NCBI RefSeq assembly: GCF_037975245.1
Contig: NC_092579.1
Location: 26,957,666 to 27,021,665, forward strand
Direction of reading: 5' to 3'
DNA length: 64,000 nt
Origin: Apostichopus japonicus
Lineage: Eukaryota; Echinodermata; Holothuroidea; Aspidochirotida; Stichopodidae
Position numbers and translations under genes: made by a program. Under the pieces are notes generated by a model. The model saw only the letters and a program-made list of their open reading frames with translations, had not been told where the DNA came from and ran no database searches. Below are positions 1 to 64,000 of the stretch, piece after piece. The stretch's first letter is position 1. Each line of letters opens with the position of its first letter.

Positions 1-521
1 TTAACCAATTTTTTTTTTTTTTCATTTTTTTTTTACAGAAAATAGGTTATTTGTTGAATTAGAAAGGAAATTTCACAAACTGATTTAGCAAGAAATGGTC
101 ACAAATTAATTTTAGGAATTATACTGCATTTCGACTGAGTTAGAAAGTTAATTTCAGATATGGCCTTTATCCTCCAATAACTATTTTTCCTGTCAACATC
201 TTCATGTGATTCTTTGAAAGTCCAGAATGGAATAAGTTGGTTACCATTTATCTTTCTTATTGGTATACACAAAGAGGGTGGAATGAAGGGAAATATTGAG
301 ATGCGTGAAGTATTATTAAACAATAACCATTTGTTGAAATAAACTATTTGGTATGTGGTATTTTAATCAAAGGAAATGGAAAATTAAGTTTTAATAGACG
401 TCCCAGTTTAATGTGTTGCATCATTGTCATAAAGGAAATTAAATTAAATAAATTTGGAATCAAATACATATATATAAATATTCGTTTACAAAGTTAATCA
501 TCTTTTGTTTTAACCTATTGA

Positions 522-1309
522 CAGTGTCATAGTCAAGCTCCCCCCCCCCCCCCAGTACCTTGAGATTCAGAGTAACAACTACAACAGGCTGAGTACTTGT
601 TTTTCAAGTACCAGTGTCAGAACAATGCGTTTTACTAGTACTCTTTCATCTGAGTACATATGAGTTATGAAACAGACAAGAACATTATGCTTATTACTGC
701 TCCTCGGTCATCAATGTTAGTGAAAGATGATCAATTTGTTGCATGCGACGACGTTGCTTGGATCTTTTCACCGTTTGCCTTATACTCAGAATGTCTGGAT
801 ATTATCTGATATTGGAATGACAAAGTCACAATAGGAAGCAATGGCGTGACATGTACAGAATAGCAATGCTGCAATCGTGCTACGTTTAGTTCCGTACCTT
901 AGCAAGTTGATGTACGCAACTCTACATTCTTCATTTCTGCACAGCCTATACGTAAGTGGTACAACACTAAGCTACATGTATGATACTTTTAGGAGATGTA
1001 TCAGTAAGGTACTATCCATATAGAGCAATAAAGTAGAAGGCTAAAGGAAACAAGTTATGCAGCTTCCTGTAGTAAGTTGTTTTATATAACTAGTTTTCTA
1101 TGTAACTCGTCCTGAGTACCAAGTACTGGTAATCTGGTACTCAGTTATTGGTACCCAATTACTGGTACCAATTACTGAGTACCAATTACTTTGAATAGAG
1201 AACGAGTACTTGAGCATCAGAGTCCGAGTACTGAACGAGGAGTACTTTAGAGTCCCAGTACTTTTCATCGAGTGCGAGATCGGAATACTTTTCGAGTACT
1301 ACAACACTG
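522..1309. mobile_element. Non-autonomous hAT-like element with GTACT-rich interior
   Basis: The left end reads CAGTGTCATAGTC and the right end reads CGAGTACTACAACACTG, so CAGTGT/ACACTG form short TIRs. CTATTGA occurs immediately outside both ends (515-521 and 1310-1316), a seven-base copy of what is normally an 8-bp hAT target duplication. The interior is filled with GTACT/AGTACC repeats, and a C14 homopolymer lies near the left end. There is no transposase ORF. The superfamily call rests on the TIR style and TSD length only. Confidence 0.68.
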
Positions 1310-3417
1310 CTATTGAATGTTATCTCATCTCATCTGCATAGTTCAATTTGTCAAGTAGCACCACAGCCACAAGTTGTATTTTAAACTTTGTGTTTGATAT
1401 TTAGGGTCACTAGTGCCCTCCCAAATTTATCCAAAAGTTTGACTTTGTCCTGGTGGTTCTTATCCTCCATATTTAACCCAGACATGAGGTGTGTGGATTC
1501 CAACCAATGTTAAACATTTCACTGAGTGGAATCCATGAAAGGTGGCCATTAATGGTTTCTCAAATTTACTTTACATAGGTGACCATTATTTGACTTTCTA
1601 GCATATTCGACAGCAATACTAATAACCTGTATAAGGGCATATACATTTATGAAGTGAAACAGTTTTAAGTGGGATCTGTCACCTGATCAGTAATTAGCAT
1701 CTTTGTTGTATATATTTTTTGGGGTGTTTTCAAGCAATTACCCCATAATGATATTTGACCTCATACACCCAGAACAGCCAACCAACTCTGGGTTATTATG
1801 TCTAAAATGCTTGGTAAGCATGCATAGATAAAGATGAATTCACTCTGTTTAGGACTCTGTTCAAGGACACTCTTTACGACCTGTACCTTGCTTCGATGTG
1901 TTGTTTCAAAGTGCTTACACTGACAGGTTTGAGCAGTATGAAGCACTTTGCAACATGATATGAGAGTACAGTGTACAATTGTAAATAGCATTTACAAAAC
2001 TGTCCCAAACAGGCTGGATGAACTTTCTACAATTGTGAACACACAGACATGTAGAAGGACAGATAGACACAAGTTGATTGTATGTAGAGGTTTGTCAGCT
2101 TTTCAGGTACAGTCTGAAAAACTATTACTGCAAAAATATGATGCAAAATAAATACAGAACAATTTTATTTCTTTCAGGTTTATATTTTATTATTTTATAA
2201 CAGTAGATAAAAAAAATTAATTTCCAGTAATCCAGAGGGTATCTTGTTTGAATTGTATTCTAGCCAATACTTTCTTTGTTCTCACAATTTTTTTTTAAGA
2301 CAGTTGCCTGAAGCCTGACTTTTCCATAGAATATACCTCCTTCTCAAACTAAATCTTTGCATCCAGACCTCTACATTAAAGATAAATTTATGTGTCATTC
2401 TTTTCATAAATGTTTTCAATGTCACATCTTGAAAGCAAATAAAAACAGTTTAAAGTTCTTCCTCAATACCTACTTAAGGATTTGTTAAAAAAAAAAATCA
2501 TTCATATTTCTCCTACACATATTTGTTGCATGCGCTCAAGTGGGAAGAAAAAAATCCGGATTGCACAAATGTTTTACTTATACCTCAAGTTGGTTCTGCA
2601 ACTGTGCAGAAGAAGTGAATTTCATCAGCAATTTTTACAGTTAAAGAATAAGCAGTTTTGATGCTGGGATGGAAAAGTGATTCATTGCTCTCCTTCAGGA
2701 TGCCATGTTGACTCCTGACATATCCAGGGGCACGACACTTTCCTATAGCTTCCATTTCTAACTTTCCTAATCTTTTTAAGTTTTAATCTGCAGTTCTTGA
2801 ATATGCGTTACTATTCTATAGAAACATGCTATTATTATTATTATTAATATTTATGTCAGCTGATTTTCATGATCCCATCTTGATCCATCCTTCACTTTTA
2901 GTCTCAATCTTGGATCAAACCAATCAATGTCTAGACCTTCGATCAAACCAAATCTATTTCTCCCCAGGTGGTATTTAAGTTATTGATCTACGGTCTATCT
3001 CATTCTTGACGAATCTTGATTAATTAATCTCTGTTTTTCATCTTAACCTGATTGCCTTTGACCTAAGATCAACTTAGATTAGTGACTTTGTTTACCTATG
3101 ATGATTCCATAACAGACAAATCTTACTTTATATTATCAATCTTGTTGCTACCCTATCCTAAATGTCTTGCACCCATCTGAAGATTTGATCCCATCAGAGA
3201 AATTTCTTGATCTTTGATCCATCCAAGTCTAGAAAATTGCTGATGTTATTGATCCTCATTTTATTCATGCTATTCTGGATATTCTTGATCCAAGATCCTT
3301 GAAAATGAAGCTGTTGTTTTAAAAGATGTTTTCAACGGCCCTTTCGTGCAATGTTTCAATGAATGGAGCCAGTCCACAGGCCTCAGTATTCCTTTAAACT
3401 TCGGATTGTGCTCGTGT
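1310..3417. other. Non-coding 3' flank of CCZ1
   Basis: No convincing ORF is present. Positions 3260-3265 hold the reverse complement of AATAAA, about 155 bp past the CCZ1 stop, a plausible polyadenylation signal. A short ATT microsatellite lies near 2831-2846. Between 2870 and 3300 there is a loose reiteration of GATC-containing words (GATCCAT, TTGATC) without a fixed period. I recognise nothing else. Confidence 0.4.
3260..3265 (-). promoter_or_regulatory. Candidate CCZ1 poly(A) signal
   Basis: TTTATT on the plus strand is AATAAA on the transcript strand, the first canonical signal after the CCZ1 stop codon at 3418. No transcript evidence is available. Confidence 0.4.
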
Positions 3418-6400
3418 TCAATCCAGAAAGAAAATATTTGTAAAATGAGAGGCACACATCTTCTTCATCTCCTCTTTAAGAAAAAAATATGAGAAAAGAA
3501 AAACAAGGAAGTTAATACCGGAGTTATAACGTTGAAATTACTGCAATCAGATTTTAACGGAACTTTTCATGATGACACCATTGTTTAACCTAAGATATCG
3601 GTAACGAGCATGTTACCTCTGCCCTACTGACAACTCGGGCTTAAAGTCTGCAGGGAATGTACCTAGACATGTCACCTGTGCCCTTATGTATAGGACTGGT
3701 TAGGTTAGCCATTTTCCCTTTTTAGTGCTTCTTTGACTTGCACGAATGAAACAACGTTCTGTTTCAAGGTAATTGTAAAAAAGATGAATGTACATTGGGA
3801 AATATAGATGTTGATAGCATGGTTTTTTTGGTAGGTAATTGGTGTTATATAGTAGAGTAACACTCACCATTCACTTCTATGAGGTTCCAGTTCTTCTGGT
3901 TGATTGCCACGTAAAACTCTCGCTGGTCTGACTTCTTCCCTACCACCCACCAATCTGTTAAGCTCCTCATAAATGCTTCACCATCTTCTTCTGATCTACG
4001 AGATCAAAAAAAAAGAGAAAAAAACTGATGTATCGGATACTTTCTACTAAGCACATTATAAATGTATCAGCTACTCAAAATTTAGCACATCACATCCATG
4101 ACAGACTTGATACATAGCACATCACATCCATGATAGACTTCATAAATAGCACATCATAAAGACACAATGTATCAGATACTCAATATTTAACACATCACAT
4201 CGATGATAGACTTGATACATAGCACACCATAAAGAAACAATGTATCAGATACTCAATATTTTAGCACATCACATCCATGATAGACTTGATACATAGCACA
4301 CCATAAAGAAACAATGTATTAGATACTCAATATTTAGCACATCAATGATCGACTTGATACATAGCACATCACATCCATGATAGACTTGATACATAGAACA
4401 TCACATCCATGATAGACTTGATACATAGCACATGATAAAGAAACTATGTATCAGATACTCAATATTTAGCAAATCTATGTAGCAAATCACACAATGGAAG
4501 AATCCATCAGGGACTCGATAAAAACACATGGAAAAACACATCTGCCTTAACTCAGTGGTTATACTGAACCTTTCTAACTAATTCAGCCGATGGTACTATG
4601 GGGCAGACTTGTGACAAGTTGAATACTTGTGTTTGATTCCTTAACTTTCCACTGACTTACTTTGAAAAGTCTGCATTGATATCTGCTATCAGCCTCAGAA
4701 TCTCTGGACTGATGGTCAGCGACGCCGTCTTCTTACTGTGCACCGTTGTCTTCTGTGCCAAATTCATGTGATTGAAATAGACAAATTTGTAATCCTGACT
4801 TCCGCTGAAACCAAAACATGACCGCAAATGTGACATCACTTGAAGAAGATTCGTATCAGAGATAGAAAAGATATTAAAACTTTATCAGAATCAAAAAAAT
4901 TAAGAGTGAACAAGAATTTACGGGAGCAAGACAAACACCAGTTGTTGATCTTCTAATGTTTTTTTTTTTACTAGGTTTCATTGGACTATGTTGCAATTTA
5001 ATCTTTAAGTCCAATGGCTCATATGTAGATATTCTGCACATAGTTCCTGATGGGGAGCCACCCCCCCATCCTCCTGTCCATGTCCCCACAAAACAAATAA
5101 AAACACACACAAATGTAAACTGAATCTCTCTTCCAACAACCACTTTACATTTACTGCACACAAGTTTATACAGCAAGCTTGAGTCTATACAAATTTCCAG
5201 CTTATAAGAACATATCGCTATATTTCAGTCAAGTAAGTACGACCTACCCAGACACTTTCCTGTTTGCGTACTGTTCGGCGATGTCGGACGCCAGCCTACT
5301 GAGTTGAGGACCTAAGAACTGGTCTATCTTACGAAACCAATCCCTGGAAGGTAATGCACTACCTATGTCAGCAGAAAGGTAAATGGAAATGTGTTACATT
5401 AAGAACACAGAATGTGGTCAAGCCTCTCATTATGGTGTGACGGTTTGGGGCATAAGTATTATTTAAGTAATAATATTATAAAAACTTGGGTTCATCTGTT
5501 CAACCTATAAGATGGTAAGAAATGAATGCTACGGAAATCAAGTGTTACAAAGCCATCTGAGGTGCTCCTCAACCTTTCCACCTGTGCTAAATATTACGCA
5601 TTAATGTGTTCTCATTCATGCGAGTAGAACGAGCACTTCCAACTTAAAACATCTAAGTGTGTAAAGAGGTTTCATTAAATATGACAGATTTGTAGAAAAC
5701 TTACCATCCACCATAAGGCAAACTGTTGCACTTAGTGCCTACGGAAAGAAAAAAAGAACAATACCCTGATATTGAACAAACAGCAAAATCAGAAAAATAT
5801 TTCAACCTTGGAAAAGTACAGGGACACAAGTTCTCCTGAAAGAACTCTTGTCATTAGAAAATAAGCAATAAACAAATTGCGAGACATCTGAATTAGGAAG
5901 TAATGATTACCTCCTGAAATAGCTATTAATTAATTATTTAATTAAATATTTAATTTAAAAACAAACACATTTCATCTTAGGTGTACGAGCCATTAGGGAA
6001 TGGCATCTGTCCTAAGACTGGAAAGCTCAGCAGCTTGAGTAAAGGGATTTACATTCCTATGAAAGGTTACTGGTTTGAATCTCATTCTAGAAAAAATCAC
6101 TTCAATGTGTCTTAAAAAATTGACTGAATTTGAATTATTTTATTACATCTTTGAGGGCATGCTTTCACTTTAAGAATTTTAAATTCTTACCCTATGAACA
6201 ACATCATTTAGGTTGTGTTTTCACTATAAGAATTTTAAATTCTTACCCTATGAACAACATCATTTAGGTTGTGTTTTCACTATAAGAATTTTAAATTCTT
6301 ACCCTATGAACAACATCATATTTGGCGTGCTTTCCCTTTAAGAATTGTAAATATTCTTACCCGATAAACGACGAGATGTAACACATCTGTTTTACTTTCA

Positions 6401-9400
6401 GAATGAATGTATATATTAGGTAGCTGGATGGAGGCGTTGACATCACCGAAATTTTTAGGTCCCTTTACAAACCTGGTAATAGATACGAAAAAACAAAACT
6501 ATAGATCAGGAATGAGACATTCCTAAAAATATTTAGTCATAGAAATAGGTTAATTACGACATGTTTTTAGTCTTTACTTGTTTAGATGTATATCTGTGTT
6601 TATTTTAGACTTATATTTAATATAAGTTGAGTGTGTATTAGTATTCAGAAATTGTGTGTGTGTGCGTTTGTTTTGCATTCTGACCGAGGACTTGAACAAA
6701 AGAATTTCAGGTCCTCGGTTGTGATTTCTAAAGAATCACTATGTCCTCAGAAGAATTCTATTGTATGGGGTATTGCTAAGGTTAGGGTACATGGATCTGA
6801 ACAATGGAAAATACAATGGGGTTGTCGGTCTGAATGTAATACAAACGTGTGTGCGTGTGTGGGTGTGTGTGTGTGTACATGTCTAGGCCTGACAAGTGGT
6901 GACATGAGCCAAAAGAAATCAGTGTCACCAGTTGTCAAGGCAATATAGAACAATAGTCAATTGTTGTCCAGACAAAGGGTTGTAGCTAATACAATGTCAA
7001 ACAAATGTGTGTGATTGTGTGTGTTTGCATATGCGACAGAATAATATGCATCCCATCTTCTGTTCCCAGAGTCAAATCAACAGCAGAAAGAAATCCTTTT
7101 CCTGTTCACAATCTGCTGTTATCCAAATGAATAAAACTTAAAGGAGGTGGTATGAAATTTTGAAAGAATTATATCAGCCTTGGTCAATTCACTGTCTGAG
7201 AATGATTTGTTAATCATACTGAAAATACCGCTCCGCTCATGACTCTGTCCGCATATCATTTAAAATTTTAATTATGATTATAGCAAATGAAGATAGTCCT
7301 TACTTGCCAAAGTGAGCACTACCCTGGGGTCCTTTTGCTGCAGACTCCTGAAACGGAAAATAGCGGAAATGATATTTGATGTCATATTTTGCTTTATCGA
7401 TATTATACTACATAAGGTACTTTCCTGAAATCACAATGACATGTCAAAGGTCAATTAAGGTAAGAAAGATTAAGATCGTATGATAAATGTAAATATCGGC
7501 CATTTTTGTTTTCTCTTGACCTCTTGGCTCACATCGCATCACAGGTTACAGATAACACGATCAAATTATTTATTACCACTACAACGACTAAGAAGATAAG
7601 TTAACATCACAAGACTGATGGTATTAATGATATCTCAAACCTGAATGTGACATATTGTGTCAAGTACAAATATTTGATGTCATGACATAGCTTGACACTT
7701 CCCCCCGGTTCTCGGAGTATACCAGAGTGTAGCCGATAAGCAGGTTTTGCTTGAATTCAAAGTACAACAAGCTGACATTAATGTATCCTACAGGACAAGG
7801 CTCATTATATTTATACTTCCCTAATGTGAACTGAAATGAAACAAGCATGTCAAATTTATGTCTGCTTCTCCCATTGTCCATTCCAGCAAATGGACAAATG
7901 AAATATATATGATAACACTTCTCAACCCCCCCTAGTGCTGTGACCGATAAGCGAGTACTCGCTAACCGCTCGCAAATCGCGATAAACGAATACTAAAAAC
8001 ACTCTTGCGATTAATCGCTTTTACAAAAAAGTTTTTTGAGAGTATGTAAACACACACTAAATAAACTTAACATTACGTTTAAGTTTTACATAAACTTTAC
8101 ATTACGTTTTTGGGGGGTCCCCCAAAAGGGGATGAGGGGGTTGGTGAAAATTGCGAAAATTTTAATTTTGGACAGAGAAATTCTGACACTATGACATGAA
8201 AAGAAGCACATAAAATAAATGCCCATTAGTAGAAGAACAACTCTATTTGTACAGAGGAAGAAAACCATCTTTACTGTCAAGATGAATATTAATATCATAT
8301 GGTCCCCCCCCCTCATGCCCCTCTGCTTCTGAAAACATACACCAACTTATTCCCTTCTCTCATCTTCCCTCATCTCTTTCAAAATGTGTGCTCATGTTTT
8401 TTCATAAAAATTCAGTACTTCAAGGAAGAAGAAAAAATTGGCTTTACCTCTGTATCCAATAATGTTGGGAAAAGACTAGTGGTGAGATACTTGTAGAGTG
8501 TTCTCATGTCATCTTGTTCCAGCCCACTCCTGAAATAAAAATGAGAGCTTTTTTTGTCCCTTATACAACACTGGTGGTATGCTGACCCTTTTTAAGGCAC
8601 AACCTAGTCAGTGAAGATAGCCAGGTCTCCTAAAAGAGGGAAAGGCCCAAAGGCACTCTGAGAGAAAAGGTCATGTACTTCAACCAATTCAACCTTTTTT
8701 GCCGTAACACACTCAAGGCGACAGTTACACAAATCTAACCGGGAAATGTCTCCCAAACAGTTTATATTTACTATAGCATGAGCAAGATAAACCACAAGCA
8801 TACTTCATGGAGATAAAGCAACTTTTATTGGTTGTTTTCTGGCAAACCAGCTAACAAAAATATCCATAATAAATTCCTTTCTTTGGCATAACAGCTCACA
8901 AATGTATCCATAATACAGTCCTTTTAATCCATTACCGAAGAGTGATACAAATTTTTGTTTACGAGAAATGATTTTCCCGGAATTCTACCACCCCCCCAAA
9001 ACATTGAATACATGAACTAGGATAGAGTGATACTAAAAATACATGTCTGATAACAGTTGCTAGACAATAGTCTCAGGTACATCATCTTCTAAACAGGACT
9101 GGGCTAGTACAGTCTCTTAATACATGCTTAACGGATGAATTAACTTCAGTATTAAATTAGAGGGTAGGCAAAAATGCAATGATAATGCTTTACCATACAG
9201 CAGCCAATTAATTGACTCTGATACTCCAGTCAAGGTAAAGCACTTACCATACTAACTGATCGTTGTATAGGAAAGCCGTATATTTGATCTGTGTGAAAGA
9301 GGCTTCGATGAGGTTGATGAAACACTGAATGCGTAGGTAGGTATTCTTGTCAAGCGGTAAAAACTGGATCCCATTCTGTATGTCTAAAATATCACTCTGG

Positions 9401-12400
9401 TTAAGCCTTAAAGTTTCCAGATACTTGATAGTAGAGACAAAAAAAAAAAAATTCAAATACATAAAAAAAATTGTCACTGCAAAGACTAGAAACATGATCT
9501 TATAAACAGAGATATTTTATACGATAAAAATGATAATATATTTACTTCTGAAGATAACACTTGTGACAAAAGCTGAATAGTATTTTTTTCCATTTTTTTA
9601 AACAGCATTGTACTATGCGATACTACAATAGAATTATTCCCTAAAGTGCAAGTCATCACAACAACTATGTGTTTGTAATACCACATGTTTGATAGCAATT
9701 TTTAGTGTATACTTTTAGTAAAGCAGAATCAGAAAACTATTCATCACAATAAAGTAAATTCACTCAGGGAGCAGACTACAGGGTGCACACTGCTAAAATG
9801 GTTACTCAAAGGAGCAAAGAGTGGTGATAAGGTGAGAGGTACACTAGTACACTAAGAAAGAAAACAATGACAAACCTGCGAGAAGAAATGGTTCAGTCGA
9901 CTCTTTAACTCTTCAATGCTGAATTTGTTCACGATATCAGCAAAGCTGCCCATGAAGAACTACAGGATATGGAAAACAAAACAAGATATGACATTCACCT
10001 GCAACCTTGTCGTCTTACGATAGGATGAAAAATAATAAATCAATATAACAGGTCCGGAACATCATAGCTAAATAGGGAACCCTCAAATCCTTCAATGAAG
10101 GAAAATGCTTTGTACCATTTCAATGGCTTACCCTTATAAGGGAGCCCTTATAACACATTCACCCTCCAGTATTGTAGCGCCCTCCATACTCCATAGCATC
10201 TACATTTACTCACCTTTAAGTTTATAACATGTCTCCCCCCCTTCCCTTACCCTTCCCCTTCTCATTACCCACCACCAACTGCAGAATGGCATTTCATGGA
10301 CATAATTCCGTCATCTTCGACAAAGATTATTTCCGTAGTCCAATACCCCTCAGACCAGACCAAGATCAGAGTTTACCTTGAACATGGTGTATGCTTGCTT
10401 CAGAACAGCCTGATATACTGTATCCTGCACATCTTCCTCATGGTACTCGGCTATCGTCTTGCCATCTTCCGTCCGATGTGTCACTGGCACTTTAACAATC
10501 TGGAATTGAAAAGGTAAATGTTCAGAAAATTATACCATTCATATTTCTAGATTGATGAATTATTGTTTATTTATCTAGATAACTTTATTTTTTTTTGGGG
10601 GGGGGAGGGGGAAGGTTGGTAATTGAACACCATTGCATCAAATCCTTCTGAAACTGTGATGGATTAAAATAATTTTATTAATTCTTGCTTTAATTAAACC
10701 AAATATCATATTAGAAGCAATTGAAATTGAATTTAAATTTCAAAAAGCTACTTTAGTTTAAGATTTTCATTTATAATCAAGACACACAATTCTCCAGATT
10801 TACATATAGCTTGATTTTGTATGTTATAACTATTAACTAGAAGCGGAGTTTAATAGTATAGTCACTGTGTTTAAGCTAAAAATATGAAAAGGGTTCCAAA
10901 TTCAATAATGAGCACTATCTACAAATATTGAGAAGTCAAAATGTTCTGTCACTTGCTTGGAAAACACTGTGTAACTGTGATTAACATGAAAACATTAAAT
11001 TTATCAAATTTATTTGAACTTAACATTGAAATCTCACTCACAAATTCATAAGTGAGGAATCAGCTATCAAACTGTATCAAGAGCTTCAGCAACGTCATTT
11101 GGCTAAAGTTCTTATAACATTTCTTCAGTCATGTCTTAAGTTTGAATTTGTATTTATCTTTCCACTTAAGGCATCCCAAAATTGCCACTTCTCCCCAAGA
11201 TCACTTTGTTATTAAGAGGTTTCATGACTTGAAATCAAACATAAAATAAAAATACAGACCAAAACAATCCAGAAATCTGGCTCTGGATTTAGGAAGAGTT
11301 GTCTTGTCTTTTGAGTGTGAACTGCCTCGCAACTCTTGCTTGGTGCAAACTCACTGTGTGATAAAATACAAAATACTACATGTAGTTCCATTCAGAAAGG
11401 AAAACTGATTAAGACTCAGAGGATACATATATTACATACTCCCCTAACCCTCCCTCTCCCCCCCTCTCCCCCACCCCAACATCCTTGGACCCTCATATCT
11501 CACTCCTGTGAAATTGTGAAAGGTTTGAGATGACCATTGAGTTATATTCAGGCTTATGGCAGTATACTGAGAGGACAATACTCAATGTATTTTCAAATTA
11601 ATTACATTAACAAGTTTATACTTCCATTTATTGGTATAATATCCTGTATGACTGCCAGGAATTATTCATCTTCCAATGAAATTAGCAAATATATTGATGA
11701 CTATAACAATTCCATCACGAGTCATTCATCCGGCTGGAATATTAACAACACCTCCCATGTATTAGACGTGAATCAAAGGAATATAGGAACTCACTCTGCA
11801 AATTGTACCACTGCTTCAGAGAGACCGACGCTCCTAATTTGAGTATCTAAGTTTGTACTTGATGGATGGAAAAAGAGCACTTTCTTGTGTTCCTGTGTAA
11901 AACAATATCCATTGGTTTCTTGCAATATTAAATTATATAAATATGTGCAACATTCCAATAACAAATACACAACATTCTATTTCATTCATAAAACATATAT
12001 CTTTCGACATGTTTCAAAATGAAGTGTGAAACGGGAAAGTTAGGATGACCAATGATGAAGCTGTAAACTCAGACTGGAATGTAATGGTCGCAAACTTTTA
12101 GCAAGAGTCTGTGGGAGCTAGGGGGTGGGGGGGGGTGGATGTTATGACACTACAATTTAAAACTTGGGTATCCTAAGAAGGGCACTGTCACACCGAAACA
12201 TCTGCGCTGTACTTTTTCTACGTGACTTGTTATGACATTTGAACGTCACTAGTAAATAAATAGTCAATTTCTTGAATCAATTTATCGGACATATCATCAA
12301 TTATTTAGGTATACTTTTTGAAGCTCTGTCAATAAGCAATGCCAATCAATGTTGAGGAACAGACATAGGCGTCCTTCTGAATGTTTCATATTGAAGGAGA

Positions 12401-12958
12401 AGAATGTGGACCAGATCTTGGAACCGAGATATGAATGGGGGGGGGGGGGGAGAGACAGCAGGCCTACAATAAATCATTTGTTTTACGGGTTAGATACATT
12501 AGATTAGGAAATCATTTTGAATATTCAGGTACCTAAGTAAATAATGTTGTTGACATATGAAGTATGTTAAGACAAGTGGTGGCCACACAGACATGTTGCT
12601 TACATGCACATTATGAGGATGTTGCTCAAAGAACAAATATTACGAATGCCTTGCTTTGTAAATCACTGAACTTTATATCAGTTGAAAAAAAACTTTTTTT
12701 ATTGCTGAATTTTCTGCTTTCCTGTTTTATCTTCCAAAGATATATATCTTTATTCAGTTTCAGTTTTTTTCCTGTCAAGCAAATACATTTGAGATTGTTT
12801 GAGACACCCAAATTAAAGAAAATATTACCTATTTGCCAAACTATTTATAAAGCAAAGAATATTCTGTGAATAGTTACCTCTCCTTCTCTTGGTCCATAAG
12901 TTGCGTTGTAAATGTAAAAACTATGAAGCGAAATAGGACTGGTTTGTGCAGACGTCAT
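3418..12958 (-). CDS. CCZ1: CCZ1 vacuolar fusion protein homolog, complete, 14 coding exons
   Basis: CCZ1 pairs with MON1 as the guanine-nucleotide exchange factor that activates Rab7 on late endosomes and autophagosomes (family knowledge). Coding exons, in transcript order: 12958-12878, 11892-11795, 11353-11260, 10499-10377, 9959-9876, 9423-9248, 8529-8448, 7347-7304, 6472-6361, 5738-5705, 5362-5248, 4804-4661, 3995-3868, 3473-3418. They total 1371 nt, giving 456 aa (human about 482), and every phase joins. Diagnostic stretches are the N-terminal YNATYGPREGE, KYTAFLYNDQLVW, SGLEQDDMRTLYKYLTTSLF, WWVVGKKSDQREFYVAINQK and the C-terminal FTNIFFLD before TGA. The family consists of longin-type domains with no catalytic residues to check. 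The start is the first in-frame ATG and matches the family N-terminus. Exon 3 uses a weak GTCTGT donor, and the exon 6 and exon 14 acceptors end AAG rather than CAG. Intron 9 carries decoy copies of the exon-9 donor. Confidence 0.96.
4087..4475. repeat. Composite tandem repeat in CCZ1 intron 12
   Basis: Two modules alternate irregularly: a module of about 32 bp beginning CACATCACATCCATGATAG and one of about 41 bp containing ATGTATCAGATACTCAATAT. Some steps have a single module, others both, giving a mixed period. The array lies wholly inside the intron between exons 12 and 13. Confidence 0.85.
6155..6380. repeat. Four-copy 56-bp tandem repeat spanning the CCZ1 exon 9 splice donor
   Basis: Copies begin near 6155, 6211, 6267 and 6323. 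Each contains AAGAATT...AATTCTTACCC. In the fourth copy this sequence is the real 5' splice site of exon 9 (GT at 6360-6359). The other three copies place an equivalent GTAAGA at 6302, 6246 and 6190 within intron 9. The AAGAATTT/AAATTCTT arms make a short inverted repeat beside each donor. Confidence 0.9.
6676..6836. mobile_element. Short MITE embedded in GT microsatellite, copy 1
   Basis: The 161-bp unit begins CATTCTGACCGAGGAC and ends with GTCGGTCTGAATGT, which is its inverted repeat. GT-rich microsatellite lies on both sides. A second copy is at 29663-29825 in the same orientation. It is located in CCZ1 intron 8. There is no coding capacity, and the superfamily is not identified. Confidence 0.75.
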
Positions 12959-15660
12959 AGTTTCACTGGAGATGAGTTACAGATGCCTTTTCTTTGGTCA
13001 CACTGCTATGTACTTGAAATATGTTGAGTTTGCCACTTCTTTGTAGCAACAGAAAGAGTAATAACCTATGAAACATTCTGGATTAGAGAGAAAGAAAGTT
13101 AAATGTCTGGTGTCTGGTGTAACAATGCAATGAATTTGGGGCACCAAAATGAATTTTCTGTTGTTGTAACATCATCACAATAGGTCTGTGTTTGAGTCTT
13201 TGGGAAATTCCGTTCAATTTATAACATATTATTTCTCAACACTTGGCCTGCCACGTTTCATAAAGCAATTGGTTTCAGGCAATGGTTGCAAATGAAACTC
13301 TGTAACGAAGGCTGATATTCAACAGTTCTGGTTGAACCATACTGGCTGAAAAGCTATAGATCTATGTTGACCTACTTCATAGCACTTTCACAGACCCATT
13401 GTTACTGAACTCCAGTAGTGGAACTAGTGGATTGGGGTGATGGGAGGAGTGAGGAGTTGAACATGCGGAACATATAACAAGAACAATCTCAGCTTCAATT
13501 TATAGCTGCAGTTTTCCACAACATTAGGTTTATTTATCCTACTGTCCTGTTATAAGTCTTAAGAACTTAGAATGTAATTGTTACATGTCTCTTTATATCA
13601 AATTGCTGTTAAATTATCATGGATGGGGATGGGGAGGGGTTTAATGGATGGTTGGGGATGTTTTCCATTCTACTTTGTGGTTTAAACCTACTGTTGAGCT
13701 GTCTCTTTTCTGCTAGTCTTTGTAGTTCATTGTTTCGTTGTTTTTGACTACTGTGCATATCTTCAAGCCAATGCCGGTTTTCTGTGCACTTTCTTTCACC
13801 TCATGTATATATAATTTCTGTAATTACAATTTATGTTATGTTGAATCTGTTGTGTTTATACGTGAAGTGATAGACCAAATAAACAAAACAAAACAAAAAC
13901 AGACATACACCGCCCAATGACTTTCACCATAGGTTAAACTTATTGCTAGGGCTAGGCCTGGACAGTGCCATGATATTAAATCCAATGTTATTCATACTAT
14001 TTTCAAAATCACAAAAAAGTTAGACTACTCTATACCAATGGGCCTAAGTAATGATAGTTCTTCTTAATTGTAACAGACATTGAATAATGTTGTGGGGGAA
14101 GACCCTTGACCTTCTGAATCTGATGCCTAGCATTATGATTGTTAGTCTTTTATCAGATGTAAGTTACGTTCCCATTGTCTTAGACATTTACAACCCGTTG
14201 CCCAATATGTTGGTTACATGATAGTGTTATGGTACAACTATATCCTAACTTTAAAGTTTAGGCTAGTATTAATAGTTAAAGAAACTTAGAGACGAACTGC
14301 AATAGGAACTTCACTTGCCTTAACTCAGCGTATGAATCAGTTCCACGATGTTCCGTGAAAATCACCGAAAAGGATTGCTCTCATGGTCACACTTGGAATG
14401 AAAACGCCGATTGAGAGGTGATAATCCTATTTTAAAATGAAAAATCCAGTTATGACTTAACTTCACCTTGTGAAAAGCCTGTGAAATGAGTTTGTTTCAG
14501 TTTTCCGACGTTATTTCCGAGGTGCGGCAAATAAATTTTCATTGATTGACCAGAATGGAGGTAGAAATCTTCTGTACTAACTATACTAAGTAAATAAATT
14601 ACAAATCGGTGTGTTAGTACGGTGGTCATGTAAGTCCTTACGGCATACATAGCGTGATTGTGTTACAATGACATGATATATCGAGATTGTACAATCTGCA
14701 TGCACATATTATCCATCCCAGCATCAGCCGGGCACGGTGAACTCACAACCCTTTCAATAATTTGTGATGAAAAAAATGTTTCTGTCTACAAGCATTAATG
14801 AACTTTAGTCACAATCATGTTCATTTACTACTAGGGGGTGGGTGGGGGAGCCACCCCGTATACATGGGGAAGGGGTATGAGTGGCTTAGTATGATACCAG
14901 TGTTAACCCTGTTGTTGCCAGGTGCATTCACAAAATATTACCCCAAAAAAATGCAACTTAAAAAGCCATGAGTGTGTTGTTTGAGCTACATGCAGAAAAT
15001 GTTAATTTTTTGGTGGAACATTAAATGATTTCCGCCACCGTGGTGTCCCTTTAACAGTACACCAACTAAAGCATTAGAGATTTCAGAAAGCATTTAATGG
15101 TGACAACTAATTTGGCAACAATACTGGCCTGTTGTATCCAACAGAAATTATCGGATAACCTCCCTAGTGAGACAACAGAAGTTTTCTGTTGGAAGATTCA
15201 CACATATTAGAGATTAAATTTAAAATTGGCTGAGTGAGGAGCAATCATAAATACATCACAAAATGGCTCATTATTTGTTCGGAGTTCACGTTACATCGTA
15301 AATAAATAAATATCGCGATACACTAACAATGCATCTTAAAAAATATTATTAATTGTTGAGATGGTTTGTTACCCTCTACTTCTAAGTTCTATAAAATATA
15401 ATGTGACAGAAGTGTTCTTCAGATTTGTTTTCCTCCAAATGCCAAAATCATGGAATGGTTGGTGATAGAGCTTTACCTTTAACATAGTAACGCTATATCT
15501 CGTATGTCCTTTACGAACCACCGTATTTATCAAATGAAAATTAAATTTGATTAGTACTTCTGCGGCTAGTCGTGGTTGTCATCAGTACAGTGCATGCACA
15601 TGCGCCATTAATTCAGTTCGATGTCATGAAAGTAACATGGTACTGGACTTCTCTGTTAAC
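12959..15660. other. Upstream region of CCZ1; no gene seen
   Basis: The probable CCZ1 5' UTR and promoter lie here, but no transcription start can be fixed by eye. There is a short G-rich stretch near 13620-13650 and a GGGGGTGGGTGGGGG tract near 14834. The ORFs are short and unlike any protein I know. Confidence 0.35.
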
Positions 15661-15679
15661 ATTCGATCCGGGTGCTGGT

Positions 15680-15840
15680 GTATGGAACGCGAAAAGGTCA
15701 AACTTATTTCGTTGTATTAAATAAAGTTTGTTGTTGTCTAAACTAAAGTTGTTGCTGCTGTTTTACCACGTTGTTGCTTTAACTCACGTTACTTTCGTTG
15801 TCTAAACACACGTCGTGTCTAAACTTAGTTATTGCTATCG
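15680..15840 (+). repeat. Left arm of a long-distance inverted repeat
   Basis: This segment contains TATGGAACGCGAAAAGG, then repeated GTTGTCTAAAC and GTTGTTGCTGCT words. The reverse complement of 23090-23395 reproduces the same order. The two arms lie about 7.3 kb apart and enclose the hAT-like insertion at 17781-22918, so the outer element was probably only about 2.6 kb before that insertion. Confidence 0.65.
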
Positions 15841-15910
15841 GCGCTGTTCAAAATTGTTCAGAACTAGCTTTGTTTATAAAAAGATATATGTATTTTTATA
15901 TTAACATTCA

Positions 15911-16165
15911 AGCTGCGTCCATTTTATTTTTCGTATTCATATTTTAGGGGTTTTATCATTTTATTACTTCATTGTAAATCTATATTATTTTTTAAATTAT
16001 TCCTTCTTATATATATATTTTTTTTAATATTAATATTTTAGCTGCGTCAATTTTATTCTTCATATTCATATTTTAAGGGTTTTGTCATTTTGTTTTCATT
16101 GTAAAGCGCTCTTGAGCATGAAAAGAGAGCTAAATAAATTTGGTAAATAATAATAATAACAATAA
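15911..16165 (+). repeat. Probable LINE/SINE 3' end with duplicated AT-rich block and TAA tail
   Basis: Two copies of a block starting AGCTGCGTC (near 15911 and 16040) are followed by GTAAAGCGCTCTTGAGCATG, an AAATAAAT stretch and a short (TAA)n tail near 16146-16158. A GTAAAGCGCT...GAGCAT box before a (TAA)n tail is typical of 3' tails of CR1/L2-type LINEs and dependent SINEs. No RT sequence adjoins it. Confidence 0.55.
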
Positions 16166-17835
16166 CCGCGTAATGTAAACCAGAATGCAAAATGCATTGA
16201 GGTTTCGGTGACTTCATTTAACTAGAAAGTTCTGCTTGCTAGTATAAGCAGAACTAGCTGTTGCTATAGAAATGGCCTGAACCACCATTTTGATACAATA
16301 ACACTATGGCATGATAATCACAGGTCAGTCTACTATACGTGGCTATACACACATCCACCAAAAACAATAGGGCATTGGAGGTCCAAGTCCATTGGAGTCA
16401 CCAGACGCAAATTGTGGTAACCTTGTTTTATAAGCTACCGTATCTCCCACCGCCAGCCTATCAGATAACATGTGCGTTAGTACAACTCATACGAATAGGA
16501 GGCTGCACGGTAAACAACTTTTAAAATGTTATAGGCTATGCATATACGCTGTGAATGTCGGAAATCAAGTAAAACGAGTGTCGAGACAAAATGCCAGCAT
16601 AAAATACTGTACTTTAAATTGTTTTATTAAATGATGTCTGGATATGTTGTGAACGTCGGCAATGAACTAAAACGAGTGAAAGTAATATTACTAGACAAAT
16701 GTTTTCTTCAGGTTCGAACACCGATTGCGTTTATTATATGACCTATACTTTTATTAGTGTAGTTGTAAAGATGCGATCTTATCACTGCCTGTACTTTGTG
16801 AATGCTCTACACAATATATATGGCGGATGCCATCCAGTGCCCTAGTTCGCTGTTTACAGTGGCGGCCGTCCGACCTTCATTTCGCCTGCCCTGCCACTCT
16901 TTCCTCCTCGCCAACTCCGTATGTAGTACCTCCATGCTTTGACCTGCAGCGATTTCAACAGCAACCCCAACTCTTCAAATATGTAGTTTGCATATAGTGT
17001 GCATATCTCGCTAAATTCCACGCAATTTTATTAACTGAAAATTTGTGGAGAAAAGATCACATCACCGTATACCTACAACACATAGCCCAAGTCAAAACTC
17101 GAGTGTATCTTGGATGATTCATTTCTTGCATAACATGTTAGCGGTCTTTTTGGTCTAAAAATTCTTAACAATGCTGAGCGAGGTTTGTGTGTATTCCATT
17201 TACCCGACAATTATAGTATTTAAATAACTTTTTACGCAATTTCGATTAAGTATCTCAAACTTCAATGACTACTTTTCACGATGTATGGATACGTACAGTA
17301 GTTTATACACACGAATGTTGCACCAGAATCATGACTTGAAGCACGTGGCCAAAGGGACTGCCAAAATTTACGCAAGTTTGCAACGAAGAAATTACTGAGG
17401 TATGAATGCACATTTTACATTATCAACTCTCAATACGGAGTGAACAAAACATACTGTGATATGAAAAGTTCATTTCAGTATCAGAGATGTTGTGGTAGCT
17501 TCCCGCAAAATTCATAGATTGTCTCAACTCATATCTTTCTGTGATAAAACAATTATTCAAATTAGGCGTCCTCGGAGTTGTAACAACTACTATGCAAATA
17601 TCGTTGACAACGTGAATTTGCTCGACAAATCAGGTTTCTAACGATATCTACATTGCTGTTGCTACAAATCAGGACGTTAACGATTTTTTCCCTTTTCGCT
17701 TTCCATAGTTAAACCATCATACTTTGCGTTCATTGAGCACTGAAGATGCAAGCATGTTTGCAGACAATGGGTAAGGGACTCACTGGCGGACCCAGGGCCA
17801 TTGTTTGGGAGGGGCCAAAGTGGCATTAGAGTGAT

Positions 17836-18300
17836 ATGGGGAGGGGTCTAAGGGGAGGGGGTGACCCCCTCCCCTTTGGAAAATTTTCTATTTCTGAATG
17901 CCCTCAGATGCAATTTGGTGCGACAAAAGTGTACAATGGTGATGTTAATTTACTTCTAAAAAAAATGTTTCCCAGGTGTAATTTTCTAAAATATTTATAA
18001 AACAAAGTTGAGATCATCTTTCTCAAAAAATTTGATGTCTCATAGGTTATAAATTTCTTACAACCAGCCTGTAACTGCAAAATGGTGTTAAACTGTAAAT
18101 CCTCATGCTCATACATTTACATAGCTCCCAACTCTTGAGAAGGCAAATGCTGGTCCATGCCACGAATCGCCGTCCTGGGGGAGGGGTATAAGGGGAGGGG
18201 GTGTCCCCCTCCCCTTTTGAATTTTTTTTGGAATCCTGGTGATGCCTACATGTAAAATGGTGGCACTTAGAAAGGCTTTTGTCACCCAAAATTTTCTGAG
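17836..18300. repeat. Two diverged tandem copies carrying a G/C-rich hairpin
   Basis: GAGGGGTCTAAGGGGAGG (near 17842) and GAGGGGTATAAGGGGAGG (near 18181) each start a G-run/C-run hairpin. Each hairpin is followed by a similar stretch containing a GCAAxxTGGTG-like motif and a TTTTGTC-type word. The offset is about 340 bp. Confidence 0.55.
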
Positions 18301-18345
18301 AAATATGCATTTTTTTTGTGTGTAACATCAATAAATTGAATAGTA

Positions 18346-18478
18346 TACAAATAATGAATGGTTATGAGTGCAGTAGTGCAAATATTTCATGAGTTGAAAG
18401 ATGGAATGTTCCATTCAACGAGGCGCAGCCGAGTTGAATGGAACAAATCACCATTCATTATTTGTTTTATACAACACC
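18346..18478. repeat. Foldback segment with AATAATGAATGG arms
   Basis: ACAAATAATGAATGGT near 18347 is matched in inverse by ACCATTCATTATTTGT near 18450-18466. Between them TGTTCCATTCAAC and GTTGAATGGAACA form a second, inner stem around GAGGCGCAGCC. It abuts the left arm of the inner inverted repeat. Confidence 0.65.
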
Positions 18479-19082
18479 TTCAGATTTGAATATAATTGGA
18501 TGTAAAATGCACTCATGCAACAGATTGTTTTGAACAGACAGGTTTCTCTGCTCTCTTACCATTGAAAAAAGTGCTACCAAAAAAGTATAACGCATGGTTC
18601 TATCATCATAGCGTGCAATAGAGCGGATTTTGCATGCAATCGACGAGCAATTGACCAATCAAATCGTCCCCGTTCTGGCGTAGTGACGAATGTTCAAAAT
18701 GTGAGTTTTGAGAAAACGCGCTCTAAAGATTTTCATATTTTGACTTTAGTTTTTTACCGAAAGTTGTCAATATTTTAAATATAACAAATAGAACTTTGAG
18801 TTCTCATGTTTGTTGCTGAAATTTCTTACATAGTAGTAATTTTAGTGTAAACATTTTCGTCGTTATGTCATGTCATTTTCAGTTAATTTTAGACATTCGC
18901 CACACATTGATCACTGTGCTAGAACTAAATTTTGAGGTTTCGTCCTGTCACAGACTTGTATTCGTCACTTTTGTGTGTAGTAGCCATAGGGTACACCGTG
19001 AATGTTCACTGTCACATGGGGAGAGGAAGGGGGGGGGGGGGGTTACGTGGAATAACCTTACGATAGAAGAAAATAATCGAAG

Positions 19083-19545
19083 GGGTGGTACATTGGTCTT
19101 ATTAATTTTAAAAAGAATGTCCACGGTTTACTTTAATGTATAAAATAGACAAGGAATGGGTTATACGCAGGTATCAACATACGTGTTTTAGTATGTTTTT
19201 CTTGAGTGACATGGATGGAGTCGGATATGACGAGGGGAGGTGGTATATAGGGCAAGGAGAGCCGGCTGTTGAAATGGTGGTATATTGGTCTTATCAATTT
19301 AAAAAGAACGCCCACGTTTTGTTGCAATGTATAAAATAGACAAGGAATTTGTATGGGTTATGGGCGGATGTAAGTGTTTTAGTATGTGTTTCTTGGGTGA
19401 AATGTAGGGTGTCGGATAGAGAGATGTTGAGGTAGGGAGGGCAAGGAGAGCCGGCTGCTGAAAGGGTTATATATTGGTCCTATTTATTTTAAAGAACCCC
19501 CACCATTTTCTATAATGTATAAAATAGACAAGGTATATGATGAAA
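19083..19545. repeat. About 190-bp tandem repeat, 2.5 copies
   Basis: The words GGTGGTACATTGGTCTTAT, GGTGGTATATTGGTCTTAT and GGTTATATATTGGTCCTAT start three units near 19084, 19277 and 19463. TGTATAAAATAGACAAGG recurs in each. Confidence 0.8.
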
Positions 19546-19765
19546 TGTGAACACATGCAGTTGCAAAAATAATAGTTCCAGTGGCGTAATCTGTTAAGTC
19601 GGAACTCTTATAAAGCACACAGACTACGGAAAATTGTGTGCAATTCTTCATTTTCAAGTTAGTGTATTACGTGAAATGTCTCTGACGATAGTTTCTAAGT
19701 ATCCTTCAAACGCTTTGGGAAGCTATTCCACTATACTATCCCCTTAAACGGAATGTGAAATTTTA

Positions 19766-20047
19766 TTACGCTCACAGGCACATTCATAATAACCAACCCA
19801 ACAATTGTGCAATTGTTCAAGTGTTTCCAAGTTGTACTATAGTATGTTGTTCCTTCTTTTTATTTCCTTCCAGTATACATATAAAAAATTTCTTACGCTC
19901 ACAGGCACATTCATAATATCCAACCCAACCTCGTGTGAATCCTCAGATTTAAAGAAGGAAATAACTGTGCCATTGTTCAAGTGTTTCCAAGATGTACTGT
20001 AGTATGTTGTTCCTTCTTTTTATTTCCTTCCAGTATACATATAAAAA
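19766..20047. repeat. Two-copy tandem repeat
   Basis: TTACGCTCACAGGCACATTC occurs near 19767 and 19893. A shared tail with GTTCAAGTGTTTCCAAG and CCTTCCAGTATACATATAAA follows in each copy. The second copy has an extra block of about 40 bp. Confidence 0.8.
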
Positions 20048-20889
20048 TTATAGAGAGGAGTCATATAACACCTCAACAAGAAGAATAACTCATATAAAAG
20101 GTTTTTTTTAAGATGATAGGATACCAAACAGTCCAAGAATAACTAATATAAAAAGGGAGAAAATGTCAAGATGATAGGATATCATATAAAATACATCTAC
20201 TAATACAAAAGTTATTACATAAAACGATATAACAAACAAACTATAACAAACATTCTAAGTGCTCGAATGGAATGTATAAAGCAGCACGGTAAATAAATGA
20301 GTTGCTGTAAACTTGCGTTCGGTATTTTGTGTGGATTTCTTAGATTTCTGCTGGATTTGTGCAGGAGAGTTTTCAGTACAGTATACAAAGGGTTATTCTG
20401 ATCACTGTAAATCTTATTAGCCATTCTTGTAAACTCAGGTCTTGCAGCAGCATTTACTTTTTCTAAAAGTATATTGTATTCTAAATTAATATAGATGATG
20501 TGTATTTAAGAAACTTCATTCTTCTTTTCTTTGCTTTTTTTTTGCAATATAAAATGGTACCAGGCAGGCACTGTATAGATCACATGTGCCAGGGTAGAAT
20601 AATAGTATTGAAAACATTTTCTTTAGCATTTTGGTTAAAGAAAGACACAACGTAAGCCACACTAGGTACTATATAATATACTTTTTTAATACCTTAATGT
20701 TTTGCAAGAAAAGGTCAAACTGTCGTCACTGTATACTCCCAGTACTCAGTTTTGGAGGTTCTAGCCACATCAGATCCCTCAATAATAATAATAATAATAC
20801 GTTGCGACCTTGATAGAATGAGACCTTCATGTTTTATGGTTTATTTTCAAAAACAAATTTCCCTTATTTTTTTTATTTTTTTTGGGGGG

Positions 20890-21290
20890 GGGGGGAGTTA
20901 CGCAATAAAGTCTTGCGGTCACATGTTGGAACTATGTCATTTACAGAACACTGAAAATTTCATTGGTCAGTTTCAACAGAGCTCTTATGAATTGTACATG
21001 ATACAGCAGTATCATCTGCATATTTTGTATATAGAAATGTGTGAGTTTGACCTAATTTCATCAGTATATATAGTAAATAATGTAGCATATAATGGACCCC
21101 CCCTCCCACCCCAAGGCACACCAACCTTTATTTCCAATATTTCCGATAACCCTTTATCCAACCTTACTTGTCTGGGCCATCCTTGAAGAAATTGTGTCAG
21201 CCAATGAATAAGCCATGTTTCTTTGATAAATCGTAAAAGATCCTTCATTAATTGAAGCATTTGGCAAGACAGTATTAAAGGTTGCTATAC
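20890..21290 (-). pseudogene. Degraded non-LTR reverse transcriptase fragment
   Basis: On the minus strand an open stretch reads from LIHWLTQFLQGWPRQVRLDK through IKVGVPWGG to ATLFTIYTDEIRSN. This fits RT motifs before and including the GVPQG...LF.IY.ND region of LINE polymerases. The YADD active-site motif is present in a different frame (KYADDTAV, plus positions about 21003-21026), so at least one frameshift separates the two motifs. The normal GVPQGS is changed to GVPWGG. Only this RT core is recognisable. It is a dead LINE remnant whose clade I cannot assign. Confidence 0.78.
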
Positions 21291-21547
21291 AGATTTTCTA
21301 GTAATTCGGTCTAAACGCCCCCCCCCCCCCCTCCTCGTCCTTTGTAGCAAAGTAACTACTTAAGTATAAACTATGCTAGTACCTTCCAAAGTTTCATGTA
21401 AAAGTATGTGACCTTCAATTATGTAACTAGGTATTACTTAGCTAGAAAAAAGTAGTTTTAAGTTAGGCTAGAGTAATGCTCGTGATGAGCAAAGCCGCCA
21501 ACAGCTAAGAGAAACCGAACTTCTTTAGGGAGATGTTACATTTGTAA

Positions 21548-21965
21548 CGATTTGTATCTCGGCAAAACGTCAATTTTCAGATTGTTCTCATTTTGACGAG
21601 TTGTCGTATCTCAACAAAACGTCAATTTTCAGATTTTTTTTCATTTTGGCGACTTGTTATATTTCGGCTAAACGTTAACATTCAGATTTTATTCATTTTG
21701 ACGACTTGTTGTATCTCAGCAAAACGTCAATTTTCAATATTTTGTCATTTTGACGACATGCTGTATCTCGGCAAAACGTCAATTTTCAGATTTTTGTCAG
21801 TTTGACGACTTGTTGTATCTCGGCAATACGTTGAGATTCAAATTTTTGTCATTTTGACGACTTGTTGTATCTCGGCAAATTTAATAATTTTGTCGTTTTG
21901 ACGAGTTGTTAAACTCGGCAAAACGTCTTTTTTCGAATTTTGTCATTTTGACGAGTTTGTATCTC
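21548..21965. repeat. About 60-bp degenerate tandem repeat, about 7 copies
   Basis: The unit reads roughly TTGTATCTCGGCAAAACGTC, then AATTTTCAGATTTT, then GTCATTTTGACGAC. Copies vary by substitution and short indels, and the last copies are truncated. Confidence 0.85.
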
Positions 21966-23089
21966 TTTCATCACCATGTCCCTTCTACGCTTCCGTAGTA
22001 TATGAATACTGTATTAATCAATTAACTGACGAGGTGAACTAATAAAGATATTACCTTCCCATAATCCTGGGTGTTTTCAAATGGCAGTTAGTTGGTTCTC
22101 AAATCAGTATGGCATGGTTGTTATGTTCAGCTTGTTCCAAAGGGTAATATTCGTCGATATGCAAAAATGCATGGACCTTAGACAAATAGTGTTACTGAGA
22201 GGTTGTAATGATGACTAAAGTATTCGTCAGTATGTAAAAACGAGAGTGGGTCTTAGGTGGACATTCGTCAAAAATGAGTCAGAAAAAACGAAAAAAATAG
22301 ACAGTTTTAAAACTTCTAACCCGGCTCAACCGATTCTTCACCCTCGAAGTAGGTAAGAACAATATTTAACTCAATTTCGCCAAAAGTGCACGTTCGCCAC
22401 TACGCGAAAACGGGGACGAAATGGCCGGAATATAATTAGGTGTTGTATAATAGGTGATAATTCATTCTTTCCCGTGGCATGAAAATGTTCGCTGCTCGCC
22501 CCAATGAAAAGAAATATAGGCTAATTTGAGGTTCAAATGATGCTGTAAAGGAGGTTTTATACTCTATTATGCTAAATGCTAAAGAAATGATGGTTGCTAA
22601 GTCAAGATTTGATGCAAATTTTTTTATGTATACTTGACAATTACAATGCGGTTTTTTCGGACGCTTGTGAGGGTCAACGGGTTTGGGTGTTAGAATGCGG
22701 GTCTAATTCCCGCGAATTGCGGGTCAGTTGGGAGCTCTGCATTTAATTTTAAACCAGAAAACGAAAAGGTTTAGACTAGTCTACCACTGCTATTCCTCTC
22801 GATTTTTTCAATTTCCAATGATATGATTTAACGGATGTTCGGAAACACTTTTTGGCTCACCTTTGGGGGGGGGGGGGGGGGCATGGCCCCCCTTGGCCCC
22901 CCCTTGGATCCGCCAGTGAAGGGACTACGACTATTAGCCAAACAAATCTCGGGAAATTTGAGAAAACATCATTGTCTGTATTTAGCATGAAAATCACTGT
23001 AATAGACATGTTGTTAGTTCTGCACGGAAGCAACTTGCGGTTGGTTGTTATAATTTTTTGAAAAGAAAGAATGATGTTCGTTCACAATG

Positions 23090-23395
23090 TGTAACAACAA
23101 CGGAACATTAGATATATAGCAACGAAAGTGTAGACATCAACGTGAATTTAGACATCAACCGTAAGTTTAGAAATCAACGTGAGTTTAGACCTTAAGGCGC
23201 GGTTAGTCATCAACGTGACTTTAGAGTTTAGACATCAACGTAAGTTTAGACATCAACGAACAACAGCAACATGGTAAAATAGCAGCAACAACTTTAGTTT
23301 AGACAGCAACAAACTTAGTTTAGACCATAATATTATTTCTATGGTTAAGACCGAACGAAATAAGGTTGCCCTTTTCGCGTTCCATACTGGTGATC
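23090..23395 (-). repeat. Right arm of the long-distance inverted repeat
   Basis: The arm reads TTTAGACATCAACGT in several tandem variants, then AGCAGCAACAACTTTAG and CCCTTTTCGCGTTCCATA. It is the inverted counterpart of 15680-15840 but longer, because the TTTAGACATCAACG word is repeated more times. Confidence 0.65.
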
Positions 23396-23629
23396 ATACA
23401 TCCAACAAAAGCCGTCTGCTCACTTTGCGCGGAATATCTCTATGCAACTTTACTTTAGTTTCCGCTCTGCTTCAAGTTCAAGTTCAAAGTTGTGAAAGGA
23501 AGGCCACGGAATATCTGTCCTAGCCTGCATGCATTGAAAGTAGCAGTGAACGTATCTTGAGCAGTACAGGTGGTTGTCCTTCCAACCTTATGATTATATT
23601 TTGATCTGAGAAGTAAGAATACTTAGGCC

Positions 23630-23830
23630 TAAAGGCAGTTATGCTACTTGTTAGACCTACAGGCAATAGGCTAGCACGTAACTTTGCAAGTTATGCTTAA
23701 ACTAGGCCTAGGCCTAGCCTAGTTCAACTTTAAAGTTGCCAAACGGAACTTGCCTAGGCCTAGTAAAATAACTTAAGTTAGGCTAGGACAAGGCTAGGAA
23801 AATTCCTGAAATAGGCTAGGTTGCAATATC
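23630..23830. repeat. TAGGCC/TAGCCT-rich cluster
   Basis: Short overlapping words TAGGCCTA, GGCCTAGCCTA and TTAGGCTAGG are reiterated without a fixed period. A similar cluster occurs at 39040-39600. The function is unknown. Confidence 0.5.
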
Positions 23831-23864
23831 TAGCGACTATCTAACTGTAAATGTGTAATATAGG

Positions 23865-24882
23865 ATGGTGACTTCGAAGTTCGCCCACTTAAGACTTAAA
23901 ACACCCCAAAACTAAATCTTCTGGTATAAATCATTTGAAAATATACTTCATATGGTGGGAGAATTTTGTTATAGTACGATACACGGCCAAACTTTCTTTC
24001 CTGCAAACTGTTTTCACGTTGTTTTCCAAGAAGATTCTTCGTGATTGTGGAACTGGTATTTCTTGCTAGAGTATTGCGAATTTCGGCCACGCAACCTACA
24101 GTGTGGCGCTGGTAAAAATTGGTGGCGCTGTTGCTCTTTCAGTAATTATAACAGACTTCATAGATCTTCGTCATTTTATTGACAAATATGTAAGTAATTT
24201 CTTGCACACGGGTCATTTTGGAGAGAAAATAACTGTAGCTTCGTACTTTTTGGTGAAATTTGGCTCTTCCTGTAGGTTTTCATGGTGAAAATCGTGTATT
24301 TCTTAGGGTGCCCGAACTTCGCAGTATGGCGAACTTCGCAATACTGACTATACTTAGTCTAGGTTAGTACTCGTAGTACCACTAGTATAGTCAGTATTGC
24401 GAAATTCGGAACACTGCGAAGTTCGGACACCCCTAAGAAATACACGGTTTCACCATGACAACCTATAGCAACAGCCAATTTCACAAAAAACTATGAAGAT
24501 ACAGATACTTTCTCTCCAAAATGACCCGCGTGCAAAAAAGGACTTACATATTTGTCTATAAAATGACGGAGATCTAGGCCTATGAAGTCTGTTATAATTA
24601 CTGAAAGAGCAACTGCGCCACCAATTTTATCACCACCGCCACACTGTGGGAACGGGTGTCCGAACTTTGCAATACTCTAGCAAAGAAATACCAGTTCCAT
24701 AATCACTAAGAATCTTCTTGGAATACAACGTGAAAACAGTTTGCAGGAAAGAAAGTTTTGCCGTGTATCGTAATAAAACACACTTCTCCCACCAAATCAA
24801 GTATATTTTCCGGTGATTTATACCAGAAGATATAGTTTTGGGGTGTTTTAAGGCTTAGGTGTCCGAACTTCGAAGTGACCAT
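23865..24882. mobile_element. About 1-kb near-palindrome of two head-to-head elements
   Basis: The left arm (23865-24353) and right arm (24385-24882) are inverted copies over nearly their whole length around a 31-base spacer. The central stem is GAACTTCGCAATACTGAC with its inverse GTCAGTATTGCGAAATTC. Each arm has CGAAGTTCG-type ends both outside and at the centre, so each looks like a complete small inverted-repeat element. GTGTCCGAACTT or close variants also occur mid-arm (near 24070 and 24655). There is no ORF of note. Confidence 0.85.
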
Positions 24883-26029
24883 GCTACTAGTTTTAATAGA
24901 CCTAGTATTAGTAACACTCGATTTGTAACATAGGCAACCTTACTTCAGCCAGGCCTAGCCTAATCCTAAGGCACAATGTTTGTATGTTCTCACAACATTT
25001 AAGTATTGGATTTAGATTTTCCTGCTCCACATCCAACATTTCAGACTATATGGGGTTAGGTCCTTCTTAATATTAGGGTTCCTTCAAATATGAATCATGA
25101 TGGCAACTGGGTCTAAGAAGAAAGTGCCATAAGAAGAATATCTGACAATAAGCGAGTTCGCAAATTGCCGCGCGCAAAGCATGATGAGACGGTACGGCCG
25201 GGGGATCTTGGGATACCCTTGTCTGTAAGGTAGTTCTTTAACTCCTTCATTGATCCTCAGAATGCATGAAAGCTAGCTTGGGCTATGGATTTGATGTTTC
25301 AAATATAACTAACTCATCAATCTCAGTTGTCAAGATCTAAAAACTGTAGGTTAAATATTCCTAGGGTCTGGAAATATCCAGCAAACCACCAAAATTTGTT
25401 TAGGCAATCCACTGCTCTAAAGAGATATTGGCATAACATGACTGGTTGCCATTCACACCAAAAGATGTAAGTGTTTTCTATTTCCCATCTAGATCTGCTC
25501 CTTCAGTAAACTAATGCCTTGTATTAAATGTTCTCTCTCATTGAGTGACCTTACCAACCCCATTCGTACCAATCTGAGTATCTGTTGGTACATGTACATA
25601 TCATTCCCTTGAATGTGGTTTTGGTCTAGCTAGGTGGCTCTAAACATGGAAGAAACTTGAAAAAGTTGAATTGTTGAAAAGTTGAAAAGTTGAATTGTCT
25701 TTGGTAACTTGAATGCAACCATGTTAACAATTAAGAATGCGTATTGTACTCAAGAACATACATATGGTTAGAGACATGTCTCATTCATATTATCCAGCAA
25801 CTTGTATTAAAGGTTGTAAATGCATCAGCTTTGAAAGGAGACACACATTCTCATCATATTGTAAGTCTACATACTGTACCTTGAGATATATATAAATGGA
25901 TCCTTTTTGTTTACCTTTACAGTAAATGAATGCAGTACTTCTGAGGATGTTGGATTCATTGCAGATGACCCCAAATCTTATTGTGAAACAGGATGTGAGG
26001 CACACGACCATAACGTGCAATATCTCACA
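24883..26029. other. 5' flank of GDE1
   Basis: A splice acceptor (TTTACAG ending 25922) precedes the first GDE1 coding exon, so a 5' non-coding exon should lie upstream. A CpG-containing stretch near 25145-25210 (GCGAGTTCGCAAATTGCCGC) is a candidate promoter area, inferred only from composition and position. Confidence 0.35.
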
Positions 26030-29000
26030 ATGGCAGATATGAACAGTCCCTACTCAAAACACATATGGAATCTTCTAATTAATGTTGGATTTAAACTCTT
26101 CTCGTCAATATTTGTAGTTTTAGTCACCATTTTAAGTACATCAGGGCTCTTGGGTGTCAGTTCTTGTCTAACTGTCAGTATCCTAGTTTGGTGCATCTTC
26201 TGTGCAGTTGTCTACTGGGGAAAGATTGATAGGCTCCCAAGTCACAGAATAGAAAAGTTCTTGGAAAATGAAGAGAACGGACCAGCCATTATTGGTCACA
26301 GGGGAGGAGCAAATGAAGCTCCTGAAAATACAATAGCAGCTTTGTTAGAGGTTTGTAAAATCTCCAATAAGTTTATTATTGGAAAAGGAGGGGCATAATA
26401 TTCAATGCTAAGCATTACTCATCTGTCACTGATTGTATGTTATTTGTAGTCATAAGTTGCAGTAAATGAAAAAAATGCAAGTGAGTTAATTTGTTCATAA
26501 ATTCTCTGTCAGTGTTTTCATTCATTGTTTACACATAAAAACAAATCAAGCCGAAGGATTCCATCATTTTTATGTCATTTACTTGGTTTGCCTGGTCAAG
26601 TTTAAATGGTATTTCTCTGGTTTTAGAGCCCCGAAATGAATACAACATGATTGACATTACTTGTCACTTGTAAACCTCTGGTTGGTCACGTTGCTCTCCG
26701 AACACTAAACATTTCTTCAAATTTCACAGGCCAAGAAGAATGGGGCATATGCTGTTGAGGTAGACATAGGAGTTACCAAGGATGAAGTTGCCATTCTGTT
26801 GCATGACTGGACCGTCGATCGTACCACTGATGGAGAGGGGAAAATTTCAGAGATGACCCTTGAAGAGGCTGAGCGTCTCAATGCTGCTGCTAACTTTTCA
26901 AACAGGTACAGTAGGTTACTGGAGATCTTGCAAGTTGGAATCGATTTGGTTCATCTCCTACCATTATAAACTGACATTTCATGGCTTGTACAATGTCATC
27001 AGTATAGCATCAAAATATCTACATGTATAAATTGTACAAAATATAACTTTTCCCCAAAGTTATGCCTTTTTACCCTATCTTTACTAATTATCTGTCTGTT
27101 TTCTGTCCTTAAAATGTTGTGTGAAATGACGTTGGTTAAGGTAAAACTGTCTCTCTCACATGCTGCATGGTCATACCAGCAAGTAAAGTAATTATTCAAA
27201 ACATTTTGACAACTCTGCTAAAAAGTACCCAGCTTTCAAAAAAAAATTACGACATGGTGTGCGGTGCAGTAGTTTTATGTGGTAGTCCATTTAATGAGTG
27301 TTTTTTGACAAAATTCTTTGTTGCGTTGCAGTGAGAAATGCTTTAAACAATCAATATGGCCTTGTTGATTCTCTCTGCTAGTAAAACATGACCTCTAGGA
27401 AATACAAATTCCATTAAATTTACTATTTGGATAGTTGTTCCATGGTAGCTAGAACATTTCCATATTTAGCAACTTTTACTTCATTTTCAAGGACCATTCA
27501 GAAATGAGGTATCAATTTTGTTTGTTTATCTAACTTTTTGTAGTACATGCCAGAGATGACAGGAATTTATGCCATGGTGTGGTATTGTGTAAGGGCTTGC
27601 TGGTACAGTATGTAAGTGTGTGTATGTAAAGAGATGCCTGGTCTTGTAAACAATGTTAATCCAAGTGTACATTGTGGATGGATTTCATAGACACGGTGTG
27701 GCTTTCAAAACGCCTACTGATGTAAAAACTTGTCTGGTGGATGTTATGCACAAAAATTCATTGTAATCATTAATTGCAATTAAGTTACCTTTCATTTGGT
27801 GAAAAGAGAAAAACAAAACTAGTAAGACGACTTATTTTAAATCATTTAAGGAGTGAGTGAAACCCAGTAAGTCTGTCAAAGTATCTGGGAAATATCAAAT
27901 GAATTAAGGCAAGAGCTTGCTTTATGGGCAGCTCAGCATGACTGGCATCTTGCGATATTTTATTAATTAGGTAATTATGAAGGCTGTGAGGCAAGGGTGG
28001 TGAAAAAGTAAGATGTTAGTTAAGCAGCTATAGAATAACCTCCCCGACCCATTGTCCATATTCATTTTGCCCAGTCAGTTTTATTTGTTGGTTAGAGTTA
28101 GCAACTAGTTTAGGCTTATGGTAATCCTATTGGCATGAACATTGTGAGGAAGCTGCATCAATTTTAATTATATGCAAATGATAATATTCAACAGATCTCA
28201 GTTTCCATCGGAGAAGATTCCAACCTTAGAGGAATGTGTCATAAAGTGCCTTGAACTTGATCTGAAGATTTACTTTGATGTCAAAGATTTCTCTGATAAG
28301 GTAACATTATCTAAAGGGGCCCCAGGACTGGCATTTCAGAAAGATTTGCAATGTCTTGAATGCTTATTGTAACATTGTCAGCAATATTAAAGAAGGTTTC
28401 AAATACTTGAATTTGTCTAGTGAAAATTCTGCCTGGGTATTAAAGATGGTTGGACATAATAGAAATTATGACTACAAGCAACATCTTTACTAGAATGGTG
28501 CTTGCCCATGGGACAACCTTCATGATAGGTTTGTGTATCCTACAAAAAAGTTTTAAGTTAAGTCATATCAGACCTCTTGAAAAATTAAAACAATTGTCTT
28601 ACAGCCTTTGTTTATGAAAAGTCCTTGTCTCCTTAAATATCTGAATTCTTGGCTCCAAGCAATAACCAACTAATTACTTGGCTTAATTAAAAATGTTTAA
28701 TAGGATCTGGAATAAATACCAGGAAGAGTGTCCAATTTGATGACAAGATTTGTTTACTGAGGAGTAAACTTCACAGCTCCAGCAAGAGCCCTAGTTGTAC
28801 CTGAGATGTGTTGAGTGATTGCATGATTATCATATTTAAACACATATAGGGTATCAAATTGATGAAAAGAAGAGTGAATTAAGATTGCTTTTAAAGAATA
28901 AACAAGTTTTGTGAGCAATGTTGGAAATAAAGAAAACATGAGTTATATCTATCTTATTTTGCAATTTTTGTATCGTCTAGAGAAGCCTCCATTCTCTGGG

Positions 29001-32000
29001 CCCAATTTGAAGCTTTAAAGGGGGGACCAAAAATTTTGTGGACACAAGGCTAGTTTAAACTCAGCTTGGTAGTAAATTAATTGTTTAAAAGAACATTTTT
29101 CTTCTGATTAGCAATGAGCATTTTTTAAATGAGAATTCCAGGCTAGTTTAATACTGAATTGATCAGATTTGAAGAGGCCCAGAGGTCCAATCCCAAAATG
29201 AATTTGTACAGAATTTCTTTGTATTTCCAATGCACCTTTATACTTTCTTCTTATTTTGTAGACTGTATCAATTCTCATAGATATATATGAAAGATATCCA
29301 AGGCTAATGGAAACTGCTATCGTCTGTTCCTTCATTCCATCAGTTATTTACAAGGTGAGTGTATTTACAAATAGTTGCTAGTCTTTAATATAATAAGGAT
29401 TGATACAGATAAGAATCCAAGTTACCCCAATTGAGCCCTAGAAGAAGGTCTTTCTGGGGAAATTGGGTGGCATTAAAAAAGCTCAAATGGCTGATGGTTT
29501 AGAAATCTGTTATCTTTAGGCTTTTATTTGGTCATTATCTTACATAAGAGCTAAAACTATTAATAAAGAGGGAACTAGGGAAGGTGTGAAAGTAGTAAAG
29601 GAGAAGAATGGGAAAGGGCCTTGATATTGTGTGTTTGTCTGTGTGTGTGTGCACTTGTTTTGTATTCTGACCGAGGACTTTAACAAAAGAATTCCAGGTC
29701 CTCGGATGTGATTTCTAAAGAATCACCACGTCCTCGAAGAAATTCTATAGTTATGGGGTATTGTTAAGGTTAGGGTACGTGGATTTGAACAATGGAAAAA
29801 ACAGTGGGGTCCTCGGTCTGAATGTTAAACACACCTGTGTGTGTGTAAATATAATGAAATTGAACATTGCACAGACCATGTTATTGACAATGTAGGTGTG
29901 TTAAATGATATTAAAATGGGCAATATGAGCAAAATCTGTAGGGAGTGTGATATTAAATTCCAAACGTCTCCTTGCATATGATTACAACATTTGTAAGATA
30001 TGAGAGTAGAGTTAGACAAACTTACAAACACATTGTCACGTTGCAAACGTTACACCAGCAATATTCAAGCACCTATCTACTATGTAAGAGGAGCCAACAT
30101 TGTCACCAAACATGTGAATATCCAAAGGAGGTTATCATTGAAATGCCCCTTTTTTAAGATAACTTGAAGCTAATTAAAATAGAAACTAATTTAATACCAT
30201 GTTGTGCCAAACAGGTCCTTACATCCAGAACTTCATCATAATTCTGGTGCCCCATCGAAAGCAGGAACAGCTCAAATTTCTGTTGTTACATTTTGCCTAC
30301 TGGGTTTCTTTATAACTGTTGAAGACAGTTACGGTTTAATTGTAATGATTGTAAATAATGTTGCTTGAAAACTGAGTGACTCATGTGGAGTTTGTTCATA
30401 AGTTAAATGAATTATTACCGGCAGCTTTCAATAAGCAGCTCAGAAGTACTACAGTAGGAAAACACAAATGTTGATCCCAGTGTATCTCAAAAGGGTCCAA
30501 GAATATGGAGGTATTTGTACATAGTAACATATAGCCTAGTTCTAACATACATTGGTTTCAGTGTAATGTAAAATAAAGAATAAGAATGTGGACGCATTTG
30601 TTCCAATCATCTGTTGTTTGCCAGTTAACATTTTCATGATGTGTACACAGTCATATCCTGAGAATTATTGAAAGAGCGTAGGCGAAAACGACTTAATAAG
30701 TATTGCACTTCTGTTTTCTCCTGTTCCATGCAATAAAGGTACAATACAAGAACAGTAGCAGGAAAACATGGAAATATCACTTGTATATGTACACACATGC
30801 ATAATGACGATGAAATGCAGGAAATAGTCAATTCATTCATACACAAACTGCAACACATCTGTCCTTCTGTGAAAGTTTGACAGTTCAGTACAGCATTTTG
30901 CTATGCCATGTCAACTTCATTATTCCACAGGCATTGTGTGAAAAAATAGTACTGTAAACATGGTGTTCAAAGATAAACCTTTTAAACTTGATATGAGATA
31001 TTAGATACTGGATACTGATGTGCTGGTAGATGATATGATTCTGTGAAAATTTGCTTTAAAGGGTGTGAAGACTCATGCAAAAATAAACGTCTAATGCCAG
31101 TAATCTGACCTAGTTTCGTATGAGGTGTAACAGAAGTGTTAGACACAAATTTGCTTACAATATCTACATTGGGTTTTTGAGATATTGATAGTTTGAAATT
31201 GTCACACTTTGTACCATAAGTGAACTTGAAGAATGTGGATTCACCTTATTGAGTACAAGACTAGGATGGTTTTCTGTGGAGGTCAAGGTTAATTTGAAGT
31301 CAACAGAGGTCAAAGTCTGAAAATCTAAACCATTATAATTCAAAATGTAAAATTTGGAGGAACTTCATAGTGGTATGTGTATCCATCTTTTTTTTTTGGG
31401 GGGGGGGTAGGAGGAGGGGTGGTGTTGGGAGTTGTTAAAGATTGTGTAAGGTCAACATTGGTGAAAGTCTCTGAAAAATGTAAACAAGTAGAATATAACA
31501 TGTAAAACCTGGATGATCCTTGCACTTGGTATGTGGATCCACGATTAATGTTAAGTATTAGAATCGTTGATGTCAAATGTGGCAAGGAAGTAATTAAAGC
31601 CTATTGTCTTTCTGGTCGTAGGTTAGACTCAGAAACCCAGAGATATTGACTGCTCTGACGACATCACCAAGGTTCTTCCAAACTGAGGTGAAGAAAATGA
31701 AGATACCACTGAAAGAATGGATTAGTCCCGTCAGCTATGTGATGGATTCCATCATGGTCTGGAGTATGTTTAACTGGCTCTGGTACCTCTGCGGTAATTC
31801 TGCTATTCTCCTCAACAAGGATTTCATCTCTAGGTGAGTTCAGGGAAAAAAATAGTTTAAGAAATTCAGATCTGTAACAACATTTTACATCGCACTACTC
31901 GAGACCCCGTACACCATCGCAGATACTCCATATCGTTCACCTGTGTAGACTAGGACACCTTCAAGGGCTGTAGCGTGAATTATGATGCAATACAGGCGCT

Positions 32001-32505
32001 TCTCTCTTTGTGTCCTGTTGTGAATGTGATTGTTTAGAAGACATGTAAGGGAGAAGTGGGTCTCACTTTTGTGGCTATTATGACACATACTGGTATCACT
32101 TGTTAACTTGCTATCCCTTCTTACCTTTTGTGTGACCTATGACCTTATGGAGAGCCGTCTGCATCTATGCGATGATTGATGAGGTGTGATGGGGTAAAAT
32201 GATGGTTAAAGAGTGGTAAACCAGCTCACCAGTTTGGACATGGAGGATCATTCCAAATTCCTTACCTACTTCAGTGGTGAATATCCTGACACCCAGGAAA
32301 GCATTACAATCCTCACTAACACTCTGCCTAACTTTATTTTCCTCCCCTGTTCTTGCATCTTAGGTCAGTCTTGGACCATTGGAACGCCTGTGGGATTCAT
32401 GTAGTACCCTGGACTGTGAATGACCCCGGTGACAAGGTGTATTTCACAGAGTCTCTGAAATTGGCCATCATAACAGACTGTGTTCTGAGCAGCGTCGATG
32501 AGTGA
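26030..32505 (+). CDS. GDE1: GDE1-like glycerophosphodiester phosphodiesterase 1, complete coding region, 6 exons
   Basis: This is a membrane GDPD-family enzyme. Family members hydrolyse glycerophosphodiesters (glycerophosphoinositol, and N-acyl-glycerophosphoethanolamine in mammals) to glycerol-3-phosphate and an alcohol. Coding exons: 26030-26350, 26730-26905, 28195-28300, 29262-29354, 31622-31833, 32364-32505. They sum to 1050 nt, 349 aa (human about 331), with all phases consistent. Residues about 15-64 form a hydrophobic membrane region. The catalytic GDPD signature follows: GHRGGANEAPEN (His90, Glu96), then VEVDI (Glu117, Asp119) and LLHDWTVDRTTDG (His132). Later come IYFDVKD and the membrane-apposed NWLWYLCGNSAILLNKDF, then PWTVND and IITDCVLSSVDE before TGA. 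I chose the ATG beginning MADMNSPYS because a splice acceptor (TTTACAG, ending 25922) lies upstream. The exon frame is open from that acceptor, so an upstream exon could extend the protein. The likely 5' exon was not located. Confidence 0.95.
29663..29825. mobile_element. Short MITE embedded in GT microsatellite, copy 2
   Basis: The 163-bp unit begins TATTCTGACCGAGGACTT and ends GGTCCTCGGTCTGAATGT, giving terminal inverted repeats of about 15 bp. It is highly similar over its whole length to 6676-6836 and again flanked by GTGTGT runs. It lies in the GDE1 intron between exons 4 and 5. Confidence 0.78.
31055..31147 (-). mobile_element. Partial copy of the TTAA MITE, inverted, in a GDE1 intron
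   Basis: It starts TTAAAGGGTGTGAAGACTC and continues with a stretch that is the reverse complement of 56941-57033, including CTAGTTTCG, GAGGTGTAACAGAAGTGTTA and GACAC. The opposite TIR was not found nearby, so the copy is probably truncated. Confidence 0.75.
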
Positions 32506-33729
32506 CGAAAAGCAATAGCGGTGGAGAAAAATGGTAATCCATACAGATTGAACTGCAATAGTTGAGCTGCTGTTATTGCTTTGTTAAGAAGACTACTTTC
32601 ATAAATTAGTGAAGCCTTGAGCAAATATTGTTGTGTTAGGTTGTTTTCCTTCATTTCTTGTACGAGTACATGATTTACACATTGAGGATATTCCGAGTAA
32701 ATCTTTGTGCAAGCTGGATGGGCATCGTTAGACTTGAAGTAACAATATTTCACTATGCAGATGTACCTGGTTTGCATATAAGGTTTTGTAACAATGGCTG
32801 ATATCACCACAAAATGATAAAGTGACAAAATGATAAGACTATTTTTGTGCTTATTGCACATGTTTGAACGTAGGGAAATGTCTGCATGGGATCTGTAAGT
32901 AACGACAAGTAAAAATTGCTGAAAGACTTAGTATGTGCAGGAATGTGCATGTTAGTGCATTTCACTTGTTGGCATTAGTTATGTAGAGCTGATTTTGACT
33001 AGTTTACTGGATTTTCTGTGAAGGTTGTCCAAACAGCAAAATCTGATTTATTAAAGGAAACTATTTGCATGCCCTTACTTCAAAGAAGAAAAAAACAAGA
33101 AGTGGTTGTGTCAAATACACCAAGGATTGTTTTGGCATTTTGGCAAAGAAAATTGAGTTACTTCAGACAACTAGATGTCTGTTAGTAATGAAATTGCAAC
33201 AATCCTCATTAAAATAACTAATGGTCTAATTTGTTTCTAAAATTGAAGGTTTACAGTCTTGTTCAACGCCAAGGCCCTCTCACACGAGTTTACAACTTAA
33301 TCCTGGTCATTGGTAACTTTTCACACCCACACACCAAAGTGTGCACAATTCAATCTTTCCTAGGGCACTACAGTTCACCGCATCCACGTGTCCCCAAGAC
33401 TTCCCATAGGGTGCAGCCACAAACCGGCGCACATAACTATATTTACAAGTTACCTCACAAGTCCCTGTTTATACACCTGGGTGAATAAAGACAATGGAGA
33501 TAAAGTGCCTTGCCCAAGGACTCAACACAATGATCTGGCCAGGACTTGAACCTGCAATCTTTAAAATGATTTGGTCAACCATATATGCTCATAATGTTTC
33601 AGAGTAATAACCCAGAATTTCTAGCATACATGCTTTTATTACTGTGTGCATTTAATGGATAAAACTACTGTATCACGGATATTGACTCTGTAACAGATTT
33701 TTAATAACACTTCACAACTTTGATGGGTG
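32506..33729. other. GDE1 3' flank with a SINE-like remnant
   Basis: No gene is seen. Positions 33470-33560 contain CACCTGGGTGAATAAAG, AAGTGCCTTGCCCAAGGACT and, on the minus strand, a tRNA B-box-like GGTTCAAGTCC. This arrangement is reminiscent of tRNA-related dispersed repeats in many marine invertebrates. AATAAA near 33484 could serve as a GDE1 poly(A) signal but lies inside this repeat. Confidence 0.4.
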
Positions 33730-33778
33730 TATACCAGGTGCGTATCCAGGGGGGGGCGTTGGGGGCGCGCGCCCCCCG

Positions 33779-33926
33779 GGTAAGAAAAAGAGGAGAGAAA
33801 AAAAAGAGGGGAAAAAAGAGGGGAAAAAAGAGGAGAAGGAGAGGAAGAAAGGGGAAAGAAAAAGAAGAAAGAGAGAAAAAGGAGAAAAGGAGGGAGTAAA
33901 AGAAAAAACGCGAAGAGAAAGAGGAA
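33779..33926 (+). repeat. Near-continuous polypurine tract
   Basis: About 150 bases are almost exclusively A and G (AGAGGGG/AAAAAAG words), broken by only a few pyrimidines. It lies just inside the left end of the 33735-35829 element, next to a G8/GCGCGC/C6 palindromic stretch. Confidence 0.85.
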
Positions 33927-34774
33927 CAGTGACATCATTACAGCGCTGAAGGGTAGCCAGTTGACGTTTCCATTTTCCTCTCTCACTAATGATCTATATA
34001 TATACTATATATGGTCTATCATAACGCGTGTGTAGAATTGTGCTTTGAAACCAACTGTAGCTGGTCTCGAACTCGACCGTGTCGTCGGGGAACATGACGA
34101 TTTTTGGGATGGGGGCGACCGCCCGCCCCCCCCATTCAGCATTTGTTTTAAATGATATCGCTAAGTAATTTCAAAATAGAAAGTGCCTAGATGCAACTTG
34201 CAAGGCCTGGGAAGTGTCATTTCCAGCGATCTGGAAGACATTTTCGGCCAAAATTTGCTTGTACGCTTCGCGCTAACAAATGGTCCTGGGTAGTGCCATT
34301 TCCAGCGATCTGGGAGGCATTTCCGGCCAAAATTTTCTTGAACGCTTCGCGCCAACCTATGGTGGCTCTACGCTTAGATAGTTTGCCTACAGGCTTCGCC
34401 CCTCCCTTGGCAAATTCCTCGCTACTCGCCTGTTCGAATTTGTAACGCAAACAGCAGATATCACATCATATCAGTGAGCATGAAAATGGCGTTCCAGGAT
34501 GAAAAGCCTCAAAACTGTCCAACTTGCCTGAAAAAATAACCAAAAATTTTCGCGCGCTTCGTGTTCATGTCAATATCATATAAGCAAGCATCGGTTATTA
34601 CATCGCATGCCATCATGTACCGTACGGTCCGTTAAAATTGCGCAGTATACCGCGGGATGCTAATGTTAACAACGACATGTCTCATGTAGATGTATAAAAA
34701 GCATGGAGGTCCAATTATGTCAAAATTCTCTTTTACATTAGTAATGGCGAATTAGGGGCTGCACCCCCGCCGCG

Positions 34775-35144
34775 CAGTGGCGGAGCGTCCATACGGTCAG
34801 GGGCGGATGCCCCCCCCTGACGGACTCAAATGGACAGCATTTGTCAGCTCTTTACCACTTTTTACTTATTCTAGATTATTGACTCTTTTATTGCGCTCTC
34901 ATCTACTTATTGACATTTGTCACATTTTGTTGGTGTAATTTGGCGATGACACCTTATTTTTCGTTTATCTGCAAATTAGCCAGGCCCGGAAAGGGTCATT
35001 TCCGGTGATCTAGGGAGTATCTTTACTCAAAAATTTTCTGTACGCTATGCGCCAACCAGTGGTGGCGCTCCGCTTAGATAGTGTCAAAGCGTCCCTACAG
35101 ACCATTCTCGCCCCTCCTGACCATTACCCCTAGCTCCGCCACTG
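34775..35144. mobile_element. hAT MITE nested inside another element, perfect 8-bp TSD
   Basis: The 370-bp element starts CAGTGGCGGAGCG and ends CTCCGCCACTG. CCGCCGCG flanks both sides (34767-34774 and 35145-35152), a perfect 8-bp TSD. The interior carries the same CATTTCCGGTGATCT and CGCCAACC...GGCGCTCCGCTTAG block as its host element, so the two are related. Confidence 0.92.
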
Positions 35145-35880
35145 CCGCCGCGCCTCCTACGCCTATGTGTGTAGTGTTCGGTTTCGGATATATCTGCTAT
35201 CTTTTCATTTCCTTCAACCAAGTTTTACAATAGCCGTTATAAGAGGTTTTAATATTTGTACACCAATAAATTAACTGTGTCTGAATTTTTGAAAATTTCT
35301 GACAAACATTCTGCATCACACTTCCCTCTACTCGTGCAATTTTGACCGGTCTGTTAGGGGTTGAAGGAAGTTTTTCTATATTGGTTGTCCATAGATGAAA
35401 TTTTGTACAACATTATGGGTATGTTTTGAAGTGAGTTTATTCACGAGAAATGTGAAGTTTCAAATTCTGAACAAATATGGGGCTTAAAACCTTGAAAAGT
35501 GGGGCTGCGGGTATTGAGGGCCGCGACGTAGAATCACCTACAAAAGCAAAGACCCACAGGAAATGCGATCAGGTCGAACATGATGTGTGCCGGGTTGACA
35601 ATCTTCAAAAAGGTTATGGATGGAAAAAAAAACTTTTAGGAAATACTTGGTTCTCAGGCAAAAAGTGTACATCTGGTTGGTCATTTCAAGCCCAAGAAGT
35701 GCCGTTTCCGGTGATCTGGGGGGTATCAAAATAAGAAATTTTCTTGTACGCTGCGCGCCAACCGATGGTGGCGCTCCGCTTAGATAGTAATTCGCGCCCC
35801 TGGGTTTCAAAATCCTGGATATGCACCTGTATACAAAACGAGACTCAAGACTATAACCATTCTACACTATTATTATTCAG

Positions 35881-36434
35881 TCGGTTTTGGCAAAGAAAAA
35901 TATTCAAAAATATTACACTGAGACCCACAGAAATATTGTATTGCAACTAGCTGATGACTCACAGTAATTAAGGAAACCAGTGTTCTACTATATCATAATA
36001 GAACACTTTCATATTTTATTTTCAGATTGGTATTAAAATCTATCATAAATGTTTCAATATTGGACTCCATAGTAATAATAATTAAATGCACTATTAAATT
36101 TACATTTCTTAAAGATGGGAGTTCAGTTATTTAGTAAGTTAAATATGTACCAAATATGTAACAAGTGGTTTTGGCAAAGAAAAATATTTCAAAATACTAC
36201 ACTGAGACCCACAGAAAAATATTGTATTGCAACTAGCTGGTGACTCACAGTAAGGAAACCAGTGTTCTACTATATCATAATAGAGAACTTTCATATATTA
36301 TTATCAGATTGGTATCAACATCCATCATTAATGTGTCAATATTGAACTCCATAGTAATAATTATTAAATGCACTATTAAATTTACATTTCTTAAAGATGG
36401 GATTTCAGTTATTTAGTAAGATAAATATGTACCA
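35881..36434. repeat. About 290-bp tandem duplication
   Basis: GGTTTTGGCAAAGAAAAATA occurs near 35884 and 36171. In both copies it is followed by the same succession of words, including CTGAGACCCACAGA, CAGTGTTCTACTATATC and TTTACATTTCTTAAAGATGG. Copies differ by small indels and point changes. Confidence 0.88.
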
Positions 36435-39400
36435 AGCTGGGCTTTGTTCTTCTATTTACATAGCAACTTTAAATGTCATGCATCTGCCATATTTATTTAT
36501 TAGATTAGAATCTTGACACTGTACTACCCAAGCTACATAGTGCTTCAACAAATCCATCCTGTCCCTCTGTCTGCCATTCAGGTATCAACCAGCTAAATAT
36601 GTCTGTAATTGTGGACAATTTGTCATTGTCTTTTTATCTATGCATGTAGCACCTGATGTTGACCAACAAGTGTCTGATGCATATTTTTGGCATTTTTAGT
36701 GTTAATACCCAAAAAGTTAACAAATGAGTCTGTGTAAAAATTAAACTTATATTTGAGAAATGATGAATTGCTGCATCATAAATTCCATGAAGGTTTATTT
36801 TGAGCATATTTGTAATAGGTATGTTTTAATAATTGGAACACACTCATTGACACTATGCCAATGGGATGGGGTGGGGGTTGGGGAGGGTGAACAAAATTAC
36901 TTTTGTGATTCCTGCCAAACTAGGCAATCATTGATAGTGGTTACTAGCAAAGAGACTTGCCACTACTCAACTTTTAATTCCTGATTTTGACACTGTAGCT
37001 GATAACTAAGTCATTACTTAAAAACCTTTTTTTCTGGTAAATTTGTAGGTTTGTTCTTAAATGGTATATATTATACATATTAAATATGATTAAATAGTTT
37101 ATAGTTGTTGTCATTCAATTTCATAAGAACTTTTCATAAATGTGTTACTTTAATTACTGTTTCATGGTTGGATGTTGGTTTTGTTCACTTTTCAACATTT
37201 TTGCTCTTTCCTGTTGATCTTTCAATTAATTCTCATCCCTTCCAATTGGTAGTAGAAGTTAATAACTTGAAAACTTGTTTCTTTATCTGAAGTTGTTGTA
37301 ATATAACAGGGAAACCTGAATAGTTTGCTCGAATAATCAGCATACTCATCTATTTTCATCTGACATTATTTTAGTATTTGCTGTCTAAAGTTAATTGCAG
37401 TGTTTGCAAGACTTTTTTTCAATTCTGAACGTTTTTTAAACAATAGCTTTACCTTTTCTATTGTTGTCTTTGTTTTGGATTACTCAAGGGTTGCAAATAG
37501 CCACACAATTGGTCATTTCTTAAACACTTTTCTATGGTCAAATTTGACTTTAGTTAAAGCTTATACAAGTATTTTATTCGTTCATAGATTCAACAACTGT
37601 TAAAAATTCAACTTTGAGTGGACATGGTTTGTGAAATGTGTGCTTTGCTGAATGTGAAAGTGGACTTCATAAAGGTACTGTATAATTACAGGGCACTCAA
37701 ACTGGCTAAATTGTATCCTAAAGAGATCTCATTCCTATTTTTAAAGGATCTCATTTGGTCAAAAACTTCATTTACGGTAGTATTTCTTTTGATTTATTCG
37801 CATAATATTCATTGTAGTGCTACTTACAGTAGCCAAAAGTCATTCTTTTTATGAATTTCAGTACCCGACCGTTAGGAAGCAACATTTCTTTGAGCTTCAC
37901 TTAACTATATATAGATGTTTGAAGCAATAAATATATTATATACAATTCATTTACAAATGTGGGAGGGAGAGAACCTGGGGAGAATTTCAAGGTATTGCAA
38001 AGATTATCAAGTATGCTTTTCAGATTTTTTATTTTTACCCGGTGGTTAAAATATTATTAAAGAAGTAAGTCTGTTTCATTATAATAACATTTATGCAATT
38101 TCTGTATCTTATTGTCTTCTTTTTCCATTGTCTTCTTTTCCATTGTCTCCCTTCGCTGTTTCCCTCAGTTGAAGTTCACAACCAATAATTAAAAGATCAC
38201 ACAATTTGACCACGTATTCACATCTTATGATATTTCATTGTTTCTTGATGCCTTAGGGTAGCATACGCCCATCAAAAGCCCCATTGACTTACACACTAAA
38301 TCACAAAAGTAATGTGGTCTATAAGTCTAAATAGAAGTTCTCACTAGCTTAACACTACCCATCACTGGATAGCTGACAAGGTGGCCTTTCATGGCACCAT
38401 CAAAGTATCATGACCATGGAGATTGTTTGCTATCCGAGCCTGAAGTTTTCGTCACTTGTAAACAAACCTCTTCACTCAGTTGTAAACAATTTTCGAACGC
38501 TACTCCTGGGAGGCCTAAAGGGGTCTAAAATTGCCTCAATTGACCCAGTTTATGCACCACATGTACTTCCATTCATGCTCTTCAGCATGCAAACCACAAA
38601 CAAACAGATTCTTATTGATAACATGTCAAAAAAAGATTTTCTCCTACTGCATTTTGGCACTTTTCCTACTGTAATAGGATTATACCACCTTAGCATACCC
38701 CCTGGAAAATTGTTCAATAGCGCCGTACGGATATCGGTAAAGACAAGACCCGTAAACAGATGGCGCTGTCGCACGTCTTTAGCTTGCACGGCGGTAACCC
38801 ATTTTTGATTGGTGAGAGCAAAACAACGATCAGGCTCAGCCGTTTACGTCGCCGTGCAGGCTTGATGAGGTAAACAGCCTTGTATACAGGTTGTTCGTGA
38901 CATTTACAAGTTCGTACTGAATTTAAGTTTGAGCTCGGTAGTTGTGACGAGCACAGACTGGACCCGAACCCTAGAACCATTATTTCCTTTGGGTACAGAA
39001 TTGGAAACGTTCGCTGTAATAATCTGGACCAAGCCTAGCCTTTTCATGGCATGTGATATTTCAGGCCGCAGACTACAGCCTGGAAATAATACAAAGGCTG
39101 CATAGCCTAACGCGAACGACGAACGTTTGACATAAAATAGTAACAGCAGCCGAAGTTAGTAACAATAAACAGTATACTCTAGCTAACAGAAGTGCTTCTT
39201 GTATTAGCCTGGTTGTAAATTGCCTCATTTGACGTTTCAATTGACTTGATGTTACTGAAGTTGCATAGCCGTTGCAAATTTAGGTAGGTTGAACAACAGA
39301 AGCCTAACTCGAGGCGATTTGTTTTCATTAGTCTAACGTCCTAGCCTGTAGGCCTAACTTTAGTTAGCCTACTCAGTTGTTAATTTAAACGACGTAGCCT

Positions 39401-42400
39401 AGCTTGGCTACGCTAGTCACAATGCCCCAACTTGCTAGCTTCCATCCGTTACATATTTTCTTAAGCTCAGAATTACCATAGGGGCCTATAGAGCACTGAT
39501 TCATGGCCTAACTTCCTATGCTATGCCTAAAAAAGAAGGCTTCGTTGGATGAGTACTAACAATCGACTGGCCTATAGGCTACTGACGTTTGGTGAAATAA
39601 TGACTTAAATAAGGAGGACATTAGTTTCTACCAAGATGGAATGGCAGGTTCTTGATGGCGGATTGTAACATTCTTAGATTGATCTTGTTTCTTCAAAGAT
39701 TTCACAAAATGTTTGTTAAAATGTCAACTTTCCTTGGTATGCCACAGTCAATTGACTTGTTAGTGTTATCATCGAATAGTCCTTTATCTGTCAATCTCTA
39801 AAAGCAGAGGACTTTTTGAGTGCAATTTATGGCACCATACCCTGATACACCCTTTCAATGCTGCCCATTTGTGTCTCTACATGCACATCAAAGGGGAAGG
39901 GGAAGTGATCAGCAACTCCTGCCCCATCCCTCCCAAAAAAAAAAATTACCGTAACATACAAAAGAAAAAAAGTTTCTTAGGTTACAACATGATCCGTCAA
40001 TTTTTAATTCTTTTTCAGTTTGTTCATGCATAATATTCCATAACTTTCCCATATGTGTAACAACCATATTTATCAATAGTCTTATTTGATTGTTCCAAGT
40101 CCCACAGGAAGTGATAACACTGTGAAACAATTCAAAAATAAGCATCACTTGCTAAAAACAACATTCCCAGGACTCTATGACATCAAAAACAATATTGTGG
40201 TTTCCTGGCAACTCCATGCACTGTTATTTCTAACTTCCACTTTTGATTTTGCCATTAGTAAAAGAATTTATGGGATGGTGATGATGAGCCTGACATATTT
40301 CTGTTTGATCAATACTTAAAATGGTCTAATATATTATCCAGCTAAGGTTTTCACTCGCCCTACAAGCATGTAAAATTTCCAATGGAATGAGGGCTTAAAG
40401 TTCTTTCAGAAAATGAAATCACAAGAGGTATGGGGCTAGGCCTACATCAACTTTTTGGGGATGTGCTTCCAATGCAATTAAGTTAACAAGGAAGGAAAAT
40501 GGAATATTATTTATGCTATCCATAAGCTGCTGAAGTCAATAGAATGTCTTATAAAAAGAGGAGCTAAAACCAAGAAACCTTCCTTTCACAATATGACCAC
40601 TTGTATGTTGTTATTTTACTTATTTCCATTCTTTTGGGGAAAAAAAGTGTATTTGAGGTTGAAGTTGAAGTGTAATTCTTAAATTCAATTACAGAAAGGA
40701 TTTAGACAAGTTTCTTGGTTTATACAATTTGTAACATTGATGCACAGCAAGAGTGCTATCATGTATCTTTGTATTAGTTGAGGGGGGGGGGGGGGAGATC
40801 GAGAAGGGGATGAGCTGTCATCTAATGGGAAGAGAGACCCTTCCCTTGCCCTTCATTTTGGTAAAATGGACAATGCTTAGATATAAATGGAGCGATAGTT
40901 TGCAACTTTCAAACAATTTGGAAGATTTTTTTACTGTTTAAGTTGTACAAACCGCATATGTGCATGTATATTTTTATGTGCAGTACACTAGGAATATTTG
41001 TAATATTCTGAGTGGTAGGAGGGATGGGCATATCCTCCCCCCCCCCACCCATATTTTCTTTCTGCATGGCCTAACCCCATCCCACCCCTTGAAGTATACA
41101 AAGTTGCAAGTGGTAGCTTACCAATTTTTCTTAAACTTGCTTGCACATTCCAGTTTATGTCAGAAAACCTAAGAATGAGAACTCAAACTTTCTTAAATAT
41201 CCCTTGCACACAAATTTGTATCAATGAGCTGTTAGCAAATCTGTATTCTTTGTAGATTTGTGACATTTTAGGGTGGAAACCTTCTTGATCAGAATGTGAA
41301 CATATATTTACGTTATGTGCTCTATGTTTCTATGAGATGCAAACAACACATATATCTTAACACTATATTGTCTAGACAAAGTCAGAACTAGAACTAACTT
41401 GCAGACTTAACTAGTCAATGTTTTCATGGTACATCCATCTGTCTCTGTCATTATATGAACCAGAGACATCTTCCTCACCATTCTTCAGCTCAAATATACG
41501 GATGAATTTTCCTGCCTTGGATGACCTCACTGCATAGCCAATAGCTGTGCGTGTACATAAAGCATTTTGTGGCAAAAACCATGTCTACCTGATTTTCAAG
41601 CAAGTTTTGGCTGTCCAATTGATGTTTCTTGGACAAATGCTAGAGATATAACTTGGACATCCCAAGAAAGTTTGACATTGCTAAAATGTCTTCATACACT
41701 TTTCAGTCCTAGAATTTTACAATTTTTAATGCCACTTGCTAACAAAGGTAAGTGCTTGAAAAAAAGACATATTTCTGAAATTATATATAGTGCACACATC
41801 AGTTACAGTAGCATGTACTGTACAATGTTTACAGTATGGAAGCAGCACAATAAATATTTTGCTGATCATAAGCATTAATTACATGTTGATTCTTTGATTG
41901 ATGATTGTTTGCCAGTAGACAAAAAAAAAATCACAGTTTTCTGCCAGTAGACATGAGAACAATAATAGTATTTATAGTGTATATGAAAGATATCATCATG
42001 GTAGTCTCTATGGTTCAACAAATTGGAGTTGGGGGGGGGGGGAAGGGGTCAGTTGGCATTTGCCAGACAAAGATCTGCGGTGAAAAAAAATGTCAAATTA
42101 AACATATAGGCCCCAAATTATAGCATGCTATGATTGCTAGAAGTTTCCAAAAAGTACTTTCCTGGAGGTCTTTACTCTCCAAATTGTTCTCAGGCATTTT
42201 AAGGAACACACAAAATGGCTGAATGTCCCATAGAGGAAAATTTCCTTGAAGGTTGTAATAAAAACAGTTTAAGAAATTTGACCAAAGGTGACCATATTTG
42301 AATATCTAGCATATTTGGGGCCAATACAGCATACCATTACCTGACACCGCAGTATGAATAATTTATATTTAAAAATTACATGGTGATATTAAAAATATAA

Positions 42401-43299
42401 AGTTTGAAATAAAATATCATTTTTTGTGATAAAGGTAATCATTTAGAAATTTAAGTTTCAAAATGTCAATAAAATTTCTATTCAAAATTTTGTACATTTG
42501 CAGTGAAAGGTGGAAATAAACATCAAACTTTGGAGAAAAAACATCAATATTTCAAGTTTAATGTTTAAATTTCAAGTTGAAAGGTACGGTAGGAATTGCA
42601 GATTAAAACATTGCTTTCATAATCCGTTCATGGTAATGTGGACCATTTGTAGGCAAAACATTGTAAGTTTGTCGGAATTTTGTGATAAAATGTCACAATT
42701 TCAAAATTGCAAATTAAAATATTATAAAAAATATAAAATGTTGATTGTTGATATAGAATGTCAAATATTTAGTTACAATGTCAGAAGATACAATAAGACA
42801 TATAACTAAAATTTCCAAATGAAATGTGATGTTTTATCTTGGGATTGCATTATATCATCGATACGCAATATTGTTAGTAAATATGTACTACAAAATTCAC
42901 AACAGTCCTTGGTACAGTACACACAGATGCATTATGGATGATCCACTTTACTCATGAGTCTTTATTTATTTCATCATATTTAAGTACTACAGTAATGTGT
43001 ATCGATATCATGTACATTAAACATCTACGATAGCATGTTTACACATAAACTGCACATACCCTGGTGACCAGTAGTGTGTATCGCAGCTGTTTATTATGAC
43101 AGTGGCATTTACAGAGTGTGAGATGATGATGATCAGAAAACAGATGGTAATTGTGACAAACAGCCAACCTCCCGTTGTAATTGCTCCACCTAATTAAAAT
43201 TGGATGTGACAGTTTCAAAATTCAACAGTTATCCGTACACATTTGTCGGAGGATTATTTGCAATGTAGTGAAGTTTGATGACTGTGTATCTAGAAATTG
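36435..43299. other. Intergenic region without recognised genes
   Basis: AT-rich sequence with short unrelated ORFs only. Around 38700-39000 there is a richer CpG patch with GATGGCGCTGTCGC and ATTGGTGAGAGC. A TAGCCTA/GGCCTA word cluster follows to about 39600. This could be a distal promoter or 5' exon of TBC1D16, which is speculation. G/C homopolymers occur near 40784, 41036 and 42031. Confidence 0.35.
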
Positions 43300-44540
43300 T
43301 CACTGAAGTGCTACAACCATGGAAACAAGGATGCATGCAAAATTCCAGTTTGTGTATTTATATGTACAGCACTGTGCAGTAGTTGTGCATAGCTGAAAGT
43401 GCTCAAGGTGTCGGCAGGTACATGTATGATCTCTGTGTACACCCCACAACACTAATTGTTGATGGGCTGTGTTACCAGTTACACTCAGAGTATCTGTGCA
43501 AGTGAGGTTTTGCAATATAGATGTAGTTAAGTATGATGACCGACTGCAAATTCGTCACTTTGTCAAGAAAATGCTAGGAAGAACAAGTATGTATGCCCCC
43601 CCCCCCCCCCCAAAAATGCATAATTTTATACTTCACAGAACATTGTGAAGTAATACCGGCATTGTCAAGTAATACCGGCCACTATCTACAATATCGGTCC
43701 CAAGGACGGTATACTGCACAATATGAATACAGTATTTGTTGCCTTGATTAAAGGTTAATGTGTTCGTGCAAATAAATCTTATGCAATGTTCATGTAGTTA
43801 TTCAAATTTGTTGACTGTTTATTTATCTGTTTGTCATGAGAAATGCAAACAGCTTGGGATGCAAAGATGCAGACGAAATTCCAACTGTTGTACTATGTAC
43901 AGTACTGAGCAGTACAATATAGTACAGTGCAGGACTGAATAGTACAGTTTAGAACAGTACAATATAGTGGAGTACAGTACTGTGCAGTATAGTTCAGTAT
44001 AGTACAGTAGAGTAATGAACAGTATAGTAAAATACAGTGGAGTATAGTACAGTATAGTATAGTACAATACATTACAGTACTGTGCAGTATAGTACAGTAC
44101 TGTGCAGTATAGTACAGTACTGTGCAGTATAGTACAGTATAGTAATGTAATGAACAGTACAGTATAGTATAATGAATAGTACAACACAGTGGAGCACATT
44201 ACTGTGCAGTATAGTACAGTACTGTGCAGTATAGTACAGTACTGTGCAGTATAGTACAGTATAGTAATGTAATGAACAGTACAGTATAGTATAATGAATA
44301 GTACAACACAGTGGAGCACATTAATTTGCAGTACAGGACAGTACTTAACAGTACAGTATAGTACAATACAACACAGTGGAGTATAGTACAATGCATTACT
44401 ATACAGTATAGCGGAGTAGTTTTTAATTACAGAAGCTGAAACCAATGCACATACAGACAAGTAACTCCCAAGTCCCAACTACAATCCCTGAAGTACACTC
44501 CACAAAATGAATAGTTGATGGGCTGTTTAAGCAGTGATTC
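43300..44540. repeat. Duplicated unit with an expanded AGTAC/AGTAT array
   Basis: A segment at 43317-43500 and another at 43840-44530 share the same flanks: AAATTCCA on one side, and an ACxCCACAA...GTTGATGGGCTGT stretch on the other. The first has a single TACAGCACTGTGCAGTAG core. In the second the core has grown into about 530 bp of AGTACAGTAT-type repeats (43890-44420), including a larger internal duplication of about 120 bp. Confidence 0.7.
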
Positions 44541-47500
44541 TGCAATGCGATAGTTCAGCTATAGGAACAGTCTGCTGGTAAAATAACCAACGGCTAAAAT
44601 GAACGTTTTCATATTTATACAGTGTATCTGAAGCATACTCAATAACATACAGTAAGTGCTCCAAATTGCACCAGGAAGTACTTAAATCAGGTTTTAAGGT
44701 CTAGTGTTAGAATAATTTGAGACAACTATACATAGCAAGACATTTTCTGGGACATAAAACATTGGACTTTAGTTTGAAGAATAAATACCAGTACCACCCT
44801 AATTTGGAGCTGCTGTACGTATTAGCTGTTAGTTTATTGTACCTACAATCAGAAATTAATGAGGCAAAGAACAACAAGCTACGTATTTATATAAAATTTG
44901 TGGATTTTTTAAAGTGCTATGTGTATATAAACTACAAGCGCAATGGTAAGTGAATTGCTTTCGTGTTAAACAGCAGGTCCCCCCGGTGGCAACCCGAGTA
45001 GCGACTTGCTGATTTGTAAACATTTAGGTAGTAAAGTACACTGTTGTGTGTTATAGCAGTGTTAACAACCTCACACACTGATTCCTCTCTCAGATATGGA
45101 ATGTAATAGTTTACAAGGGATGATGATATTGCATGGCTGACGTACCATCATGAATACTAAAAATATTTTTGGTGTGTCCTCTAATTTAAGTTAGAAACAT
45201 TTTCTACAAGTTACAGTCCTCTCTCTCTGAAAGGTTCTGAACTACAAAATTATCACTAGAACTTGAGGAGTGTTAAATAATTAGTTAAATGTCTCTGAGA
45301 AGGAAAATGCCCTAAGAGAATGAAACACTTTTCAGATGGGAGCTGTTTAAATTGGTGCTTGTTCAAAGATTTAACATGCACAAGTATTATGTCACCTGCG
45401 AAATTGTTCTTTGACAACACTAGTGACCTTCTATACAGACTTGTAAAACATTAAAACTTATAGCAATTATTAATCATAAGAACTCATAACTTTATCCCAG
45501 TAACCCCCTCCCCTCCCCCCCCCCCCACCCCAGCACTGTACAAATTTGAATAATTATGTGGTGAACGTCCAATTATTCTACGATACCATTCATCTGTTAC
45601 AGTAATTGCAATATTGTTCAATAATTTTCCCCCTTGGAGCGATGCATGTCTGTTAGATAACTTCTCTGTATGTTGACAATACGGTAATGGTAATATAGAC
45701 AATAACCCCGCTGTTACACAGCTGCAATTGTTGAATGTGAAAAGGTCAGAGACTTAATAAATAATCATTTCAATAGTAGATGTGGGTAAAAATTGACCTT
45801 GGTTGGTATCAGTGCATTGTGAATATTATAATGATATTTCTATTGGTTTAATTGGGTATTTATTGCAATGCATTAGATGTGCATTGTGAATATTATGATA
45901 TTTCTATTGGTTTAATTGGGTATTTATTGCTATGCATTAGACCTGTTATGAATACAAACAGTGTCGACACATTTATACTGTTTGTACTTATAGGTTTGAA
46001 TTTTCATTCATGTATATTAATTTTACATTTTCTCTCCAAAGGTGGGAAAAAAAATAGTTCCGAACAGGAAATTGTGCTAAATTTGATAGAAAATTTAATT
46101 TTGTTTTTCAGACTGATTTTTTTTCTTCAAAAGAGAGTTTAAAAGTTCAGTACTATTTTCCTACATGATTGCGTTAGGGATAAGTCAGTTTTGACCATAC
46201 CTATTGTATATAGCTATATACTTAACAATGTTTATATCTAGATCATCTACAAACCACAGATTAACCCATGTAGTGTATATGTTTCTGAAAAAGGCTTAAA
46301 TCAGAGTTTCCTTGTTAGATATAAACATTAAATTATTATCAAATACTAAAAATTCCAAAATTGTTTCTGCCTTAATTTTAGGATTCCTATGACTATTCCC
46401 CCCCCCCCCCACACTTTTTGTCTTTGTTTTTTTGTCTTTTGGATCCTTGAATGAAAGCGCCTGAGAAAAATTCACATAAATTTCTTATTAAAATTATCCT
46501 GTTGGACATTCTACATGTATGTCTGCAGAACTATATACTAGTGAGTGGTGACTGTATGCATGCTCATCAATAAGGGAACACAGTACTTGACTGAGTTGAA
46601 GTGCTGCCTAACAAGTACCTGCAATATTTGATTACCTATATAGCATGACTGTACTATGTATGTATGCCGTGTATATTGGTGAGGGATATAAGGATCTCCA
46701 GTTCAGCAATTTATCGTAAAACAGATATTTTGCCAAATGAAAATAATTGACAACTTTTTGTATTTTTTGTAGGATGGGATAGGGAGAAGGTGGAGGGGGG
46801 GGGGGTTAGGGTGTGGTATAAGAATACAACCATTTAATTCTATTGTTGCAGTATGAAATGACATTGTCATAGATCTTACATAAATTATTTGGTGAAATAG
46901 TATGTTGGGCACCATTGGGAATTCAGAGAATTTTTTATTTTTTTTTCCAATTAGTTTATAAGTTGTGGCTTGTTGTGGCGATTGCAGTAGATTTTATGTT
47001 GTCTGATCATGCTTGGCTGATAGAGAATAGAACAGTGTGCCCTGCGTTTTTCAAGGTAATATTCATGTGGACGAGTAAACAAGGCAGTTCTCATCTAGAA
47101 CCTATACTGTTTGTATGTGAGATTACAGACCTGTACAGTCATCGACTCATTTGCATTGGTTTGCTTTGTTCAAATAATATGATATTTTTCAGTAAATTAT
47201 ACTGATATTTATATATGATATTTACATATGATGTTTTTCAATATATATTTTTCAGTTCGGTAGTTTTCAGTAGTGTTTTTTTATTTGTTTTATCCGAGCA
47301 ATGGAACAAGCTATGAACACAGGTGGTACAATCAATAATTTCATGTAAAGTACAGAGAACAAGAATATCTGTGTAGATCTATTTTTTTGCGAGTGAGAGC
47401 AGCCTGGTAGCATTAACCTTTTAAAGTACCCTGGGCCACTTCATGGATTTTGGGTCCCCAACTTATTGTACTTAAGGCAATTCTTAGATTTTAATCCCTG

Positions 47501-49264
47501 GGTGCACACTGTGTCACTCAGCTGTGTGTATATATGATAAAATTTCATTCATAACTTTTGATTGATGTTGTATTTTCTAAACCTTGTAATTAGGAAAGTA
47601 AAATGAAGAGGCAACAAAATTTAGAGGTTCCTTCTGTAAGGTTTGCAAAATGCTTCTAAAATGTCACCATTCCCTCCCCTCCCGCCTTCCTTTTTTGCCT
47701 TCTAATTTTGGTAGCCCAAAATTGGGGGTGGGGCAAGGAACTGGATGAGAGACTGAGAAATTACAAAACTTTAAATTCAAGAAAATTATAAAACTTTCAT
47801 AAAAAACTAGTTTGTAAATATTCCTTTACTTTTTCCAATGTTTTTGTATCTTTTAACAGTCACCCAGCTGTAAGTGATCACGTAAATAGTTTCTCGAAAA
47901 ACTTACTCTTAGTGACAGACTCGCATAGAACTGTGAATTGGGGGGGGGGGGGGGGTGTAGGTGAGAGACTGGAGACACAGTGATGAGCTTGAAGCTGCGG
48001 AGGTCCTTGTAGATTTCTCTGGTTCAGTCGTTTAGGAGAACATACCTCACATTCTTGTCATTATTCAAAGGTTGTAAGGAATGTAGATTCATTATGTGAT
48101 ACATTACCGAGCTACAATATGGACTCAATCATGCTGGATACTCCATTATATTGTCTCGTCTATTCGGGAAGAATGTGCTGATTACCTGAGCTATACTTCA
48201 GTGTGTTACATTGGCTGTAGTACTGTATCTCGGTTAACAGTTCTTTACAGTACAGACATGTGTGTGTACAGAGTCATGGCCACTTTGATCAGAACTGTAC
48301 CTGAAATAGTTCAGCAGGTATACCTTGGCCCTGGTTTAAAAAACGCACTTTATTCAACGGTACCTTGGCCCTGTTATAAAGTTCCCCGTTTGTTTAACAA
48401 CAGTACCTTGGCCCTAATTATCCCAATTTATTCATCATTATCATTGCCCCCTTTGTCCCAATTTGTATAAGATTATCCTTGCCCCCTTTGTCCTAAATTT
48501 GTTTATAACAGTACTGTACCTTGGCCCTGTTTATCCCAGTTACTTTCAAGTGACTGGATAATCCTTGGGGATACACTTTTTCCAAACACCCAATATGGGT
48601 TTAATTAAGAACTGTACCCTACAATGGTTTTCTCATTCAGTCTTCCAAATATTGATAAATACAGTAGAACTTCCTTTTTCCTAAAGTATTAGCATAATAC
48701 CATAAACTACAGTGGTCCTTGACTGTATTGCAGTCAAGATACAGTATAAATTGTATTTAAGATTATAGCATGTAAATTATGTTAAGTTATTACCAAAGGA
48801 TAAACCACAAATTTGCCAATAAAAAATGAAATTTGAAAAGAAATCCCAAGATAGAAATATCTTTTGTGTTTGAGTGTTTGTATGCACATAGAGTGTATAC
48901 AGTGTAACCAAGTATACAATTTGTACTGTGCCACAAATATTTATTCATCTTGTTTGTGAAACTGTTACACCTTTCTGGTTGCCTCTTGTTTTCATTTTCT
49001 TTTTTTCTGAACCGGTCATTGCACTGCTAAACTTGCACACAAAAAAAGAAAGAAAAATCATACGATTGTGGACGCTTAGTAACACCTCCCTAGCGGAAGT
49101 AACAGTAATTTCTCGTGGCATGTGTTGTTTTCTTCTTCTTCTTTCTCCTGCCTCTCATGATGAAAATGTAATTAGAGTGTAAGCACTACACTGTATGCCG
49201 AGTAGAGGAGATTTAATTTGCTCTGGGCTGATTAGGTAATTAGGACATGACCATGTTTACATAA
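44541..49264. other. Intergenic region without recognised genes
   Basis: Only short unrelated ORFs are present. A 67-bp direct tandem duplication lies at 45812-45940 (GTGCATTGTGAATATTAT start). A loose repeat of GTACCTTGGCCCT words runs from 48317 to 48540. G or C homopolymers occur near 45515, 46399, 46796 and 47939. Confidence 0.4.
45812..45940. repeat. 67-bp direct tandem duplication
   Basis: Two copies start GTGCATTGTGAATATTAT at 45812 and 45879. They share TTTCTATTGGTTTAATTGGG and TATTTATTGC. They differ by a 3-bp indel and a few substitutions. Confidence 0.88.
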
Positions 49265-49272
49265 TTTACAAC

Positions 49273-50672
49273 CAGGGTTGGCATTTTCCCGGGGAAAAAC
49301 CTGTTTTTCCCACTAAGCGGTAAAAACCAGGTAAAAACCGGGAAAAACTGGTAAATACCGGTAAAAACCGCCTCCGTCTCGAAAACTAGTATTAATTGTC
49401 CGTAAAATGCAGGGTCATCAGTAGGCACGATATTGTTTCATGACAGGCATATTTTATTGAATATGGGAGTTTCTTAGCTTCATTTTGAGCTATTTTATCA
49501 CATTCTTATTCGACTTTTTGTGGAAAAAGGAGTATTTTTCGTATTGCACATGTATAGTTATTCTGTCACGATCTCTTTAGCAGTATGCATTGCCTATTGC
49601 CCAAACCATTATAGGTCTACACTGGGACATTCACCCCTCCTAAATTCTTCAGGCCTATTATGTGGCATGAACAGCGGAGGATAGAACGAAGTGGCGAACC
49701 ATGGCATCCAAAGCCTCAAAGGGACAAGGAACCATATAATAAGATAATATTATGTGCTCAGACAGTTCATTCCATTAATACAGTAGGCAACAGTCTATTG
49801 AGGTGAACTTCAATCCAGGGGGCTCAATAGAAACTGCTTTGAAACTTTGTAAGGCACATGGGCCCAATTAAAGTATTAAACGCACAATGGCCCTATGGAG
49901 CCATTCACACAACCAAACTGTTTACCTTGATGCAAACATGGTCCAATTATTATACAACTTCATGCATGAGTGTTTAAACACTTTGAGGTGGACAGGTAAG
50001 GTGATACTGGGCACTTCCTGTGTATAGGCTAACTGAAGAGGTAGGAGTATCAACAACACAAGTAACTGTTCCAATTGTTACTTATTCTCAAATTAGTTGA
50101 TGTCACAACAGTCACTTAGTACAGTGCCTATAAGCAATATAAGCATAGTACAGTGCCTAGTGCGAAGTGTGAACAGAGTACAATTTATCGCAGACATGAA
50201 GTGATCGTTCTTGGATGTGAATCATCATTTGGATCTGAGCGGACTAATGTGGCATGTATAATATGACGAACCATAGCCCTAGGAGGCACCAACAGTTTGA
50301 TACGAGTCCATTCTCTAGATAATGGAATTATGCATCTCGATAGGAAAATAAAGTTGGTTGATTTGAGCATCCAATATATTATTTATTTGAATTATTTATA
50401 ATAGTCTAATCGGTAAACTCACAAGTTATAGATCATAGCTGTTCTTTGGATGTAACCCAACCCCCTACCATAAGATGCCATTTTCTTGTAGATTCTATGC
50501 TCCTCCACAAGTTCCACATGAGTTTTGAGGAATTCTATATAATTTGAGGTTTTTCCCGGTTTTTCCCAGTTTTTCCCACTTAAATGTGGGAAAAACCTCC
50601 CGGTAAAAACCGGTAAAAAACCTGTTTTTACCGGGGCGGTAAAAACCGCCCGGTAAAAACCGGCCAACCCTG
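49273..50672. mobile_element. hAT-like element with CAGGGTTGGC TIRs and perfect 8-bp TSD
   Basis: The left end is CAGGGTTGGCATTTTCCC; the right end, read inward, is CAGGGTTGGCCGGTTTTTAC. TTTACAAC flanks both sides (49265-49272 and 50673-50680), perfectly matched. Repeated GGTAAAAACCGG/GTTTTTCCC words occur near both ends. The 1400-bp element has no transposase ORF. Confidence 0.92.
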
Positions 50673-51760
50673 TTTACAACCCAGCAGGCTTGAGAAAGAT
50701 AATAGGAAGACCATCTCCTGTCAAAATGTTTGTTATGGGTGTCAAGTCTGTTTTCAGTAAATTGAAAAGAAAATCCCACATGTATGTGAGAATTTCTGGT
50801 TATTGGATGTTTCAGACTTGTTATGTTTAATAGTAAGGCACATTGTCCTGTATACTGTGTGACATTCTACCAGCTAATTTATAGCTTGTCTAATTTGATA
50901 AGATCTGTCTCTCTGCTGAGTAGTTCATTTAAGAGTAGTGGGTACCCTGTCATACTCCAGATGGATCATATGGTAAGTGCAAATTGTCAAAGTACGGTTC
51001 ATATCATGTTACACTTTTGTATACCACATGCTTGGTCTTGAAAAACCACAAAATCAACCACTTCTTTGATGAGATTTAAAGTAAATTCCAAGTAACATGG
51101 TATTACTTTGTAATCTGATTATTTTAGAACAATCTACTACATGAATCACTCGGTCTCTGTGGCATGTGCAATGGGGGATCATGGCTTGGGTGATGGCTGG
51201 GGAGATGGCTGGGGTTCCCCTGCCCACCTTCCAATGTCACTTGAGGAAAATTGTTCAGTCAGGGGATTGTTACATTTTGGCCAGAGAAAAATTACCACTC
51301 GACCTTGTAGAAAAACTAAAGAGTATCACAACCTTTCGAGGTACTTTAGAGGTACTTTTACAGTTATAGTCTAAATATGCCCCAGAATGAACCATTTGAT
51401 ATCAAACCTTTTTTTTTTCTGTTGGGGGAAAATTCAGTAAGACTCATTTTCCATTGTTTGGCACATGAATGAAAGTTAAGTATATATACTTGAATGGCTT
51501 ATCCATGCAATGGAGACCTTCATACTTTCACAGTACTGTTAGTCCATTTGAATGATTATATCAAAATACGAATATTCATGAGTTGTCGCTATCGGCGAAG
51601 GAAACCTGATGGAAGCTGGCAGGTGGTAACCAGTATAAGGTATCAAAGCTCATGAATGACACCCGCTACATAGGGAACTGCATACAGACACGTTGCATTA
51701 CATCGTTTTGAAGACTGATATAAATCCGTACCTCGGACAGCATGCAGGGATGGTGTCGTC

Positions 51761-52340
51761 AATAGTACACCTCACATGACAATAGTATACCTCACATGAC
51801 AATAGTATACCTCACATGACAATAGTACACCTCACATGACAATAGTACACCTCACATGACAATAGTACACCTCACATGACAATAGTGTACCTCACATGAC
51901 AATAGTGTACCTCACATGACAATAGTGTACCTCACATGACAATAGTGTACCTCACATGACAATAGTGTACCTCACATGACAATAGTGTACCTCACATGAC
52001 AATAGTGTACCTCACATGACAATAGTGTACCTCACATGACAATAGTGTACCTCACATGACAATAGTGTACCTCACATGACAATAGTGTACCTCACATGAC
52101 AATAGTGTACCTCACATGACAATAGTGTACCTCACATGACAATAGTGTACCTCACATGACAATAGTGTACCTCACATGACAATAGTGTACCTCACATGAC
52201 AATAGTATACCTCACATGACAATAGTATACCTCACATGACAATAGTATACCTCACATGACAATAGTATACCTCACATGACAATAGTATACCTCACTTGAG
52301 AATAGTATACCTCACTTGACAATAGTATACCTCATATGGT
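51761..52340. repeat. 20-bp minisatellite, 29 units
   Basis: The unit is AATAGTGTACCTCACATGAC with no length variation over 29 copies. The variable position reads TACAC, TATAC or TGTAC, arranged in blocks: mixed TACAC/TATAC at the left, a long TGTAC block in the middle, and TATAC at the right. The edge units are the most diverged. Every frame on both strands contains stops. Confidence 0.97.
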
Positions 52341-52510
52341 CAAATCCATCGAGCTGATTATGTTATGTATTATTATGTTATACTGTATGTATATTGCTGA
52401 ACCTCATGGTTTATATAATGACACAAAACTTTGTATGGAATATTTCTTGTTGGCTTTTTAAGAATTCCAAATGGTTGAACAGAATGGTTCGTACAGAGCA
52501 TCATCTAGGT

Positions 52511-52878
52511 CTGGGTGGGCAACTTACAGCCTGCGGGCCACATGCGGCCCTCCAGTGATTTTTTGCGGCCCGTGAGATGTCTCAAGAAAAAGACAAAAAT
52601 TCAATCTATTTTACATTATCACAAAAAACGTGCTAGCTGAAGAGAATTTATTGGCACTAATGATGCTGTCAGGTAGGCCTGTTATCCCCATTAATTATTG
52701 ACTGTACTGTATTGACATTATGTTTTTGTGAAAACAGATTAATTACACACACCTATTGCTTGAAAGTCCTCGGAATCAAAGGTTTGAAATCAACAGCAGG
52801 TTGTTGGTTAGGTGCGGCCCAGTCAAATTTTCACTCCTTATATCTGGCCCATTCATTCAAAAAGGTTGCCCACCCCTG
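52511..52878. mobile_element. hAT MITE just upstream of TBC1D16
   Basis: The left end is CTGGGTGGGCAAC; the right end, read inward, is CAGGGGTGGGCAACC. ATCTAGGT (52503-52510) and ATCTAGAT (52879-52886) form an 8-bp TSD with one mismatch. The subterminal GCGGCCC words are typical of the CAGGGGTGGGCAA type of hAT MITE. It ends about 340 bp before the first TBC1D16 coding ATG. Confidence 0.85.
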
Positions 52879-53216
52879 ATCTAGATGGTATTCTGCATTC
52901 CATAAAGTCTTCTGTGTTTGTCCATAATCTTCAAAGCTTTTGTGTGTTGTACTTTATAATATCTATACTTTTCACACAACTGCAAACATTTTACAGCTCG
53001 TTTCAAACACTACTTCAGACTAAATTTTGCCAGTATCTGAAGCCTATTTACTTTGATACTTATTACCCCACGGCTTCACTTGAGCACAGTGTAAATAAGA
53101 TCATTTTCCAAATCAAAGTCATATATACATAATATTTCTTTATCTTTTCTGTAGATGAAGGGATTGAACGATTAGCCAGAGAACTTGCCTGTCAAAAAAA
53201 AAATCTCCCGGCCAGG

Positions 53217-56200
53217 ATGTCGAACCTGTGGAAGAAATTCAGTGACTTTCTGGGTATTTCGGACCCAGAGTTTATCATTGCACCTCCACTGGAAGGAGAG
53301 ATCATTTACTGCAAAAATAATGTTTGCGTGCACCCTCCACCTCAGCTGTCGTCCCTACCGAAGCATCTGCCGGGTTACATGACCATTCGGACCCACGGCA
53401 GTGGATATCTGAACACCTCCCTGATTCTGACCTGGATTCCTAACATCTCCATCAACCTGAACACAGCAGAGAGGGATTCTGTCGTATCGTCCACTTCTGA
53501 GTCTTCCCCGGTCAGAGTCGAAGAGAGTCCCAAGCTGAGTCTGGGATCGAAGGAGGACAACGAAAGCCACGACTCTGCCGTGGGCGGATTCCATCTGGAT
53601 GGGGAGGAGAAGGACGGGGAGGAGAAGCATACAGAGGGCGACAGTCCAGTCAGTTTAAATGTGAGCTTCCAGGACTCGGGGATAGGGGATGGAGACCAAA
53701 AATCAAAGCTGAACGAAATGTCGGACGGCTCGAGAAATGACTCTGAGAATTTGGGGGACAGCCAGGTAATTCAGGCGGATGGACCGCCAGAGGTGGAGAG
53801 AGACGGCGTCAGCATAGAGGATACTGCGGAGGATGGAGGTCTGGCGGCACGGAGGGGCAGTTCCTCCGAATCCTCGACCAGCGGAGACTTACACACGGAG
53901 TTGATGCTCCATAAGTTACTGGGGGATCATGAGATCCGTAACCCAGAGGAGAGCGAGAGCCAGCCAGAGAGACCATCTGAGTTGGATCTACTGAACGGGA
54001 CGAAGAAGGACGAAGACGACATCGGCGACGACAACAGCATCTCGAGCGCCTCTCAAGGCTCGGAGTATCCAGAACCGTTCAACAGCTTCCTCAGGAATCT
54101 ACAAGAGGATGATCACATGACCAGCGACATGTCACAGGCATGGCTGCATAACATGATGTTTCCCGATAACGCCATATCTCTGTTTGCGGAAGGCCAGACG
54201 GTCTCCATGACAAACCCCAGGGAGCAGCTCTGCGGGGTGTTTGCAGTTGACCTCTGCCACATGAGGTCGTTGAGGATATTCTTCAGCGATGAGAGCTGCA
54301 CAAGTGGACAGTTTGTGATCGCCAGCCGTGAGAGTCAGTACAAGATCCTTCATTTTCACCACGGTGGCCTAAATAAGTTAGCAGAGGTGTTTGAACACTG
54401 GCAGCATTGCATCAAAAGTCTAAACAGAGTAAGTTCAGATTTTTTTTTTTTTTTTTTTTTTTTTCAGTTTGGCATTTCCAGAGTTCTCTACTTTCAAATA
54501 TTTCTATTTTTTCCCGAACTTTTCTATAATTGTCTTTTATTTGCTAGGACGACCCAATTCAAGTCTACATGTCAATGACTTAAAGTAAAATATTCATGAG
54601 GATTTTACCTGCGTTGACAGTATAGGCAAATATACTGCTTGGAAGGAGAACAAAAAGATGAGGCCTCCCACGCAATTTTCCTTTTTCTTCTTCTTCTTCT
54701 TTTTATTCACTCTGTTGAAAAAGGATATCTTCTACTCCAAAGGCATTTCAACCATAAATGGAATTTCATTATGTGGAGATTTTAAAATATTCAGGAGTCT
54801 ACCTTCTAGGCTTAATGTAGTGCACATAGGCTTTCTGTGAGCTGAGTTTGACAACATTACCCAGTGTTAGTTTACAAAATAGTTGACGTAACTAATGTAT
54901 CTGAAAGGGCTACATTTTGGTTAGCTTCAAGTTGAAGGGATGACTTTTTCTAATATTCAAATTGAACAGCTGTGAAGGTGATAGTTATTATAATTGGTCC
55001 TTATCTTGGGTAGGAACTCTAGGAAGAACGAAGTTGACATTTATAATATTTTACTTCATTTCTCGGTTAACTTTCTCCTCACAGCTAGAAAACTTGATAC
55101 ATACAATTTTTGGTTCATAACTGGTACATGTAGGTTTTTCTGGGCCCATTTTTGGGCTTGTTGTGCCCAAATTTTAATTTCCACCTCAAATTCATTCAGG
55201 ACACATTCTTTGGACCCAAATTTTGTGGAGCCCAATATTTTTGGGACCATATGGGCCCACATTTTCTTTACATTGCAATAACTCTGCAAATGTAAGTTGG
55301 GTCGTTGCCATACTTGGTATACTGTTGTAGGTTACTAGCTGGTACACTTGGGCATAAGTATTATGATATTTGGTGATGACATACAACGCTTTAATATTCC
55401 ACTAAGCAAGAAGCTGTAGTACCCGTTGCGCTCTTGATGCCTCCAGTCAATAGATTACCAAGAACACCATCTGAAGTCATATAGTACAAGATTTGGTGTC
55501 CAAGTAGTATCTATAGACATCTCTTGTACAACTTCCTGTTTTCTTGTTACTGATACAAGACCTTTTTTTTAAAACACATTTTTTTCATGACTTTTTTTTG
55601 ACACAGAGTATCTACTCTTCAATTTCTATTTTCTATTACAGGACCAACCAGGAGGGGAGACCACCGACCTCTGTCGGAAATTTACGATTATCCAGTCGGG
55701 TTTGAAAGCCAAAGACTGCCATCCAGAAGAGGGTATTTATGGGGTCATTAATGAGGAAATTTGGAGGTCGTATGTTAATGAGAAAGGTCAAATTGAAGAA
55801 CCCTATGCCTTACGGAAGGTAAAATTCTGCAATAATTTTTTTTCTTCTATCATTGCAAGGTGAAATTGAATGGTGAAAATATATACAGTAGTTACATATG
55901 TTTCTGCTTTGCATGAAGTACTGTAACTATTTTGGGATGGTTCATGTTCAAGCTTTGGCTACTATTCTACACTAAAATCCCACAGCAATGCAGTTTTTTA
56001 GCTTAGACTTCAGGTAAAGTTTTAAGCAAATTGGAAAAAAAAATTCAGCTGGTAGTTCTTTACATCAGATTTAAAACCAAAGTGAAAAGCATGTGGACCA
56101 AGAAATTGTTATTCATTCATGACTTACTTATTACTCCCCATTAATTAACTTTATTTTAGTCAGTGTGGTATTCATGTACGTTTGATGTTATGTGTTATCT

Positions 56201-59200
56201 TATGGCAGGTTTGTTAACACTGCTAGAAATAGCCTTCCAGATGCAAGCTGAGCTACTTTTATTAGCTACAGTTCCAATGTTGTATTTTTCATTTTGTAAT
56301 ATTTAGTTTTACAGTACTCTATGAAACGGACAGAATTCAAACTTTTCAGTTTCTTAAATAATAGACTACAAGTCTTTAGTAATTCAGTCCTGAAAAGTTT
56401 GCAACACTCAAAGTCTTGCTTTGATTTATACTCAAAATGTCTGTCCCCCTTTTCTTTTCTTTTCTTTCTTTCGTAAAAAAAGGCCATATTTTTCGGAGGC
56501 ATCGATAAAACCCTCAGAGCAGAGATTTGGCCCTTCCTTCTGGGAATGTTTGACTTTGAGTCAACAGAAGATGACAGAATGGTGCAGGAGAAGGAGAAAA
56601 CTGCAGAGTATGAAGATATCAAGAAAAAGAGGTGAGGATGACAAGAAATGGACAAATATAAGTAATGGTTAAAGGCATTGAAGACTCGCCCCAAACCACA
56701 TGCGGCCATCTGAAAAAGTTAACTTTCTGTTGCTTGCAAGTGACGTTTTGTTTGTGTCACTACAAAATGCAGAAAGTAGTGAAACGTGATACCTTGTTAT
56801 CTTTAGCTGGACCTGAGATGTCCATCGCTGTATCGTTTATACACTGTGCTGTGGGTATTGACTGCTATATGCACTGACTGTACACTAGTGTCTAATTACC
56901 GATGGTAGCAAGCTGTGTATGTATTTTCTGGGATCGATGGTGGTGTCTAACACTTCTGTTACACCTCATTCGAAACTAGGTCAGATTACCGGCATTAGAC
57001 GTTTCTTGTTGTGCGAGTCTTCACACCCTTTAAGTAAAAAGAAGATAATAGGGTTCTCTAGCCACGCCCCAAATCAACAGAAGGCGCTGTCATGTCTTTC
57101 CCATCTACTTGACAAGCTGCAGTCTGAGTCTGAGTTGATAAGAAGTAATTTGTACAATTTGCCATCTTAATTATGGAGGAAGAGACCTTTTGAAACATAT
57201 TTGAAAGTTTCAAGTCAGAATTATTGTTTTAAGCAACTTAACTTTTCTATATAACCCATTTTGAAGGTTCAGTCAATATGCACAAGTTGGGGCCTTGAAC
57301 TAGTCAATCACTCAGCGTGTCTGTATGCAAGTTCATCCTGTGTGTTCACATGCATGTGAACGCTTTCATGGAGATGGTGTTACTCTGATTCAGGGATCTG
57401 TAAACGGTACAGGTTAACTTTCGTTAGGACCGATGTGAAGCCCTGGAGAACGCCCCATTGATATATAGTGTACAGCAAAGCATAGCACTTTCACATTTTA
57501 GCCAGACTGAAGTGAGCTGCAGTTTTCAATGAGCAATGAATATTGTGAGCTGATGCATGAGTCATCACTGCACATGGTATTATTTTGGAAAGCTTTTAGT
57601 CTCTTCAACAATTCATGAGTAAGATTTATGATCTGAAATGATTCACATTAAGCTTGCTCTCAGACTGTCATGTGATGCCTCGCCTGGAGGCCAACATCCA
57701 GAGCAAATATCATGTGTCAAAATGATTTGCAAAAATGGGCAGATTATTGTGTATGCAAATTTGTGTAAAGATGTGTATCAGGGTTTTTACATACAGACCA
57801 TTGTACTAGTGCAGCTTCAAATCAGCATTTTACAATAAACCAAATAAAACCAAGAACTAAACTAAAACCCTGCCCAACCCAAATGTAATGTACAAGTCAG
57901 TGAATATTAAAGGTAGTCCCACCTCACTTCAACTGTAGCAAACTAAATCGGGTAAGAGGCCTAAGGACCCAAATTGATCCCACCCTAATTGCATTGCTCT
58001 ACAGTAAGTTACAGTCTTGTAAATTCTCTTCTCTGTGTGTAGGGATGTGACAATTATCCTATTTCCCTAAAAATCCCTTATTTCAAATTCTTGGGAGGAG
58101 TTTCCTTTCCCCTACTTGATAAACTTTTCTTAAAACAAAGACCCTGGCTTTTTCTGCTAATGTAACCTTGATGCATCCTGTCACATGACCCTGTTTGCTC
58201 CTCTTTTCACCATCTCTGTCCTGCCATGCTCTTTCTCTGGTCCTTGCTCTGATCGAGTCCAGACGTGTTATTCGCAAACCACCACAAATCAGTATTCCTG
58301 ATTCTTGGTTTAGATTCTAGTAATTCCGATCAAGTAGTGGTGGTACCTTATCATCCTGCATCTGATACAGATGACAATGGTCCTGAGCCTAGCAGTAGCG
58401 ACAGCTCAGGAGATGATGGCAATCAGGCTGACTCTGATTCTTCAGATTCAGATGCCCCTAGACCACGGAAAAGTAATAGGGCCACCAATCTAAGCAAAGC
58501 ATATGATGTGCAACTCTCTCTTTTTGCTTTTCATCTTTTCAGAGCATCAATGACTGAAAAGGAGAAAGAGCAGTTTTGGAAGGATGTCAGGTGTACCGTG
58601 GAGAAAGATGTCATTCGCACCGACAGAGGCAATCCCTACTTCAGAGGCAAAAATAACCCCAACCTGGATGTCATGTGGTAAGTTTTGTCCTCTTTGAATG
58701 CAGTATTATTCCAGCTTATCTTTTATCCTGGATTATTGAATACAGTAAATCCCAGCTTCCCTTTAATCCTGGATTATCTCAATCTGATCTCCAGAGTATT
58801 AAACCTGTCACTTGATTTGAAGGAAAGAGTCAAGTCATAACTACTTATGTTTTATTGATGTTGCTGGATGTGTCATCTATTGTCAGAATTTTGTGCTACA
58901 AGTACCTCAAAAACTGACAGATACGAGGTACAACCACATATACTGCGGGAGAGGGAGAGGCCAGAACAGTCTTGAGTGATGCAGTTCAACACCCCCCCCC
59001 CACCCAACCCACCCATCCCCATTGGCAGATCAAATTTCTAATGTACAGTATAAACATAAATAACAAGTATTTTGCAGAAAACTTGTTCCACTTTTTTTCA
59101 AAAGATGCCACAAGTATTGCAACAATTTTGCATATAAGCACCCTCCATATAACACCAAATTTCTCAAAATGGAATGGAGCAACCCTTCCCCTAGAACTAC

Positions 59201-62200
59201 TTGGATTGAAGCACTCAGCTTCAGCTGATCTCCAACACTAGCTCCAGTGTGGGCTTCAGTACGAATTCTGAGTCCATTGTCTGATCTATTCTAACACATC
59301 TTATATCTGATTGGGGGGGGGGGGACTTCATGCAGCTGTACTTGGCTTGATTCTTGAAGAACAAACCAGCTCCAATGAACCAGGCACTGGCCTCGGTTAC
59401 AGAGTTGACTCCACAATGTGCAGGATAAGCGAAGCTCCTTAACCAAAGTAAACCTCCAGTTTCAAAGGGATTGCTACCAGTATTGTGACAGTGGAATCTT
59501 GATTTGAAAACATGGGTTCTTGGAACCAGGGAGGATCAAAGAACTTTGCTCAGAGAGGTGGTTAAGTAAAAATGTGGGAGGAAAGGTTATTTTTTTTACT
59601 TGCCCTGTCAAATCTCCTTCAAAAGTCTTTCTGACAAATCTTCAACTCTACTTGCTCCAGAGACAGCTTCATATCTGTTCTGCAACTACTGTCCCAAATG
59701 ACTGTTAGGCAAACCCTGGCTTGCACACCATATAGCAAGCCTATCCAACTCCCATCTCAGTCATGGTATTGAAGGTGGCTCCTTATCCCTGTTGGTCCCT
59801 AGATTACCTCCACTGAAGCCATCTTCACACCAATCACTGACAAGGTTTCCACCTGAAAGGAGTGGTTGCTTAAGGAACTAACTTTCTTCCTGAGAAAATC
59901 ATATTTATGTTTGCAATTAAATGGTACCCCTGAGCCTAAGCTGATTTAGGGAATGAAAAGACATTCCTTATCGTTTGCTGGATTCAGTTTGCTTGAAATT
60001 TAACGATATTGGTCCTCACAGTCTGAGTCATGATTAACTGCTTTTAAGTCATGCACATTTGTTTCATTGATCATATCCGCCTTTAGCTAGACATAGCTGA
60101 AATATTTGCTCTTTACGGTAATTCTTGCATATTATTGTTTGTCTGCCATACATATATCTTCCTAAACTACGTATTAGATTGTGTCCTGGAAGGAATTGTC
60201 AACCAGTATTTGCTCTTGACAGCAATTCTTGCACATCATGACTTTGTTGGCATGTTGTATATCTTTCTTAAGTTCTCATATTACAAAGTGTCCAAGGTAG
60301 TGGTACCAGTATTGGCTTGTACAGCAATTTTACATGTTACATGTCTGCCTTTACTTCCCATCTTATATCTAGTGTACAAGGAAGTAGAACTGGTAATTGC
60401 TCTGTAGCAGTTCATTCAAGTTTATCATGATTTGTCTACATGTTGTATATCTTCATTTACTTGTGTCCATGATACCATCTGTTGTAGGCTAGGTAGATCA
60501 ACTGCATAAGTAGAATCGAGACAGGTAAGTATCGTCATTCGTAAATCCCCAAACCAGTAAGTTTTGGGACCCAGCACAAGAAAGGTGCTTGTTCCTTGCT
60601 AACAGAAACAAACGAGTAAATGCCCCCCTGCTGACAGAAACAATGGAGTTAGTGTCCCCCTGCTGACAGAAACAAAAGAGTAAATGCCCCCTGCTAACAG
60701 AAACAAACAAGTAAATGCCCCCTACTAATAGAAACAAACAAGTAAATGCCCCCTGCTAACAGAAACAAACAACTGAATGCCCCCTGCTGACAGAAACAAT
60801 GGAGTTAGTGTCCCCCTGCTGACAGAAACAAAAGAGTAAATGCCCCCTGCTAACAGAAACAAACAAGTAAATGCCCCCTACTAATAGAAACAAACAACTG
60901 AATGCCCCCTGCTGACAGAAACAATGGAGATAGTGTCCCCCTGCTGACAGAAACAAAAGAGTAAATTCCCCCTGCTAACAGAAACAAACAAGTAAATGCC
61001 CCCTGCTAACAGAAACAAACAACTGAATGCCCCCTGCTGACAGAAACAATGGAGTTAGGGTCCCCCTGCTGACAGAAACAAACAAGTAAATAACCCCTGC
61101 TAACAGAAACAAACAAGTAAATGCCCCCTGCTAACAGAAACAAAGAATTGAATGCCCCTCCTGCTGACAGAAACAATGGAGTTAGTGTCCCCCTGCTGAC
61201 AGAAACAAAAGAGTAATTGCCCCTGCTAACAGAAACAAACAAGTAAATGCCCCCTGCTAACAGAAACAACAACTGAATGCCCCCTGCTGACAGAAACAAT
61301 GGAGATAGTGTGCCCCTGCTGACAGAAACAAAAGAGTAAATGCCCCCTGCTAACAGAAACAAACAACTGAATATCCCCCTGCTGACAGAAACTAACAAGT
61401 AAATGCCCCCTGCTGACAGAAACTAACAAGTAAATGCCCCCTGCTAACAGAAACAGTGGAGTACATGCTGGCGCACATTATGATGCTATAGAATGTTGAA
61501 ACTTTAGTTTGTTATTACTCAAGTTATTAAAATTACTAAATATATTATTACTATATTAGTACTTAAAGTGTAGAAACACAAGTTATCTTTTGATACTGCT
61601 TTAATTCCACATCCAGAGAGTCTCAAGAATAGACTTGTCTGCATATCCAAGGTTAATATGCATACACAGGCATTTAAAAAGATATATGTGGCTGAAGCTG
61701 ATTGCTTGACAAAATTCCTGGAAACGTTGCATATCTTTAGGTCAAACTCACATTCTCGTAGTATATTGTTTGACAAAAGATATGAATTTTTTTCACAAAT
61801 GGTGATCTTATGTGAATGCATCCGTCAATGGCAGAATAATTGATGTCATCATGGCAATTAAACTGAAAGTGTCTTTGTCTTAATACTGTATAATGTTTAA
61901 AATCATGCTTCCACTAACGAAAATATTATGTATATAAAAGCACATGAAGAAGGGAAAACTGACAGGAGAAATCATATACAATGGAAAAGAGCAAAGCAAA
62001 TTTCTTTGCCCTTTTTTCATTGAAAATAATATTCCTACGAAAATATTGCTATTTGATACAATTTCTAAATATATAGAAACCATTACCAGCTAAGCAGATA
62101 TGCCAGATATATCACACTTCAAGGATAAATGAAAAAGAATGTTATAAGAAGGATAGCTGAGCTTTTAAAAATGAAAGCATGATTACAGTATCTATTATCA

Positions 62201-63984
62201 AAGTTATCATTTTTTTTTTGTAATTTTTCTTTATGATCCAAGAATGTGTTGCATTTTTTTCTTTGTCGCATCCTGTTAACAAGGAAGACTTAGCAAATAA
62301 GAAAATTCGAATAATTGCTTTTCAAAATCAGTTTTGTTTTGATGAATAGAAAAATAAACTAAAAATCTTCTTTCTTTTCCAGTAACATCTTGTTGAATTA
62401 TGCAGTCTACAACCCCCAGCAGGGCTACAATCAGGGGATGTCTGATCTGTTGGCGCCGATCATGGTGGAGCTGCAGAACGAGTGTGAGGCCTTCTGGTGT
62501 TTCGCCAGCTTAATGGAGAGTGTCATCTTTGTCTCGTCACCGAAAGATGAAGACATGGAGAGACAATTGGTGAGAGTTTGTTTCCCATCCACTATTTTAA
62601 CTCCACTCTCTTTGATTCTGTCGATTTGATTCCTGAATTGATCTCACCCACTCACCTTCCCACCAGGCTCACTCGGGTAGTTGGCGTAATGTTACCGTAC
62701 AAATGATGCGAGGTAGTGGCTCCTCAAGAGAAATAACCGGTTTACTTCACGAATAGACCACACAGCTTCATCCTATGCCCTTAACTGTTGTGCAAAAGGG
62801 GGCACATCCATACTTACCTGTTGCTATGTAGTAGATTTTATTATTAGTTTTGTCATGTCGCCGGTATATTACACCAGTGCCCTTTGGTTTACTATAGCCT
62901 TGTTTCACATTTGAGAACAAAATGGGGATCAGGATCCTGCCTTCTCTCGCGGAGGTAATAAAGCTGACCACGGATATATCCATAACTGAGAACAAAAGAG
63001 TGTTAACGCAAGCATGAAAAGGGCTCGATGAGTGTTTACAAATCAAGTAGCTGCTTTATGGTGCATCAGCGCGGCCCGCCATGGTCCCCCGCCAGTCTGT
63101 GTTTATGCGAAAGTGTCAACGCAGACGAGGGATAACAGGAGATCTGGGTTCACGTGATGCCTGTGCATTCTCACTTACAATCTTGATCACCATTGGGGGA
63201 TCCTCACTAAACATAGATCATGTACCTAGGCCATTACCAGAATGAATCTGCCAGCCCTACTTCATAGCATGAAGGGTGACTCTCTGTGACAAAAGTAAAA
63301 AAAAAAAAATCAAAATTCCATAAATATACATTTCCCTGATGACCATCAGAGAAATTGTTGATATTATTTCACACACCTGTTGTAGGTCAATGAAAGCATT
63401 TCATTCAAACCTTATCTCATTGGTTTTTGTCTTCTATTCCCACTGAAATTACTACATAGTGTTTCAAGTCCTACAGATTTCTTTACCTCATTACTGGAGA
63501 TATTTCTATCACATTTTGAATCTGTTTTGTTAGTGTGACTCATGTATGAATCATACTTCATTTACCCAGCTGCTGAGGTCCTTGACCTGAAACTTGCATC
63601 ACGTTTTCAGAATGACACTGTAAAAGAATATCAAAATGTATGTTTGTTTATACTGTGTTAATGTAGAAGGAGAGGGTGTTGGTGGTTATCGAGGAGTGAG
63701 TCATGGGTAGGGGGTGATGGGCAGGGGGGGAGGGGGAGGGAGTCATTGCTAATAAATTTACAAACCATTTTTTTTTTTACATATTTATATTACTGTGTAG
63801 TTGATACTTCAACGATATAGTTGTAAGCTATCTGCATAAATCAACAATGAATTTAATGTAATTTAATTTTTTCTGCTTGTTTACTGAAGTCCTTCTTACG
63901 AGAACTAACTCGAGTAATGTTGCCAGGATTCTGGAAACACTTGCAGAACATTGAAAATTCCATGGAACTTCTCTTTTGTCACAG
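53217..63984 (+). CDS. TBC1D16: TBC1D16-like Rab GTPase-activating protein, 5' six coding exons (3' end outside window)
   Basis: TBC1D16 accelerates GTP hydrolysis by Rab4A in receptor recycling (known for the mammalian protein; Rab5 has also been reported). Coding exons: 53217-54428, 55642-55818, 56483-56631, 58543-58677, 62383-62569, 63890-63984. They encode about 651 aa, phase-consistent, ending on a GT donor. The N-terminus carries GEIIYCKNNVCVHPP, typical of the family. Residues about 90-320 are acidic, Ser/Glu/Asp-rich and probably disordered. LCGVFAVDLCHMRSLRIFFS and ASRESQYKILHFHHGGL follow. The TBC domain starts at about IFFGGIDKTLRAEIWPFLLG. Its catalytic dual fingers are intact: the Arg finger in VEKDVIRTDR (Arg538) and the Gln finger in GYNQGMSD (Gln575). 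The last exon ends at LFCHR. The ATG sits in GCCAGGATGT; an acceptor at 53154 indicates an upstream 5'-UTR exon. The first coding exon is exceptionally long (1212 nt) and more GC-rich than its surroundings. Confidence 0.95.
54440..54466 (+). repeat. Poly-T followed by CAG, just after the exon 1 donor of TBC1D16
   Basis: A run of about 24 T ends in CAG only about 38 bases after the GT donor at 54429. It mimics a perfect polypyrimidine-acceptor pair, but no coding exon follows in frame. Confidence 0.75.
56673..57029. mobile_element. MITE with TTAA target duplication
   Basis: The left end after TTAA is AGGCATTGAAGACTCG; the right end, read inward, is AGGGTGTGAAGACTCGC. TTAA flanks both sides (56669-56672 and 57030-57033). 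TTAA duplications with such short TIRs are typical of piggyBac, ISL2EU or Kolobok-derived MITEs; I cannot tell which. It lies in the intron after TBC1D16 coding exon 3. Confidence 0.85.
58265..58542 (+). other. Acidic open stretch upstream of and in frame with TBC1D16 coding exon 4
   Basis: This stretch is open and in frame into the exon starting at 58543. It encodes a Ser/Asp-rich tail including SSSDSSGDDGNQADSDSSDS, followed by APRPRKSNR. Such a basic RRSxR-like stretch after an acidic linker resembles the C-terminal integrase linker of LTR retrotransposons (inference). It could also be an alternative 5' extension of the exon. The TBC1D16 family has no such insert at this point. Confidence 0.4.
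60595..61460. repeat. About 31-bp minisatellite with higher-order structure
   Basis: Units read CCCCTGCTGACAGAAACAAA or CCCCTGCTAACAGAAACAAA, then a variable stretch (CAAGTAAATG, CAACTGAATG, GGAGTTAGTG, AGAGTAAATG). Variants recur in the same order every 120-125 bp (about four units), except one longer interval at the left. The long minus-strand reading frames rich in FVSVSRG are products of the repeat, not genes. The array lies in the intron before the sixth-from-start region of TBC1D16, between 58677 and 62383. Confidence 0.93.
62570..63889. other. TBC1D16 intron with an unrecognised GC-richer block
   Basis: Positions about 62640-63250 are less AT-rich than the surroundings (CATCAGCGCGGCCCGCC near 63064) and have no convincing ORF on either strand. 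It may be a mobile-element remnant, but I found no TIR or TSD pair. The remainder is AT-rich with a poly-A run near 63299. Confidence 0.3.
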
Positions 63985-64000
63985 GTGAGACAATACAGTA

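Follow-up and report, generated by a model that had tools for sequence, protein, structure and literature searches.

Which donor is used when a tandem repeat has placed several near-identical splice donors in a row, and only one of them is productive? The CCZ1 gene on the minus strand of a 64,000-nt stretch of Apostichopus japonicus DNA (hereafter the window) raises this question, and its four near-identical tandem donors make it a competition experiment set up by nature, in which the effects of position, pairing with U1 and RNA structure can be separated because the donor sequences are otherwise alike. The gene, the repeat array, its units, the donors and the stop codon are established directly, and our answer, which we consider probable, is that an ordinary minisatellite captured the CCZ1 donor, with the first donor doing most of the work and the copies playing at most a minor part.

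The host gene and its productive donor

Translated in frames with stops read as X, the stretch 14598-4601 gives eight collinear matches to 'Vacuolar fusion protein CCZ1 homolog B' (PDB 9l0d_B, which we take to be the human protein) within chain residues 39-423, so that coding exons match CCZ1 in order; the third minus-strand frame has no PDB match. CCZ1 is a subunit of the Mon1-Ccz1 complex, which activates Rab7. The exon that carries the repeated donor is the seventh of the ten CCZ1 exon ends that were placed. Taken singly it is a weak match to 9l0d_B (i-Evalue 0.44); joined to the two next exons it yields an 84-residue translation across the junction that matches the same chain at E 1.6e-19, and the first-pass annotation of this DNA had thus named the gene correctly. 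A join of seven CCZ1 exons that uses the donor at 6360 reads through without a stop, which identifies the first of the four donors as the true one, and the CCZ1 reading frame continues from this donor only. Another CCZ1 donor, at 11259 on the minus strand, was placed by hand from the protein match and reads TTG/GTCTGT (the slash marks the exon-intron border), departing at +3 from GTA or GTG.

The window as a whole contains no Rfam match at gathering scores and no tRNA (ARAGORN, bacterial code). On its plus strand, an open frame of 481 aa (53133-54578) encodes a Rab-binding domain (Pfam PF12068, E 3.3e-06), and the frame 58253-58681 has no Pfam match; the two together presumably recall TBC1D15-like Rab GAPs. 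If this likeness is real, a Rab7 GAP would sit near a subunit of the Rab7 activator.

Structure of the repeat array

Four donors lie on the minus strand at 6360, 6302, 6246 and 6190, exactly where the first-pass annotation had put them, and each is embedded in GGGTAAGAAT. The true donor, which follows VVYR at the exon end 6361, reads CGG/GTAAGA, and the three downstream copies read AGG/GTAAGA and are all preceded by VVHR codons, as had been claimed. They belong to an array of one 58-bp and three 56-bp units (6372-6147), recorded by TRF as 6163-6369 with period 56, 3.7 copies, 91% match and a score of 317. The proposal that a splice donor had been multiplied by tandem duplication is borne out: there are four tandem units, each with an exon end and a donor, and the local alignment of the true unit with the first copy scores 54, a value reached by none of 1000 shuffles (best 31). 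The outline given to the array earlier needs correction. Its span, 6155-6380, was shifted by 8; the unit length of 56 bp holds for the three copies but not for the unit with the true donor; and this unit (6372-6315), which had been counted as the fourth, is the first in the direction of transcription.

Every unit starts with GT (GTCGTT or GTTGTT) and ends with GAT, and GT is found again directly after the last unit. The units include copies of 12 exonic bases. Taken by itself, the exon side does not prove homology, since 400 of 1000 shuffles reach its local score of 12 (25 nt aligned). We treat the 12 nt as homologous solely on the ground that they border the strong match in the intron and are the same at 9 of 12 positions. 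Past 6147, a fifth, decayed unit was considered and rejected: the tail 6160-6080 scores 15 against a unit, a value that 926 of 1000 shuffles reach. Each copy also carries a near-palindrome that overlaps its donor; the search for it returned six matches (three sites, each on both strands) versus 0.16 expected in shuffles, and none in the true unit within 3 mismatches.

Table 1. Features of the CCZ1 donor array and its surroundings (positions in the window)
Feature	Position	Strand	Evidence
CCZ1 exon, 112 nt, ends in codons LHLVVYR	6361-6472	-	joined translation vs CCZ1 homolog B, E 1.6e-19
GT of true donor CGG/GTAAGA, phase 0	6359-6360	-	
Host intron, 622 nt	5739-6360	-	
Next CCZ1 exon, 34 nt (ALSATVCLMVD plus one base)	5705-5738	-	protein match
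In-frame TGA past true donor, upstream of all three copies	6316-6318	-	
Unit 1, 58 bp: last 12 nt of exon and 46 nt of intron	6315-6372	-	
Unit 2, 56 bp, copy donor GT 6302-6301	6259-6314	-	vs unit 3: 0/56 mismatches
Unit 3, 56 bp, copy donor GT 6246-6245	6203-6258	-	
Unit 4, 56 bp, copy donor GT 6190-6189	6147-6202	-	
Near-palindrome TAAGAATTTAAAATTCTTA overlapping copy donor 6190	6171-6189	-	
Corresponding near-palindrome in unit 3	6227-6245	-	
Corresponding near-palindrome in unit 2	6283-6301	-	

Predicted strength of the copies and outcome of their possible use

Judged by sequence, the copies are good donors, and competition among them is possible. The predicted U1 duplex of each copy has an energy of -8.9 kcal/mol, compared to -10.3 kcal/mol for the true donor, in which an extra pair at C -3 lies beside a G-U pair at -2. 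Values for the nine further donors of the gene that were compared run from -5.0 to -10.2, and six of these donors are weaker than the copies.

The consequences of such competition can be read directly from the intron. An in-frame TGA after 14 codons, before the first copy, had been reported and is found there (Table 1). Splicing from the copies would extend the exon by 58, 114 or 170 nt, of which only the second keeps the frame of the exon; the frame is irrelevant because the TGA comes first. The protein from any copy is therefore CCZ1 up to VVYR, followed by VRIFTILKGKARQI and the stop, so that all three copies give one and the same truncated CCZ1, in agreement with the truncation that had been foreseen. 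Since the truncation is common to all copies, competition would lower the output of CCZ1 rather than diversify it. The stop would lie 13, 69 or 125 nt upstream of the end of the extended exon, two more junctions would follow 34 and 149 nt further on, and by the usual rule the copy-spliced transcripts are probably targets of nonsense-mediated decay (NMD).

These properties invite a different reading from ours, in which the copies are used substantially and the array acts as a poison-extension switch, CCZ1 output falling with copy number via degraded transcripts. We regard this as rather unlikely. It would fit that the copies retain the full GGGTAAGAAT, that they pair with U1 better than most other donors of the gene, and that all lead to the same early stop with later exon junctions downstream; moreover, in a study on human SLC22A1/OCT1, a duplicated donor was used in 38-52% of minigene transcripts (PMC8137991). 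Retention of the donor core is, however, no sign of selection, because at the observed divergence the 8-nt core has a probability of 0.15-0.34 of surviving intact in a single copy by chance alone. The second point against a switch comes from the predicted structure of the transcript.

RNA folding around the donors

A hairpin beside each donor had been noted previously, and one is indeed found at all four; it overlaps the donor, though, its stem starting at intron +1 or +2, and the hairpin of the true donor differs from that of the copies. The former is TAAGAAT/ATTCTTA, with 7 pairs and a 7-nt loop; the hairpin AAGAATTT/AAATTCTT, with 8 or 9 pairs and a 3-nt loop, occurs only in the copies. The TAAGAATT of each copy is one half of the near-palindrome, and a copied donor can thus pair with the bases just downstream of it.

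In silico folding, which ignores proteins and co-transcriptional kinetics, predicts that the copies are costlier to open than the true donor, and does so in 33 of 33 comparisons (three copies in 11 settings of flank, region, temperature and span), which are not independent because the copies share one history. The margin is 0.7-5.6 kcal/mol, and so only 0.7 in the least favourable setting. With flanks of 30, 60, 100 and 150 nt, the cost of freeing positions -3 to +6 is 3.97, 6.14, 6.21 and 6.03 for the true donor and 7.12, 7.66, 9.65 and 7.43 for the lowest copy. Of the 99 other GTAAG sites on either strand of the window, only a few of which are recognised donors, 9, 2 and 3 are at least as closed as the copies 6302, 6246 and 6190 when 60-nt flanks are used. 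For the true donor the number is 19, and it is therefore itself on the closed side.

The local folds are less uniform. Their minimum energies are -4.3 at the true site and -6.0, -6.0 and -4.5 at the copies 6302, 6246 and 6190, so that the last is hardly more stable locally than the true site; as to whether the donors are paired beyond chance, the z values are -2.02 for the true donor and -3.14, -3.14 and -1.95 for the copies. The 261-nt array as a whole folds better than shuffles (z -3.90, 0 of 200), as expected of an array of near-palindromes. Its centroid fold keeps the hairpin of the true donor and leaves the palindromes of the copies unpaired, because each has more than one possible partner. 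In the minimum-energy fold, copy 6302 pairs with copy 6190 and the middle copy folds on itself.

By their predicted opening costs, the copies would be less accessible than the true donor, which speaks against a switch. The first-pass annotation had expected all four donors to compete: good U1 pairing of the copies agrees with this, but the true donor binds U1 more strongly and is more open in all 11 folding settings. As far as such models go, donor choice most likely falls on the first donor.

Growth of the array

The minisatellite would have grown out of the CCZ1 exon-intron border. In the first step, a 58-bp piece may have been duplicated in tandem that began at an exonic GT, 12 bases from the exon end, and stopped at the GAT directly before an intronic GT, and the ends of the units suggest a 2-bp microhomology between the two GT dinucleotides. 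The downstream copy, without coding constraint, would then have drifted and multiplied, most simply in two further steps. Unit 1 differs from unit 4 by 11/56 mismatches and from units 2 and 3 by 12/56, with two gap columns in each case; units 2 and 3 differ from unit 4 by 7/56. The identity of the two middle units points to stepwise growth with a recent last step, or alternatively to gene conversion. In the alignments, part of the 3' half of unit 4 (AAAG.GAAAGCA.GCC) agrees with unit 1 and not with units 2 and 3, and given this partial likeness the simplest history would be an old duplication, a second one within the intron, and a recent third that produced units 2 and 3.

The same differences bear on the explanation that the sequenced individual happens to carry a rare allele with extra units, or that the assembly miscounted them, which we consider improbable. 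Identical neighbours such as units 2 and 3 are where assemblies miscount, and the true number of units could also exceed four. Nevertheless, unit 4 is distinct from units 2 and 3, and unit 1 from all others; at least three units are therefore distinguishable, and at most one of the four could be an assembly duplicate.

How surprising is it, then, that an array should contain a donor? In the window, 42 TRF rows merge into 28 arrays, which occupy 5258 of 64000 bases (8.2%). After dinucleotide shuffling of the window, done three times, TRF listed 0, 1 and 0 rows (best score 56), from which it follows that this sequence is rich in such repeats. In 20000 random placements of the arrays, scored against the splice sites of CCZ1, one or more of the ten located CCZ1 donors fell under an array in 56% of cases. 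For the 17 CCZ1 donors and acceptors together the figure was 64%, and in the actual window a single one of the 17 is covered. That an array captured a donor is thus unremarkable. Other arrays in the window include 29 copies of a 20-bp unit at 51760-52338 (98% match, the highest among arrays above 300 bp), about 27 copies of a 31-bp unit at 60597-61455 with higher-order periods of 125 and 156, a long GTACA-rich array at 43897-44411 with periods of 10, 15, 25, 40 and 122, and two tandem 282-bp copies at 35883-36435 (91% match), whose sole Pfam match, with stops read as X, falls below the cut-off and is probably due to chance.

If an ordinary minisatellite captured the donor, as we prefer, it would have left a single working donor followed by three copies that look intact. 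Splicing would start mainly from the first donor, which comes first in the transcript, has the best U1 pairing and is predicted to be the least closed; the copies, under self-complementary sequence, would leak at most a minor fraction, with the same early stop and probably NMD. A splice signal can in this way be taken into an intron by a minisatellite without loss of the reading frame of the gene. If the copies are silent, the case is of modest interest.

An elaboration to which we give very little credence would turn the array into a variable-number splicing rheostat: each unit would provide a donor with its own lid, self-complementarity of the units would hold the copies shut by default, and copy number or temperature (the lids are AU-rich) would shift the share of CCZ1 that goes to one poison isoform. 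If this were true, Rab7 activation would be tuned between individuals. We also think it most improbable that the copies serve as U1 landing pads, which strengthen the upstream donor or guard the intron from premature polyadenylation. Four U1-complementary sites do lie within 170 nt, and an AATAAA at 6144 is located just past the array, but AATAAA occurs nine times in the 7.2 kb of minus strand scanned, which makes the adjacency weak evidence, and the predicted pairing would hinder U1. A mobile or introner-like origin of the unit, which the near-palindromic core might suggest, seems extremely improbable: the 19-nt core is found nowhere else in the window with up to 3 mismatches, every unit carries bases of the host exon, and there are no exact matches in viral or prokaryote contigs, where a eukaryotic element would hardly be expected.

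Comparison with known systems

The closest parallel among the open-licence papers searched is the common human polymorphism rs35854239 in SLC22A1/OCT1, an 8-bp duplication at the donor junction of exon 7 (PMC8137991). There, too, a natural tandem duplication keeps the original donor, and use of the downstream copy lengthens the exon, brings in an early stop and truncates the protein. Beside the high share in minigenes given above, deep RNA sequencing of liver found only 0.3% in heterozygous and 0.6% in homozygous carriers, and pyrosequencing at most 2.1%; NMD is named by the authors as a possible reason for the low use (PMC8137991). In contrast to this short, polymorphic and measured duplication with one extra donor, CCZ1 has units of 56-58 bp, three extra donors and near-palindromes over the copies. 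A SUN5 variant is discussed as another human case of donor-site duplication (PMC7927044).

Tandem duplication is also a source of introns under the Rogers model, with a case described in potato RdRp (PMC4974935) and cases in Drosophila (PMC2891723). The likeness lies in the multiplication of splice signals by tandem duplication, and the potato duplication likewise crosses an intron-exon boundary (PMC4974935). The new introns in these examples stem from duplication of a 3' border or of an exon segment bearing AGGT. In CCZ1, on the other hand, it is the donor border that was duplicated, and the copies lie within an intron that was already there; by inspection of the sequence, a further intron is not expected. 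The copies read ATAG-G-GTAAG; an AG is thus present, but its use as an acceptor would leave one G too many, and the first intron formed in this way would span fewer than 60 nt. A recursive splice site consists of AG followed directly by GT, and none of the three copies contains one, as they read AG-G-GT.

Donors hidden by RNA structure are mentioned for MAPT exon 10 and SMN2 exon 7 (PMC9311317), and CCZ1 resembles them in a predicted stem over the GT-proximal bases. In those genes the real donor is masked and regulated, whereas in CCZ1 the prediction is that masking affects the copies more than the real donor. Proteins could shift the balance of donors either way, given that SRSF1 is reported to favour intron-proximal and hnRNP A1 intron-distal donors (PMC5585400). 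Among these systems, the CCZ1 array stands out, as read from its sequence, by its four donors, its long units and the near-palindromes that overlap the copied donors.
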